Origin: an uncultured Acidobacteriia bacterium
Lineage (GTDB): Bacteria > Acidobacteriota > Terriglobia > Bryobacterales > Bryobacteraceae
Assembly: GCA_903907865.1 (NCBI GenBank)
Contig: CAIVPR010000130.1
Span: 1-55,810, forward strand
Reading direction: 5' to 3'
DNA length: 55,810 nt
A program made the translations under genes and the position numbers. Shown here piece after piece: positions 1-55,810 of this stretch. Numbering within the stretch: the stretch's first letter is position 1; each line of letters starts with the position of its first letter. The notes below the pieces were generated by a model. The model saw nothing but the letters and a program-made list of their open reading frames with translations. It was not told the DNA's origin and did no database searches.

Positions 1-36
1 ACCGCGAGGGAGCGTTTGTTTGGGGAAACGAAAATA
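1..36. repeat. Partial copy of a dispersed palindromic repeat
   Basis: The first bases read ACCGCGAGGGAGCGTTTGTT and are followed by a GGGGAAaCGAAA stretch. This matches the right arm, and the bases beyond it, of the complete palindrome at 26264-26305, where the same order ACCGCGgGaGAGCGTTTGT then GGGGAAcCGAAAT is seen. Only one arm is present because the window starts inside the element. It lies just upstream of the chromate transporter gene, so one possible TTG start at 20 would fall inside the repeat, which is a reason to distrust that start. Confidence 0.6.
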
Positions 37-73
37 CGAAGTGACACGGCCCACTGCCGGTTCGAGTAGGACA

Positions 74-658
74 ATGGAAGTCATACCGACCATGGCGAAT
101 CCGGCCCCAAACCAGCCACCCAGTCTCGGCGCGATGGCCAAGCTCTTCGCCCGCGAAGGCAATATGACCTTCGGCGGCGGCGTCCCCACCGTGGCCGCCC
201 TGCAGCGCGAACTGGTCACCAACAAGGGTTGGCTCGACATGGAACAGTACTCCATGTGCTACGCGCTCTCCCGCATCACCCCCGGCACCAATCTCCTAGC
301 CTTCTGCACTGCGGCGGGCTGGGTCGTCAGGCGCTGGAAGGGCGCGATCGTCGCCGTCCTCGCCGGGTCGATTCCCAGTTCGCTCCTCGTCGGCCTGCTC
401 ACCGGTGGCTTCGACCTCTGGAGCAAACAGCGCCTGGTCCAGATCGCCATCGACGCCGTCCTCGCGGCCTCGGTCGGCATCCTCTTGGCCAGTTTCTGGC
501 TCCTCGTACGCCCCTTCTTGAAGCGCGGGCGGCGCGTCGAGAGCATTGCCGTGGTCGCTGGCAGCATTTTCCTGTCTCTGGTGGTCGGAATGACGCCGCT
601 CGCGGTGCTGGGGCTGGCCGCCGTCGCGGGCTTCTTTCTGAAGGGTGAGAGCAAATGA
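74..658 (+). CDS. chrA: Chromate transporter, N-terminal half (split ChrA)
   Basis: Membrane protein of about 194 residues belonging to the CHR family, which exports chromate from the cytoplasm. It carries the family hallmark near the N-terminus (FAREGNMTFGGG, followed by a glutamine-rich helix) and a PGTNLLAF segment, then several hydrophobic helices. A full-length ChrA has two such homologous halves in one chain of about 400 residues. Here the halves are separate genes, as in known short-chain CHR pairs that work together. The stop overlaps the next start as ATGA (655-658), so translation is coupled. Start choice is uncertain: ATG at 74, 92 and 134 and TTG at 20 are all in frame; 74 is preceded by a weak AGGA. 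Confidence 0.85.
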   Translation: MEVIPTMANPAPNQPPSLGAMAKLFAREGNMTFGGGVPTVAALQRELVTNKGWLDMEQYSMCYALSRITPGTNLLAFCTAAGWVVRRWKGAIVAVLAGSIPSSLLVGLLTGGFDLWSKQRLVQIAIDAVLAASVGILLASFWLLVRPFLKRGRRVESIAVVAGSIFLSLVVGMTPLAVLGLAAVAGFFLKGESK

Positions 659-1182
659 ACTGGGTTATGCTCTACCTTCTCCTGCTGAAAGCGACGCTCA
701 GCTCCTTCAGCGGCCTCGCGTCGTTGCCTATCCTGCGCGAGGATTTCGTGGTGAAAAACCACTTCCTGACCGACCGCCAACTCAACACCGCGCTCGTCAT
801 CGGACGTTCAACGCCGGGTCCCAAGGGACTCTACGTAGTCGCCGTCGGCTACTACGCGGGCGGCTACGGCGGTGCTTTCGCTGCGTGGCTGGCCCTCGTC
901 ACACCCGCGCTGCTGGTGATTCCGATGATCGAGTACGCCGGGCGCAAGGCCGACAGCCCGCAAGTAAAAAGCATCCTCCGTGCCGTGGTTCTGGCCAGCG
1001 CCGGAATCAGCCTTTCCGCCACCCTGCCCCTCGGTGCCGACGCCCTCCACACCCCGCTTTCCTACGGCATCGCCGTGGTCAGCATGCTGGTTCTCGTCTT
1101 CACCAAGCTCGACACCATCTGGGTGATCCTCGCCTCCGCCGCCGTTGGCCTCGTGCCTGTGTTGCTGCACGGGGCCCGCTAA
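655..1182 (+). CDS. chrA: Chromate transporter, C-terminal half (split ChrA)
   Basis: A 175-residue hydrophobic protein, the second CHR-domain half. The family pattern is visible: a helix with SSFSGLASLP, a STPGPKGLYVV segment matching the PGP motif of CHR proteins, and about five membrane helices. Its ATG is in a 4-base overlap with the stop of the upstream half, which points to stoichiometric production of a two-chain transporter. No regulator of the ChrB type is adjacent on the downstream side; the upstream side is outside the window. The substrate is inferred from the family; sulfate or another oxyanion cannot be excluded. Confidence 0.85.
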   Translation: MNWVMLYLLLLKATLSSFSGLASLPILREDFVVKNHFLTDRQLNTALVIGRSTPGPKGLYVVAVGYYAGGYGGAFAAWLALVTPALLVIPMIEYAGRKADSPQVKSILRAVVLASAGISLSATLPLGADALHTPLSYGIAVVSMLVLVFTKLDTIWVILASAAVGLVPVLLHGAR

Positions 1183-1500
1183 CCCGCCCGCCGGATCCGG
1201 CAACCTTGCAAAGCGCGCGTGTTCCTGGCACCGCAACCTGTGCGTCGCGGATGTATGCTTGCGTTTGTCAGTCTTCCGCCGAAAAAACGTGAAGCTCAGC
1301 CAGAATCGGGGGCACAGTACTGATATAGTTGAGTTGTGTTTGGACCTGCGGTTGGCGATATCCGTGCCATCGGGTTGGAGTTGCCGGAACATAAGGCCGC
1401 TGGACCACACATGTCGGTTGCTTTGTACAAGGTGTCGGAGTTGTTTACCCCGTTGTGGACGGACGCTGTTGGTCCGTGCGCGAAAGATCGGTACAGCCTG
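1183..1500. other. Intergenic region without a recognised gene
   Basis: About 318 bases between chrA and the EAL-domain gene if that gene starts at 1501. The frame of the EAL gene stays open back to a GTG at 1336, but the extra 55 residues resemble no known domain, so this stretch is read as leader and promoter DNA. I see no convincing hairpin terminator or -35/-10 pair in it. Confidence 0.4.
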
Positions 1501-2679
1501 ATGAATTCACTCGCTCCGCCCAGCCTCCTGGTGGTTGACGATGACCCTTCGGTCGCGGAATTCATCCACGCTACTGCGACCGACGCCGGCTTCAACTCGA
1601 CCGCGACCGACAATCTCGATGTGGCCACTCTCGGGAGCGCCCCGGATCTTATTATTCTGGACCTGCAACTGCCCGGCAAGGACGGCGTTGAGCTGATCCG
1701 CGAATTGGGTGCGTCGAATCAGGGCGCCAGAATTTTCCTCGTAAGCGGCTTGGGTCGGCGGATTCTCGCCACCGCGTCGGAATTGGCGACAAAAAAGGGT
1801 CTCCGTGTCATGGGAGCCTTGAGCAAGCCCCTTTCGTACCAGGTTCTGTTGGATGCGCTGGTCGAGGCCAGGCACAAATTGGCCGCGCGCGCGCCACTCC
1901 CGCCAGCGCCGCCCTTGGGCATCGGGCCGGAGGAGTTGGAAGCCGCTTTGGAAAGAAAGGAGATCGAGGCCGTTTTCCAGCCGATCGTCGACGTGACCAC
2001 CGGCTATGTCGTCGCGGGAGAAGCTCTCGCCCGCTGGAGGCATCCCACTTTGGGTCTGTTGCCTCCCTCCAAGTTCGTTCCGCTAGCCGAAAAACATGGC
2101 CTAATCGCCAAAGTGGATTGGGCCGTCCTGTCTTCCGTCGTCGACTTTCTGCGCCGAATCGGCTCGAAACAGTGTGTTCCGATGTCGGTGAACTTCTCCG
2201 CGCGCGAGTTTTCCGACCTGACACTACCCGACCGGGTTTCAGCGCTGCTTCGCCGAGTAGGCGTGCGCCACGATTTCCTCAACATCGAACTGACCGAAAG
2301 CGCCATGATCAAAGACCTGTCCCGCACCTTGGACTCGATGATGCGCCTCAGGATGAAGGGCGTCGGACTGTGGCTCGACGATTTCGGCACAGGCTACTCC
2401 TCGATGGAGCAGCTTCGCCGCCTGCCGCTTTCGGCTGTCAAACTCGACATCTCGTTCATGCCGACCGAATCGAACTGGGACGCCAACCTGGCTCTGCTCC
2501 AGGGGTTGGTGGAAATGGCCCGGCACCTCCGCCTGCCAATGATCGCCGAGGGTGTCGAGACCCCCCGCCAGCTGGAAATGCTCTGGGAACTCGGCTGCCA
2601 ACAAGCCCAAGGCTTCTACCTCGGACGCCCCATGTCCCCCGACGTCTTCCTCGACTGGATCGATTCGCGGCCGGCCTGA
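1501..2679 (+). CDS. Response regulator with EAL domain, cyclic-di-GMP phosphodiesterase
   Basis: A 392-residue protein with an N-terminal receiver domain (about 8-125) followed by an EAL domain (about 135-385). In the receiver, the acidic patch VVDDD, the phospho-acceptor Asp54 in ILDLQLPGKDG and the lysine in SKPLS are present. In the EAL domain the signature GEALARWRH, NFSAREF, IELTES, LDDFGTGYSS, KLD and EGVET are all intact, so it should be catalytically competent and hydrolyse cyclic-di-GMP. No cognate histidine kinase is next to it. Two genes downstream start about 20 bases later and could be cotranscribed. The ATG at 1501 is chosen because it starts at the domain edge; a GTG at 1336 would add 55 residues with no domain. 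Confidence 0.88.
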   Translation: MNSLAPPSLLVVDDDPSVAEFIHATATDAGFNSTATDNLDVATLGSAPDLIILDLQLPGKDGVELIRELGASNQGARIFLVSGLGRRILATASELATKKGLRVMGALSKPLSYQVLLDALVEARHKLAARAPLPPAPPLGIGPEELEAALERKEIEAVFQPIVDVTTGYVVAGEALARWRHPTLGLLPPSKFVPLAEKHGLIAKVDWAVLSSVVDFLRRIGSKQCVPMSVNFSAREFSDLTLPDRVSALLRRVGVRHDFLNIELTESAMIKDLSRTLDSMMRLRMKGVGLWLDDFGTGYSSMEQLRRLPLSAVKLDISFMPTESNWDANLALLQGLVEMARHLRLPMIAEGVETPRQLEMLWELGCQQAQGFYLGRPMSPDVFLDWIDSRPA

Positions 2680-2701
2680 AACACTGAGCCATAATGGAAC
2701 C

Positions 2702-3019
2702 ATGCTGATCGCACCAGCTTTCGCGCAACCGGACGAACTCCGGGCGGCCGTCCGCGGCGTCCGCGACACCCTGAAACCGCAACTTTCCGACATCACCTAC
2801 ACCCTCGACCGCGACTGGGCCGGCGACCCCGCGATCTTCTTCGAAGTTGTCATCCCGGACGCCCTCGCCCAGCACGACCCGATGCTCGGCAAATCCCGCC
2901 ACCTGCTTGCTGATATCCAGGCGGCGCTTCAACCGATGGACAAATGGGGTGTCATTCCCTATTTCAAGTTCCTGACGGAGTCGGCGAACCTCGCTTCCCA
3001 TCAAGGGAGCCCAGCGTAA
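2702..3019 (+). CDS. Small hypothetical protein paired with a HEPN protein
   Basis: A 105-residue soluble protein of no recognised named family. The sequence alternates charged and hydrophobic residues, with FFEVVIPD in a likely beta strand and an amphipathic helix ending in PYFKFLTESANLAS. It ends 7 bases before the start of a HEPN-domain protein and starts 22 bases after the EAL gene. The tight spacing suggests it is the partner of the HEPN protein. The size and arrangement resemble two-gene toxin-antitoxin units of the HEPN class, but I do not see the GSxxxGxxxxxSD signature of a MNT nucleotidyltransferase antitoxin. Function unknown. Confidence 0.65.
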   Translation: MLIAPAFAQPDELRAAVRGVRDTLKPQLSDITYTLDRDWAGDPAIFFEVVIPDALAQHDPMLGKSRHLLADIQAALQPMDKWGVIPYFKFLTESANLASHQGSPA

Positions 3020-3026
3020 TTTCGCT

Positions 3027-3548
3027 ATGGCGTACGCCGACGACCTTCTCGACGTCGCCCGCAGTCTGGCTGGGTTGCCATTGGTGCCGCCATCGGTGCC
3101 TGCGGACCGGCAGGGGCCATCCCAAGCCGCGCTTCGTCGGGCAATCTCGACGGCCTACTACGCCATCTTCCATCTCCTCATTTCGGAAGCCACTCGGAAC
3201 TGGGAGCGCGAGGAACTTCGTCCCGAACTCGCGAGGCTCTTCGACCACGGACGAATGCGTACCGCTTCCAACGAACTGCAAACACAGATGGCGCGGCAAC
3301 TGCCACGAGCCGCCAAGGGAACTGCGGAACATGCCCTGTTCGACGGGTTGCTGTTGGTCGCCAGCACGTTCCTCGACGCCCAGCAGGCGCGGAACCAAGC
3401 CGACTACAACACGGCCAGGACGTGGACTCAGTCGGACGCCTTGGATCAAGTGGCCGGTGTCGCCGAGGCGTTCAAGTGCTGGCGCTCCGTCCGACAGGAA
3501 CCACTCGCGCAAGCCTACCTGCTATCACTTCTTGGCAAGCGCGTCTAA
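3027..3548 (+). CDS. HEPN-domain protein
   Basis: A 173-residue, all-helical protein. The segment RRAISTAYYAIFHLLI near residues 35-52 and the later ARNQADYNTARTW segment are typical of HEPN / UPF0332-like proteins, where a polar-tyrosine helix and an Arg-xxx-Asp-Tyr helix face each other. The classical RNase motif Arg-x4-6-His is not clear: the place where it is expected reads RNQADY without a histidine. HEPN proteins commonly act as RNA-cleaving toxins or as helical partners in toxin-antitoxin and defence modules. Here it follows an unknown 105-residue gene at 7 bases spacing and is closed by a strong hairpin, so the pair forms a self-contained unit. Confidence 0.75.
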   Translation: MAYADDLLDVARSLAGLPLVPPSVPADRQGPSQAALRRAISTAYYAIFHLLISEATRNWEREELRPELARLFDHGRMRTASNELQTQMARQLPRAAKGTAEHALFDGLLLVASTFLDAQQARNQADYNTARTWTQSDALDQVAGVAEAFKCWRSVRQEPLAQAYLLSLLGKRV

Positions 3549-3566
3549 CTGCTGCTTCGGATAGCA

Positions 3567-3608
3567 GCGACCTTCGGCGCACCAATCTGGAGGTGCGCCG
3601 AAGGTCGC
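3567..3608. terminator. Bidirectional hairpin terminator
   Basis: A perfect 17-base inverted repeat: GCGACCTTCGGCGCACC at 3567-3583 and its complement at 3592-3608, with an 8-base loop. It lies between the end of the HEPN gene (3548) and the end of the opposite-strand small gene (3629), exactly where a shared terminator for convergent genes is expected. The following T stretch is short (CTTTCC). Confidence 0.8.
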
Positions 3609-3628
3609 CTTTCCTCGCCCAAGGAGCG

Positions 3629-3799
3629 CTACGAATTGCCCTTTTTGCGTGGGTGGCACTCTTCCTTGAGCTTGTAGTACGTGCGGATCAAGTGGCTCGA
3701 GAGTTCGGTACCGATCGTGATCAGGTCCTTGACCACGTGACCCAGTGTCCACAGGATCATGCCGAAATGACTGGCTTGGTCGAGAATTGGTTCGGTCAT
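3629..3799 (-). CDS. Small hypothetical protein coupled to an HTH gene
   Basis: A 56-residue protein beginning MTEPILDQASHFGMILW. Its start overlaps the stop of the upstream helix-turn-helix gene as ATGA (3796-3799), which argues that it is truly translated. It has a hydrophobic first half (ILWTLGHVVKDLITIG) that could be an amphipathic or membrane-associated helix and a basic C-terminus. No family recognised. It may be the effector or partner of the small DNA-binding protein. Confidence 0.55.
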   Translation of the reverse strand: MTEPILDQASHFGMILWTLGHVVKDLITIGTELSSHLIRTYYKLKEECHPRKKGNS

Positions 3800-3978
3800 G
3801 CGGCCCTCCTTTGTGGAAAGTCCCGCACGTCGAACTTCCACAACTTGCCGATCCGGTAGGCCCGGATCAGACCTTTGGCGGCCCAATGGCGGACCGTTCG
3901 TTCAGGGACGCCTTTGCGTCTTGCTATGACATTTGTACCCACGAGGCGCACTTGCCCGTGGCGCGGCGATTCAGACAT
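3796..3978 (-). CDS. Small helix-turn-helix DNA-binding protein (excisionase/MerR-like HTH)
   Basis: A 60-residue protein with a single winged-helix/HTH_17-type domain: the pattern IARRKGVPERTVRHWAAKGLI followed by RIGKLWKF is the usual reading of excisionase-like and MerR-like helices (the second helix with RTVRHW contacts DNA, and the short wing holds W-K-F). It is translationally coupled to a 56-residue protein. Such proteins act as autoregulators of toxin-antitoxin or mobile-element genes. No integrase is nearby, so excisionase function is not supported. Confidence 0.72.
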   Translation of the reverse strand: MSESPRHGQVRLVGTNVIARRKGVPERTVRHWAAKGLIRAYRIGKLWKFDVRDFPQRRAA

Positions 3979-4078
3979 ATTGGATCCTCTCTTCGATTCG
4001 GAAACGTCTTCGACTCGGAAAAGATCGCGGTTTGTCTAGTGTGTTGGGGTGCCGGGACTTCGGCCTGAAAACCCGAGC

Positions 4079-4528
4079 CTAAAAGCAGGCCGGAATCGCT
4101 TCGGCCACCGGGCGGGGTGGATGGACTCCGTGGATTCGAAACCAAGGTTCTTCGAGGAGGAAGACGACTCTGCCGGAATCTGCGCCGAATAGCCGTCTGA
4201 GGAGGCAGCGGATTTCGTGCTTGAGCCGGATCAAGTAGCCAATCATCTCGACCAGTCTGCGGATTGGCGGCGACAGCTCGGTACTCAAGCCGGGATGCTT
4301 TTGGATCTGAACAAGGTCGGGGAACAGGCGAGTGTTGATGAGTCCTAGCGTGTACAGATCCGCGCGAGTGAGCGCTTGGTCTAATCGTCTCCTGCGCCAT
4401 TCGGCAGCTTCCAGTTCGAGAAGCACCCGCGCCGTGCCGAGCGCGCGATCCACGCCTTCAAATGCATGGCCACCGCACCCGCCATAGTCCACAGGCGCGG
4501 TAATTCGTTCAAGTCGAAAAACGTTCAT
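4079..4528 (-). CDS. Hypothetical protein
   Basis: A 149-residue open frame on the minus strand with plausible amino-acid composition: an acidic/hydrophobic helix (RVLLELEAAEWRRRRLDQAL), a central helix-rich part and a hydrophobic IRRLVEMIGYLIRLKHEIRCLLRRLF segment. It precedes the HTH gene on the same strand by about 100 bases and may be in one operon with it. AGGA lies about 12 bases before the ATG. It is not recognised, and the opposing frames in this GC-rich DNA are also partly open, so this is a moderate-confidence gene. Confidence 0.45.
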   Translation of the reverse strand: MNVFRLERITAPVDYGGCGGHAFEGVDRALGTARVLLELEAAEWRRRRLDQALTRADLYTLGLINTRLFPDLVQIQKHPGLSTELSPPIRRLVEMIGYLIRLKHEIRCLLRRLFGADSGRVVFLLEEPWFRIHGVHPPRPVAEAIPACF

Positions 4529-4775
4529 CTGAGGTTCATCCTACTGAGATCATCGCGCCGTCGCCTCGGCCAGTCAAGGCTGAACTCCATGTTTCCGGCA
4601 AAGGATATCGGACCTCGTGCCCGTCTTCATTGCCAACCATTGAACTCGCTCGCCAGAAGCACGCCATCAGCAGAACGGGCAGCGGGTCCACCCCACCCAA
4701 CGACGGAAACGTGTTCGCGGAAAACTCGCCGCCCTGTGCCCACTTTGTTACGATCAAGTCGGGAGGCGTTGCCGC

Positions 4776-5000
4776 ATGCGCTACACAGTGATCTTGGAAC
4801 GGGAGTCGGACGGGGGCTACGTAGTCATGATGCCCGCGCTGCCTGGTTGCGTGTCGCAGGGGGACACTCGCGAAGAGGCTCTCCGCAATATCCGTGAAGC
4901 CGCCGACCTATACATCGAAGATTGCTTGGCGTTCGGCGACCCGATACCGAACGAGGTTGGCCGCGAGTACTGCGAGGTCCTTGCGGGTTCTGTCCGTTGA
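4776..5000 (+). CDS. hicB: HicB-family antitoxin
   Basis: A 74-residue HicB protein. The partially degraded RNase H-like fold signature is clear: YTVILERESDGGYVVMMPALPGCVSQGDTREEALRNIREAADLYIED, in two conserved halves. HicB neutralises the HicA mRNA interferase and, in longer versions, represses the operon through a C-terminal DNA-binding domain. This one is too short to have that domain, so repression may depend on the complex or on another factor. The order is antitoxin first, toxin second, and the stop overlaps the likely toxin start. Confidence 0.9.
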   Translation: MRYTVILERESDGGYVVMMPALPGCVSQGDTREEALRNIREAADLYIEDCLAFGDPIPNEVGREYCEVLAGSVR

Positions 5001-5218
5001 AAACGCCCACTGATGTCACGGGCGATGAACTCGTAAAGATCTTGGAGCGCATGGGGTTTGTCCTCACCCGGCAGAGGGGAAGCCACATGATCCTGCGGCG
5101 AGATTCTCCATACGCCCGCGTGGTAGTCCCCGACCATCGACCGATTCGCGTCGGCACCCTGCGCTCAATCTTGAGTGACGCCGGGATTTCAATCGAGCGT
5201 TTCATAGCGCTGCGCTAA
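4997..5218 (+). CDS. hicA: HicA-family mRNA interferase toxin
   Basis: A 73-residue toxin with the double-stranded-RNA-binding-like HicA fold. The hallmark catalytic histidine lies in RQRGSHMILRR, after GDELVKILERMGFVL. HicA cleaves mRNA until it is bound by HicB. The start is inferred as TTG at 4997 because TTGA at 4997-5000 overlaps the hicB stop and the protein then begins directly at the domain (KTPTDVTGDEL). The frame is open upstream, but a longer start would lie inside hicB and add non-homologous residues. Toxin and antitoxin both look intact. Confidence 0.88.
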   Translation: MKTPTDVTGDELVKILERMGFVLTRQRGSHMILRRDSPYARVVVPDHRPIRVGTLRSILSDAGISIERFIALR

Positions 5219-5230
5219 AGCGGAACGAAA

Positions 5231-5254
5231 GGGCGGCGGGTTCCCCCGCAGCCC
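5231..5254. terminator. Probable bidirectional terminator
   Basis: GGGCGGCGGG at 5231-5240 and CCCGCAGCCC at 5245-5254 form a 10-base stem with one mismatch and a TTCC loop. It sits between the convergent ends of hicA (5218) and htpG (5272). There is no long T run on either side. Confidence 0.5.
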
Positions 5255-5271
5255 TCCCTCCAGCCACCCAC

Positions 5272-7200
5272 CTACTCCCCCAGCGACCGCTGCGTCATCC
5301 GCACCATAGCCTCGTTGAACTTCACCGGGTCCGCAATCTCCGACCCCTCCGCCAACAACGCCATCCCGAAAATCACCGTCGCCGAATCATCCACCACCGG
5401 GTCCGACGCGTTGGCCTCGAACCGCTTCCTTAAACCCACCACTACCGGATGCTTCGGATTCAACTCCAGCACCCGCTTCCGCTTCGGCACATCGCCCTTC
5501 GCTTGGCTCAGCAGCTTCTCCATGTACGCCGACATCTCGTAGTCATCCACCACCAAACACGCCGGCGACTTCACCAGCCTGTGCGATAGCCGCACCTCCT
5601 TGATGTCCTCCGAAAGCCGCTCCTGCACCCCCGTCAACAACGACGCGTAGTGCTCCCGCTCCGCCGCCTCCTCGGTCTCCTTCGCAGGGTCTTCCTTCTT
5701 GCCCTCGGCGTCCTTCTTGTCCAGGTCCAACGCGCCCTTGGCGGCCGACTTCAGTTGCTTGCCGTCAAACTCCGGCATGAACTGCAGCATGTACTCGTCC
5801 ACCGGGTCGAGCATGAACAGCACCTCGTACCCCTTCTCCCGGATCGCCTCCAAGTGCGGCGAATTCTCCACCGCCGACCGCGACCCGCCCGTCAGGTAGT
5901 AGATGTCCGCCTGTCCCTCCGGCATCCGCGCCACGTAGTCCTTCAACGACGTCAACGCGGTCGCATCATGCGTCGATTCGAACATCAACAGCGACGTGAT
6001 CCGGTCCTTGTGGTCGAAATCACTGCCCGCGCCTTCCTTGATCGCGCGCCCGAATTCCTTCCACATCTGGGCATACTTCGTGCCCTCGTTCGTCCGCAGG
6101 TTCTCCAGCGAATCCAGCACCTTGCGCGTCAGCCACTTGCGGATCTGGGTGATGTGGAGGTCGTGCTGCAGCCGCTGGCGGGAGATGTTGAGCGGCAGGT
6201 CGCTCGCGTCCACCACGCCGCGCACGAAGCGCAGGTAGGTGGGCAGCAGGTCCTGGCACTTCTCGATCACCAGCACGCGGCGCGCATACAGCCGGATTCC
6301 GGTGTCGGGCGAGCTGTAATACAGGTCCGGAGACGCCTTCGATGGTACGAACACCAGCGCTTGGTACTCGTGCAACCCCTCGGCCTTGTACGCGTAGTTG
6401 ACCAGCGCGTCCTGCCAGTCGTGCGTGATGTGCTTGTAGAACTCGTTGTATTCCTGTTCCGTGACCTCGCTGCGGGAGCGGGTCCAGATCGGCTTCATCG
6501 TGTTCAGCACGCGCCGCTCGGGCTGGCCGCCCTCTTCCTTCGCCGCCTCGACCATCACGATCGGGTAGTTGATGAAGTCGGAATGGCGCTTGACGATACT
6601 CGTGAGCTGCCAAGTCGCGGTGAAGTCCTCGATCCCGGCGTCATGGTCGGCATCGCGCAGGTAAAGCGTGACCGTGGTGCCGGAGGTGTCGCGCTCGGAG
6701 TCGGAAATCGTGTAGCTGCCGTCGCCGCGCGATTCCCAGCGGGTCGCGGTGGCCTCGCCGGCCTTGCGGGTCACGACCACAACCCGGTCGGCCACCATGA
6801 ACGACGAGTAGAACCCCACGCCGAACATGCCGATCAGGCTCGCCGCATCCTCGGCCGACTTGGCCGCCTGCAGCTTCTCGCGCGCCTCGCGCGTGCCGGA
6901 CCGGGCGATGGTGCCCAGATTCTTGATCGCGTCTTCCCGGCTCATGCCGATGCCGGTGTCGATGACGGAAAGCGTCCGGGGCGACGTCCCGGTTTCCAGG
7001 CGGATTTCGAATTCCTGCCCGGCGGGTACCAGGGCGGCGTCGGTGAGCGACTCGAATCGCAGCCGGTCGAGAGCGTCGGACGAGTTCGAGATTAACTCCC
7101 GTAGAAAGATTTCCTTCTCGGTGTAAAGAGAATGGATCACCAAGTCGAGCAGCCGCGCGGTTTCGGCTTCGAATTGGCAAGTCTGTGTTTCTGCAGACAT
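5272..7200 (-). CDS. htpG: Hsp90-family chaperone HtpG
   Basis: A 642-residue cytosolic ATP-dependent chaperone, the usual length for bacterial Hsp90. The GHKL ATPase domain shows LRELISNSSDALDRLR (the ATP-contacting Asn/Asp helix), DTGIGM and GVGFYSSFMVADRV; the middle domain has the NISRQRLQ arginine region; the C-terminal dimerisation domain has SPACLVV. The ATG at 7200 is favoured over an upstream in-frame codon at 7212 because GAGG lies about 7 bases before it. The gene stands alone, divergent from the SEC-C gene with a 233-base gap that must hold both promoters. Confidence 0.97.
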   Translation of the reverse strand: MSAETQTCQFEAETARLLDLVIHSLYTEKEIFLRELISNSSDALDRLRFESLTDAALVPAGQEFEIRLETGTSPRTLSVIDTGIGMSREDAIKNLGTIARSGTREAREKLQAAKSAEDAASLIGMFGVGFYSSFMVADRVVVVTRKAGEATATRWESRGDGSYTISDSERDTSGTTVTLYLRDADHDAGIEDFTATWQLTSIVKRHSDFINYPIVMVEAAKEEGGQPERRVLNTMKPIWTRSRSEVTEQEYNEFYKHITHDWQDALVNYAYKAEGLHEYQALVFVPSKASPDLYYSSPDTGIRLYARRVLVIEKCQDLLPTYLRFVRGVVDASDLPLNISRQRLQHDLHITQIRKWLTRKVLDSLENLRTNEGTKYAQMWKEFGRAIKEGAGSDFDHKDRITSLLMFESTHDATALTSLKDYVARMPEGQADIYYLTGGSRSAVENSPHLEAIREKGYEVLFMLDPVDEYMLQFMPEFDGKQLKSAAKGALDLDKKDAEGKKEDPAKETEEAAEREHYASLLTGVQERLSEDIKEVRLSHRLVKSPACLVVDDYEMSAYMEKLLSQAKGDVPKRKRVLELNPKHPVVVGLRKRFEANASDPVVDDSATVIFGMALLAEGSEIADPVKFNEAMVRMTQRSLGE

Positions 7201-7433
7201 GGCAAACCTCACTTTTGAGAATTAGGATTTGGGTGGAGATTTCGGAGGCCGGAGCGGCAAACGCGCGCAACAGCCCACGACTCCCATTTTACCGGATGCA
7301 CTACCCGCCGCACCGGCAAAACCCGGTGACAACTTTTTTCGCCCATTTTTCCCAACGGAATCAACAACTTGCAAAAAGCATGGTTCGGAATGGCACCCAC
7401 TCCGCGCTAATGTCATGGGCGGGAGAGATCCAC

Positions 7434-7919
7434 ATGACACCAAACGCAACCATCCACATCAACTCGCTCGACCTCGAAACCCTGGTCCAGCGCGAAATCA
7501 CCCGCTGCACGCTCCGCATCGAGGAGTGCGAAACCCGCGAAGCCGCCCTCGGCGCGCAACCCGACCCCAAACTCCGAGCAGCCAACGACCGCGACCGCGA
7601 CCGGGCCTTCGTCTCCCTCCGCCGAGCCATCTCGATGTTGAAACTCATCCCCCAAACCACCCCGGCTCCGGCACCGGCCGAACCCGTCGCCAAGCCCGGA
7701 CTCTACCTTGTCCCCAAACCCGAGCCGGTATCACCGGCTCCCGAGGGAGAGGCTCCCGAGGCCGAGCCAGCCTCCGAAGCCCCATCCGCTCCAGCCCGCC
7801 AAATCGCCCGCAACGCCCTCTGCCCCTGCAACTCCGGCGACAAGTACAAGCGCTGCTGCGGACGCCAAGCCCCTCCGCTCCCCCTCCGCGCTCCCACTCG
7901 GCTCCCCAAGGCCGCCTGA
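7434..7919 (+). CDS. SEC-C motif protein
   Basis: A 161-residue protein. The first half is an acidic/basic helix-rich segment (LVQREITRCTLRIEECETREAAL) that looks like a coiled coil; the middle is a flexible proline/alanine/glutamate linker; the end carries a SEC-C zinc-binding motif, RNALCPCNSGDKYKRCCG, the same motif that terminates SecA. SEC-C tails bind zinc and recruit SecB or ribosomes in SecA, and appear as stand-alone adaptors elsewhere. The ATG at 7434 has GGGAG 10 bases upstream. Exact role unknown. Confidence 0.8.
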   Translation: MTPNATIHINSLDLETLVQREITRCTLRIEECETREAALGAQPDPKLRAANDRDRDRAFVSLRRAISMLKLIPQTTPAPAPAEPVAKPGLYLVPKPEPVSPAPEGEAPEAEPASEAPSAPARQIARNALCPCNSGDKYKRCCGRQAPPLPLRAPTRLPKAA

Positions 7920-7988
7920 CAGCCCGAAATTTCGACCCTCCGTCGTAAAATTCCCCCAACCGGCCCCCACACGGGGCAAACTGGAATC

Positions 7989-9164
7989 GTGAAGTGCTTC
8001 TTCAAATGGGTCCTGTCGATCTTCTCGTTCACAGGCAAACCACTCCAGCTCCGGGACCTCCCCCTCCTGCTCGCCAAGGTCCTCGTTTGGGGCATCCTGA
8101 CCGGGCCAATCTTTGCCTTCGTTTTCGTCCTGGCGGAGGACCCCCGGCACGTCCTCAACTTCCTATCCTCGCCGCGCGAACTTGCCACCACGGGCGTCGT
8201 GGGTGCCGTCTGGGCCCTTTCCTTCTATATATTCCTCGGATTCGGCAACGCCTACCTCAAAAGATGGATTGACGGCTACCCGCGAGCCATCTCGTTCACG
8301 ATTTCGCTAGCCTTCAACGTTGTCGGCGCCTCCATGGCCGTCCTCGTCGCGGGCACCGTCAGCGCCGTCGTAACCACGCAAACGTTCAACATTCCCTCCG
8401 AGTACTACTGGAGGCTCGCCGTCATCAACGCCGCGCTGGCCGTGCTCCTGGCCGTGATCATCAAGGCCTTTATCGCCCTCCGCATCCAGGTCGAGCGCAC
8501 CCAGACCGAGCTCCGCAAACAGGAACTCGCCACCGCTCGCGCCCAGTCCCTCGCACTCCAGGCCCAGATCAACCCCCACTTCTTCTTCAACACCCTCAAC
8601 ACCATCTCCGCCCTCATCGACGACGACCCCGCCGCCGCCCGGCGCAACATCGGCCGCCTTGCCGATCTCTTCCGATATACTCTGGGCTGCACCATGGGAA
8701 CCTCTGACGCCGCATCCACCGCCGTCGACCTCGACCAGGAACTCGACTTCGTCCGCGACTACCTCGCCATCGAGCAGGAGCGCTTCCGCCGACGCCTCCA
8801 CCTCGAATTCCCCGAGCAATCCAACCCCGGCGTCAAGGTCCCCGGCCTCATCCTCCAGCCGCTCGTCGAAAACGCCATCAAACACGGCATCGCCCCCCGC
8901 ATCGACGGCGGCACCGTCTCCATCCGCGTCGAACCCGCAGGCCCCAACGTCCGCGTCACCGTTCGCAACACCTCCGACGGCGACCCCCTCCCCGCCGACC
9001 CCGCGCTCTTCCGCCCCGGCCACGCCCTCGACAACGTCCGCGCCCGTCTCCGGATGTTCACCGGCCGCCCCGATCCCCTAACAGCCACCACCGGCACAGG
9101 CTACACGGAATTCGGCTTTGAAATTTCTTCTGGAGCCAGGGCTACCGGAGGTGCAATAGGATGA
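7989..9164 (+). CDS. LytS/YehU-type sensor histidine kinase
   Basis: A 391-residue membrane sensor kinase starting at GTG. About four hydrophobic segments fill residues 25-165, then a short coiled coil (RTQTELRKQELATARAQ) leads into a His_kinase domain: the phospho-acceptor His197 is in QINPHFFFNTLNTISAL, the pattern of the LytS/YpdA family, and the ATPase part has LILQPLVENAIKHGI and HALDNVRARL. It signals to the LytTR regulator, whose start overlaps its stop (ATGA, 9161-9164). The signal is unknown because the sensory part is only membrane helices. Confidence 0.92.
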   Translation: MKCFFKWVLSIFSFTGKPLQLRDLPLLLAKVLVWGILTGPIFAFVFVLAEDPRHVLNFLSSPRELATTGVVGAVWALSFYIFLGFGNAYLKRWIDGYPRAISFTISLAFNVVGASMAVLVAGTVSAVVTTQTFNIPSEYYWRLAVINAALAVLLAVIIKAFIALRIQVERTQTELRKQELATARAQSLALQAQINPHFFFNTLNTISALIDDDPAAARRNIGRLADLFRYTLGCTMGTSDAASTAVDLDQELDFVRDYLAIEQERFRRRLHLEFPEQSNPGVKVPGLILQPLVENAIKHGIAPRIDGGTVSIRVEPAGPNVRVTVRNTSDGDPLPADPALFRPGHALDNVRARLRMFTGRPDPLTATTGTGYTEFGFEISSGARATGGAIG

Positions 9165-9916
9165 TCCGCACCCTCATGGTCGACGACGAGGAACTCGCCC
9201 GCAACGCCCTCCGCCGCGCCCTCGCCCAAGCGCCCGACATCGAAATCGTCGGTGAAGCCGTCGACGGCGTCGACGCCCTAGAAAAGATCGCCGAACTCCA
9301 GCCCGCGCTCGTCCTGCTCGACATCGAGATGCCCGGCTTCAACGGCTTCGAAGTGGTGCAGCAGCTCCAAGGCGATCCTCCCGCCATCATCTTCGTCACC
9401 GCCTACGACGAGTACGCCGTCCGCGCCTTCGAGGCCAACGCCGTCGACTACCTGCTGAAGCCCGTGCGCGAGGAACGGCTCGACCGCGCCCTCGACCGCG
9501 TCCGCCGGGGCACCCAGCGCCGCGCCGCCGACGCCCAAGTCGCCCTCCAAGTCGCCACCGAGGTCAACAAGGCGCGCTCGGGCCCCCTCCGCCGGCTCGC
9601 CGCCCGCCGCGGCAAGCGCATCGTGATCGTCCCGTTGCGCGACATCGTCCGAATCGAGATCGAGGACAAGCTCGTCTTCGCCATCACGGCGACCGAGCGC
9701 CTGCTCCTCGAAAAGACCATCGGAGAACTGGAAGCCCTACTCGCCCCGTCAGGCTTCCTGCGCATCAACCGGGGCGAGCTTGTGAATCTTGAGTCCGTAA
9801 GGGAGCTGATGCCCTGGTTTTCCGGCACATGGCGGGTGAAACTCGCCAACAACGAGGAACGCGACGTCAGCCGCGACCGCGCCAAACAACTAAAGGAGGC
9901 AATGGGGATCGAATGA
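9161..9916 (+). CDS. LytTR-family response regulator
   Basis: A 251-residue regulator: receiver domain (1-120) with VDDEE, phospho-acceptor Asp54 in LLDIEMPGF, VTAYD and LLKPV; then a LytTR DNA-binding domain (about 145-248) with VIVPLRDIVRIEIEDKLVFA, FLRINRGELVNLESV and a conserved W near the end. It overlaps the kinase gene before it and the first methyltransferase-like gene after it (ATGA at 9913-9916), so kinase, regulator and effector candidate are translated from one message. LytTR regulators bind short direct repeats upstream of target genes. Confidence 0.93.
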   Translation: MIRTLMVDDEELARNALRRALAQAPDIEIVGEAVDGVDALEKIAELQPALVLLDIEMPGFNGFEVVQQLQGDPPAIIFVTAYDEYAVRAFEANAVDYLLKPVREERLDRALDRVRRGTQRRAADAQVALQVATEVNKARSGPLRRLAARRGKRIVIVPLRDIVRIEIEDKLVFAITATERLLLEKTIGELEALLAPSGFLRINRGELVNLESVRELMPWFSGTWRVKLANNEERDVSRDRAKQLKEAMGIE

Positions 9917-10473
9917 GTCCGCAATACAAAGGTTTAACGCTGCTGTTGATCTGGGTAGTATGGGTCATGCCCTTCGCCCTGTTCCTGCCCAAAGGCAAGC
10001 GCGAGGTCGCCAAGACCGACCGCCGCGCCATGTGGGGCGTGATCTTGGAATCACTCGCCTACTTTCTCATCTACCTGCACGGACCGGATGCATGGGCATC
10101 GCCGCTGGAACCGTGGCGGTTTGGCTTGGGCTTGGCCTGCGCCGCCGTCGCTTGGGGCTTTTCGTGGACCTCGATCCGCCAGCTCGGCCCCCAATGGCGC
10201 ATCCAGGCGGGCCTCAATCAGGACCACAAGCTGGTTACGACCGGTGCCTACCGCGTCGTCCGCCACCCGATCTACGCCTCGATGCTCTGGATGCTGCTAG
10301 CCGGAATCTCCATCGTGGGCACACTGCCCCTCTGGCCCGTGGCAGTGGCTTTGTTTGTTCTCGGCACCGAGATCCGCGCCCACGTCGAGGACAGCCTCCT
10401 CCGGGAACGCTTCGGCGAAGAGTTCGAAACCTGGAAGCGCCGCACCCCGGCCTACTTCCCACCAATCCGATAG
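9913..10473 (+). CDS. Isoprenylcysteine carboxyl methyltransferase-like membrane protein, paralog 1
   Basis: A 186-residue integral membrane protein of the ICMT/PEMT superfamily. The catalytic-like part is clear: GAYRVVRHPIYASM (S-adenosylmethionine site His-Pro-xx-Tyr), then a helix and E-x-H-V-E-D followed by RERFGEEFETWKRRTPAYFP. Four to five membrane helices. The ATGA overlap at 9913-9916 couples it to the regulator gene. Two further genes of the same length follow. Members of this superfamily methylate small molecules, lipids or protein C-termini; the substrate here is unknown. Confidence 0.85.
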   Translation: MSPQYKGLTLLLIWVVWVMPFALFLPKGKREVAKTDRRAMWGVILESLAYFLIYLHGPDAWASPLEPWRFGLGLACAAVAWGFSWTSIRQLGPQWRIQAGLNQDHKLVTTGAYRVVRHPIYASMLWMLLAGISIVGTLPLWPVAVALFVLGTEIRAHVEDSLLRERFGEEFETWKRRTPAYFPPIR

Positions 10474-10484
10474 GGGAGAATCGA

Positions 10485-11045
10485 ATGAACGCTCAATACA
10501 AAGTACTTGTCCTGTTTGTTGTCTGGCTGGCGTGGGTCCTGCCGTTCGCCATCTACCGGCCAAAACACCAGGCCGGAATCGCGAAAACCGACCGCCGGGC
10601 CATCTGGGGCGTGGCCCTCCAGGGGATCGGATTCTTCTGCGTCTTCATCCACGGACCCGCAACCTGGCGGGAGCCGGTGGCGTGGTGGCGGGTGGCGCTT
10701 TGCCTGACCTTGGCGGGTTTCGCATGGGCCTATGCCTGGACGTCGATCCGTGAACTCGGCCCCCAGTGGCGGATTCAAGCCGGCCTGAATCAAGAGCACA
10801 AGCTGGTGACGACCGGAGCCTACAAGGTCGTTCGCCACCCGATCTACGCCTCGATGCTCTGGTTGCTGCTGGCCGGAATCGCGCTGGTCGGCACCCTGCC
10901 GCTCTGGCCTGTCGGATTGGCTTTGTCTATTCTTGGCCTCGAAATTCGCATGCACATCGAGGACGGCCTCCTCCGGGAACGCTTCGGCGAAGAGTTTGAA
11001 ACTTGGAAGCGCCGTACCCCGGCCTACTTCCCACCAATCCGATAG
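10485..11045 (+). CDS. Isoprenylcysteine carboxyl methyltransferase-like membrane protein, paralog 2
   Basis: Also 186 residues, starting 11 bases after paralog 1 with a GGGGAG ribosome site. The C-terminal half is nearly identical to its neighbours (GPQWRIQAGLN, VRHPIYASMLW, FGEEFETWKRRTPAYFPPIR), while the first 90 residues have diverged, for example YRPKHQAGIAKTDRRAIWG. It is the most divergent of the three copies. Same superfamily and inferred S-adenosylmethionine-dependent methyl transfer at the membrane. Confidence 0.85.
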   Translation: MNAQYKVLVLFVVWLAWVLPFAIYRPKHQAGIAKTDRRAIWGVALQGIGFFCVFIHGPATWREPVAWWRVALCLTLAGFAWAYAWTSIRELGPQWRIQAGLNQEHKLVTTGAYKVVRHPIYASMLWLLLAGIALVGTLPLWPVGLALSILGLEIRMHIEDGLLRERFGEEFETWKRRTPAYFPPIR

Positions 11046-11056
11046 GTGGGAGTCGA

Positions 11057-11617
11057 ATGAGTCCGCAATACAAAGCTTTGGTTGTCGCGCTGATCTGGGT
11101 GGTGTGGGTCTTGCCCTTCGCCCTGTTCCGGCCCAAGGGAAAGGCGAAGATTGCCAAGATCGACCGCCGCGCCATTTGGGGCGTGCTCCTCGAACGGGCG
11201 GGTGTCCTGGTCATCTTCATCCACCGATCCGGCGAGTGGGCCGAAGCCGTTCCGCTCTGGAGGCTAGCCCTCTGCCTGGCCTGCGCCACCGTCGCCTGGG
11301 GCTTCTCGTGGACCTCGGTCCGCCAACTCGGCCCCCAGTGGCGCATCCAAGCGGGCCTGAATGAGGACCACCAACTCATCACGACCGGTGCCTACCGCGT
11401 GGTCCGCCACCCGATCTATGCGTCGATGCTCTGGATGCTGCTGGCGGGCATCGCCTTGATCGGCACCCTACCCCTTTGGCCCGTGGCTGTGGCTTTGTTT
11501 ATTCTCGGCACCGAGATCCGCGTGCGCGTGGAGGACAACCTCCTCCTGGAACGTTTCGGCGAGGAGTTCGAAACTTGGAAGCGCCGCACCCCGGCCTACT
11601 TCCCACCAATCCGATAG
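11057..11617 (+). CDS. Isoprenylcysteine carboxyl methyltransferase-like membrane protein, paralog 3
   Basis: Third copy, 186 residues, again 11 bases after the previous stop. The start MSPQYKAL matches paralog 1, and the middle (VAWGFSWTSVRQLGPQWRIQ) and end are almost the same as paralog 1. The motif VRHPIYASM and the E-x-x-V-E-D helix are kept, so all three copies look functional. The gene ends 52 bases before the end of the opposite-strand DUF1501 gene. Confidence 0.85.
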   Translation: MSPQYKALVVALIWVVWVLPFALFRPKGKAKIAKIDRRAIWGVLLERAGVLVIFIHRSGEWAEAVPLWRLALCLACATVAWGFSWTSVRQLGPQWRIQAGLNEDHQLITTGAYRVVRHPIYASMLWMLLAGIALIGTLPLWPVAVALFILGTEIRVRVEDNLLLERFGEEFETWKRRTPAYFPPIR

Positions 11618-11669
11618 ACCGTCTTCGCCTGAGTCAGAACTCGTGCCATGCCAGCAGCGAACGGCCCCC

Positions 11670-13073
11670 CTACGAAAACAGCTCGTTGATCGGCCCGTAC
11701 AAATCCGTGTCCGAATTCGGCACGTAGTAGTAGCCGCGCCCCAACGGATCGTCATGCCGGACACTCGTCCAGTTGATGCCCATCGCGGAATAGATCGTGG
11801 CTTCCAGATCCTCCGGCTTCACATCACGTTGCCTCGACCAGCCGGGATCCACCGTGGACGACCCCGCAGCATCGGTCTTGCCGATCGCCTTGCCACCTTT
11901 GACACCGCCGCCCGCGAACACCGCGAACTGTTGCGGATGGTGGTCGCGACCCGCCGCAGCCGTCAGCTTGCCAACCGTCCGACCGAATTCCCCGGACATG
12001 ACGACCATTGTCGAATCCAGCAGTCCCTGCGCCTTCAGGTCGGCGATCAACTGGCCCAAGCCGTTGTCCAGTTGCTTGGTCAACGACGGCAGTTGGTTGT
12101 TGGCATAGATGTTGGTATGCATGTCCCAGCCGCCGAGGGTGATCTCGATATACCGGGTGCCTTGGTTGGCCATCAGGGCCTGCTTGGCGATCAGGCAGGC
12201 GTTCCCGAACGACGAACTTCCGTACGTGACCGAGTCGGCGGTGGAGAAGCTGAACGCCTTGGTGACCACCGGGTTGTACATCATACCCTTGGCTGCCGTA
12301 TAGAACTCGTCGTAGTCGCGCATCGGGGTCCCGTCGGGCGCGGCGACGCGGAGGGGGTCGTCCAGGTGGTGCAGGAAGTCCCAGCGCTGGTTGAAGCGGG
12401 TCTCGCCGTCGGCATTCGCCGTGTTCTTCAGACCGCCGGTGGAAGGAGTCACCTTGAAAGGCGCATACGCCGACTGGAAGTAGCCCGGGCCCGCCGCGCC
12501 GTTGGAATTCAGGGCGAGGAACGTGGGGAAAACTTGGCCCGGCGTGCGCTCGGCAGCCTTCTCGATGGCCACCACGCTGCCGATGTTGGGCGAAACATTG
12601 CCCAACACGCCAGCCGGATTGCGTCCGATCTGGGTCCACGTCTGTGCCAGCGAATGCACCAAGGCCCACGAGCGCATCGACCGGACAATCGCGATGTCAC
12701 CCAGCTGTTTCGCCAGCTTGGGCATCAGGCCGGCGGGAAAATCGACGCCGTTGACCGTTACCGGGCTGAACGACGCCGGTTGCACCCCGTTCACCATCTT
12801 CAGATCGAAGGTGTCGGTATGGCTGGGGGCACCGGCCAACAGGATGAAGATCACGTTCTTGGCCGTGTTCTGCATCTTGACGGGAGTCGAATCAACCACC
12901 GGAGCCGCCGGGAGGTTCGACGCCAGCCAGGACGCCGTGACACCGGTTCCCACAAGGTTGAGGAAGTGGCGGCGCGTCAGGTGGGGCTTCTCGGAGAAGG
13001 GGCGAACCGGGTGCGGATTCTGCCGGAACAGCTTTTCGAATTTTTCCTGGTTGGGTGTTGTGCTGTTTTTCAT
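11670..13073 (-). CDS. DUF1501 family secreted protein (Tat signal)
   Basis: A 467-residue protein of the alkaline-phosphatase-like DUF1501 family. The N-terminus has a twin-arginine signal, TRRHFLNLVG followed by a hydrophobic helix (TGVTASWLASNLPAA), so it is exported folded. Family marks include FILLAGAPSHTDTFDLK, GEFGRTVGKL and GRDHHPQQFAVFAGGGVKGG. DUF1501 proteins are nearly always encoded just after a DUF1549/DUF1553 cytochrome-type protein, as here (9 bases between them). The pair is abundant in Planctomycetes and Solibacteres; the reaction is not established. Confidence 0.93.
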   Translation of the reverse strand: MKNSTTPNQEKFEKLFRQNPHPVRPFSEKPHLTRRHFLNLVGTGVTASWLASNLPAAPVVDSTPVKMQNTAKNVIFILLAGAPSHTDTFDLKMVNGVQPASFSPVTVNGVDFPAGLMPKLAKQLGDIAIVRSMRSWALVHSLAQTWTQIGRNPAGVLGNVSPNIGSVVAIEKAAERTPGQVFPTFLALNSNGAAGPGYFQSAYAPFKVTPSTGGLKNTANADGETRFNQRWDFLHHLDDPLRVAAPDGTPMRDYDEFYTAAKGMMYNPVVTKAFSFSTADSVTYGSSSFGNACLIAKQALMANQGTRYIEITLGGWDMHTNIYANNQLPSLTKQLDNGLGQLIADLKAQGLLDSTMVVMSGEFGRTVGKLTAAAGRDHHPQQFAVFAGGGVKGGKAIGKTDAAGSSTVDPGWSRQRDVKPEDLEATIYSAMGINWTSVRHDDPLGRGYYYVPNSDTDLYGPINELFS

Positions 13074-13082
13074 GGTTCCCCC

Positions 13083-15140
13083 TCAGTAGTTGAACACGAA
13101 GTCGACCTTGTTGAGCAGGGTCCAAAGGACGTCTTCCGCGTTGGACTTGCGATTGATGGCACCGCCCAGCAACAGCTGGTTCGAAGCCGCCACGCGTTCC
13201 GCGTCACTGGGATGTCGCGAAAGCACATTCATGAAGAGGGTATCGACCAACACGTCGTTGGTGATCGGGGTGGCCAGCAGTTTAGCGAGGAAGGTTGCCG
13301 TTGCTCCCGTCCCCGTGGCGTGGATACGGTTCTCGATGAAATTGTCGTTCATCAGACCCAGGGTCTGGAGGATCGAGCCTTCGCTCTTGCGGGGCTGGTC
13401 GTCGCGGTTGCCGCGCAGGAAGAGATCCAGGAACTGGCTGGACGTGCTGCCGCCGTCGGGCATGTTGACAACGTCCGGAGCCTGCATGGCGTAGCTGATC
13501 TTGCCGAAACCGGGGGAATCCACTCCGTAGACGGCGGAGGCCAGTGTGAAGCCGGGCACCGTGTAGGACGGCAACGTCTGAATGGCCGTAACCACGGAAT
13601 CGTGCAGTTCCTCAGACCAGAGGCGGCGCACGAAATGGCGCGCGAAGTACTTCTCCCAAGTCGGGTCCCAGTTGCCCGGATACTCCGACGCCAATTGGTA
13701 GGTGTCCGACGTGACAATGAGACGTTGCAGTGCCTGGATGCTGTAGTTGTTGTCAATGAACTCCTGCGCCAGCGCGTTCAACAGCCGGGGGTTGCTGGGC
13801 TGGAGAGTCCACGGGGCGGGCGGCGGGTTGTCCGGGTCGAGCCGCGCCGGATCGAACTGATCCACCGGGTCCACCAACCCCTTGCCGAAGAACTGGGCCC
13901 ACATGTAGTTGACGGTGGCGCGGGCGAACTGGAAGTCGCTGGTCACATACTTCGCCAGTGCGGCACGGTAGTCCTCGCCGGCCGCCGGAGCCTGCTTGCC
14001 GTCCAAGTAAGTCGGGCTGACATTCTTCAGTGCGCCCACGGGCTGGCGGGCAGGACGGTTGCCGGTCGTCGTGTTCAACGCGTAGTCGGCGGTGTACTTT
14101 TCGAGCGAGTAGTAGTTGTAGTTGGTCTTCGGATTGTTGGGATCGGCCGGAGTCGGGATGGAGCGTGTCCAGGTGTGGGACAGGAAAGACGCGAAGCCCC
14201 ACGCCTGGCTGCGGGTAACCTTGCTGCCCCAGAGGCTGAGCGAATCCAGGTGGCCGCGCCCGCTATGGCAGAGCAGGCAGTTGACGTGCGCCATGCCGAG
14301 GAACTGGTCGGCGATGTTGGCCGCCTGGCTGTCGAAGATGTCCTGGCTGGGGCCGCCGGTCACGATGCCGAGCGGGAAGTAGTTGATCTGGCCGTTGGAC
14401 TGGTCGAACGAATTGTTCCCCTGCGCCGAAATGATCTCGGCGGCGATCTTGTTGTAGGGCTTGCCGCTGGCCAGCGATTGATGGATGTACTTGTAGAAGG
14501 CGTTGCGGCCTTCGGGTTGGATGCGGACCTGGACGTTGGACGCCGTGTTCTTGTACAGGTCGCCGAAGTACATCGTCCACTTGTCCACCCACTCGGGCTT
14601 GGCGAGCAGTTCGTAGACCAGTTGGTTGCGCTTGTCGGGGTCGGTGTTGGCGAGGAAAGCCGTAACGCGGTCCGGGGTCGGAATGCGCCCGGTCAGATCG
14701 AGCGTGACGCGACGGATGAACTCCTGGTCGGTCGTCTTGCCTGCCGGGGTGACGTTGTTGGCTTGGAGGTCCTGCCAGATGTACTTGTCGATCAGGTTGG
14801 TGCTGGAGGTCCCGGCACCGGCGTCGGAGAATGCCACGGCCCGGTTCCTCACCGTCAGCGAGGATGGCGCGGAGGCCATGAATTCGCGGGTCAGACGACC
14901 GGCATGCGACTCGCCGCGGTGGTTGACAGCAAGGAAGCGCTCACGGTCGGCGCCAAAGAAACTGCATTCGGCGTGCATCGCGGCCGCGGCTGCGTCCGCC
15001 TGTTGGCTGACCAGCTCCGGCTGCTCTTGCGGCCCCGCGAGGGCCGACCCCATCGCCGCCGAGATCCCGAGGATGACGGTCGCAAAGATCGTCATGCCCG
15101 GTGTCGCACTTTTAGAACTGCATCGTTTCGTGGTGCGCAA
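13083..15140 (-). CDS. DUF1549/DUF1553 secreted protein with haem-binding motif
   Basis: A 685-residue secreted protein. After a signal peptide (hydrophobic MTIFATVILGISAAMGSALAG), a DUF1549 domain (about 100-330) contains the CxxCH motif CLLCH at the segment HVNCLLCHSGRGH, compatible with covalent haem c. A DUF1553 domain follows (about 400-660) with MWAQFFGKGLVDP and RHFVRRLWSEELHD. The start used is TTG at 15140, preceded by GGAGGGG about 5 bases away; an ATG 15 codons later has no ribosome site. It is cotranscribed with the DUF1501 gene and probably acts with it at the cell surface. Confidence 0.9.
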   Translation of the reverse strand: MRTTKRCSSKSATPGMTIFATVILGISAAMGSALAGPQEQPELVSQQADAAAAAMHAECSFFGADRERFLAVNHRGESHAGRLTREFMASAPSSLTVRNRAVAFSDAGAGTSSTNLIDKYIWQDLQANNVTPAGKTTDQEFIRRVTLDLTGRIPTPDRVTAFLANTDPDKRNQLVYELLAKPEWVDKWTMYFGDLYKNTASNVQVRIQPEGRNAFYKYIHQSLASGKPYNKIAAEIISAQGNNSFDQSNGQINYFPLGIVTGGPSQDIFDSQAANIADQFLGMAHVNCLLCHSGRGHLDSLSLWGSKVTRSQAWGFASFLSHTWTRSIPTPADPNNPKTNYNYYSLEKYTADYALNTTTGNRPARQPVGALKNVSPTYLDGKQAPAAGEDYRAALAKYVTSDFQFARATVNYMWAQFFGKGLVDPVDQFDPARLDPDNPPPAPWTLQPSNPRLLNALAQEFIDNNYSIQALQRLIVTSDTYQLASEYPGNWDPTWEKYFARHFVRRLWSEELHDSVVTAIQTLPSYTVPGFTLASAVYGVDSPGFGKISYAMQAPDVVNMPDGGSTSSQFLDLFLRGNRDDQPRKSEGSILQTLGLMNDNFIENRIHATGTGATATFLAKLLATPITNDVLVDTLFMNVLSRHPSDAERVAASNQLLLGGAINRKSNAEDVLWTLLNKVDFVFNY

Positions 15141-15266
15141 AGTTCCCCTCCGTTGGGCTCGCCCGGTGGCCGCCCCGTCTGTACCCTACGTGCTGTCAAA
15201 CACCACAGTCGTTGCAGGTGTTTCGAAGTCTATACAGATTTTAACGTGCGGGAGATAAGGAATGAA

Positions 15267-15989
15267 TCAAGCCTTTCCGGCGGGCTTGGCGCGGCGCGTC
15301 CGGAATTCATACTTTTCGATCGTCATCGCGGTCTGGCCGTTGGAGTTGCGCACCACCCGGCCTTCGGCCACCAACTTGAGGGGGATCTGGTTTTCCAGCT
15401 TCGCCGGCCAGTCGAGCGAGACCTGCACCAGTTGCCCGATCTGGAAGTTCTCCTTGCTGGAGAAGAGGATGCCCTTGCTGCTGACGTTCAGCGTCTCGCT
15501 GGTGCCCTGCCCCGAAATGATCGGCTGCTCCAAGGTCTGGTAGCTGACCCCCAGGGACACGGGGAAGCGCGCGTTGATGCGGCGCTCGGCAGCCGTCTTG
15601 CGCTCGGCCTCGAGGCGTCCGTCCTTGATGGCCGCCTCAACGGACTTGAGCAAGTTGGCGTCGGGGTCTTCGTAGCAAAAGAAATCGAAGGCGCCGTTGC
15701 GCACCGCCGTGACGCCGGAGTCACGTCCGGCCGCGTGGCAGAGCACCAGCACCGGGGTGGACGGCGCGTGCTGCTGGAGGCTCTTCAAAACTTGGAGATC
15801 CTTGCCGTCGGACAGCGCGAGGTCGGTGATGATCAGGTCGAACGAGTCTTCTTGAAGCAGCTTTACCGCGTCAAGCAGGGAATCCGTGCTGGCGCAGGTG
15901 AGCGAGTTGGTGGAAAGCTCGCAGACCGACTCGATTCTTTCGCTGGAGCTCAGTTCGGCGCAAATCAGCAGTACGGTGTTGTCGGCCAT
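15267..15989 (-). CDS. Receiver-PilZ protein, candidate cyclic-di-GMP effector
   Basis: A 240-residue protein. Residues about 5-120 form a receiver-like domain, with ITDLALSDGKD carrying the likely phospho-Asp and a C-x-x-A near the end in place of the usual Thr/Lys spacing, so phosphorylation is likely but not certain. Residues about 135-230 form a PilZ domain: RRINARF provides the Arg-xxx-Arg cyclic-di-GMP motif and NVSSKGILF the Asn/Asp-x-Ser-x-x-Gly motif. With the EAL regulator at 1501-2679, it suggests cyclic-di-GMP signalling in this organism. The ATG at 15989 starts directly at the domain; the frame is open further upstream. Confidence 0.85.
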   Translation of the reverse strand: MADNTVLLICAELSSSERIESVCELSTNSLTCASTDSLLDAVKLLQEDSFDLIITDLALSDGKDLQVLKSLQQHAPSTPVLVLCHAAGRDSGVTAVRNGAFDFFCYEDPDANLLKSVEAAIKDGRLEAERKTAAERRINARFPVSLGVSYQTLEQPIISGQGTSETLNVSSKGILFSSKENFQIGQLVQVSLDWPAKLENQIPLKLVAEGRVVRNSNGQTAMTIEKYEFRTRRAKPAGKA

Positions 15990-16053
15990 GTGGGTACTCC
16001 AATCTAGGATACTGCGGCATACTCTTCGCGCGCATCTTTTTCTTACACGGGCC

Positions 16054-17115
16054 CTACGCGCCACGTTCCCGGAGCAACGCCGCCACGGCTTTGCTCCGGC
16101 AGTTCAGGGCACGCTCGATCGGCGTGTCGCCGGACTTGGCCCGTGCGCGTGGATCGGCGCCGCATTCCAACAATGCTTCCGCGATGTCCGGGTTGTCCCT
16201 GCGGGCCGCCATGTGCAGGGGCGTGCAGCGTTGGACCCCGCTGTGGGAATTGACGTCGGCCCCGGCTTCGACGAGGACGCGGACGGCCCGGCCACCGCCG
16301 GACTGGCATTCGTTGGCAAGCGAGTAGAGAGGCGGATGGTCGCCGCCGTCGAGCGCATTCGGGTCTGCTCCGTGCCCGAGCAGGAATTCAATCGTGACCG
16401 CATCCCCCGCAGCCGCCGCCTCGTGCAGCAGGGTGCGTCCCGCGTGGCGCTCCTGGACCAAGCCAAGGTCGTCCGCGACCCGCTGGCGGACGAATTCAGC
16501 CATGGCTGCGTTGCCGGATCGCAGCATCAAGGCGAAGAGGCCGAGCAGCGGCGAGCCTTCGACGCCAGCGGCCTCGGCCTCGAAGGTGAGTCGGATTGCG
16601 CGGACGGCCGCCCCGGCGCGAATGGCCGCCACCACTTCATCCAAGGTTTCCTGCAGCTTCGCAGCGGGAGCCAAGGCCCCGCGCGGTTCCGGGAATTCCG
16701 GCGGTTGGCCGTGGCTTGGTTGAGGGTGGTTCACCAGTCTGGCCGAAGCCCTGTCGAAGAACGCCAGCAGATCCGAGTGCAGTGGCTCCTCGACTCCGGC
16801 ATCTTCCAGCGCGCGCGCCATGAGCGCCATCCAGGCGGCGCGTTCCGGCTGTCCGATGCGAAACCGGCTGTGGGAGTCGCGCAAGCCGACATACCACCGG
16901 AACTGGGACTCGGAGCCCGGTCCGCCAAGCACCTCCACCAAGAATGCAGTGAACGCTTCGATGGCGCACTTCATGGACTTTCCCGGGAAGAACCGTCGAA
17001 GCACCGGGTCCTTCGGGACCCGTGCATAGAAAGCGGTGGCCAAGCGGCGGCATCCGGCCGCTTCGCCCAGCAGTTCGTACATCGAAAGATTGGAGTCCAA
17101 ACGATATTTTTCCAC
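16054..17115 (-). CDS. Truncated haemoglobin (group II-like) fused to ankyrin repeats
   Basis: A 353-residue two-part protein. Residues 12-125 match a truncated haemoglobin of the GlbO type: YELLGEAAGCRRLATAFYARV (Tyr30 at B10), DPVLRRFFPG, GGPGSESQFRWYVG, and the proximal-His segment LRDSHSRFRIGQPERAAWMALM with His82. After a proline-rich linker (126-150) and a helical part, residues about 225-352 hold three to four ankyrin repeats: TLLHEAAAAGDAVTIEFLLGHGADPN, VRVLVEAGADVN, TPLHMAARRDNPDIAEALLECGADP. Globin probably binds O2 or NO, and ankyrins a partner protein. GTG start; divergent from a Ser/Thr kinase, 59 bases apart. Confidence 0.85.
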   Translation of the reverse strand: MEKYRLDSNLSMYELLGEAAGCRRLATAFYARVPKDPVLRRFFPGKSMKCAIEAFTAFLVEVLGGPGSESQFRWYVGLRDSHSRFRIGQPERAAWMALMARALEDAGVEEPLHSDLLAFFDRASARLVNHPQPSHGQPPEFPEPRGALAPAAKLQETLDEVVAAIRAGAAVRAIRLTFEAEAAGVEGSPLLGLFALMLRSGNAAMAEFVRQRVADDLGLVQERHAGRTLLHEAAAAGDAVTIEFLLGHGADPNALDGGDHPPLYSLANECQSGGGRAVRVLVEAGADVNSHSGVQRCTPLHMAARRDNPDIAEALLECGADPRARAKSGDTPIERALNCRSKAVAALLRERGA

Positions 17116-17174
17116 GTCGGGGGTGCGAGCGGTGCTACATCTTTCCGACCTGCGACACTATATATGGTTAAGCG

Positions 17175-20174
17175 ATGGAAGCACCCCAAGCTCTGGATCC
17201 AGAACGTTGGCGTCGGATCGAGGAAATTTTCTTCGACGCCGCATCCCTGCCCGCCGTCGACCAGCCTGCGTACCTGGACGAAGCGTGCGCGGGGGACACG
17301 TCCCTCCGATTCGAAGTCGAATCGCTGCTGAAGGCCGACAGGGGTTTTGCCGCCGATTCCGCCTCCACGGCCAAGCGCTCGTCGATCACGTCGATGGTCC
17401 AAGCCGGAGCCGCAGCGCTTTCGGACGAGGACTTGGTCGGCAGCCGTTTGGGACCATGGCTCGTCGTGCAGAAACTGGGCCGGGGCGGAATGGGCTCGGT
17501 GTTCCTCGCCGAGCGTGCCGACGAGGCGTTCGAAAAGCGCGTCGCGATCAAGGTGATACGCCGGGGCATGGATTCCGACGACCTGGTGGCCCGCTTCCGC
17601 GACGAACGGCAGATCCTGGCCCAGCTCAACCATCCCTACATCGCTCAATTGGTGGACGGCGGCATCATGTCCGACGGGCGACCTTACTTGGTGATGGAGT
17701 ACGTGGAAGGCCGCCCCCTGGCAAAATTCTGCGCCGACGAAGCGCTTTCCGTCGACGCCCGGTGCCGCCTCTTCCTGAAAGTCTGCGAAGCCGTCTCCAG
17801 TGCGCACCGCAACCTTGTGGTCCACCGCGACCTCAAACCAGGCAATGTCCTCGTAACCGCCGACGGCACGCCGAAGCTGCTTGATTTTGGTATCGCGAAG
17901 CTGATCCCGTCCGGTGGGGGGCCTGGGGGCGAGATGACGGTCGCGGCACGCCGCCTGTATTCCCCGGATTACGCCAGTCCGGAGCAGGTGCTCGGGTTGC
18001 CGGTGACCACCGCGGCCGACGTGTATTCGCTCGGCGCGATCTTGTTCCAGTTAGTGGCCGGAACCCGCCCGCACCGCATCACCGAGTATTCGGACACGGA
18101 AGTACGCCGCGCAGTCTGCGAGACGGCGGTTGAGCGGCCCAGCGTCGCGGCATCGCGCCAACCCGCGCACGCGCCTTTCGCGCGCCGGATTGCCGGCGAC
18201 TTGGACAACATCGTCCTCATGGCGATGCGGAAGGAGCCCGAGCGTCGGTACGGATCGGTGGACGACCTCCGGCATGATGTCGAGCGATACCTATCCGGTC
18301 TGCCGGTTGTGGCGCATGGCGATTCGGTCCGATACAGGGCCGGCAAGTTCCTCGGTCGGCACAGGCTTGGCGTTGCGGCCGCGGCGGCGGTGGTGCTGGC
18401 CGTCCTGGGCGGACTCCTTGTGTCGTTGCACGAAACGAGGGTGGCGACGGAAGCCCGTGCCATCGCGGAACGTGAGCGCGATACCGCGCGTGCAGCCCAA
18501 ATCCGCGCCGAGAACGAGCACAATGCGGCCGAGCGCCAACGCGGGTTGGCGGAGTCCAGCGCGTTGGAGGCCGAATCCCAGCGGCGCAAGGCTGAAGAGC
18601 GGCTCTCGCAACTGGTGGATTTGGCGAGCGGAACGTTCATAGGCATCAACGACCAGTTGGAGCGGATTCCAGGGGCTACCGAGCCACGCCGGGCAGTGGT
18701 GAAGACGTCGGTCGACTATCTGGACAAGCTCGTGTCGACGGGCGAGCCCAGCCCGGCACTGGCATTGGCTGCAGCTGCCGGTTACCAGAAGATGGGGGAC
18801 TTGTTGGGGTCGGACCGCGGACCGAATCTGGGCGACACCAAAGGTGCGCTCGAAAACTATCGGAAATCGTTGGCCGTACTCGCCAAAAGGGGGACACTGG
18901 ATTTCGACGGGGCTCTGCAGAAGATTGTCACGTTGGAGCACATGGCCGGTGCGTACGGCCAAGCTGGCACCTTGAAGGAAGGCAAGGCTGCGTTCGAAGC
19001 GACCATGAAGGCCGTCGACGCTCTCCCGGCGGTTTTCAAGAAGCGCCCCGAGATGATCTTTGAGCTTGCCGGGCTGGACCAGGAATTCGCGTTTCTGTTG
19101 ACGAGGCTCGACGCCAGAAGCGCCTTGCCCTATGCCCGCAGAGCTGTCGAGGTATTGGATTCCCTCGTGGTCGCACACCCTACAAACATCGGGTACCAAG
19201 AGGCGCAGGCAGCCGCGTACGGGACCTTGGCGCTCGCGCTTTCGACCGCGAGCGAACGCGAGGAAGCACTGCAGGTCACGTTGAAAAGCATTGACCTGCG
19301 GGAGCGAAACTTGGCGCGTCGTCCGAACGATGTGGTGCTAACCCGCGACCTTGTGATGGGCTATGCGCGTCTGGGTGACAACGCGGGCGGGTCGTTCTTT
19401 GCCTTCAACGGTGATCCAAGGGCGGGCGACACCTCCAAGGCGCTTTCCTACTACAAACGGGCGGTCGCATTGACGGAAGGGATCTTGAAGGCCGACCCGA
19501 ACAATGAGCTGGCGCGGGAAGACCACCCGATCGCCTTGATGCGGGCCGGGATGGTGCTGCCGAACGACGGGGCGATTCCCCAGTCCCTCGGCTATTTGAA
19601 GAAGGCCGAAGAACTGTTCGAGCCGACCTTGGCAAAGGCACCCACACGGGCATTGAAATTGAACATTGGGCTCGTCAACGACCACCTTGCCCAGCGCTAC
19701 CTCGAATTGGGTGACGGTCGAACCGCCATCGAAAGGGCGCGGTCGGCAGTGGACTTCGCCATAGGTGTGGTGAAGGCGGAGCCGAGTTACGCGGCAGCCC
19801 GGATCAATGCCATGCGGGGGTGGGACGTTCTGTTGCATGCCCTGGCCAAGTACGGGGACCGGGCCGAGGCGCTTTCGCTTTCGGCAAGCGTCACCGCGAC
19901 GGCCACGGACTGGGCTGCGCATGGTCCCCGGCCCGAAAAGATGATGCTGTTCCCGCCTCAGGCCGCAACTTGGGCCGGGGACGTCTGGATGGAGCTGTCG
20001 TCGCGACGGGAGTCCCAGCCCGACGATGTCCGCCGCGCCCGCGAAGAGTACCTCAAAGCCCGCGAAGCCTGGGCCAAGTTGCAGACGCCACCGCGCGACG
20101 TTGGGTCCGTCCTGGCGGCACTGGACGGACGCCTGGCGAAGTGCGATTCGGTGCTGCGGGCGGCCGGACGCTGA
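17175..20174 (+). CDS. Membrane Ser/Thr protein kinase with TPR-like extracytoplasmic region
   Basis: A 999-residue PknB-type kinase. The N-terminal extension (1-90, WRRIEEIFFDAASLP) is typical of acidobacterial kinases. The kinase domain (about 97-370) has LGRGGMGSVFLAE, Lys126 in AIKV, Asp219 in HRDLKPGN and Asp237 in DFG, all intact. A single membrane helix (about 397-418, VAAAAAVVLAVLGGLL) is followed by a coiled coil (420-485) and a long helical region with TPR-like repeats (about 500-990). It probably senses or recruits proteins through the TPR part and phosphorylates cytoplasmic targets. It is divergent from the globin-ankyrin gene; the short shared 59-base gap suggests common control. 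Confidence 0.93.
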   Translation: MEAPQALDPERWRRIEEIFFDAASLPAVDQPAYLDEACAGDTSLRFEVESLLKADRGFAADSASTAKRSSITSMVQAGAAALSDEDLVGSRLGPWLVVQKLGRGGMGSVFLAERADEAFEKRVAIKVIRRGMDSDDLVARFRDERQILAQLNHPYIAQLVDGGIMSDGRPYLVMEYVEGRPLAKFCADEALSVDARCRLFLKVCEAVSSAHRNLVVHRDLKPGNVLVTADGTPKLLDFGIAKLIPSGGGPGGEMTVAARRLYSPDYASPEQVLGLPVTTAADVYSLGAILFQLVAGTRPHRITEYSDTEVRRAVCETAVERPSVAASRQPAHAPFARRIAGDLDNIVLMAMRKEPERRYGSVDDLRHDVERYLSGLPVVAHGDSVRYRAGKFLGRHRLGVAAAAAVVLAVLGGLLVSLHETRVATEARAIAERERDTARAAQIRAENEHNAAERQRGLAESSALEAESQRRKAEERLSQLVDLASGTFIGINDQLERIPGATEPRRAVVKTSVDYLDKLVSTGEPSPALALAAAAGYQKMGDLLGSDRGPNLGDTKGALENYRKSLAVLAKRGTLDFDGALQKIVTLEHMAGAYGQAGTLKEGKAAFEATMKAVDALPAVFKKRPEMIFELAGLDQEFAFLLTRLDARSALPYARRAVEVLDSLVVAHPTNIGYQEAQAAAYGTLALALSTASEREEALQVTLKSIDLRERNLARRPNDVVLTRDLVMGYARLGDNAGGSFFAFNGDPRAGDTSKALSYYKRAVALTEGILKADPNNELAREDHPIALMRAGMVLPNDGAIPQSLGYLKKAEELFEPTLAKAPTRALKLNIGLVNDHLAQRYLELGDGRTAIERARSAVDFAIGVVKAEPSYAAARINAMRGWDVLLHALAKYGDRAEALSLSASVTATATDWAAHGPRPEKMMLFPPQAATWAGDVWMELSSRRESQPDDVRRAREEYLKAREAWAKLQTPPRDVGSVLAALDGRLAKCDSVLRAAGR

Positions 20175-20237
20175 CCGGCATTCGAGAATCCTCCAAGATC
20201 GCTTGGAAATGTTCGCCAACCGTGCTATAGCTCTACT

Positions 20238-21092
20238 ATGGCGACTAGCATCTGGAAGGGGCATCTCACGTTCGGACTGGTTTCGTTTCCGGTCCGTCTG
20301 TTCACGGCGGCGCGCAGTGAAAGCATCAGCTTCAACCAGCTCCACAAGCACGACGGGAGCCGGATCAAGCAGATGACGTTCTGTGCGGCCGAGGACAAGC
20401 CGATCCCCAGGAGCGAAATCGTCAAGGGCTACGAGTACGAAAAGGGCAAGTACGTCGTGATCGACGACGAGGACATCAAGAAGGTCGCGCCCAAGACCGC
20501 CAAGGTGATGGAGATCCAGGAATTCGTCAAGGGCGGCCAAGTGGACCCGGTGTTCCTCGAAAGTTCGTACTACATGGCCCCGGACGAGGGCGGCGAGAAG
20601 CCATATTCGCTGCTGTTCGAAACACTGCGGCAGACCGGGTACTTCGGGATCGCCAAGGTCGCGATGCACAACCGGGAGCACGTGGTGATCCTGAGGCCGG
20701 GCGAACGCGGGATGGTCCTGCACACGATGTACTACGCAGACGAGGTGCGCCGGACCGACGAGTTCCGCGTGGACGCCACCAGTCTGAAGGACAAGGAACT
20801 GGCGCTGGCGAGGATGCTGGTGGAGAGCCTCGCCGGGGAGTTCGAGCCGGAGAAGTATTCCGACGCCTACCGCGACAATTTGCGGAAGATGATCGACTCC
20901 AAGGTGGCGGGCCAGGAGGTGATCGCGACCCCGGAAACGCACATGGCCCCGGTCATCGACATCATGGAGGCGCTGCGGAAGAGTCTGGAGATGCGGAAGC
21001 CGCCGATGGTGGCGACCGCGGCGGCCGGGTCGTTGGAAGCGGCGGAGGATGCTCCGGTGGCGAAGCGGGGGCGGAAGGCCAAGGCGGGGTAA
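20238..21092 (+). CDS. ku: Ku protein, non-homologous end joining
   Basis: A 284-residue bacterial Ku homodimer subunit that binds DNA double-strand ends. The family start SIWKGHLTFGLVSFPVRLFTAARSESISFNQLHKHDGSRIKQ is textbook, followed by KGYEYEKGKYVVIDDEDI and the helical dimer part; the C-terminus is a basic, alanine-rich tail (KRGRKAKAG) that aids DNA sliding. Bacterial Ku works with ligase LigD, which is not within this window. No promoter was assigned; the 63-base gap after the kinase gene could still allow readthrough. Confidence 0.97.
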   Translation: MATSIWKGHLTFGLVSFPVRLFTAARSESISFNQLHKHDGSRIKQMTFCAAEDKPIPRSEIVKGYEYEKGKYVVIDDEDIKKVAPKTAKVMEIQEFVKGGQVDPVFLESSYYMAPDEGGEKPYSLLFETLRQTGYFGIAKVAMHNREHVVILRPGERGMVLHTMYYADEVRRTDEFRVDATSLKDKELALARMLVESLAGEFEPEKYSDAYRDNLRKMIDSKVAGQEVIATPETHMAPVIDIMEALRKSLEMRKPPMVATAAAGSLEAAEDAPVAKRGRKAKAG

Positions 21093-21171
21093 ACGGTTCC
21101 GAATCACCCGGATTACAGGAACTTGGCCGGGAATCGCCCGCCCGCTGCTATCCTGAGCATTTGGAGTTTCA

Positions 21172-21717
21172 TTGTTGAACCGCATCCTCCTCGCTTTCAA
21201 AGCTTTCTTCGCACTTCTGTTCTCTGGCAAGCTCTCGTCGGAATTGGCTGCGGCCCTGGGACTGGTCGAGAAGTCGGCGGCCCTCAAGGCAGCGCCGAAA
21301 CCGGCACCCGTCGCTCCGCCCAAGCCGGAGTTCAAGCCCGCCGACGGCGCGCTGCAACTCCTCGGCATGTTGCAACGCGACGCCCGCATCCTCGACTTCT
21401 TCATGGAAGACCTGTCGCCCTATAGCGACGAGCAGATCGGTGCCGCAGCGCGCGACGTCCATGGCAGCACGCGCGACGTCCTGATCCGCACCTTCGCCCC
21501 GGTCCCCGTGATCGACGCCGTCGAGGGCAGCCCGGTCAGTGCGCCCTCCGGCAGCGGCGCGTCGGTGAAGTTCATCGGCAACGTGCCCGCCACCGGAACG
21601 CCGTCGTCCGGAGTGCTCCGCCACAAGGGCTGGCGCGCCGGTGCCACGAACATCCCGACGCTGAACACAAGCCAGAACCTGAACATCCTGGCCCCGGCCG
21701 AAATCGAAGTGGAGTAA
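21172..21717 (+). CDS. DUF2760 protein, partner of Hsp70-like proteins
   Basis: A 181-residue DUF2760 protein. It starts with a short hydrophobic helix (ILLAFKAFFALLFSG), has a proline-rich stretch (about 40-55) and a conserved C-terminal domain with ALQLLGMLQRDARILDFFMEDLSPYSDEQIGAA and VLRHKGWRA. TTG at 21172 (or 21175) is taken as start, with GGAG six bases upstream. DUF2760 genes characteristically precede two Hsp70-like genes, as here (4 bases to the next start). Biochemical function unknown; it may act as co-chaperone or adaptor. Confidence 0.88.
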   Translation: MLNRILLAFKAFFALLFSGKLSSELAAALGLVEKSAALKAAPKPAPVAPPKPEFKPADGALQLLGMLQRDARILDFFMEDLSPYSDEQIGAAARDVHGSTRDVLIRTFAPVPVIDAVEGSPVSAPSGSGASVKFIGNVPATGTPSSGVLRHKGWRAGATNIPTLNTSQNLNILAPAEIEVE

Positions 21718-21721
21718 CCAC

Positions 21722-23530
21722 TTGTCGCAGGCACGCTACTCGATCGGCATCGACCTCGGCACCACCAACTGCGTGTTGGCCTATGCCGAAATCGCCGCAA
21801 CGCAGGAGCCAAAGCAGCCCGCTGTTTCGATTGCGCGGATCCCGCAGTTGACGGCGGCGAACGAGGTCTCGTCCCAGCCTCTGCTGCCGTCGTTCCTCTA
21901 TATCCCCTCCGAGCGCGATTTTCCGCCCGGCTCGACAGCGCTGCCGTGGGACGCCCACCCCCGCTACGTCACCGGCAAGCTCGCCCAGCGACGGGGAGCG
22001 GAAGTTTCGAGCCGGCTCGTAGCGTCGGCCAAGAGTTGGCTCTCGTATTCCGCAGTCGACCGCACTTCGGCACTGCTGCCTTGGAAATCTGTCGACGGTG
22101 TGCCGCGCGTTTCGCCCGTCGAGGCGTCCGCGGAATACCTGAAACACCTGCGGTCCGCGTGGGACTTTGAGCATCCGGAGGCACCCTTGGCCGAGCAGCA
22201 GGTGCTTGTCACCGTGCCGGCCTCGTTCGACGCCATCGCCCGCGACCTCACACACCGGGCCGCCGAAGCCGCCGGATTCCCCGAACTCACCCTGCTTGAG
22301 GAGCCGCAGGCGGCCTTTTATGCATGGCTCGACCGGCATCCCGACTGGCGCAGCCGCGTCAACGAGGGCGACCTCGTCCTGGTGATCGACATCGGCGGCG
22401 GCACCACCGATTTCACGTTGGTTTCGGTGACCGGTCGCGGCGGCCAACTGGATTTGGAGCGCGTCGCCGTGGGTGAGCATATCCTGCTCGGCGGCGACAA
22501 CATCGATCTCGCATTGGCCCACACGGTGGCGGCGGAAATCACCGCAAAGGGCACCAAGCTGGACGCCTACCAGATGCAGGCGCTCTGGAACAACTGCCGC
22601 CTCGCCAAGGAAAAGCTCCTGGAACCGGGGAATACCGCCGAGGAGATTCCGGTCACCATCCCCGGACGTGGTTCCAGCCTCATCGGCGGCACCATCCGCG
22701 CGCGGCTAGCCCGCACACATATCGAACAGGTGCTGGAAGGTTTTTTGCCCATCGTCGAGAGCTCTGCCGATCCGATCGGCGGTCGTCGCGCGGCGCTGCA
22801 GGAAATGGGCCTGCCCTACGCGGCGGATGCCGCGATAACCCGCCATCTCGCGCGCTTCCTCCGCCAGCAGGCGACGGCATCCCAAACAGTGCGCCGGGGC
22901 CCGTCCGGGCTGGCGTGCCCCACCCACATCCTATTCAATGGCGGCGTGCTGCATGCCCCGTTTGTCCGGGAGCGATTGCGCGAAACCATCGACCTGTGGC
23001 TGTCCGAGGAGGGTTTCGGCCCGGTCCGCGTGCTGGACGGCGAGGATTTGATGCAGGCCGTGGCGCGGGGTGCGGCGTATTACGGCGTCGCCCGAACCGG
23101 CAAGGGCGTGCGGATCCGCGGCGGCATCGCGCGGTCGTATTATGTCGGCGTCGAGTCGGCCATGCCCGCCGTCCCCGGCTTCCCCGCCCCGGTCAAAGCG
23201 CTCGCGGTGGCGCAATTCGGCATGGAGGAAGGCAGTTCGACCCCCATTCCGGGCCGCGAGTTCGGATTGATCGTCGGCGAGCCTGCCGAATTCCGGTTCT
23301 TCTGTTCCGCAACACGCAAGTCCGACGCGCCCGGCGAGATCATTGAAGACTTCGGCGACGAGCTGGAGGAACTTGCGCCCGTGGAGGTGCGTCTGACCGC
23401 CGAGGGCTCCGGCATGGTCCCGGTCACGTTCGAAACCACGATTACGGAGACCGGGGTCCTGCAACTCTGGTGCGTTGCCCGTGACGGCCGCCGCTGGAAA
23501 CTTGAATTCAACGTCCGGGAGACCGTATGA
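21722..23530 (+). CDS. Hsp70-family protein (DnaK-like ATPase)
   Basis: A 602-residue Hsp70-like protein, TTG start. Phosphate-1 motif GIDLGTTN is at residues 9-16, phosphate-2 is LVLVIDIGGGTTDF, and the adenosine motif region has ILFNGGVL. The ATPase core is disrupted by insertions compared with DnaK, and the substrate-binding part is replaced by a C-terminal beta-rich region that ends ARDGRRWKLEFNVRE. It is not the housekeeping DnaK. It lies between DUF2760 and a second Hsp70-like gene, and probably forms a specialised chaperone complex with them. Confidence 0.9.
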   Translation: MSQARYSIGIDLGTTNCVLAYAEIAATQEPKQPAVSIARIPQLTAANEVSSQPLLPSFLYIPSERDFPPGSTALPWDAHPRYVTGKLAQRRGAEVSSRLVASAKSWLSYSAVDRTSALLPWKSVDGVPRVSPVEASAEYLKHLRSAWDFEHPEAPLAEQQVLVTVPASFDAIARDLTHRAAEAAGFPELTLLEEPQAAFYAWLDRHPDWRSRVNEGDLVLVIDIGGGTTDFTLVSVTGRGGQLDLERVAVGEHILLGGDNIDLALAHTVAAEITAKGTKLDAYQMQALWNNCRLAKEKLLEPGNTAEEIPVTIPGRGSSLIGGTIRARLARTHIEQVLEGFLPIVESSADPIGGRRAALQEMGLPYAADAAITRHLARFLRQQATASQTVRRGPSGLACPTHILFNGGVLHAPFVRERLRETIDLWLSEEGFGPVRVLDGEDLMQAVARGAAYYGVARTGKGVRIRGGIARSYYVGVESAMPAVPGFPAPVKALAVAQFGMEEGSSTPIPGREFGLIVGEPAEFRFFCSATRKSDAPGEIIEDFGDELEELAPVEVRLTAEGSGMVPVTFETTITETGVLQLWCVARDGRRWKLEFNVRETV

Positions 23531-23558
23531 CGGTGCTGCCGCCACAAAACCGCTAACC

Positions 23559-26183
23559 ATGCCCACGAACCGCACCATGAAAGTCGGGATCGACCTCGGC
23601 ACCACCAACTCCGCCATGGCGTGGATCGACCCGTCCGACGCCGAGGACACCAGTTTCCCCCCGATCCACGTTTTCGACATCCCCCAGGTCGTAGGACCGG
23701 GACGCGTCGAAGGCCGCCGCACCCTGCCATCTTTCCTGTATTTGGACGAGAACCAGCCGGTTGGCGTCTACGCCCGCGAGCAGGGTGCCATTGTGCCCAC
23801 GCGGCTCGTCCACAGCGCGAAGTCCTGGCTCTCCAACCCCGACGTCGACCGTAACGCCAAAATCCTCCCGTGGGACGCCGGCGAGGGCGGCCGCGTCCTT
23901 TCCCCGGTCGAGGTCTCCACCCGGCTGCTGGCCACCATGCGCGACGCGTGGGACAAGTCCGGCCGCTTCGGCACCCTCGCCGACATGGACGTGGTCCTCA
24001 CCGTCCCCGCCTCCTTCGACGAGGAAGCCCGCGAACTCACCGTCAAGGCCGCAGCGGAAGCCGGACTCACGAAACTCACCCTGATCGAGGAGCCCGCCGC
24101 CGCATTCTACTCCTGGATCGCCAACAATCTGGCCCGCTCGCGCCGCCTGCTGTTCGACGGCCAAGTCGTCCTGATCTGCGACGTCGGCGGCGGCACCTCC
24201 GACTTTTCGCTCATCAAGGTCGCGCGCGACGGCGACAAGATCGAATTCACCCGCACCGCAGTCGGCAAACACCTCCTGCTGGGCGGTGACAACCTCGACC
24301 TGACCCTCGCCTGGCTCGCCGAAACCAAGATCGGCAAGCAGCTTTCCATCCGCCAGCGAAGCGCCCTGCGCCGCCAATGCTCGGCAGCCAAGGAGACGCT
24401 GCTGGGCGACGAGCGCCGACAGTCCGTCGAAATCACGGTCGCTGGGGGCGGCTCGTCCCTGATCGGCGGCTCGCTCAAGACCGAAGTCACCCGCAAGGAA
24501 GCGCTGGAACTGGCGCTCGACGGCTTCCTGCCGCTCACGCCACGCGGCGAACTGCCCAAAGAGGACAAACGCAGCCTGTTCCGCGAGCTGGGCCTGCCGT
24601 ATGTTTCGGACCCGGCCATCAGCCGGCACCTCGCGGCGTTCCTGGAATCGGCGGGCCAGGTCCCCGACGCCATCCTCTTCAACGGCGGCTTCTTCATCCC
24701 CGACATCCTGCGCCAGCGCGTGGCCGACCTCCTCGAAAGCTGGTACGGCAAGCGCCCGGAGATCTTCGAAAACCGCGACCTCGATTTGGCGGTCGCCTGC
24801 GGGGCGGCCTACTACTCCTACGTGAAGTCGACCGGTTCCGGCGTCCTGGTGCGCGGCGGCCTCCCAAGGGCGTATTACATCGGCCTGAACGACACCTCCG
24901 CCGTGTGTTTGGTGCCGCGCGGCGCCGAGGAGGGCAATACCGTCGAAGTGGACCGTGAGGATCTGCAACTGGTCGCCAACAAGCCCGTCGCGTTCCGGCT
25001 GCTCAGTTCGCTGACCCGGACCGACGACAAGCCGGGCGAGGTTGTGGATCTGGCGGGCGAGGATGTCCACCTGCATGCGCCGCTCGAGGCGGTCATCCGA
25101 TTCGGCAAGGGCGGCGAACGGCTGGTCCCGGTGAAATTGGGCGCGCGGCTGACCGAGACCGGCACCCTGGAAACGTGGTGCGACTCGAAGATCGGCGACA
25201 ACCGGTGGCGGCTGCAGTTCCAATTGCGGAAAGCGTCGGCAAGCGCTCCGGCAGCTTCGCGCAGACCCGCCGCCGTGGTGGCCCGCGAGGCCGTCGACGC
25301 CGCCGTCGCGTTGGTGAAGTCGGCCTTTGAGACCGGTGAGCCTGCGCCCGAGGAGTTGCCGTCGAAGCTGGAGGCGGCCCTTGGACTGGGCAGGAATTCG
25401 TGGCCCGTCGATGTGGCGCGGACGCTGGCCGACACGTTCATCGAACTGGTGGAACGCCGCAAGCGGTCGGCGGCGCATGAGATCCGCTGGCTGAACTTGG
25501 GCGGCTTCTGCCTGCGCCCCGGTTTCGGGTACATCGGCGACGAGTTCCGGGTGGAGCAGGTGCGCCGTATCCATGCAGGCGGACCGCAATTTGCAAATCA
25601 GACCCAGAACGAGATCGACTGGTGGATCTTTTGGGGACGCCTCGCGGGGGGCCTCAACCGCAACCAGCAGACCGACATCCTGCAGCGGCTGATGCCGTTC
25701 GTGCTGCCGAAGCCGGGCAAGAAGATACAGAGGCTGAACAACAGTCTGCAGCGCGAGATGTGGCGGACGGCGGCCAGCCTCGAATTGATTCCCGTGGCCA
25801 ACAAGGCGCAACTGGGCGACGCGCTGCTGAAGCAGGGCAAGGAATCGGGTTTCAACGACTCGGTGCTGTGGTGCTTGTCGAGGCTGGGCGCGCGGCAGTT
25901 GTTCTACGGACCGATCAACCAGGTTGTGTCGCCGGCGGTGGCCGCCCGGTGGATCGAGGCGTTGTTGAGCGTGGCGAAAGCCGAGGACGCGCTTGTATCG
26001 ATGGCGAAGAAAACGGGCGACCCGGTGCGCGATGTTTCGGCAACGGTCTTCGCAGCGGTACGGGCGAAGATTACGGAGCCGGGGCTGATTGCGCAGTTGG
26101 AGGGCGAGTCGGACCGCGATGAACGGGCGTTGGGGCGGATTTTCGGGGAAGATTTGCCCTCGGGGTTGGTGTTGGGGGCTTAG
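23559..26183 (+). CDS. Hsp70-family protein with C-terminal DUF3731-like region
   Basis: An 874-residue Hsp70-like protein. GIDLGTTNSAMAWID starts the ATPase, with VVLTVPASFDEEARELTVKAA, LIEEPAAAFYSW, LICDVGGGTSDFSL and AILFNGGFF following. The last third (about 590-870) is a helical region with NLGGFCLRPGFGYIGDEFRVEQ and EIDWWIFWGRLAGGL, typical of the DUF3731 extension. ATG at 23559 and 23577 are both possible starts. It starts 28 bases after the previous gene. The operon ends in a large palindrome at 26219-26292 that may also terminate transcription. Confidence 0.9.
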   Translation: MPTNRTMKVGIDLGTTNSAMAWIDPSDAEDTSFPPIHVFDIPQVVGPGRVEGRRTLPSFLYLDENQPVGVYAREQGAIVPTRLVHSAKSWLSNPDVDRNAKILPWDAGEGGRVLSPVEVSTRLLATMRDAWDKSGRFGTLADMDVVLTVPASFDEEARELTVKAAAEAGLTKLTLIEEPAAAFYSWIANNLARSRRLLFDGQVVLICDVGGGTSDFSLIKVARDGDKIEFTRTAVGKHLLLGGDNLDLTLAWLAETKIGKQLSIRQRSALRRQCSAAKETLLGDERRQSVEITVAGGGSSLIGGSLKTEVTRKEALELALDGFLPLTPRGELPKEDKRSLFRELGLPYVSDPAISRHLAAFLESAGQVPDAILFNGGFFIPDILRQRVADLLESWYGKRPEIFENRDLDLAVACGAAYYSYVKSTGSGVLVRGGLPRAYYIGLNDTSAVCLVPRGAEEGNTVEVDREDLQLVANKPVAFRLLSSLTRTDDKPGEVVDLAGEDVHLHAPLEAVIRFGKGGERLVPVKLGARLTETGTLETWCDSKIGDNRWRLQFQLRKASASAPAASRRPAAVVAREAVDAAVALVKSAFETGEPAPEELPSKLEAALGLGRNSWPVDVARTLADTFIELVERRKRSAAHEIRWLNLGGFCLRPGFGYIGDEFRVEQVRRIHAGGPQFANQTQNEIDWWIFWGRLAGGLNRNQQTDILQRLMPFVLPKPGKKIQRLNNSLQREMWRTAASLELIPVANKAQLGDALLKQGKESGFNDSVLWCLSRLGARQLFYGPINQVVSPAVAARWIEALLSVAKAEDALVSMAKKTGDPVRDVSATVFAAVRAKITEPGLIAQLEGESDRDERALGRIFGEDLPSGLVLGA

Positions 26184-26218
26184 GCCTCCGGCGGGCAGGC
26201 GTTGGGTGCATGGTCCGA

Positions 26219-26292
26219 ACAAACACTCCCTTGCGGTCGCGGCTCGGTAACATGCTGATTCAGCCGAGCCGCGACCGCGGGAGAGCGTTTGT
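26219..26292. repeat. Complete palindromic dispersed repeat, possible terminator
   Basis: Two 29-base arms, 26219-26247 and 26264-26292, are near-perfect inverted copies (left arm ends GGTCGCGGCTCGG, right arm begins CCGAGCCGCGACC; 26 of 29 bases pair), with a 16-base loop TAACATGCTGATTCAG. Related single arms lie at 1-20 and 39138-39165. It is located between the convergent ends of the Hsp70-like gene (26183) and a minus-strand gene (26383), the usual place of REP-like elements. I see no transposase nearby. Confidence 0.85.
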
Positions 26293-26382
26293 ACGGGGAA
26301 CCGAAATGAGCCATGGCACGTTGGTGGGCTCCAGTCCCATGGACACATAGACGGCAGCGATGCCGGTCAGCCTGACTCCGCC

Positions 26383-27750
26383 CTACTTGGTCTCCCACTC
26401 CGAGTGGAACTTCCGGTCCAACACCAGTTCCACGGCCTGACCGAACACAAACAATCCCGAGCCCGCCGGACGGTCTGCCGACGAGGGCCGCGTTGGTATC
26501 GGGCTGCCGCTGCCGCCCCGACGCCCCATCGTCCTCGGCTCCTGCGGCGTGCGGTCCCCGTCGTCGACGGGCTTGAACGCCACCGGAATTTCCACCCCGT
26601 CGCGCTCCACCGCGTCAAACCGGATCGCCACCACCCAGCGCGGAGCCCCGCCTAGAAACTGCTCCATCCGAAGGATGCGCCCGTGCAGCCTGTCCGTCTG
26701 CCGGATCACAACCTTGCCCTTGTCCTTCACCTCCCGCTCCACCACGCCGGTGATCGGATCGCCGGCCGCAGCAGTCTTGGTGTTGATCGGAGGATCCACG
26801 TACACCCGCACATGCGTCTTGGGCGGCAGCTTCTTCAACTCCTCCTTGGCGGCATTGGCGGCGGAGGAGGGCTCCTCGTCCACGTCGTAGCGGATGCTCG
26901 ATTCCCCGGTAAACTCGTGGCAGTTCGAATACCGCGTCTCGTTGACCGATTCCTCGCCTACGCGGAAGAGCACGTCCATCGTGGAAACCGCAGGGACCAT
27001 GAAATCGCCCGCGCCCACCTTGATCCGCGTGTAGTCCATGGTGTCGGTGACGTGGCAGACGTCCTCGGACTGGAACTCCGTCGCCTCCACAATCAGGCGC
27101 TTCAACTCCGCGGTGGCGGGCACGGCGTAGAAAAACCCGGCGTACGGAATCACGATGCCCTTGGCAGACCGGGTCTTGTAGGCGTAGTGGCTCTTCGCCA
27201 GCGGCACCTTGAACTCGTACTTGGCCAGCATGCCGAGGTCGATTTTCTCCTCGCCGTTGTACCGAAACTGTTCGGCGCTGTCCCCGAAGACGCTGGCGAG
27301 GAAAGAACTGAACTCGCCCGAGCCCGACGAGCCGCTCAGCGCCAAGTCTTCAAGGTTGTTGGTCTCGAAGCTGCGCGCCCCGGCCCACGAAAACATCTCG
27401 GCCTTGTCGCCGACGGCGACGTCGAGCCGGAGGCGGTCGTGCCACAGCAAGTCCCCCGGGGAGGAAATCGCCTTGCGCGACGCCACCACCGCCGCACAAC
27501 CGGTGAGCTTCCCCGCCAACTGCGGACGGTACTGCCGCCGGGTAACGGTCTCGACGCACGTGTACCGGGGAGCCCGCATCAGGTCCTTCCGCACCCGCTC
27601 CCGGAGCCGGTTGAACAGCACCTGTGCCGGTGTCGCATCCTTTGCCGGAGCCGTCGGCGTTTGGGCTGGAGCCGTCGACGCGGGAGCCGGAGGCGTCTGC
27701 GCGGATAGGCATAGTACCAATAGTGCGCACAACGGCAACACGAACTTCAT
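26383..27750 (-). CDS. Secreted hypothetical protein
   Basis: A 455-residue protein with a clear signal peptide (MKFVLPLCALLVLCLSAQ), a Pro/Ala/Thr-rich linker to residue 40, then a mixed domain beginning FNRLRERVRKDLMRAPRYTCVETVTR. Similar PRYTCVET openings are common in uncharacterised Acidobacteriota secreted proteins. A second part includes THVRVYVDPPINTKTAAAGDPI and VVIRQTDRLHGRILRMEQFLGG, which looks like a beta-rich surface domain. No catalytic motif is recognised. It is single, facing the DEAD-box gene divergently. Confidence 0.75.
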   Translation of the reverse strand: MKFVLPLCALLVLCLSAQTPPAPASTAPAQTPTAPAKDATPAQVLFNRLRERVRKDLMRAPRYTCVETVTRRQYRPQLAGKLTGCAAVVASRKAISSPGDLLWHDRLRLDVAVGDKAEMFSWAGARSFETNNLEDLALSGSSGSGEFSSFLASVFGDSAEQFRYNGEEKIDLGMLAKYEFKVPLAKSHYAYKTRSAKGIVIPYAGFFYAVPATAELKRLIVEATEFQSEDVCHVTDTMDYTRIKVGAGDFMVPAVSTMDVLFRVGEESVNETRYSNCHEFTGESSIRYDVDEEPSSAANAAKEELKKLPPKTHVRVYVDPPINTKTAAAGDPITGVVEREVKDKGKVVIRQTDRLHGRILRMEQFLGGAPRWVVAIRFDAVERDGVEIPVAFKPVDDGDRTPQEPRTMGRRGGSGSPIPTRPSSADRPAGSGLFVFGQAVELVLDRKFHSEWETK

Positions 27751-28050
27751 CTCAGCCTATTCTAACTGCAACATCTGCGCCACCGAACGCGCTATACTGG
27801 AGAAGTAATTGAAGTTGACTCGCTGACGCCCATTCCCACAGGCGCGACCATTGTTCGAGCATTCCTTGTTTGAAGTTTGCGGTCGCGTAGTTGCACATGG
27901 ATCCCGGAAACGCCGGACCTCCAGTGCTATCGGCGCATGAACCGTGCATTGCCGGGCCCGCCAAGCCCGTAAGCCATGCAATAGGTTGGACATGTGCTTC
28001 CAGGCCAGGCCCACGCTGATTTTGCTTCCGAAAACTCAAACAAACACCGA
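27751..28050. other. Long divergent intergenic region, probable promoters and 5' leader
   Basis: Three hundred bases between a secreted-protein gene (minus) and the DEAD-box helicase gene (plus). A TATACT box at 27793-27798 is a fair -10 candidate for the helicase but has no good -35 partner at 17 bases. If used, the transcript would have a leader of about 245 bases, a trait seen with cold-induced helicase genes. No open frame here looks real and no clear hairpin family was identified. Confidence 0.4.
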
Positions 28051-29322
<1,272 letters not shown>

Positions 29323-29331
29323 GCCCCGGCG

Positions 29332-29640
29332 CTAACGGTTCCGCCGTTCCTCCTGTTTCTCGTACAAGGGCATCAGGTTGCTTTCGATCCATTCGAAGGC
29401 GGCCTCGATGCCCTTTTCGTCGTAGACCCGCCCGATCCGCGCTTCCACTTCCGACGCGTCCCCGAACGCCGACAGGAACTTGTTCGCCGTCATGCGTTCG
29501 AAGCGGGCGCTGTCGACGCCTCCTGCCTCCGTTAGAATCCGCTTCCGGGCATAGAGCGCGAGGACCGAATCCCCCACCCATGCTTCTTCCAAAATCTTGC
29601 GACGACGATCCTGGCCGTTCAAGTGTGCCTCAAATGTCAT
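29332..29640 (-). CDS. Short RNase III-like protein
   Basis: A 102-residue protein. ILEEAWVGDSVLALYARKRIL resembles the RNase III signature helix (consensus LE-x-LGDSVL), and the end, KGIEAAFEWIESNLMPLYEK, matches the usual last helices of the RNase III fold. The double-stranded-RNA-binding domain is missing and the first catalytic Glu context is altered, so activity is uncertain; Mini-III-type nucleases are similar in size but have different sequence hallmarks. Its ATG (29640) lies head-to-head with and overlapping the rsmG ATG (29634). It ends 9 bases from the helicase stop. Confidence 0.6.
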   Translation of the reverse strand: MTFEAHLNGQDRRRKILEEAWVGDSVLALYARKRILTEAGGVDSARFERMTANKFLSAFGDASEVEARIGRVYDEKGIEAAFEWIESNLMPLYEKQEERRNR

Positions 29641-30299
29641 TATGGAACGTGGACTTTCGGGGCGAACTGGACGCCATCCTTCCTGTTGATTTGCCGAACC
29701 GGGCCGAGGTGGTGGAGAAGACCGCGCGGCACTTGGAGCGGATCGAGGAGACCAACAAGCTCTTCAACTTGACCCGCATCGTGTCGCCGAAGGAGGCCGC
29801 CATCAAGCACGTCCTCGACTCGCTAATCCCGTGGCGGCTCTTCGCCAATGCCAAGCGCGTTCTTGACGCGGGCACGGGCGCGGGGTTTCCGGGTATCCCG
29901 CTCGCGATCGCGCTGCCGGATGTGCAATTCGTGATGGCGGAGTCAACTGGGAAGAAAGCCCGCTTTGTGGACGAAACGACCATCGCCCTCGGTCTCTCCA
30001 ACGCCCGCGTCTCGGCGGAACGGGTGGAGAATCTCACCAAGGGTACGAATTTCGACGTGGTGACAGCCCGAGCCTTTGCACCCATGAGCCGGGCGCTGGA
30101 GTTCCTCTCCCCCGCGTTGAAATCCGGGGCGAAGGCGCTGCTGTACAAGGGCCCCGACATTGAGCAGGAAATCGCCGAGGCCGCGACGCAGATGAAAAAG
30201 CTCCGGGTGAAGGCGGTCGAGGTGCTGCGGTACGACTTGCCGGACTCGATGGGCAGCCGCCGGATCGTGGAGGTCCGTCTCGCCCCTACAATAAAGTAA
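29634..30299 (+). CDS. rsmG: 16S rRNA (guanine-527-N7)-methyltransferase RsmG
   Basis: A 221-residue RsmG/GidB methyltransferase that modifies G527 of 16S rRNA with S-adenosylmethionine. LNLTRI-type N-terminus (KLFNLTRIVSPKEAAIKHVLDSL), motif I VLDAGTGAGFPGIPLAIALPDVQF, and VVTARAFAPMSRALEF are diagnostic. The ATG at 29634 gives the family's usual length; the frame is open back to 29580 but that region is inside the opposite-strand gene. The stop and the next start share one base (TAATG), so rsmG, the peroxiredoxin and selA form one operon. Confidence 0.95.
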   Translation: MSLWNVDFRGELDAILPVDLPNRAEVVEKTARHLERIEETNKLFNLTRIVSPKEAAIKHVLDSLIPWRLFANAKRVLDAGTGAGFPGIPLAIALPDVQFVMAESTGKKARFVDETTIALGLSNARVSAERVENLTKGTNFDVVTARAFAPMSRALEFLSPALKSGAKALLYKGPDIEQEIAEAATQMKKLRVKAVEVLRYDLPDSMGSRRIVEVRLAPTIK

Positions 30300-30817
30300 T
30301 GAAGCTGCGTGTGGCGATTCTGGTTGGCATCGTGTTGGTTGTGGGTGTTCTTGTGGCTACTGGTGCGGCACCGTCGTTCAAAGTCGGCGAAACAGCGCCC
30401 GCGTTCGAAGGTGTCGACCAGAACGGCAAGACCATCCGACTGGCGGATTTCCGTGACAAGTCCGATGTCGTGCTCTACTTCTACCCCAAGGACGGTACTC
30501 CCGGTTGCACCGCCCAGGCGTGCTCGTTGCGCGACGGCTACAAGAAGATCGAGGCCGCAGGTGCGGTGGTGATCGGCGTTAGCGCCGACAGCCGGGAAAG
30601 CCATGAGAAGTTCGCCGCCACCCACCACCTGCCGTTCAGCATTCTGCCAGACCCGGACCACACCATCATCAAGCGCTACGGCGTCGGCATGCCGATCATC
30701 GGGATCTCCAAGCGCACCACATTCGTGATCGGTCGGGACGGGAAGATCCGCGCTGTGATTCCGTCCGCGCGCACCTCGGACCACGACAAACAAGTCCTGG
30801 AGATCTTGGCACATTGA
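30299..30817 (+). CDS. PrxQ/Bcp-type peroxiredoxin, exported
   Basis: A 172-residue thioredoxin-fold peroxidase. It begins with a hydrophobic signal or anchor (VAILVGIVLVVGVLVATG), so it acts in the periplasm or at the membrane. The peroxidatic Cys70 and resolving Cys75 are in DGTPGCTAQACSLRD, the two-Cys pattern of PrxQ; the catalytic Thr and Arg environment is normal. It reduces hydrogen peroxide and organic peroxides with thioredoxin. Cys70 is encoded by TGC, so it is a cysteine and not a selenocysteine version. The stop overlaps the selA start as TTGA. Confidence 0.92.
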   Translation: MKLRVAILVGIVLVVGVLVATGAAPSFKVGETAPAFEGVDQNGKTIRLADFRDKSDVVLYFYPKDGTPGCTAQACSLRDGYKKIEAAGAVVIGVSADSRESHEKFAATHHLPFSILPDPDHTIIKRYGVGMPIIGISKRTTFVIGRDGKIRAVIPSARTSDHDKQVLEILAH

Positions 30818-32127
30818 CACTGCGCGATTTGCCCTCGGTCCACGAACTGGTCCGCCAGTTGGACCCCTCGATTCCTCACGACCGGCTGGTCACCCTGGCC
30901 CGTACCGTGATCGACGATGCCCGCGCGGCCATTCTCAAAGGCGAGACGGTGCCGCAAACGCCATTGCAGCGGGCAACCAAGGCTATCGCCGATTGGCGGC
31001 GACCCTCGCAGCGCCGCGTGGTCAACGCAACAGGCGTCGTCCTGCACACCAATCTTGGGCGGGCTCCGTTACCGGAACTTCCGGCGGCGACCGGGTACTC
31101 CAATCTGGAGTACGACCTCGCGACAGGCAAGCGCGGCAAGCGCGACGTGCACGCTGGCCGCCTGCTGGAGACGTTGTTGGGCTGTAAGGCCGTTTCGGTC
31201 AACAACAACGCCGGGGCGCTGTTCCTGATCCTGAACGAGCTGGCTGCGGGTGGCGAGACCATCGTTTCGCGCGGCGAACTGATTGAAATCGGCGACGGGT
31301 TCCGGATCCCGGAAATCATGCGGCGATCCGGGACCGAATTGCACGAGGTGGGCACGACCAACCGCACCCACATCCGCGACTATGCCGAAGCCATCAACGA
31401 CCGAACGCGCGTGCTCCTGCGGGTCCATCCGAGTAATTTCAAGATGACCGGGTTCACGGCGCGTCCGACGTTGGCAGAATTGGTGGAGCTGGGTCGGGAT
31501 CGCGGTATTCCGGTCTACGAGGACCTCGGCAGCGGTTGCCTCGTGGACCTGCGGGAGTTCGGCATCGACGAGCCCACGGTACAAGAGAGCTTGGCTGCGG
31601 GGGCGAATCTGGTGTCATTCTCGGGCGACAAGCTGTTGGGGGCGTCCCAGGCGGGAATTATCGCGGGCGATGCCGAACTTGTGGCGCGCGTCCGTCGAAA
31701 TCCGTTGTTCCGGGCGTTCCGTCAGGACAAGCTCGCGACCCTCGCCTTGGAAACCACGCTGCGGCATCTGGTGCTGGGCGAGTACGATAGCATTCCAGCG
31801 CTGCGGATGATGCGAGTGCGGTCGGACGAGTTGCGGGAGCGGGCGGAGCGGCTGGCGGCCCGGATTGACGGTGCGACGGTGGAGGCGGGGGAATCGGTGA
31901 TCGGCGGCGGGTCCACGCCGGATTTGACCTTGCCGACGTGGCTGGTGGTTTTGCCGGATACGGAAAAGGCCGCGTCGTTGGAGCGCCGTCTGCGGGCAGC
32001 CGATACGCCTGTGATTGCACGGATTGAGAATGACCGGGTCACGTTGGATCTACGGACGGTTTTCCCGGGCGAGGAAGAAGCGATCCTCAGGGCTGTGTCC
32101 GGGTCCGTTGCTGGTGGACCGTACTGA
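30814..32127 (+). CDS. selA: L-seryl-tRNA(Sec) selenium transferase SelA
   Basis: A 437-residue pyridoxal-phosphate enzyme that converts seryl-tRNA(Sec) to selenocysteinyl-tRNA(Sec) with selenophosphate. The family landmarks are the N-terminal VHELVRQLD domain, VVNATGVVLHTNLGRAPL, VNNNAGALFLIL, EDLGSGCLVDL and the cofactor Lys273 in FSGDKLLGASQAGI. TTG start at 30814 overlaps the peroxiredoxin stop. SelB, SelD and the tRNA(Sec) gene are not in the window, so the remaining selenocysteine machinery must lie elsewhere. Downstream the convergent sialidase gene ends only one base away. Confidence 0.95.
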   Translation: MTLRDLPSVHELVRQLDPSIPHDRLVTLARTVIDDARAAILKGETVPQTPLQRATKAIADWRRPSQRRVVNATGVVLHTNLGRAPLPELPAATGYSNLEYDLATGKRGKRDVHAGRLLETLLGCKAVSVNNNAGALFLILNELAAGGETIVSRGELIEIGDGFRIPEIMRRSGTELHEVGTTNRTHIRDYAEAINDRTRVLLRVHPSNFKMTGFTARPTLAELVELGRDRGIPVYEDLGSGCLVDLREFGIDEPTVQESLAAGANLVSFSGDKLLGASQAGIIAGDAELVARVRRNPLFRAFRQDKLATLALETTLRHLVLGEYDSIPALRMMRVRSDELRERAERLAARIDGATVEAGESVIGGGSTPDLTLPTWLVVLPDTEKAASLERRLRAADTPVIARIENDRVTLDLRTVFPGEEEAILRAVSGSVAGGPY

Positions 32128-32128
32128 A

Positions 32129-33298
32129 CTACAGCTTGTCAATCTGCAGGTGCGCCAAGCGGATGACGGCGTTTCCAGCCGCGTTCCGAGCCTCGTAGAG
32201 GCAGAGCAGGGTCTTGTCGTTCAGGGAGGCGAGGTCAGAATAGGCGGAGGGGCCGGGCTCGATCACGCGTCCTTTGGTCCACGTGAACCCCTCGTCGCGG
32301 CTGAGCCGCACGGTCAGGTTGCGACGGTCTTTGCCGGGTTGGTCTTTCCCGTCGGCCCGTGTTTGGCTGTCGGGATTGGAAAACGCCCAGAGCGGCGGAC
32401 CCTTCTTGCGCGGGATGCGCAGCAGTCCGGCGGCGCAGATGGGATCCACCAGGGTCTCGTCGAACTTCGCGGGCGACCAGTTCCGGGCCCCGTCCGGACT
32501 GTGCGAGATGGCGCGGCGGTTGCGCGGCGACGGCGTCCGGGCATTCATGGTCACGCTGCCGTCGGTGTTCTCGATCAGCGTGGTCTCGTTGGCGCTGGGG
32601 AATTCAGGCGTGTCGGCGATGGCGATTTCGCCGCAGTGCCACGTTTTGCCCTTGTCGTCGCTGTAGATGGTCGTGTTGACGGACGGGCCGTGGCCGTTGC
32701 CAGCGGTACCGAGGGCGATCCAAGTCGGCACCAGAAGGCGTCCGTTGCGCAGTTCGATGCCATGACCGGGGCCGGTGGCGCAGACCCGCCACGCGAAAGT
32801 CTTGCGCAGGGGTTCCAAACAGGCCGTAATTTCGACCGGCTTGGTCCAAGTACGCGCGTCGTCCTTGCTGTGGCAATGGAAGATCCGCATGTACTCGACG
32901 CAGAACAGGAAATGCACCCCGCCGTCACGCGACGCGATGGCGACGGGGTTGTTGTAGGTTCGCCACTCGGGCTTGCCCTGTTTGCGCTCGTTGGCGACAG
33001 GGTTGCGTTCCGCGCCTGGGATCTTGGGGAAACCGACGGGTTCAGAGAAGGTCTGGCCGCCGTCGGTGCTGCGGCGCAGGAGGATGTCGATGTCGTCCCA
33101 GTCGCTGCCGGTGTGGACGCGGGCCTCTGCGTACGCGAGAACGGTGCCGCGCTTCGTAACGACCATGCCGGGAATCCGGTAGAGGTTGTGGCCGTTGACC
33201 TTGGCCTCGAAGAGGTCGAGGGCCTCGCGTTCCGGAGTAGCCGCGGAGAGGGCTGTTCCGGCCAGTCCCAACAGGAGTTCGCGCCGATTCGAAAGCAT
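32129..33298 (-). CDS. Sialidase-family exoglycosidase, exported
   Basis: A 389-residue six-bladed propeller protein with a Tat-like signal (NRRELLLGLAGTALSA). It has the YRIPG motif that holds the catalytic-triad Arg, and several Asp boxes (STDGGQTF, SDDKGKTW, SPDGARNW, SRDEGFTW). This suits exo-alpha-sialidase or a related sugar hydrolase, but the family is broad and the substrate is not shown. Its stop lies one base from the selA stop, leaving no room for separate terminators. It is preceded by the TolC-like genes on the same strand after 24 bases, so it may be their distal partner. Confidence 0.85.
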   Translation of the reverse strand: MLSNRRELLLGLAGTALSAATPEREALDLFEAKVNGHNLYRIPGMVVTKRGTVLAYAEARVHTGSDWDDIDILLRRSTDGGQTFSEPVGFPKIPGAERNPVANERKQGKPEWRTYNNPVAIASRDGGVHFLFCVEYMRIFHCHSKDDARTWTKPVEITACLEPLRKTFAWRVCATGPGHGIELRNGRLLVPTWIALGTAGNGHGPSVNTTIYSDDKGKTWHCGEIAIADTPEFPSANETTLIENTDGSVTMNARTPSPRNRRAISHSPDGARNWSPAKFDETLVDPICAAGLLRIPRKKGPPLWAFSNPDSQTRADGKDQPGKDRRNLTVRLSRDEGFTWTKGRVIEPGPSAYSDLASLNDKTLLCLYEARNAAGNAVIRLAHLQIDKL

Positions 33299-33322
33299 AT
33301 TTCAATGCTACGAAAGCTTCGT

Positions 33323-35188
33323 TTAGCGCGCCTTGGCGTCGGCCAAAGTAACCCCGTTCGACTCCAGCACGGTCCCGATTGTCTGGTCGAGGTTGGTGCG
33401 GGCGTTGCGGTGGTTGATCAACGCCGTCAGTTCCGCCGACTGGGCGTTGGCGAGGTCCCGCTGCTGCTGGGTGACGTTGTAGGTGGTTGATTCACCCGCC
33501 GCGAACTTTTTCTTCTCCGCGTCGAGGAGCTTTTCCTGCAGGATCCGGTTCTGCACCGCGGCCTCATAGCGGATGCGGGCCTGGCGGATCGCCACCACGG
33601 CGTTGGTGACGTCGACTTGCACCTGGTTGGCGCTGCGGACGTGCCCCAACTGCTGCTGGCGGAGCGAGATCTGGTCGATGCCTTGGTCGGACTGCGCCTG
33701 GCGGTTGTTCAGCGTGACTCGGATGCCGCCTCCCAGGCTCTCGGTCGGGAAGTTTTGGCCGAAGACTTGGCCCAGGGCCGTGCCGATGCCACCCACGAAG
33801 TACTTGTCGGCGGAGATGCCCCGGACGACGCGGGGAGTGCCGGCCAAGCCGGTGGTGCTGCGGCTGGCAGTGGCCTGGGCGGTCGGCAGGACGCCGTTGG
33901 CGGTTCCAAGCGCCGAGATCTCAGCGGTTTTCAACCCAACTTCCTCCGACAGGAGATCTGTGCGGTTGACCATCGCTTTCTTGACCAGTTCCGGAATCGG
34001 TTGAAGGTCGTCCGCCGCCGTCATTTCGAGGCGGTCGAGGGGGATGATGTGGACAGACGCCAGTTCGGCGGCTCCGAGGCCGGTCCGGCTGATCAGATTC
34101 TTGAGCTGGACCTCCTGCTGGTCGAGGGCGATCCGCGAGTTTACCAGCGCCAGTTCGGCCACGGCCACTTGGTTTTCGGCAGTGGTGACATCGAGCGAGG
34201 CCACGGCTCCGAGTTCGAGGCGGCGTTGGTTTTCCTTGTAGAACTGCTGCGCGGTTTCGAGTGCACCGCGTTTGGCCTCGAGGTCTTGATGGTCGCCTAC
34301 GAGGCTATAGTAGCTGTTCAGAACGGACAGGATTGTGCGCGAGACCTGGGTCTTGAAGGTCAGGTCCGAGGTGTCCAGATTCATCTTCGAGATGGTGATG
34401 TTCCGCCCGCCAACCTTTTCGCCGAAGCCTTGGAGGAAGTTCTGGGTCACGGAGAAGGACAGGGACATCGAAGTGGACGGATTCAACACGTCGGACGGCG
34501 AGTTTTCGTTGAGGAAGTGGCTGCCGTAGCTGATAGTGACGGAGCCGCCCGCGAGGAAGCCCTGCTGGACGGTGCCGGTATAGTCGCGCTTGTTTTGGAC
34601 GATGACCTGGGTTACGCTCTGCGTGGCGTTGGACTGGGGCAGGCTGCGGTGGCTGAAGGATGTCGACTCCTGGAAGGTGGGGTCGAGGGTCTGGGTCACG
34701 GGGCCGATTTGGGAAACCGTCGCGTTGCCGCTGGCGCGGACGCCGCCGCTGTTGCCGCCGCTCACGCCGGCCGCCTGCTGGCTGCCGAGGACGCCCTGGC
34801 CGCTGGTGTTGGCACTGGCCTGGCTGGAGCCGCTGGGAACTCCGGGAAGCGAGCCGCCAGCCTCGGAACGTTCCAGCCGCCATGCGAGCATGACCGGGTT
34901 GTAGCGGGCGATCTCGATGTCGATGTTGTTTTCGAGGGCCAGTTTGATGGCGTCGTTGGCCGTGAGGTACAGGTTGCCGCCGCGCAGCAGGGTGCCGAAC
35001 CGGCTGGAGTTGGCGAGGCGGATGTCGGGCACGGAAACCGCCAGGTACGGGCGCTTATAGAGCGGGGCGACGGGGCGGACGGGCTCGATGGAGGTCGAGC
35101 TCTGGGCCCAGGCCGTGGTCTGCAAGAGGCAGTAGGTCAGGCCGAGGGCAAGCGGCTTGCGGAGTTGGAGGAATCTGGGTCTTGGCAT
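33323..35188 (-). CDS. TolC-family outer membrane protein
   Basis: A 621-residue outer membrane efflux-type protein. A signal peptide (LALGLTYCLLQTTAWAQ) is followed by a domain with coiled-coil helical hairpins; conserved points include NNIDIEIARYNP and the TolC-type repeated helix with ELGAVASLDVTTAENQVAVAELAL. A low-complexity insertion at about residues 115-170 is rich in Gly, Ser and Ala. Start at 35188 is set by AAGGAGGATCC just upstream. It follows a paralog by 10 bases. No pump or fusion protein is encoded next to it. Confidence 0.88.
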   Translation of the reverse strand: MPRPRFLQLRKPLALGLTYCLLQTTAWAQSSTSIEPVRPVAPLYKRPYLAVSVPDIRLANSSRFGTLLRGGNLYLTANDAIKLALENNIDIEIARYNPVMLAWRLERSEAGGSLPGVPSGSSQASANTSGQGVLGSQQAAGVSGGNSGGVRASGNATVSQIGPVTQTLDPTFQESTSFSHRSLPQSNATQSVTQVIVQNKRDYTGTVQQGFLAGGSVTISYGSHFLNENSPSDVLNPSTSMSLSFSVTQNFLQGFGEKVGGRNITISKMNLDTSDLTFKTQVSRTILSVLNSYYSLVGDHQDLEAKRGALETAQQFYKENQRRLELGAVASLDVTTAENQVAVAELALVNSRIALDQQEVQLKNLISRTGLGAAELASVHIIPLDRLEMTAADDLQPIPELVKKAMVNRTDLLSEEVGLKTAEISALGTANGVLPTAQATASRSTTGLAGTPRVVRGISADKYFVGGIGTALGQVFGQNFPTESLGGGIRVTLNNRQAQSDQGIDQISLRQQQLGHVRSANQVQVDVTNAVVAIRQARIRYEAAVQNRILQEKLLDAEKKKFAAGESTTYNVTQQQRDLANAQSAELTALINHRNARTNLDQTIGTVLESNGVTLADAKAR

Positions 35189-35198
35189 CGGATCCTCC

Positions 35199-37115
35199 TT
35201 ACCTGGCTGCCGGAATCGAGGAAGGCGCGGCGCTGACCTTGCCGGACATCGCCTCGTTGATCGAAATGTGGTTGACCTCGAGGGTTGCTCCAAGGGCTTG
35301 GTCGAGGGCTATTCGCGCATGGCTGTAGTTGGCCATCGCTTGAACCTCGGAACTCTGGGCGGCAGCGAGGTCGCGCTGGTCCTGGACCACCTGGTAGGCG
35401 GTGGAGGCCCCGAGCTCGTACTTGCGCTTGTCGCCGTCGAAGGTCTGCTGGGAGAGCTTGCGGGCCTGGACGGCGGCCACGAAACGGGCTCGGGCCTGCT
35501 GGATGCCAATGACCGCGTTCTGGACGTCGACGCGGACCTGGTTGATCTGCTTTTGCAGGTTCAACTCGTTCTGGCGCAGTTCCAGCATGCTGGTGGCGTA
35601 ATCGGACTGGGCTGCGCGGTTGCGTAGCGGGATGTTCAGCGAGAAGCCTGCCGAGTAGTTGGGGTAGTTGCGACGGAAGATCTGGCCGAGGGCGCTGCCG
35701 AAACCGCCCGCGAAGACCGGGACACCGCCCTGCGCAAGCGCGAAGGCCGTGGCGTCGCCGGAGAGGCCGTTGTTGGTCAGGTCTCCGAAGGCCTGGAGGG
35801 ACGGCTTCAGTGAATTCTTGATGCCCACGAGGTTGATCTTGTTGCTGTCGAGGTTGATCTTGTTGGTTTCAATCTCGACGCGGCTGTCGAGCGCGGCGGC
35901 AACCAGTTGATCGACGGGGCGGATGTCGTCCTTCTCGGGAATCGAGAAACTATCCAAGGGGATGATGTGGACGTTGGCGAGGTCGGTGGTGGCGACACCG
36001 GCTCGGCTGAGGACGTTCTTCAGGATCGTCTCCTGTTGGAGCAGGTTGGTCTGGGAGATGAGCTGGTCCTGCCGGGCCGAGTAGAGCTGGGCCTGGGCGC
36101 GGGTGACTTCGATCTCGGCGAGCGTGCCGATCTGAACTTGCTTCTGGTTGTTTTCGAGGAGCTGTTGGGCGGTGTCGAGGGCCGATTGGCGCGCCTTGAG
36201 GTCCTCGGTGAAGCTGACTAGATCCCAGTAGACGTTCAGGGCGGCGGTGACGGTGGTGATGACCTGCTGCTTGAACTGCAGGTCGGTGACCTTCAACTGG
36301 TTGTTCTGGACCTTGATGTTGCGCGTATTGACGGCGCGGCCGAAACCGTTGAGGAGGTTCTGGGTGACGGAAAGGTCGATGTCGGCGGTCGTATAGGGGT
36401 TCAGCGAGTAGAAAGCGCTGTTCACCTTCTGGTACTGACTGGCGAAAGTGAGCGTGGACGAGAGGCCGAAATCGGTGCTCTGCGAGTAGGACGCTTGGAA
36501 GGACCGGGTGTTGATGACCAGGGACTGGATGCCGGAGAGCACGGTATTGCTCTGCGGGATGGTCGTATGGGCGAAGCTGGCAAAAGTCGTGAAGCTGGGG
36601 TCGAGGGACGGGATCGACGGTCCGAGCTGGGTCAGGACGCTGGAGTTGACCCCGCCGCCCGAGGTCGCCGGGGCGCCGTTGGTGTTGATGCTGACGCCTG
36701 CCAGGCTGACGGAGGTTGGGCCGGCTGCGACGCCTTGGCCGACGCTGCGGAGCAGGCCGCCGGCTTGGGCGCGGCGCAGGACCTCGCGGGCGAGCAGCGG
36801 GCCGTAGCGCTGGACCTCGATGTCGATGTTGTTTTCGAGGACGAGGGCAACCACATCCCGGGCCGACAGGTAGAGGTTGCCCGCGCGGACCAAGGAATCG
36901 AGCCGCGAAGTGTTGGCAAGGTTCACGGGCGGGACCACGCGGGGTATGTAGTTCTTGAGGAAGCGGTTGGAGCCGCCAAAATGGGCGAGGTCGGGCGCGG
37001 GGTCGATACGGATGGCGGTCTGGGCTTGCAGTTGCCCGGCCCAGAGGGCAAACACAAGGCAACCGGCGGTCGTGCGGCGTCCCAGGTCGGTTCGTCGATA
37101 TTGTTCAACGTTCAT
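35199..37115 (-). CDS. TolC-family outer membrane protein, paralog
   Basis: A 638-residue relative of the next gene, with the same layout: signal region (TAGCLVFALWAGQLQAQ), ENNIDIEVQRYGP, a low-complexity part and the TolC helical repeats (IGTLAEIEVTRAQAQLYSARQDQLI). It ends 10 bases before its partner's start, so both are one operon read from about 37150. Both proteins are much longer than E. coli TolC (about 490 residues). They may form mixed trimers or serve different transporters. The N-terminal start at 37115 has no clear ribosome site. Confidence 0.87.
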   Translation of the reverse strand: MNVEQYRRTDLGRRTTAGCLVFALWAGQLQAQTAIRIDPAPDLAHFGGSNRFLKNYIPRVVPPVNLANTSRLDSLVRAGNLYLSARDVVALVLENNIDIEVQRYGPLLAREVLRRAQAGGLLRSVGQGVAAGPTSVSLAGVSINTNGAPATSGGGVNSSVLTQLGPSIPSLDPSFTTFASFAHTTIPQSNTVLSGIQSLVINTRSFQASYSQSTDFGLSSTLTFASQYQKVNSAFYSLNPYTTADIDLSVTQNLLNGFGRAVNTRNIKVQNNQLKVTDLQFKQQVITTVTAALNVYWDLVSFTEDLKARQSALDTAQQLLENNQKQVQIGTLAEIEVTRAQAQLYSARQDQLISQTNLLQQETILKNVLSRAGVATTDLANVHIIPLDSFSIPEKDDIRPVDQLVAAALDSRVEIETNKINLDSNKINLVGIKNSLKPSLQAFGDLTNNGLSGDATAFALAQGGVPVFAGGFGSALGQIFRRNYPNYSAGFSLNIPLRNRAAQSDYATSMLELRQNELNLQKQINQVRVDVQNAVIGIQQARARFVAAVQARKLSQQTFDGDKRKYELGASTAYQVVQDQRDLAAAQSSEVQAMANYSHARIALDQALGATLEVNHISINEAMSGKVSAAPSSIPAAR

Positions 37116-37269
37116 TGATGTGAGTCTCTAGGTCGTTTCTAGACCGGCGGGTCAAATATGTCTAACGGTCGAATCCGTCGTGCGGTTCAAAAAATCTGGT
37201 CGCACCGGGTTGCGGGCGGAGCGGGTGATGTGCGGGCAGAAGCCTAATTCCAATGGTATAGTAGGCTTC

Positions 37270-37863
37270 GTGACCCCGCAAGCAGGCTCGGTTCTCGGGC
37301 TCTTCCAGCAAACAGGCGCGTACCTTTCCGGGCATTTCCGGTTGACCAGCGGATTGCATAGCCCCAACTACCTGCAGTCGGCGATCGTGCTGCAGCACCC
37401 CCAACATGCACAGACGCTCGGGGAGGCTTTGGCGTCCCGGATCCAGGCGTTGGCGGGCGGAAAAAAAATCGGCGTGGTGGTTTCGCCGGCGCTGGGCGGC
37501 CTGATCATCGGCCACGAGGTGGCTCGGGCGCTGGGAGTGCGGTTCATCTTCACGGAACGGGCGCTGGACCGGACGATGTCGCTGCGGCGCGGCTTTTCGC
37601 TCGGCAAGGGCGAGGTGGCGGCGATCGTGGAGGACGTGATCACGACCGGCGGCAGCACGCGCGAGGTGATCGACATCGTGAGGGCGATGGGCGCGGACCC
37701 GGTGGCGGCGGGGTCGATCATCGACCGCAGCGGCGGCGCGGTGGACCTGGGGATTCCACGTGCGGCGCTGGAGACGTTGCAGGTGCAGGCGTATGAATCG
37801 GAGACGTGCCCGATGTGCAAGGCCGGGGATCCGGTGGTGAAGCCGGGGTCGCGACCGGTTTAG
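37270..37863 (+). CDS. pyrE: Orotate phosphoribosyltransferase
   Basis: A 197-residue enzyme of pyrimidine synthesis, making orotidine monophosphate from orotate and PRPP. The PRPP motif VAAIVEDVITTGGSTREVI and the N-terminal LTSGLHSPNYLQSAIVLQHP are characteristic. GTG at 37270 is chosen because it gives the normal N-terminus; an upstream in-frame ATG at 37180 adds 30 unrelated residues. The end has an added CPMCKAGDPV stretch with a CxxC pair. It lies alone on the plus strand and its stop overlaps the end of the AbiE remnant. Confidence 0.92.
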   Translation: MTPQAGSVLGLFQQTGAYLSGHFRLTSGLHSPNYLQSAIVLQHPQHAQTLGEALASRIQALAGGKKIGVVVSPALGGLIIGHEVARALGVRFIFTERALDRTMSLRRGFSLGKGEVAAIVEDVITTGGSTREVIDIVRAMGADPVAAGSIIDRSGGAVDLGIPRAALETLQVQAYESETCPMCKAGDPVVKPGSRPV

Positions 37864-38439
37864 GGATGAAACTCTGCGGTCCGCGAACAATGGCTCCAGA
37901 ACCCGTCTAGAAGGCCAAACGCCTGGGTTGCGGACCCACCGAGCCTGCATTCCTCCGCCAAACGAGCGAAAGGAGTCTCCCAAGCGGACGGGGGCGGTGC
38001 TAGTGTCGTCGGAACCGGGTGCGTGGCGCGGCGCTCAAAGGTGGCCTGAATCGCTCGACGAACGCGGGTCGGGTCCAAAGTCTGCGACTCGATCAACATC
38101 ACCAATGCGGTAGGAAAAGAAATCGCCGATGTCTTCAGCGCCCGCGTCCTGCAATTGTCGGTGCAACCCGTGGGCGCCGGGAGCAGGGGCGCGGCGCACC
38201 GTGAAGTCTATATCGCGTGTCGCCCTTGCGGTGTCAAACCGCAGTTCCATCGCGTAGCCGCCCTTGAGCACCCAGTTCGTATCGCGATTGCGAAAAAGCC
38301 TTGCGAGAAGCCGATCAAATGCGACCTTGCGGCGGAGTCTCTGCAGGTCCGTGTTGTTTTCGACGGCCTCCTTGTTGAGGCGCTCCTCCAACGCGGTGCG
38401 GAGTGCCATGCCCGAGGCGTAGCGCTTGGGCCCGGTCAT
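37860..38439 (-). pseudogene. abiEii: Remnant of an AbiEii-family nucleotidyltransferase toxin
   Basis: The first 110 residues match AbiEii: VAFDRLLARLFRNRDTNWVLKGGYAMELR, ATRDIDFTV (nucleotidyltransferase Asp-x-Asp) and GAEDIGDFFSYRIGD. At about 38100 the reading breaks: the frame changes and the continuing frame (VMLIESQTLDPTRVRRAIQATFERRATHP then PPSAWETPFARLAEE) is the expected C-terminus of the same family. The central part with the second catalytic region and the conserved KxxD core is absent, about 100 residues, so the gene has an internal deletion with frameshift. It overlaps abiEi by ATGA (38436-38439). Confidence 0.8.
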
Positions 38440-39047
38440 TGGCGGAACTCTTGGAGAATCTTCGCGTAGTCGCCGTTCGCCGCATACTTTTCGAGTTCGC
38501 TCCAGGTAATGCTGCCGCGCCTCAGTCCTTCTTGGAACGCGGTGCGCAGATCGGCTTGGGGAATGGACCCTTCCGCCGAGACGTCCAGAATGCTGCGGAC
38601 GGCGCTCGTGGCGGGAACTCCGAACATTTCAACTTGTTCGTCCGGAGGAACGTTGCCGTAATGGAGCCGCAGGACCTTGGGGATGGGGGCGCTGCGGCGG
38701 AAGTCGGGTGGGACGGTTAGGTCGATCCGGGCCGGGTTGGCGTCCGTGAGTTCGTGCAGACTGAGCGCAGTCTGGTGGCTGAAAATGCCGGTGGGGCGGT
38801 CGGTGCGGTCGCGCGACCAGAGCATCCACAGGATGAGGTCCGGGCGTTCGGGCTGGGGAAAACGCGTAAAGCGGTAGATGCCGCGGTGCTCGCGGGCCCA
38901 GTTGCCAGCACGGACATGGTAGATTCGCTTGTTGCTCGGGTAGCCGAGGCCTGCGGCCTGTTTGGTGGTGAAGTAGCCGCCCTGGGATTCAGCGAGCTGG
39001 AAGAGGCGGAGCTGGTTCTCGGATCCAGATGCGGCCGCGTGCGTAAT
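38436..39047 (-). CDS. abiEi: AbiEi-type antitoxin/transcriptional regulator, non-canonical start
   Basis: A protein of about 203 residues if read from ATT at 39047. The N-terminal winged helix has LFQLAESQGGYFTTKQAAGLGY and RAGNWAREHRGIYRF, and the C-terminal domain FSHQTALSLHELTDANPARIDLTVP. This is the AbiEi family, which represses its own operon and neutralises AbiEii. No ATG, GTG or TTG occurs in frame between the stop near 39051 and an ATG at 38825, which is too late to include the DNA-binding domain. So either ATT is used, with AAGAAAG 7 bases upstream, or the start has been lost. The partner toxin is truncated. Confidence 0.65.
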   Translation of the reverse strand: MTHAAASGSENQLRLFQLAESQGGYFTTKQAAGLGYPSNKRIYHVRAGNWAREHRGIYRFTRFPQPERPDLILWMLWSRDRTDRPTGIFSHQTALSLHELTDANPARIDLTVPPDFRRSAPIPKVLRLHYGNVPPDEQVEMFGVPATSAVRSILDVSAEGSIPQADLRTAFQEGLRRGSITWSELEKYAANGDYAKILQEFRQ

Positions 39048-39070
39048 AGGTCAACTTTCTTGACCTATTA
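39044..39070. promoter_or_regulatory. Palindromic operator at the AbiE promoter
   Basis: A perfect inverted repeat of 11-base arms, TAATAGGTCAA at 39044-39054 and TTGACCTATTA at 39060-39070, around a CTTTC spacer. It overlaps the predicted -10 box and the start region of abiEi, as expected for an autoregulatory operator of an AbiEi-type repressor. It is AT-rich in GC-rich surroundings. Confidence 0.75.
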
Positions 39071-39096
39071 TGCGGTGTCGGCACCAGTGTGTGCAA
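39067..39096 (-). promoter_or_regulatory. Predicted sigma-70 type promoter of abiEi
   Basis: On the minus strand, TTGCAC (39096-39091) and CATAAT (39072-39067) are separated by 18 bases, a good -35/-10 pair. The -10 overlaps the palindrome at 39060-39070, and transcription would start at about 39060. Confidence 0.6.
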
Positions 39097-39137
39097 GCTC
39101 GCTCACCCGTTGGGTGAACAGCCCAGCATGGCCCGGG

Positions 39138-39179
39138 CAAACACTCCCTTGCGGTCGTGGCTCGGCAACAGGCTGAGTC
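39138..39179. repeat. Partial copy of the dispersed palindromic repeat
   Basis: CAAACACTCCCTTGCGGTCG then TGGCTCGG (39138-39165) matches the left arm of the element at 26219-26292, with the loop-like bases CAACAGGCTGAGTC following (39166-39179), but the right arm is lost. It lies in the intergenic region upstream of abiEi. Confidence 0.75.
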
Positions 39180-39226
39180 GGCAGGGGCGTCATCGGGAGG
39201 GAGGGGTGCGTCTTGGTGGAGCAAAG

Positions 39227-39256
39227 TCGGGGGCGGCCAGAATTGGTCGCCCCCGA
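39227..39256 (-). terminator. Terminator of the TonB-dependent receptor gene
   Basis: TCGGGGGCGGCC (39227-39238) pairs with GGTCGCCCCCGA (39245-39256) in a 12-base stem with one G-T pair and a 6-base loop, 43 bases after the minus-strand stop at 39299. A short CTTTG follows. Confidence 0.65.
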
Positions 39257-39298
39257 ACACACGCCATCAGGAATCGCAGGATCATCCCGCGAGCCCGA

Positions 39299-42200
39299 TT
39301 AGAACTGGATGCGCGCCTGGATGTCGAAGAACCGGTTCACCGACGCCGTCTGGCTCGTGATCTGGCCGAAGGTCGAGCTGAACGGGTTGGTGTCGGGGTC
39401 GTTGAATTGCGACCGGTTCTGGACGTTGAGGGCGTCGACGCGCAGTTGCAGGGTCGCCCGTTCATGCAGCCGGAAGTCGCGGCGGATGTTGGCGTTGATG
39501 ACGCTCATCTTGTCGCCGCGGACACCGTCGATGTACTGCGGGTACATGCGGACCTGGTAAGCGGCCGGGCCGTTGGCGGAATTGCGCTCGAAGCCCGCAT
39601 TGGTGTTGAACCACTGGCTGAGGCTCTGGTTGACATTCGTGAGGGAGCCGGCGAGCGATCCGACCGGTCCGCTGACGAAGTCGTTGGTGCCGAAGTTGAG
39701 GAGCGCGCCGGGTTGGTATTGGTAGGTCCACGAAGTCTGCCAGCCGCCAAGCACCCAGCCGACCGGGCCGGTTTGCAGGAATCGACGGCCCTTTCCGAAG
39801 GGGAGCTCATAGATGGCGGAGAGGGTGAAGCGGCGCGGGCGGCCGTTGTTGCTGCCGTACCACGTGGGCAGCGGGTCGAACTCGTTGTCGTACGAGGTGG
39901 CTTGGCGGAGATCCATCCACGTGAACGACGCGTTCGCGTTCAGGCCCTTGGCGAAGCGCTTCACGAAATTGAATTCGAGCGCGTTGATCTTGTCCTTGCC
40001 GAAAGGAGCGTTGTTCACGGTGAGGCCGTTCATTTGCGGGAAGGCGCGGAGCAGCTTGTTGACCTGGGTGGTGGAGCTGGTGAAGAAGCCCAGCGTGGCC
40101 ATCGAGTTGTACAGCACCGGGTTGGACGTCTTGAGCGCGCTGTAGTTGTTGAGGTAGAACGGGTTCGGGACGTTGGCGTTGAGCGCGCTGGCCAGCGTGT
40201 TGTTGCGCGTGGTGCCGGTATTCCAATAGGAAGCGGGCAGGAAATCCAGCTTCTTGGAAATCCCGATGTCGCTCGCCCACTGTCCCCAGTAGGATGCCTC
40301 GACCAGGATGTCGCCCGCCAACTGGCGCTGGACGCCGGCGCGCCATTTGTCGACGCGGGCGTGCTTGCGGTCGTAAGGCGTGTAGCCGAAGCCGCGGCCG
40401 ACCTGGTACATGGAGCCCAGGGAGTTTCCAAACGGGGCGTCGTACCGGGTGCCGTCGGCGCGGACGGGGAACGGGTCGGTCAGCGGCGAAATGCCCTTTG
40501 CGGGATTGCCCGCCAGCCATGTCTGGCCGAAATCGTTGCTGATGTTGGTGGAAGTGGTGCGGGAGTAGCCGGCCTGGTTGGCGGCCTCAACGATGGGGCT
40601 CAGGGTGTCGTAATAGGCGCCGTAGCCGCCGCGGACGACCGTTTTGGGGTCGAGTTGCCATGCCGCCGAGACGCGGGGCAGGAACATCAGTTGGCCCTGC
40701 CACAGGTTGCGCGGGGCACCGTTGGCCCCGGCGTAGACGTTGCCGCCGAGCACGGAGAAGGCACTGGCCGCAAGCTGCAGGAGCGGGTTGGCCGCGTAGG
40801 CCGCCTGCGTGGCGGCGTTGATGGGCAGTTGGGCGGTGGGATCGAAGTAGGTGATGGCGCGGTTGTAGCGCTCGGTCGGGCCGGTTTCGTACTCCATGCG
40901 CAGGCCCAGGGTGAGGGTCAGTTTGTTGTTGAAGCGCCAGGTGTCTTGCCCGTACCACCCGTAATATTGGTTCACCTGGGAGACCGAGGTGTTGTTGTCG
41001 ATGGACGCCGCAGTCGGGATTCCGAGCATGAAGGAGGCCCAACTGAGGCCGACACTGGTGTTGGGCGCATTGCCGTCGTCATCCTTGCGGACGAAGTTGT
41101 TGCCGAAAGTGAAAGCTCCGGAGGAGTTGCCGTTGAAGCCGACGTCGTTGCGGACTTGATCGCGGAAGTCGATTCCGCCGCGCAAGGAGTGGCGGCCGGC
41201 AATGTGGGAGAGGTTCGCCTTCACGCCCTGCGACCGGGTCTTGGGGTAGGTGGACAGCGACCGTCCGAAGTTGGTCCCGTTGTAAAAGTAGTAACCGGGG
41301 AGGCTGAAGACCGGCGCGCTGCAGTCGCTAAACGCCTGGCACTGTTGGTCCACGTACGACGGGAGGCCGAAATCGGAGGGCTTCTTGGCGGTCAGGCCGG
41401 AGTTGTACAGGCGCTGGAACCACTGGTTGGCGGCGACGGAAACGTCGAGGATGGTGGAGGCGGAGAAGATGTGGTTCCAGTTGGCGACGCCGGAGACGTT
41501 GTTGCGGGTGTCGTCGGCGGTCATCAGGCCGGTGGAGGTGAAGTCGCCGTAGTACTCGATGTAGTGACTCCAGTTCCAGCGGAAGCTGATGTGGTCGTTC
41601 TGGGTGGGCTGGTAGTCGGTGCGCTGGTTGAGGGCGTTGTAGTTGTTGTTGTCGACCTGACTCGTCGCGAGGTAGTTGACGGCGGTCGGGTTGGTGGAGT
41701 TGTTGGGCAGCGGGATGTATTTGCTGACGAAGCTCAAGGCCGGGTTGTTGAAACGGCTCTGGGGAATGATGTTGCCGGTGAAGGGCGTACGGACGTAGTG
41801 CGAGGCGCGCGCGGGGTCGGCTTGGATCGACAGCGGGTCGTAGACGATGTACTGGGCGCTGTTGGGGAGCGCCAGGAATTCGGAGAAGTTGCCGGTGCGC
41901 TGGAGGGCGGTGGGGACGGTGTCGTTGATGTCGGTGGCGCGCGCCGGTTCGCGGCTGCGGACGCCGGCGTAGGCGAAGAAGAAGAAGAGCTTGTCCTTGC
42001 CGTTGTAGACGCGCGGGATGCGGACGGGTCCGCCGAAGGTGGCGCCGAAGTTGTTGTCGTGGCCGCCGGGGGTGATGTAGCTGGAGGCGAGCGAGTTGGC
42101 CAGCGCCGTGTTGCCCGCGGCGTTGGCTGCGGCGATCTTGGAGTAGTAGTTCTGCTTGACGAAGAAGCCGGCGGCGTTCCAGTGGGCGTTCAGGTACTGT

Positions 42201-42973
42201 TCGGTGAGCGTGCCGTGGTAGAGGTTGGTGCCGCTCTTGGTCGAAATCTGGAGGTTCAGCCCTGTGGAGTGGCCGAAGGAGGCGTCGAAGTTGGAGGTTT
42301 CAACCTTGAACTCGTCCACCATGTCCGTGTTCGGCGTGAAGGCTGCGTTGCGGCCCGAGGCCTGGCTGGGCTGGCCGTCGACGGTCCACTCGTTGCCGCC
42401 GACGTTGCCGGGGGAGAAGTAGCTGCCGGAACTGCCGCCGATCTGACCCTGCGAGAGGTACTGCGTGGTGCCGGGGCTCTGGACGCCCGGGGCGAGCATG
42501 GCCTGGAGGATGATGTTGTTGGTCAGCACGGGGAGATCCATCAACTCGCGCGTGGTGAGGGCGCGACCGGTGGAGACGGAGTCGGTTTCCAGGATGGGGG
42601 ATTCGCCGGAGACGGTGACGGACTCGTTGATGGAGCCGACTTCGAGCTTCAAGTCGATGGTGAGCTGCTGGCCGAGGCCCACGACGAGGCCGGAGCGGAC
42701 GTATTTCTTGAAGCCGGAGCCCTCGGCGGTGACCTGGTAGTTGCCGGGCTGGAGGAGGCGGGCCTCGTAGAAACCGGCGGAGTTGGTGCTGAAGGCGAGG
42801 GCCACGTTGGTGTCGGTGTTGGTGACGGTGACGTGGGCCGAGGCGACGCTGGCTCCCTGCTGGTCGGAAACGGTGCCGGAGATGGCTCCGCGAGTGTCTT
42901 GGGCGGAGAGGGGGATGGCGGCGGCGATGATGGCGATGGCGAAGAGCAGGCTTGCGGCTCGGACGTTCTTCAT
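39299..42973 (-). CDS. Oar-like TonB-dependent receptor with carboxypeptidase-regulatory domain
   Basis: A 1224-residue outer membrane protein. A signal peptide (ASLLFAIAIIAAAIPLSAQ) leads to a carboxypeptidase-regulatory-like domain (about 25-105, GAISGTVSDQQGASVASAHVTVTN, GFYEARLLQPGNYQVTAEGSGFKK), a plug-like region with ELMDLPVLTNNI and a long beta-barrel ending in FFDIQARIQF with the terminal aromatic residue. These giant receptors are a hallmark of Acidobacteriota and take up oligosaccharides or peptides. AGGAGG sits just before ATG at 42973. It stands alone with a 3' hairpin; no TonB or substrate genes are adjacent. Confidence 0.92.
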   Translation of the reverse strand: MKNVRAASLLFAIAIIAAAIPLSAQDTRGAISGTVSDQQGASVASAHVTVTNTDTNVALAFSTNSAGFYEARLLQPGNYQVTAEGSGFKKYVRSGLVVGLGQQLTIDLKLEVGSINESVTVSGESPILETDSVSTGRALTTRELMDLPVLTNNIILQAMLAPGVQSPGTTQYLSQGQIGGSSGSYFSPGNVGGNEWTVDGQPSQASGRNAAFTPNTDMVDEFKVETSNFDASFGHSTGLNLQISTKSGTNLYHGTLTEQYLNAHWNAAGFFVKQNYYSKIAAANAAGNTALANSLASSYITPGGHDNNFGATFGGPVRIPRVYNGKDKLFFFFAYAGVRSREPARATDINDTVPTALQRTGNFSEFLALPNSAQYIVYDPLSIQADPARASHYVRTPFTGNIIPQSRFNNPALSFVSKYIPLPNNSTNPTAVNYLATSQVDNNNYNALNQRTDYQPTQNDHISFRWNWSHYIEYYGDFTSTGLMTADDTRNNVSGVANWNHIFSASTILDVSVAANQWFQRLYNSGLTAKKPSDFGLPSYVDQQCQAFSDCSAPVFSLPGYYFYNGTNFGRSLSTYPKTRSQGVKANLSHIAGRHSLRGGIDFRDQVRNDVGFNGNSSGAFTFGNNFVRKDDDGNAPNTSVGLSWASFMLGIPTAASIDNNTSVSQVNQYYGWYGQDTWRFNNKLTLTLGLRMEYETGPTERYNRAITYFDPTAQLPINAATQAAYAANPLLQLAASAFSVLGGNVYAGANGAPRNLWQGQLMFLPRVSAAWQLDPKTVVRGGYGAYYDTLSPIVEAANQAGYSRTTSTNISNDFGQTWLAGNPAKGISPLTDPFPVRADGTRYDAPFGNSLGSMYQVGRGFGYTPYDRKHARVDKWRAGVQRQLAGDILVEASYWGQWASDIGISKKLDFLPASYWNTGTTRNNTLASALNANVPNPFYLNNYSALKTSNPVLYNSMATLGFFTSSTTQVNKLLRAFPQMNGLTVNNAPFGKDKINALEFNFVKRFAKGLNANASFTWMDLRQATSYDNEFDPLPTWYGSNNGRPRRFTLSAIYELPFGKGRRFLQTGPVGWVLGGWQTSWTYQYQPGALLNFGTNDFVSGPVGSLAGSLTNVNQSLSQWFNTNAGFERNSANGPAAYQVRMYPQYIDGVRGDKMSVINANIRRDFRLHERATLQLRVDALNVQNRSQFNDPDTNPFSSTFGQITSQTASVNRFFDIQARIQF

Positions 42974-43059
42974 GGAAAGACCTCCTTGGGTGGTGTCAGG
43001 ACGCGACACCGGTGTCGAGAGCTATCATATACCAAAAAGTTAACGCTGTCGCTGGGGGT

Positions 43060-43731
43060 TTATTGGCTGCGGGCCGGGAGTCGCCCAAAGCGGACGCGTG
43101 CCAGCCAGTAGAACATTGCGGCGAAGACCAGGGCTATGGGGAGGGCGCGCAGGCCGGGCGTGGTGAAGGGGATCGGAAGAACTTTGGCGACGCGCTGGGG
43201 GATGGAAAAGAAGGACGCGGTCGCCATGAACAGGGCGAAGCACATCCGCCAGAGGTGGCGGGCGAGGCGCGCGGCGGGCGAGAGTTTGGCGAAGTAGAGG
43301 GTGCGGAGGTCTCCGGCTGCGCCGAGCGTCGTGATCGCTGCGAAGAAGAAGAGCATGAAGCCCGGGACACCGTCGATCTCCCCGTGCGGGTTGGATTGGG
43401 CGCGGAGGCCGAGGATGATTTCTGCGATCGACATGGCGACGGCCATCGCGAGGGCAACGTGGGTTACGATTCGTGTCCACTTCGACGGCGGGCGGACGGT
43501 GGTGAGTGCGGTCACCACGGTGTAGATCGAAATCAGGCCGCCGACCGCGTTGGCGTTGGTCGGGTTCTTGTGGAGCGCGAGGAAGGTTCCGGTGCAGGCC
43601 ATCACGAGCATGGCGCAAACGAAGAGGAGGCCGCTACGGCGGTGGAGCCGGGAACCCTTCCGGGCCGCGAGGGCGAGTGCGCCAAGGACCAGTCCCAGCC
43701 CTCCGGCGACGATGTGGATCGGCACAAGCAT
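43060..43731 (-). CDS. DUF2306-like integral membrane protein
   Basis: A 223-residue hydrophobic protein with about six or seven helices. The start MLVPIHIVAGGLGLVLGALALAARKGSRLHRRSGLLFV has the His-x-x-G and Lys-Gly-x-x-x-His-Arg pattern of DUF2306 proteins, which resemble cytochrome b561-like membrane proteins. Function unknown; it lies divergent from truA with an 84-base gap and upstream of the receptor gene by 86 bases. Confidence 0.75.
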   Translation of the reverse strand: MLVPIHIVAGGLGLVLGALALAARKGSRLHRRSGLLFVCAMLVMACTGTFLALHKNPTNANAVGGLISIYTVVTALTTVRPPSKWTRIVTHVALAMAVAMSIAEIILGLRAQSNPHGEIDGVPGFMLFFFAAITTLGAAGDLRTLYFAKLSPAARLARHLWRMCFALFMATASFFSIPQRVAKVLPIPFTTPGLRALPIALVFAAMFYWLARVRFGRLPARSQ

Positions 43732-43815
43732 GCGGATGGTACGGTTTGACGCGTGCCTTTGTTCCGTTCGCGTCGGGCGGCGGAGTGGACAACGCCTGCC
43801 CTACACTGAAGAATA

Positions 43816-44589
43816 GTGTCGCGGCGGATTCGCATCACCCTTTCCTATGACGGTACCGAGTTCCATGGCTGGCAGGTCCAGCCGGACCCGGAGACCATCC
43901 AGGGAATCCTCGAACGGATTGTCGGCGACATGGAGGGCAAGCCCGTGCACGTGGCGGGTTCGGGGCGGACCGACGCCGGGGTCCACGCCCACGCCCAGGT
44001 GGCGGCCTTCACGCTGGAAAATCCCATTCCGCCGTCTAACCTCTTCAAGGCGATCAACAGGCTGCTGCCGCCGGCGATCCGCGTGTTGACCGTCGAAGAG
44101 GTCCACCCGGATTTTCACCCGCGCTTCGACTCTGTCGCCAAGACTTACCGGTACACGATCCACCGCAGTCTCGTCTGTTCGCCTTTCGAGTATAGATATG
44201 TCTACCACCACCCGTATCCGCTCGACGAGGATCGGATGATCGCGGCGGCTCCGGTGTTCGAGGGCGAGCACGATTTCACGCGGTTCTCGGCCAAGGACGA
44301 CCGGGCAGGGTCGAAGGTGCGGACGATTTTCTTGTCGCGGCTGGAGCGGCAGGGGGACAAGCTGGTGTACACGGTGCGGGGGTCGGGGTTCCTCAAGCAC
44401 ATGGTGCGGAATCTGGTGGGAACACTGATCGAGATCGGGCGTGGGAACCTGGACGGGCGGAAGATTCCGTACAAGTCGGGCAACACGGCTCCGGCGCGGG
44501 GGCTGGCGCTGGTGTCGGTGGAATATGAGGGATGGCGGTCGGACGCGGCTGAACCGGCGGCTCTTGCGCTGCCTCGCATGATAATCTGA
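43816..44589 (+). CDS. truA: tRNA pseudouridine synthase A
   Basis: A 257-residue enzyme that converts uridines 38-40 of the tRNA anticodon stem to pseudouridine. The catalytic Asp is in GSGRTDAGVHA, with YDGTEFHGWQVQP before it and GSGFLKHMVRNLVG near the end. GTG start at 43816 gives the usual N-terminus. It is the first gene of a plus-strand run truA-ppa-mutL-ATPase-DUF4276 with gaps of 4 and 6 bases before mutL, so probably one transcript. Confidence 0.96.
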   Translation: MSRRIRITLSYDGTEFHGWQVQPDPETIQGILERIVGDMEGKPVHVAGSGRTDAGVHAHAQVAAFTLENPIPPSNLFKAINRLLPPAIRVLTVEEVHPDFHPRFDSVAKTYRYTIHRSLVCSPFEYRYVYHHPYPLDEDRMIAAAPVFEGEHDFTRFSAKDDRAGSKVRTIFLSRLERQGDKLVYTVRGSGFLKHMVRNLVGTLIEIGRGNLDGRKIPYKSGNTAPARGLALVSVEYEGWRSDAAEPAALALPRMII

Positions 44590-44593
44590 AGCC

Positions 44594-45181
44594 GTGCCCT
44601 GCCTATACGACCTCGATCCCGGTGACGACTCGCCGGAGATCGTGCGCATGTTCGTCGAAATCCCGCAACACTCCGCCAACAAGTACGAATACGACGGCAA
44701 GCTGGGCGTCTTCCGGCTGGACCGGGCCCTCTATTCGCCGCTGCACTACCCGGGCGACTACGGTTTCATCCCCGGCACCTTGGCGGACGACAACGATCCG
44801 CTCGACGTGCTGGTGCTGGTGCAACAGCCGAGCTACCCCGGCGTGATGATCGAAGTACGGCCCGTGGGCGTGCTGAACATGGTCGACAGCGACGAGCAGG
44901 ACCAGAAGATCCTCGCCGTGCCCAACCGCAATCCGCGCTACGACCAGATCCACACCATGGACCAGATCTTCCCGCACGTGCGCCGCGAGATCGAGCACTT
45001 CTTCTCCATCTACAAGGAGCTCGAAGGCAAGGTCACGACGATGCATGGATGGGGCGGTCCGCGCGAGGCGCGCAAGGCCATCACCGACTGCCGGAACCGC
45101 TATCTGGACCTGAAGGCGGCCGAGGCGGCTGCCGGGGTGTCAGCCGGGGTGGCAGCGGCGGATCACAGCACCCACGAGTAG
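44594..45181 (+). CDS. ppa: Inorganic pyrophosphatase
   Basis: A 195-residue family I cytosolic pyrophosphatase that hydrolyses pyrophosphate, driving biosynthesis. Signature DDNDPLDVLV has the metal-binding Asp residues; YEYDGKLGVFRLDR, YPGDYGFIPGT and HGWGGPREARKAI complete the active-site pattern. GTG start at 44594, 4 bases after truA. The C-terminus has a short Ala/Gly-rich extension. Confidence 0.96.
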   Translation: MPCLYDLDPGDDSPEIVRMFVEIPQHSANKYEYDGKLGVFRLDRALYSPLHYPGDYGFIPGTLADDNDPLDVLVLVQQPSYPGVMIEVRPVGVLNMVDSDEQDQKILAVPNRNPRYDQIHTMDQIFPHVRREIEHFFSIYKELEGKVTTMHGWGGPREARKAITDCRNRYLDLKAAEAAAGVSAGVAAADHSTHE

Positions 45182-45187
45182 CCAGCC

Positions 45188-47179
45188 GTGGGACGGATAC
45201 GGGTACTTTCCGACAACGTCGCCAACAAGATCGCCGCGGGCGAGGTGGTGGAGCGGCCTGCTTCCGTGGTCAAGGAACTGCTGGAGAATTCACTCGACGC
45301 GGGCTCGAAGAGCATCCGGGTCGAGATCGAGTCCGGCGGGCGGAGGCTGATCCGCGTGGCCGACGACGGCTGCGGGATGCTGGCTGACGACGCGTTGCTG
45401 GCCTTCGAGCGCCACGCGACGAGCAAACTTCACGACATCAAGGACCTGTTCTGCATCGCCACGCTCGGGTTTAGGGGCGAGGCGTTGCCGTCGATCGCGT
45501 CGGTGTCGCGGTTGTTGCTGGAGACGCGGTCGCTGGACGAATCGACCGGGACGCGGGTGGAGATCGCGGGCGGGAAGATTCTCAGTTGCGACGAGATCGC
45601 GCGGGGGGCCGGGACGACGATTTCGATCCGCGACCTGTTCTTCAACGTGCCGGTGCGGAAGAAATTCCTGCGGTCGGAGCAGACGGAGCTGGCGCACATC
45701 GCGTCGCTGGTGACGCACTACAGCTTGGCGCACCCGGACAAGACGTTCGAGCTGTATAGCGGCGGGTCGACGCTCCTGTACGCGACGCCTGTCGAATCGT
45801 TGCGGGAGCGTGTGTTCCAGGTGTTTGGGGCACCATTGCTGGAGGATTTGCTGGAGTTGGGGGAACGGCGGCTGTCCCTGCCAGACGAGGACCCTGCGGA
45901 ACCGGCGCGCGAGTACACGGTGCGGGGGTTCGTGTCGCGGCCACAGGTGCAGAAGAACAACCGGAATTCGATCTTCATCTTCGTCAACGGGCGGTTGATC
46001 CGGGACCGGCTGATCCTGCATTCGATCTCGGCGGCGTACCACAATCTGATGCCGCCCGCTTGTTTCCCGTTCGCGCTGCTGTTCCTCGAGTGCGATCCGG
46101 GCGAGGTGGACGTGAACGTGCACCCGTCGAAAACCGAGGTGCGGTTCCGGCACCAGACGGTGGTGCATGATTTTGTGCGGGATTCGATCCGGGAGCAGTT
46201 GATGGTGTCGCGGCCCGCGCCGTCCTTTTCGGCTGCGGTGTCGCCGAGTCCGATCCCGGTGGCCCAAGTGGGTGGGGCGTTGCCGTATTCCGAGTTTTCG
46301 CAGATGATGCGGGACCACGAGGCTCGGGGGGCCGATCCGGGCGCGCCGTTGGGGGAGATGCCGCCGGTGTTCGAGCCGGGGCCGCAGCCGCCGGTTTCGG
46401 AGTTCGTGATGCAGCCCAGTTTGGCACCTGTGGGGCGGTTCGACTTCGGGGACGTCGGGATTCCGGTGAACCAGGGGCCGGTTTCGCCGAGGCCGGAACC
46501 GGCGGCGGTGGCGCCGTTGAAGCTGCGGGTGCCGGACACGCACGGGGCGTTTCCGGCGGGTGTCGGGTCGGCGGCTGGAATGTCGCAGAGCATGGAGCGG
46601 ATCGGGGAACTGCGGCCGTTGGGTCAGCTGCACAACAGCTTCATCATCGCGGCGGGCGTGGACGGGCTGTGGATCATCGACCAACACGTGGCGCATGAAC
46701 GGATTCTGTTCGAACAGGTGCTGGCGCAGCAGGCGTCGGGGCGGGTGGAGGTGCAGCAACTGCTGATGCCGGTGATCCTGCAACTGACGCAGGGGCAGCA
46801 GATCGAGTACGCGCGGATCGAGGACGAGTTGCGGGCGTCAGGTTTTGATACGGAGCCGTTCGGCAACCGGACGATCGCGATCAAGGCGGCACCATCGGCG
46901 ATTGGGATGGGCGACCTGGAGCGGGTGGTGTTGGAGATTTTGGAGATCGCGGAGAATGAGTTAAGGACGGTGTCGGTGTCGGATCTGCGGCGGGGGATCG
47001 CGGCGTCGATAGCGTGCCGGGCGGCGATCAAGATCAACACACCGTTGGATCAAAGGAAGATGGAGTGGATGCTAAGGACGCTGGCGGCGACCGAGTATCC
47101 GATGGCGTGCCCGCACGGCCGGCCCGTGGCGCTGCAGTACGGGACACGGGAGATTTTGAAGGCGTTCCATAGAATATGA
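45188..47179 (+). CDS. mutL: DNA mismatch repair protein MutL with endonuclease motifs
   Basis: A 663-residue MutL. N-terminal GHKL ATPase: IAAGEVVERPASVVKELLENSLDAG, DDGCGM, TLGFRGEALPSI and NGRLI. The linker (about 340-470) is long and Pro/Gly-rich. The C-terminal domain has the metal-dependent nicking motifs DQHVAHERILFE (Asp498), SIACRAAIK (Cys610) and CPHGRP (Cys641), consistent with the MutH-less type of mismatch repair. GTG start. Its stop overlaps the next gene's ATG (ATGA, 47176-47179), linking it to a defence-like pair. Confidence 0.96.
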   Translation: MGRIRVLSDNVANKIAAGEVVERPASVVKELLENSLDAGSKSIRVEIESGGRRLIRVADDGCGMLADDALLAFERHATSKLHDIKDLFCIATLGFRGEALPSIASVSRLLLETRSLDESTGTRVEIAGGKILSCDEIARGAGTTISIRDLFFNVPVRKKFLRSEQTELAHIASLVTHYSLAHPDKTFELYSGGSTLLYATPVESLRERVFQVFGAPLLEDLLELGERRLSLPDEDPAEPAREYTVRGFVSRPQVQKNNRNSIFIFVNGRLIRDRLILHSISAAYHNLMPPACFPFALLFLECDPGEVDVNVHPSKTEVRFRHQTVVHDFVRDSIREQLMVSRPAPSFSAAVSPSPIPVAQVGGALPYSEFSQMMRDHEARGADPGAPLGEMPPVFEPGPQPPVSEFVMQPSLAPVGRFDFGDVGIPVNQGPVSPRPEPAAVAPLKLRVPDTHGAFPAGVGSAAGMSQSMERIGELRPLGQLHNSFIIAAGVDGLWIIDQHVAHERILFEQVLAQQASGRVEVQQLLMPVILQLTQGQQIEYARIEDELRASGFDTEPFGNRTIAIKAAPSAIGMGDLERVVLEILEIAENELRTVSVSDLRRGIAASIACRAAIKINTPLDQRKMEWMLRTLAATEYPMACPHGRPVALQYGTREILKAFHRI

Positions 47180-48345
47180 TCCGGAAGATCACACCTCGGA
47201 ATTTCTTGTCGTTCGGGCCGGAGTTTCCTGGCATCGAGTTGCGGCCGCTGAACGTGTTGATCGGGGCGAACGGGTGCGGGAAGTCGAATCTGATCGAGGC
47301 TGTGGCCTTTATGAGGGCGGCCCCGAAGGATTTCCAGGAGGTGACGCGGCGGGGTGGGGGAGTTGGGGAGTGGATTTGGAAGGGACAGCCGCATCACGAC
47401 GCTTCGGTCGAGTGGGTTCTGTCATATGACGAGGTCGATGAGTCCGGCCACCCCAAGACCTTATCCCACTACGCCGCATTTTTTGAAGACCATCATGCCT
47501 TCTCGCTGTCGGAGGAGCGAATCGACGAAGTCGATGTGACACCGGTGGCACGGTTGCCCTACTACCAATACAAATTGGGCACATACGGCACATTCTATGA
47601 CGGTCCACAGCCGGAACCTCTGCCGGTCCGGGAGGAAGTAGATCTTTCTGTATTGGCGCTGGTAAGAGACCCGTGGAGCCGCGCTGATCTAAGCTTGCTC
47701 GCTCAGGACTACGAACACATGCGCATCTATCGTGAGTGGGTGTTCGGGCGCGATTCCAAACTTAGGGACTCGCAAAGGGCCGACCAAAGGAAGGACATTC
47801 TCGCGGAGGATTTCTCCAACCTTGGCCTCTTTCTAAATCGGCTGCAGAGTCGCTTCCCGGTAGCTAAGAGGGCAATCATCGAAAACCTCAAGGACCTGTA
47901 TGAAGGCGTTACCGACTTCAACATCTCCATTGATGGGGGCACCGTGCAGATCTACTTCACCGAGGGAGACTTCAGCATTCCGGCGACCCGGCTCTCTGAC
48001 GGTACTATCCGGTATCTTTGCCTTTTGGCGATTCTTTGCGATCCCGAGCCTCCGCCGTTGATCTGTCTCGAAGAACCGGAATTGGGGTTGCATCCTGATA
48101 TCCTTGCGAACTTGGCCAAGCTGCTGCTGGAGGCCTCGACACGGACGCAGTTGATCGTCACTACGCATTCCGAGGTTTTGGTTGACTTCATGACCGAAAC
48201 CCCCGAGTGCGTTGTGGTGTGCTCGAAGGAGCAAGGGCAAACGGTCATGGAGCGGCTGAACGCGGATGATTTAAAGGTTTGGCTGGAGAGGTATCGGCTG
48301 GGGCAGCTGTGGAGCATGGGCCAAATCGGGGGAAACCGCTGGTGA
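47176..48345 (+). CDS. AAA ATPase of the OLD/RecF-like (COG4637-like) group
   Basis: A 389-residue ABC-type ATPase, the SMC/RecF/OLD fold. Walker A is GANGCGKSN (30-38) after NVLI, and the ABC-type signature is ATRLSDGTIRYLCLLAIL; Walker B is ICLEEPELGLHP (296-307) with two acidic residues, and THSEV is the switch histidine. The end LGQLWSMGQIGGNRW is the usual tail of this group. No fused TOPRIM domain; that role is probably in the DUF4276 protein coded by a GTGA overlap right after it. Such ATPase/nuclease-like pairs are often anti-phage modules. Confidence 0.88.
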   Translation: MIRKITPRNFLSFGPEFPGIELRPLNVLIGANGCGKSNLIEAVAFMRAAPKDFQEVTRRGGGVGEWIWKGQPHHDASVEWVLSYDEVDESGHPKTLSHYAAFFEDHHAFSLSEERIDEVDVTPVARLPYYQYKLGTYGTFYDGPQPEPLPVREEVDLSVLALVRDPWSRADLSLLAQDYEHMRIYREWVFGRDSKLRDSQRADQRKDILAEDFSNLGLFLNRLQSRFPVAKRAIIENLKDLYEGVTDFNISIDGGTVQIYFTEGDFSIPATRLSDGTIRYLCLLAILCDPEPPPLICLEEPELGLHPDILANLAKLLLEASTRTQLIVTTHSEVLVDFMTETPECVVVCSKEQGQTVMERLNADDLKVWLERYRLGQLWSMGQIGGNRW

Positions 48346-48962
48346 GCGCCAGGATTTATGTCGAAGGCGGCGGTAAGATCCGCAGCCTTCAGGGACCCTG
48401 TCGCGAAGCTTTCAGCCGACTCCTCGGGAGTGCCTTGCCGAATAAGCCGCAGATGAAGATCGTCGCGTGCGGCGGTCGGGGAGATACCTACAACGCCTTC
48501 AAGACCCAGCACGCCGCCTCAAAAGGAGAGTTCGTCGGGCTACTTGTCGATAGTGAGGAGAGGGTTGTGGATGTGAACCGGCCTTGGGCACACCTGGCCA
48601 GTCAGCCGAAGGACAAGTGGGACAAGCCGAAGACCGCCACGGACGACCAAGTCTTCCTCATGACCACCTGCATGGAAACCTGGATCGTCGCGGATCGGGA
48701 AACGCTCCGGAAGCACTACGGCTCCAGGCTGAACGAGAAAGCGCTACCAGCGGCGCACAATCTCGAAACCAAGGATCGACACGTGGTCCAAGACGATCTA
48801 GTCAAGGCCACCAAGGATTGCACCAACGCTTACTCGAAGGGCAAACGCTCGTTCGAGGTCTTGGAAAAGCTGGACCCGAAGGCACTCACCGCATTACCCA
48901 GTTTCCAGCGCATGGTACGCATCCTGAACGAAAAGCTGTCCCCCTACACCGAAATCCGGTAA
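48342..48962 (+). CDS. DUF4276 family protein (TOPRIM-like partner)
   Basis: A 206-residue protein beginning at GTG 48342, overlapping the ATPase stop by GTGA. Glu8 in IYVEGGG and Asp70-Ser-Glu72 in FVGLLVDSEER are where a TOPRIM fold places its metal-binding Glu and Asp-x-Asp (one Asp replaced by Glu). Conserved family elements MTTCMETWIVADRETLRKHYG and YSKGKRSFEVLEKLDP follow. I infer that it is the nuclease-like or effector half of the ATPase pair. Its 3' end overlaps the opposite sialidase-like gene by 19 bases. Confidence 0.82.
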   Translation: MSARIYVEGGGKIRSLQGPCREAFSRLLGSALPNKPQMKIVACGGRGDTYNAFKTQHAASKGEFVGLLVDSEERVVDVNRPWAHLASQPKDKWDKPKTATDDQVFLMTTCMETWIVADRETLRKHYGSRLNEKALPAAHNLETKDRHVVQDDLVKATKDCTNAYSKGKRSFEVLEKLDPKALTALPSFQRMVRILNEKLSPYTEIR

Positions 48963-50197
48963 ACCAACGCATCCCCCCGCCAAGCCTCCGGGAACGCGAA
49001 CAACCGTGACACGTGCAGCGCGATCCGCCCATCCCGCCGGTCCTCGTGCGCGTTGAGCCCGTACAGCATCAGGATTTCATCCTCGTCCGCCATCCGGTCG
49101 TCGATTTGGACCAGGCTCTCCCGTATCAATCCCCCGTCCGTCCGGTCCACCTCCCCCAGATAAACCGGATACCGGGGCCGGTTGCCGCGGGCGTTCGTCG
49201 CCGAAATGTGGCCGATCCAAAACAGCCGCCCGCTCGAATGTGACACCAACTGCGAACACGCGCTGGGCGAGAAGAACGGTTCGCCGCCCCGGTACGTCCA
49301 CGTCACAGGCTTGCTCCACCGCATGCCGCCGTCCGACGACCATGAAACCCACTTCCTCGCGGGCAATGCGGGGTTCTTGTCGTTCGATCCGCGCATCACC
49401 ATCATCAGCCGCCCGTCGGGGAGCCGTGCCAGCGTCGGCTCATCCATGCCCCGTGTGGACCGGGCCGGATCCCCCTGGACCGGCTCCGACGCCTTCCACT
49501 CCAGTCCGCCGTTGCGCCACCGGGCATGCAGCACCACCGCGTCCGTGTACGTGTAGCCGCCGGTTGGGTTGTAGGGCTTCCCGTCCTTGTCCAATGGCGT
49601 GGTCACGGCAGGTACCAGAATCCACCCGTCGGGCAGCACCAGCGGTACCGATGCCACGTCCCCCAACATCACCATGCTCCGACCGTCAAACACGCCCGGA
49701 AACGGATGCGCCGCGTCGAATCCCGGCCCCGACTGGATGGCCTGCCGTTCCACGCCGTCCACCCGGTAGAAAATGTTCCACCGCCGCATGCCTTCGAGCG
49801 GATCGTCCGTCGGCAGCACTCCTTGGACCAGGAATTCGATGAATTTCCCTGTGGCCGGTTCCACCACGCCGGTTCTCGGATGCCTGCGCAACATGCCCCC
49901 GGGCCGCTTCTCCGACGACTTGCGCTCCTCGGGAGGCCCCCATGTCCGCCCGTGGTCCGTCGACCGCCGGTAGAAAGCCGCGTCCACCGTGTCCGACCGG
50001 CTGTACCGCGTTTCCACCGACAGCATCTCCCCGCCGGATTTCGCCGTGTACCACGACGCCGCCATGACGGCGGTGCCCTTGGCCGGCGAGGCAAGGAACA
50101 GCTCCCGCGAGACTCTCGGGGAGGCTGGCAAGCTCTGTCCGCATAGGAGCGGAACGCCCAGCGCCGACAATCCGACGAACTCCCTCCGGGTCGGCAT
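48944..50197 (-). CDS. Sialidase-like propeller protein, exported
   Basis: A 417-residue protein with a Tat-type signal (PTRREFVGLSALGVPLLCG) and a beta-propeller sequence. Asp-box-like repeats include STDHGRTWG and SSDGGMRWS. The YRIP motif of true sialidases is absent, so substrate and catalysis are uncertain; BNR-repeat hydrolases of this kind act on host or polymer glycans. It is followed by the SGNH hydrolase gene's position upstream (4 bases between them), so they form a two-gene secreted-enzyme operon. Confidence 0.78.
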   Translation of the reverse strand: MPTRREFVGLSALGVPLLCGQSLPASPRVSRELFLASPAKGTAVMAASWYTAKSGGEMLSVETRYSRSDTVDAAFYRRSTDHGRTWGPPEERKSSEKRPGGMLRRHPRTGVVEPATGKFIEFLVQGVLPTDDPLEGMRRWNIFYRVDGVERQAIQSGPGFDAAHPFPGVFDGRSMVMLGDVASVPLVLPDGWILVPAVTTPLDKDGKPYNPTGGYTYTDAVVLHARWRNGGLEWKASEPVQGDPARSTRGMDEPTLARLPDGRLMMVMRGSNDKNPALPARKWVSWSSDGGMRWSKPVTWTYRGGEPFFSPSACSQLVSHSSGRLFWIGHISATNARGNRPRYPVYLGEVDRTDGGLIRESLVQIDDRMADEDEILMLYGLNAHEDRRDGRIALHVSRLFAFPEAWRGDALVYRISV

Positions 50198-50200
50198 TGC

Positions 50201-50884
50201 CTACTTCCCCAGCGCCTTTTCGATGCTCGCCACCACCGACCGTGCCAGAATCCGGTACCCCTCCGGCGTGAAGTGCACGTTCTTCGGAAGCTGCATGTCC
50301 GCCGGGGCGCTCTCAACCACGGCGTGCAGGTCGTCGATCGGTACCCCGAGATCCTTCATCACCCGTTCCGCGACCTCGTTGTACCGGACCTCGTCGGCCC
50401 GCACGCGCCCTTGGCTGCCGTCCGGGACCGGCGTGGTCGACGCCCAGACCAGTTTCGCGCCGGTCCTCCGCAACCGGGCCACGATCAGCCTGAGATTGGC
50501 CTCGTATTCGGCGAGTGTCGCCACCTGCTTGCCTTTGTCGGGCGTTACATACTTGCCCGCCGGGTCCAGGTACTTGAGGTCGTGGAGTCCGAAGTTGAAA
50601 TGGATGGCGTCCCATTTGGCGTCGCCCAGCCAACGGTCGAGTTTCTGGACGCCGCGTGCGGTCTCGCCCCCGTTTTCCATCACCCGCAGGACGTTGGCCT
50701 TGTCCTTGAGCATTTCGCGGACGGGAATGGTGTAGCCCATGGAGATGGAATCGCCGATCAACAGGATGCGCGGGAGGCCGGCGATCTCGGTGACCGGAAC
50801 CAGCGAAGGATCGACCGGTGCGGGCGTCTGTCCAAAAAACGCAGCGCCGAATACCAAAGGAACGAGGAAGCGAAGGAATTTCAT
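50201..50884 (-). CDS. SGNH/GDSL-family esterase, secreted
   Basis: A 227-residue esterase with a signal peptide (FLRFLVPLVFGAAFFGQ). Block I is LLIGDSISMGY with the catalytic Ser, block III is represented by NFGLHDLK and block V by HFTPEGY with the catalytic His. Likely removes acyl groups from carbohydrates. It is encoded just upstream of the sialidase-like gene, so the two may act on the same glycan. ATG at 50884 is chosen; an upstream in-frame ATG would disturb the signal peptide. Confidence 0.88.
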   Translation of the reverse strand: MKFLRFLVPLVFGAAFFGQTPAPVDPSLVPVTEIAGLPRILLIGDSISMGYTIPVREMLKDKANVLRVMENGGETARGVQKLDRWLGDAKWDAIHFNFGLHDLKYLDPAGKYVTPDKGKQVATLAEYEANLRLIVARLRRTGAKLVWASTTPVPDGSQGRVRADEVRYNEVAERVMKDLGVPIDDLHAVVESAPADMQLPKNVHFTPEGYRILARSVVASIEKALGK

Positions 50885-51043
50885 AGCCAGCCAACACGAT
50901 ACCGCAACGGCTACAGCGACTGGTGTCCAGCACCACATGCAACCCACTCCGAATTTTTAATTTGATTTCGTGAGCGAAAAACCAGACCGTTCCTGTTCAT
51001 CGATACAGAGAGCTAAAACAGCCTCGGGAAGAAGGAACGAACA

Positions 51044-51645
51044 ATGAAGATCAAACAGACCGTACTAACGATGGCGATTGCCGGGGCACTCGGTGTGCCC
51101 GCCCACGCGGAACTGATTAACGTGCAGTTCGGCTGCACATTGACCAATGGCTGCATTGGTGGCGCCTAGCGGGCGCGGCAGTGGTGGGCTCCAGCGGTGA
51201 CTACTGGAACTTGGTCGATGGCAACCCAATCGGAACCGGTTACGGAAACGTTGGGGCAGTCCCGCCCGGAGAAACGCTGCTCAACTCGGCCAGCGGGGCA
51301 GCGGGCCTCGCCGGCAACGCAAAGGTCACTTGGACTTCCGACGGCCTGTTCAATTCAACCACGGGAGCGTTCGGCACTCCGAGCTACTTTACCCCCGGCA
51401 ATTTGGCGAACCTGATGGATTCCTACCTCACCAACACAAACGGAAGCAAAACCGTCAGCTTTTCCGGTCTCCTGGCCAACACCAACTACGAGTTGATCGC
51501 GATTTCACAGGGGAACGGCCCGGTCGGAGACCAAGGCATCCAGTTGTCCAGTGTGACCGCCACGCCTGAGCCCTCGTCGATCTGGCTCGGCATAGGCGGG
51601 ATGGCCACCCTCCTCGGATGGCAGCGGCGCCGAAGGAACGCCTGA
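51044..51645 (+). pseudogene. Frameshifted PEP-CTERM exported protein
   Basis: An ATG at 51044 with AGAAGGA upstream opens a signal peptide (TVLTMAIAGALGVPAHA) but meets TAG at 51167. Another frame, entered shortly after, reads AGAAVVGSSGDYWNLVDGN and ends in a PEP-CTERM sorting signal (PEPSSIWLGIGGMATLLGWQRRRRNA style: PEP, hydrophobic helix, Arg cluster). Adding one base near 51165 restores a single protein of about 200 residues, so this is either a natural 1-base deletion or a sequencing error. PEP-CTERM proteins are anchored and processed by exosortase. Confidence 0.8.
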
Positions 51646-51703
51646 AGTGCCGCCCGTTCTTGGAGGCCGAATCCGACCAGCAACAAAACGGCGGAACTTG
51701 TTT

Positions 51704-51736
51704 ACGGTGGTGCCGACCAAGAGTCGGCACCACCGT
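51704..51736. terminator. Bidirectional hairpin terminator
   Basis: ACGGTGGTGCCGAC (51704-51717) and GTCGGCACCACCGT (51723-51736) form a perfect 14-base stem with a 5-base loop between the convergent PEP-CTERM and FAH-family genes. Confidence 0.8.
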
Positions 51737-51792
51737 TCGCGTTTGCTGTCGGCAAACACGGGTCCCTTTATCAGAAGGTCTGGCTGGGGGGA

Positions 51793-52653
51793 CTACCGCG
51801 TAAACCCGAATGGCTCGCGCAGGCCCTGTTTCACATTGGCCGAGATCGTACCCACACCGTCGATCCGGGCCCGGACCGTATCGCCCGGCTTGATCCGCGC
51901 ACCCTTCGGGCAGCCGGTCGAAATAATGTCGCCCGGATGGAGTGTGAAGAAGTCGCTGTGGAACGAGACCAGCTTCATGGGGCGGTGCTTCATGTGATGC
52001 ACGAAATCCCGCGAGCAAATACCGCCATTGTGTTCGGTGGTCACTTCGAGCTGCAAGACATCCGGCACCTCGTCCGCAGTGACAATGACCGGGCCAAAGC
52101 TGAAGAAGGTATCGATGCTCTTGGAGCGCGTCAGGTAGCGCGGGTTCTTGCGGAGCACGTCGAGCGCGGTCAGATCCAGCGTCGTCGTATAGCCGTAGAT
52201 GACCTCGTGGGCCTTGTTTTCGGGCACGAAGCGGCAGCTGCGACCGATGATGACGCCCAGTTCGCCCTCGGCGTCGACGTCGTCGGAAACCTCGGCGGGG
52301 GGCAGGAAGATGTCGCCGCCGGGCTGGAACATGCAGGAGGCGGGCTTCATGAAGCTGCCGGGCTCCTCGGGCTGCACGGCGTCGATGTCCTCGGCGTGCG
52401 ACTTGTAGTTGAGGCCGATGCACCAGATCTTGGGCGGCACGGCGTAGGGGAGGCGCGGTTCCACTTCGTCCAGCGAGATGGGGCGGACGCCTTCGACCGG
52501 GATTTCCCGGATATCCTGCCGGATGATTTCGAGCAGGTTGTTGGGGACGCGGAGGTCGTAGCGGGTGTTGATCTCAAGGACCGGGGCGATGCCTTCGGGG
52601 GTGAGGACGCCGGCGTGGTCCTGCCCGGCGTAGCGGAATGTCATGAGTCGCAT
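51793..52653 (-). CDS. Fumarylacetoacetate hydrolase (FAH)-family enzyme
   Basis: A 286-residue enzyme of the FAH superfamily. IWCIGLNYKSHAEDIDA, the metal-binding AEGELGVIIG with acidic residues, and LHPGDIISTGCPKGARIKPGD are the family's fingerprints. Such enzymes cleave or isomerise carbon-carbon bonds in aromatic-acid and sugar-acid breakdown; the exact substrate cannot be told. It lies divergent from nuoB by 46 bases and is separated from the frameshifted gene by a terminator. Confidence 0.9.
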   Translation of the reverse strand: MRLMTFRYAGQDHAGVLTPEGIAPVLEINTRYDLRVPNNLLEIIRQDIREIPVEGVRPISLDEVEPRLPYAVPPKIWCIGLNYKSHAEDIDAVQPEEPGSFMKPASCMFQPGGDIFLPPAEVSDDVDAEGELGVIIGRSCRFVPENKAHEVIYGYTTTLDLTALDVLRKNPRYLTRSKSIDTFFSFGPVIVTADEVPDVLQLEVTTEHNGGICSRDFVHHMKHRPMKLVSFHSDFFTLHPGDIISTGCPKGARIKPGDTVRARIDGVGTISANVKQGLREPFGFTR

Positions 52654-52699
52654 TCAGGCAATAGGATAGCGAATGCCTTCGTGGCACAATGAGAGAAGC

Positions 52700-53278
52700 A
52701 TGAGCGCAGCCCCCATCGACAACGCGATTGATTTCAGCACGCCCCTCGCCAGCACCGGCGTCGACCTGTTCGCCCGCATCGACAACGAGACGATGGAGCA
52801 GCAATTGCTGCAGTCCGGCGTCGTGATGACGACCATCGACGGCGTGATCAACTGGGGCCGCAAGAATTCGATTTGGCCGATGGCGTTCGGGCTAGCTTGC
52901 TGCGCGATCGAGATGATGTCAATGTCGGCGTCTCGGTTCGACATTTCGCGCTTCGGCGCCGAGGTGTTCCGCGGCTCGCCTCGTCAAAGCGATCTGATGT
53001 TCATCGCCGGACGCGTTTCCAACAAGATGGCCCCGGTCATCCGCCACCTGTACCAGCAAATGCCGGAACCCAAGTGGGTGATCTCGATGGGCGCGTGCGC
53101 GACCTCGACCGGCGTGTTCAACAACTACGCGCTGATTCCGGTCAACCAAGTGATTCCGGTGGACGTGTTCGTGCCCGGCTGCCCGCCGCGGCCGGAACAG
53201 CTGATCCACGCGGTGATGATGCTGCAGGAGAAGATCGGCAATTCCGCCGGTGCGACGCGGCAGGCATTGAACCTGTAA
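52700..53278 (+). CDS. nuoB: NADH-quinone oxidoreductase subunit B
   Basis: A 192-residue complex I subunit that carries the N2 [4Fe-4S] cluster next to the quinone site. The four ligands are Cys67 and Cys68 in [10 protein letters not shown], Cys133 in GACATSTG and Cys161 in [11 protein letters not shown]-terminal about 40 residues are additional. ATG at 52700 is preferred over an upstream in-frame codon; a purine-rich GAGAGA lies just before it. It is on its own, followed by a perfect terminator; no other nuo gene is in the window, which is unusual. Confidence 0.95.
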
Positions 53279-53296
53279 GGTTTTTGGGAAGCATGG

Positions 53297-53330
53297 AAAA
53301 GGGGCGCGACCTTCCGGTCGCGCCCCTTTT
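53297..53330. terminator. Strong bidirectional terminator
   Basis: AAAAGGGGCGCGACC (53297-53311) and GGTCGCGCCCCTTTT (53316-53330) form a perfect 15-base stem with a TTCC loop, ending with T's on both strands. It closes nuoB and the opposite Gfo/Idh/MocA gene (stop at 53351). Confidence 0.93.
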
Positions 53331-53350
53331 CGTTTCGGCTTGGGTGGCTA

Positions 53351-54718
53351 CTAAACTTCGTAGCCCTTCCGGTATGCCGGACGCGTGGTCATCTTGGTCG
53401 CTTCGGCGTCGCCGGTGAACTTCGGACCGGCTTCCAGCTTCAGCGAACGTCCCACGCGGTAGCTGATGTTGGCCAGGTGGCAGAGGGAGGCGCTGTAGAA
53501 CGCGTTGGTGATCGGGTCGTGGAGATCCGACATCTTGCGCGAACGGCAGGCCGCGAGGAAGTTTTCCATGTGCAGGCGCGTGCCGTCAGCGCCGCGCTCG
53601 GGCTTCTCTTCGGCCACCAACTCGCTGCTCTCGCCCTTGTAAATCTGGTAGCCGGCGTCGGACATCGACATCCAGCCGTCGGTGCCATAGAACAGGTCGC
53701 CGACCGTGATGTTGAGAGAAGCTGCGGGAATTGGGGCGTCCCCGGCGGTTGCCGCGCCACGACCGCCAGCGGGCCGACGCGGACCGACCGAGCCTTCACC
53801 GCCCGTCAGATTGCCGCGGACCTCGAACACCAGCTGGCGTCCGTTGCCGTAGTCGAAGGCCGACGTGAGGGTGTTGGGGGTCTCCTGGTCATCCTCGACG
53901 CCGAACTTGCCGCCGAACGAGGTGGCCGTGTTCGGCCATTGCGGATCGCCCATGCCCCAGCGCGCGATGCCCATTTCGTGGACACCCTGGTTGCCGATGT
54001 CGCCGTTGCCGGTGTCCCAGAACCAGTGCCAGTTGTACTTGAAGCGGAGCTTGTTGAAGGGGCGCATGGGGGCCGGTCCGAGGAAAAGGTCCCAGTTGAC
54101 GCCGACGGGGGTGGGCTCGTCGGCGGCGTGGCCGATGGAGACGCGGCGCTTGTAGCAGAGGCCCTTGGCCATGTAGACCTTGCCGATGGCACCGTCCTTC
54201 AGCGCCTGCATGCCCTTGATCTTGAACGGGGTGCTGCGGTGCTGGGAGCCGATCTGGACGATCTTCTTGGTGTCGGCCGACACCTTGACCATCATCTGGC
54301 CTTCGTGGATGTTGTAGCAGGCGGGCTTTTCGCAGTAGACGTCCTTGCCGGCCTTGCAGGCCCAGATGGTGGCGAGGGCGTGCCAGTGGTTGGGAGTGGC
54401 GATGGAAACGGCGTCGATGCCGGGGTCGGCGAAGGCCTTGCGCATGTCCTCGTACTCGGTGGCCTTTTCCTGGCCGTTCTTGACGAGACGGGCGTTGGCG
54501 ACTTCGCGGGCGGCCTGGTTGACGTCGCAGATGCCGGCGACGCGGGCTCCGGGGATGCGCGAGTAGGTGTCGAGGTGGTTGGTGCCGCGACCGCCCACGC
54601 CGACGATGGCGACGTTGACCTTGTCGTTTGCGCCCCAGACTCTGGAAGCCGCGGCCGCTGTGGCGGCACCGAGGAAGAAGCGGCGGGTGGAACTGCCTGT
54701 GATGGGATGGTCGGGCAT
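53351..54718 (-). CDS. Gfo/Idh/MocA-family oxidoreductase, Tat-exported
   Basis: A 455-residue NAD(P)-binding oxidoreductase with a Tat signal (STRRFFLGAATAAAASRVWG). Rossmann start VNVAIVGVGGRG, then TPNHWHALATIWACKAGKDVYCEKPACYNIHEG, the conserved Glu-Lys-Pro. The C-terminal half is the substrate domain (NWHWFWDTGNGDIGNQGVHEMGIARWG), usual for sugar-derivative oxidation. Exported members are frequent in Planctomycetes and Acidobacteriota. It is single, ending at the terminator of nuoB. Confidence 0.92.
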   Translation of the reverse strand: MPDHPITGSSTRRFFLGAATAAAASRVWGANDKVNVAIVGVGGRGTNHLDTYSRIPGARVAGICDVNQAAREVANARLVKNGQEKATEYEDMRKAFADPGIDAVSIATPNHWHALATIWACKAGKDVYCEKPACYNIHEGQMMVKVSADTKKIVQIGSQHRSTPFKIKGMQALKDGAIGKVYMAKGLCYKRRVSIGHAADEPTPVGVNWDLFLGPAPMRPFNKLRFKYNWHWFWDTGNGDIGNQGVHEMGIARWGMGDPQWPNTATSFGGKFGVEDDQETPNTLTSAFDYGNGRQLVFEVRGNLTGGEGSVGPRRPAGGRGAATAGDAPIPAASLNITVGDLFYGTDGWMSMSDAGYQIYKGESSELVAEEKPERGADGTRLHMENFLAACRSRKMSDLHDPITNAFYSASLCHLANISYRVGRSLKLEAGPKFTGDAEATKMTTRPAYRKGYEV

Positions 54719-54935
54719 GGTGATATGTCTTTCGGGGCGATTATATCAGTGTTGAGAGAGCGCGGGGTGGGTTGCTGGGTTACCATCTTAAAAGAGGTTG
54801 GACCGTGAACGACCAAGCCTCCGGGGCGACCGGGGTGCAGGTGGCGGGGTCCAGAGTTTGAATTGGCAGGCCTGCCGGATACGCCACAAGTTGGGTTCCG
54901 GGGGGTATTTCCACCGTTCGGAGGGAACGCGTTCG

Positions 54936-55810
54936 TTGGCTTGGAAAATCAGTCGTGTGAGGCGGCTCGCCTGGGGTGTATTCGCAGGCGTGCTTGCAGC
55001 AGCGTGCGTTCAGGCGCAGGTGGTCCCCGTGGCGGGCGACGCCTACGTGAACATTGCCTTCCCTGGCTTGAACTACGGACCGGCGACGTCGTTGCAGGTG
55101 GCTACGGGTGCCCGTCGGGCGCTTCTCAAGTTTGATTTGTCGTCACTGCCGGCGGGGGTGGCCGCGTCGAGTCTAGCGCGGGTGAACCTGGTGCTGTGGG
55201 TGGGACGGATCGGGGCGACGGGGTCGATCCAGGTTTCGGAAGCGGCGGGGAGTTGGGACGAGGCTGTGGTGACGTGGGACTCGCAACCGACGGCGGGCGC
55301 GGTGGTGGGGACGGCGGTGGTGTCCGGGCCGTCGCAGTATGTGACGGTGGATGTCACAAGCACTTTCAAGAAGTGGCTGGCAACACCGGGGTCGAATTTC
55401 GGATTGGTGCTGGACGGGGTGGGGACCGGGGCGGCGTTCTTTGTGGATAGCAAGGAGAGCGTGACGACCAGCCATCCGGCGGCGTTGGATTTGGTTTTGG
55501 GGGGGTTGGTGGGGGCTACTGGGGCGAGCGGGGTTACCGGGGTGACCGGGGCTCAGGGTGGCACTGGGATCACGGGGTCGACCGGGGCGCAGGGTAGCAC
55601 CGGCATCACCGGTTCCACCGGGGCTCAAGGCAGCACCGGTGTCACCGGATCGACCGGGGCGCAGGGCAATACCGGTGTCACCGGATCAACCGGGGCTCAG
55701 GGCAATACCGGGATCACCGGGTCCACCGGGGCGCAGGGCAATACCGGTGTCACCGGATCAACCGGGGCTCAGGGCAATACCGGGATCACCGGGTCCACCG
55801 GGGCGCAGGG
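54936..55810 (+). CDS. Secreted collagen-like repeat protein with DNRLRE-type domain, incomplete
   Basis: An open reading frame from TTG at 54936 (GGAGGG ten bases upstream) that runs past the window end. A signal peptide ([20 protein letters not shown]) leads to a beta-rich domain (about 30-190; [49 protein letters not shown]), the CBM-like DNRLRE/TGF-propeptide-type domain of surface proteins. From about residue 190 it consists of Gly-x-Thr/Gln triplets ([12 protein letters not shown]), a collagen-like rod. Probable cell-surface or adhesive fibre; end not seen. Confidence 0.85.
55550..55810 (+). repeat. Tandem 36/72-base repeats coding collagen-like triplets
   Basis: Seven or more 36-base units coding G(I/V)TGSTGAQG(N/S)T. 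The last pair of units is duplicated exactly at a 72-base period (for instance the bases from 55671 recur from 55743). The array continues beyond the window. Confidence 0.92.

Follow-up and report, generated by a model that had tools for sequence, protein, structure and literature searches.

Immediately downstream of mutL in an uncultured Acidobacteriia bacterium, we found a two-gene module of the HEC-01 kind, which encodes an OLD-family ABC ATPase and a DUF4276 protein with a predicted TOPRIM fold. The stretch of DNA analysed (the window) is 55,810 nucleotides of contig CAIVPR010000130.1. We favor, at a probability of roughly 70%, the explanation that a mobile module of this kind was inserted behind mutL and would serve as a PARIS- or Gabija-like defence, in which the ATPase gates the TOPRIM protein.

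Gene layout and predicted proteins

The intact host gene mutL (positions 45188 to 47179; 663 amino acids; Pfam MutL_C and DNA_mis_repair) is followed on the same, plus strand by the gene for a HEC-01A-like OLD/RecF-type ABC ATPase (47176 to 48345; 389 amino acids; PADLOC, Pfam, and structural model) and the gene for a HEC-01B-like DUF4276 protein (48342 to 48962; 206 amino acids; PADLOC, Pfam, and AlphaFold2), a predicted OLD-type TOPRIM nuclease. The sequence-only reading had described an ATGA overlap between mutL and the ATPase gene and a GTGA overlap between the ATPase and DUF4276 genes, and both were borne out by direct inspection: the ATPase gene starts with the ATG at 47176 and stops at 48343 to 48345, while the GTG of the DUF4276 gene lies at 48342. 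Upstream of the ATPase start, the frame is closed by a TAG two codons before. Since the DUF4276 gene starts inside the ATPase stop, the two proteins would be made in step.

The ATPase matched the PADLOC HEC-01A model PDLC04177 over residues 1 to 389 (profile 4 to 393 of 393; E = 2.5e-147) and Pfam AAA_21 (3e-34), and none of the 25 NCBIfam families listed for it (of 35) reached its curated cut-off. Its predicted structure (pLDDT 89.9) has a RecF/SMC/Rad50-like fold. Alignment located the Walker A motif GANGCGKS (residues 30 to 37; 47263 to 47286), the ABC signature LSDGT (residues 273 to 277; 47992 to 48006), and the Walker B motif PLICLEE (residues 294 to 300; 48055 to 48075), all on the plus strand, which together with the H-loop H331 supply the ATPase motifs of the OLD family. 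Residues G30, N32, G35, K36, S37, S274, G276, T277, E300, and H331 were invariant in 21 rows, including the window. No TOPRIM domain was found in the 389 residues, and the initial description of complete Walker A, signature, and Walker B motifs in an ATPase lacking TOPRIM was accurate. The conserved ATPase tail LGQLWSMGQIGGNRW (48298 to 48342, plus strand; consensus LGxLWxxGxIGGxRW) ends in a TGG that gives the G of the GTGA overlap.

The DUF4276 protein matched the PADLOC HEC-01B model PDLC04201 over residues 2 to 199 (E = 7.9e-66) and Pfam DUF4276 (3e-13); in PADLOC, only HEC-01B models were matched at E up to 1, and NCBIfam showed a single family, below its curated cut-off. The AlphaFold2 model was confident (pLDDT 95.8), and structure comparison returned OLD-family TOPRIM nucleases as its closest folds, the predicted structure itself having the OLD-type TOPRIM nuclease fold. 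Thus, the absence of a TOPRIM-like fold, named beforehand as an outcome that would refute the reading, did not arise. Glu8 (48363 to 48365, plus strand), directly after the first strand of the model (residues 3 to 7), was E in 73 of 73 aligned rows, and Asp70-Ser71-Glu72 (48549 to 48557, plus strand) lies at the end of the third strand (residues 64 to 70), with Asp70 and Ser71 present in 73/73 rows and Glu72 in 72/73, the window included; Glu8, Asp70, and Glu72 lie at the residue numbers given in the sequence-only reading. The relatives had been fetched with a pattern on residues 107 to 115, which leaves E8, D70, and E72 unconstrained and partly builds in the conservation at residues 107 to 115. 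Sequence searches of solved structures gave no match to the protein at E up to 1, and its profile gave best matches only at E 0.19 or worse; the evidence for a TOPRIM domain is therefore the predicted structure together with the conserved residues. On this footing, the protein is predicted to be an OLD-type TOPRIM nuclease, and this DUF4276 group gains a predicted structural identity as OLD-type TOPRIM proteins.

Junctions and the place beside mutL

DNA alignments with G199 and with G206, two relatives whose MutL is 93% identical to that of the window, both stop at 47170. The left junction (47170 to 47179, plus strand) contains the ATGA of the mutL stop and ATPase start, and comparison of the mutL 3′ ends gave the end codons AGA ATA TGA here versus CGG ATC TAG in G199. 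At the right junction (48938 to 48962, plus strand), the DUF4276 tail overlaps the end of a convergent BNR/sialidase-like gene of the host lineage (48944 to 50197, minus strand; Pfam BNR_2; about 74% DNA identity in G199). Homology to the latter begins at 48953 or 48954 in four of four aligned loci, and at 48969 in a fifth match, from a locus outside these four. Columns 203 to 206 of the DUF4276 tail are empty in 26 to 27 of 30 aligned rows, the last residues being missing from most relatives. A short repeat, ATCCGG, was seen by eye at both junctions and is not called a target duplication here.

We propose that the module entered between mutL and the sialidase-like gene, which are not adjacent in the close relative G199, where they lie on separate contigs, each with other neighbours. 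The module ends in the terminal codons of both flanking genes; it therefore probably starts by termination-reinitiation behind mutL, with which it may be co-expressed. The separation of the two flanks in G199 and the 186 contigs of the window's assembly could also mean that a draft-genome assembly error joined the pair to mutL or to the sialidase-like gene, but both flanks come from the same lineage, the reading frames join cleanly at both ends, and gene order varies among members of the genus, which makes such an error very improbable. Both ends of the pair look trimmed at the junctions, and position 12 of the DUF4276 protein, acidic in most relatives, is Lys, as might be expected of a decayed remnant lacking activity; however, both frames are open and of full length, and the ATPase motifs and E8/D70/E72 are retained, and we regard decay as highly improbable.

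The sequence-only reading had offered two accounts of the position, a tie between phage defence and DNA repair through mismatch repair, or insertion behind an operon. By tblastn, the pair was found at 0 of 27 mutL loci of relatives (the 20 best matches among 194 family genomes that carry mutL, plus 7 further genus members), two of which extend just 638 and 1117 bases beyond mutL, and mutL-like sequence occurred in 0 of 80 loci of the pair's relatives. At E up to 0.001, the G206 genome yielded no DUF4276 relative; G199 has two related pairs at other sites, one of them next to hsdM and hsdS genes. Among the relatives examined, the ATPase overlap with mutL was found only in the window. Conceivably, the pair works in mismatch repair in this lineage, with the ATPase or the nuclease acting with MutL; this would explain the translational ATGA overlap, and a RecF/SMC/Rad50-like fold is typical of DNA transactions. 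Against these neighbourhoods, such a role is scarcely credible, and we rejected a MutL partnership. A functional tie to repair is thus unsupported, and insertion behind an operon fits best. The pair's place beside mutL looks like an accident of insertion. Genes that overlap a repair gene closely do not necessarily share its function, and neighbourhood comparison showed this overlap to be local.

Spread and restriction context of the relatives

In the loci of relatives (the best 80 of 289 confirmed), the ATPase gene lies directly upstream of the DUF4276 gene in 78, the other two beginning at a contig edge, and the exact GTGA overlap is kept in 66 of the 78. The pair is distributed patchily across many phyla, archaea included, and the window's genome has six DUF4276 genes, each behind an ATPase relative. 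Low GC3 in the pair, its boundaries in end codons, and the patchy spread point to horizontal insertion. The ATPase alone gave weak phage matches (4 records, 24 to 27.5% identity) and matched at least 11 loci on viral contigs, one of them at 49% identity. A plasmid or phage origin was rejected: searches with the DUF4276 protein were negative against plasmids at E up to 1e-5 and against phages at E up to 0.01, and query A5 had no match in viral contigs.

Hsd-like sequence (type I restriction) was detected in 17 of the 80 loci, BREX in 3, and neither in 60; several of the embedded pairs keep operon order and strand. Neighbour ORFs were called with a simple longest-ORF script, and the PADLOC/Pfam neighbour count drew 36 of 51 eligible loci at random, reduced by a residue cap to 127 ORFs from 32 loci, the last of which contributed three of four ORFs; the control ORFs were all taken from genomes in the window's family, and the genomes of the relatives themselves supplied none. 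The ATPase tree held 72 of 79 rows (78 loci and the window; short or interrupted ones were dropped) and took in 13 of the 16 loci labelled restriction-linked and all 3 BREX loci. In this tree, the window's ATPase and 12 of the 13 restriction-linked ATPases formed a group of middling support; Hsd-like sequence is present in 12 of the 17 members of its tree group, though none was found in the window. With that middling support, the window's pair appears to be an orphan of a restriction-linked lineage.

Two overlapping genes, their patchy spread, the six copies each after an ATPase relative, and the frequent lack of a recognised defence neighbour would also suit a toxin-antitoxin-like or selfish addiction module, in which a TOPRIM toxin is held by the ATPase and persists without phage defence. 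Repeated placement within type I restriction and BREX loci, several times in operon order and strand, argues instead for defence, and we consider this alternative unlikely. The boundary between an addiction module and an abortive-infection defence is thin. Overall, some of the homologs occur inside restriction and BREX loci, and the original interpretation survives as an OLD/PARIS-like ATPase and TOPRIM-type pair with defence associations, shorn of its link to mismatch repair. The defence-like reading of the pair gains support, although defensive activity is itself inferred.

Proposed mechanism and known systems

We propose that the pair is a single module of the HEC-01 kind that moves horizontally, in which the OLD-family ABC ATPase would be sensor and scaffold and the separate DUF4276 OLD-type TOPRIM nuclease the effector. 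It is most likely PARIS- or Gabija-like: the ATPase would keep the TOPRIM protein inactive until a phage signal leads it to free or switch on its partner, which would then cut nucleic acid with metal ions held on Glu8 and Asp70/Glu72. The pair would then be an ATP-gated nuclease against phages. Because its nearest tree kin lie mostly inside type I restriction loci, its ancestral job was probably backing up or guarding restriction, and the window's copy may act alone or in trans. A more tentative proposal, which we hold to be doubtful, is that DUF4276 pairs serve restriction and BREX systems as PARIS-like guards, one lineage sitting inside hsdM-hsdS-[ATPase-DUF4276]-hsdR operons with restriction-linked members in five phyla, and that the TOPRIM nuclease is set off once restriction has been disabled by a phage protein; having left its restriction operon and being translated off mutL, the window's copy could therefore watch restriction systems elsewhere in the genome. 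The recurring, phylogenetically clustered placement in type I restriction loci makes this guard hypothesis directly testable for a candidate system.

Among known systems, AbiL and MADS share the ATPase, which matched the AbiLi (8.1e-25) and mad3 (3.2e-22) models, but more weakly than HEC-01A, and the DUF4276 protein matched neither system at E up to 1. Class 1 and 2 OLD proteins (P2 Old, T. scotoductus OLD, and GajA) likewise join an ABC ATPase and an OLD-type TOPRIM nuclease and are among the closest folds to the DUF4276 model; they carry both domains in one polypeptide, according to PMC10568477, whereas the window has two genes. OLD-ABC and TOPRIM dyads within BREX loci, reported in PMC12839542, where DUF4276 is not mentioned, show the same pairing, and 3 of the window's 80 relatives lie in BREX loci; in contrast, the host operons of these relatives are mostly type I Hsd loci. 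PARIS (AriA/AriB), described in PMC12796447 as Class 4 OLD, also places ATPase and TOPRIM (here predicted) on separate adjacent genes, but the nuclease here is DUF4276, without an AriB model match at E up to 1, and its chain is shorter (206 versus 306 residues in the PARIS chain).

The closest counterpart is HEC-01, assigned with PADLOC-DB 2.0.0. The name HEC stands for Hma-embedded candidates, from a 2024 preprint by Payne et al. that PMC12988326 cites; PMC12988326 credits several HECs with antiviral activity, naming HEC-06, and PMC12724379 places HEC-01 among the systems predicted in Desulfovibrio piger strains. A test of HEC-01 antiviral activity was not found in the literature excerpts consulted. 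HEC candidates were found by embedding, whereas the window's copy is an orphan behind mutL, without a host defence operon. Its proteins nevertheless match the HEC-01A and HEC-01B models over near full length, and both components are present in adjacent genes with a 4-base overlap. By these sequence matches, the pair is a further member of HEC-01, an already known kind of candidate system.

Family assignment and conservation of the pair

Re-reading the sequence confirmed the coordinates and both gene overlaps as described by the sequence-only reading. The mutL gene (45188-47179) ends in ATGA, the ATG of which starts the ATPase gene (47176-48345, + strand; 389 residues), and the latter ends in TGGTGA, the GTG of which starts the DUF4276 gene (48342-48962, + strand; 206 residues). 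Since an in-frame TAG, read directly, lies two codons 5′ of the ATG, the ATPase has no earlier start. The ATPase matched Pfam AAA_21 (3e-34) and, over its full length, the PADLOC model HEC-01A (PDLC04177, 2.5e-147), while PADLOC matches to AriA (best 2.9e-33), AbiLi (8.1e-25), mad3 and OLD models were far weaker; the DUF4276 protein matched Pfam DUF4276 (PF14103, 3e-13) and HEC-01B (PDLC04201, 7.9e-66, residues 2-199), and no other PADLOC model at E up to 1. The accessible part of PMC12988326 expands HEC as Hma-embedded candidates, citing Payne et al. (2024 preprint), and gives antiviral activity for several, HEC-06 among them; that of PMC12724379 lists HEC-01 among the predicted systems of Desulfovibrio piger strains. 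The literature searched yielded, in the text available, no test of HEC-01 and no mention of DUF4276.

In public genomes (80 loci, the best 80 of 289; 3.1 to 20.6 kb), the ATPase lay directly upstream of the DUF4276 gene in 78 loci, the other two starting at a contig edge, and the two genes shared GTGA at 66 loci and 7 bases at 10, with offsets of 0 and -1 at one locus each. An ATPase match was likewise present in 31 of 32 family-search loci (30 from relatives and two from the own genome), and each of the six DUF4276 genes of the own genome is preceded by an ATPase relative. The two proteins co-diverge (Mantel r 0.48 versus a highest value of 0.23 in 1000 permutations; 72 rows). We conclude that the pair is a real, conserved, defence-associated module of an already known candidate kind.

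Among relatives, matches split into two pieces at L109 (7983-9136), L110 (ATPase) and L113 (DUF4276 gene) suggest decaying copies, and an IMG/VR viral contig of 44.7 kb (L225, 5530-6687) carries a full-length ATPase relative with 49% identity, among the matches listed. In the window, 59 ORFs scanned with PADLOC gave kinase (PD-T4-6, mad6) and helicase (DpdF, BrxH) matches, one ORF per model, on a reading of 25 of the 46 families matched; these models are broad, and the ORFs may be ordinary kinases and helicases.

Probable insertion between mutL and the sialidase-like gene

The sequence-only reading took the pair to be coupled to mutL, an arrangement that was seen in the own genome only. The mutL gene was detected in 194 of 200 family genomes. 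In 20 of these, the DNA next after it differs from locus to locus, with small groups having a common neighbour, and no pair was present in these loci or in 7 further genus loci with mutL (in two of the 27, the sequence past mutL is short, 638 and 1117 bases). Nor did a search at E up to 1e-6 detect mutL-like sequence in any public locus of the 80. In the relatives G199 and G206, whose MutL proteins are each 93% identical to that of the window, mutL is followed by a convergent gene (after a TAG stop) and a convergent ORF, respectively; at E up to 0.001, no relative of DUF4276 turned up in G206, and 4 of 19 genus genomes, the own counted, have one. A same-strand ORF lies within 25 bases 5′ of the pair in 13 of the 71 loci with an upstream ORF: eight are HsdS-like and two BrxC-like; of the rest, one belongs to a BREX locus, and those of L183 and L185 are of neither kind. 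We read the mutL neighbourhood as incidental to the pair. In L244 of the own genome (contig C3, 3806-7176), a primary-type sigma-70 gene is followed after 34 bases, in the same orientation, by another pair, which is therefore a second one directly behind a housekeeping gene.

GC3 is 0.71 and 0.75 in the pair versus 0.81-0.89 in eight neighbours. Left-flank DNA homology breaks off at 47170 in both G199 and G206, and that of the convergent sialidase-like gene begins at 48953 or 48954 in all four aligned loci (in a fifth, by its search match, at 48969), leaving about 1.78 kb between the terminal codons of the two genes. The last DUF4276 residues, encoded by DNA overlapping the end of the sialidase-like gene, are missing in most relatives. 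Judged from GC3 and these junctions, the pair appears to be an insertion between mutL and the sialidase-like gene. In G199 these two genes are on different contigs, which calls for a rearrangement or, less probably, an assembly error besides the insertion.

Restriction and BREX neighbours, and lineage

Comparing the neighbourhoods of homologs, as earlier proposed, revealed defence loci around part of them. With genes of such loci as tblastn queries, 17 of the 80 gave Hsd-like matches (L162, L168 and L224 via a single subunit) and 3 gave BrxC/PglX; the window and the 27 control loci around mutL gave neither. Clustering of neighbour ORFs from 78 loci placed HsdS-, HsdR- and HsdM-like proteins in 13, 10 and 8 loci, and six (L146, L151, L152, L171, L184, L206) have the one-strand order hsdM, hsdS, [ATPase, DUF4276], hsdR. 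PADLOC or Pfam identified type I specificity, methyltransferase and restriction subunits, PglX, PglZ, BrxC and DarG among representatives. With PADLOC, 127 neighbour ORFs of 32 loci gave type I specificity in 5 and REase_I in 4, while 122 ORFs around mutL in 25 control loci gave five models with one member each (three rtcR-like, mad2, mad3) and no restriction subunit. The remaining 60 of 80 loci had neither Hsd nor BREX sequence; within reach of these searches, the module is often solitary. Three restriction-linked loci (L168, L178, L189) carry macro-domain genes of one cluster close to the pair, the L178 gene, which was scanned, being DarG-like.

In the ATPase tree (72 rows, 13 restriction-linked), the window's copy falls into an 18-row group (bootstrap 89, SH-aLRT 85, under the program's mark for strong support) that takes in 12 of the 13 restriction-linked rows. 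Its five unlabelled members comprise three on contigs of 3.1-6.0 kb, plus L186 (at a contig start) and L223 (10 kb on either side), which have no Hsd sequence. Its rows come from Acidobacteriota, Verrucomicrobiota, Planctomycetota, Pseudomonadota, Cyanobacteriota and Thermodesulfobacteriota, the restriction-linked ones from all of these except the last. One related pair in G199 adjoins hsdM and hsdS. From the tree and neighbourhoods, we infer that the window's copy is an orphan of a restriction-linked lineage. Archaeal pairs (Methanosarcinaceae, Methanothrix, Methanocalculus, Methanoculleus and others; L154, L159, L161, L177, L193, L195, L196, L198, L203, L205) occupy three separate positions in this tree, a scatter pointing to putative transfer between domains.

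Possible guard role and known systems

A type I restriction locus of the own genome (L247, contig C131, 576-8295) is related to the pair-hosting ones; its HsdR-like sequence is spread over two reading frames, and a search of it revealed no ATPase-DUF4276 pair. Because type I restriction genes lie on other contigs of the own genome than the window's, the pair could possibly guard restriction in trans. The predicted mechanism follows that of PARIS and Gabija: the ATPase would keep hold of the TOPRIM protein and, upon a phage cue, release it or switch it on. Pairs of OLD-ABC and TOPRIM proteins in BREX loci have been proposed as backup effectors, as the accessible part of PMC12839542 describes, and the placement observed for DUF4276 pairs fits this proposal.
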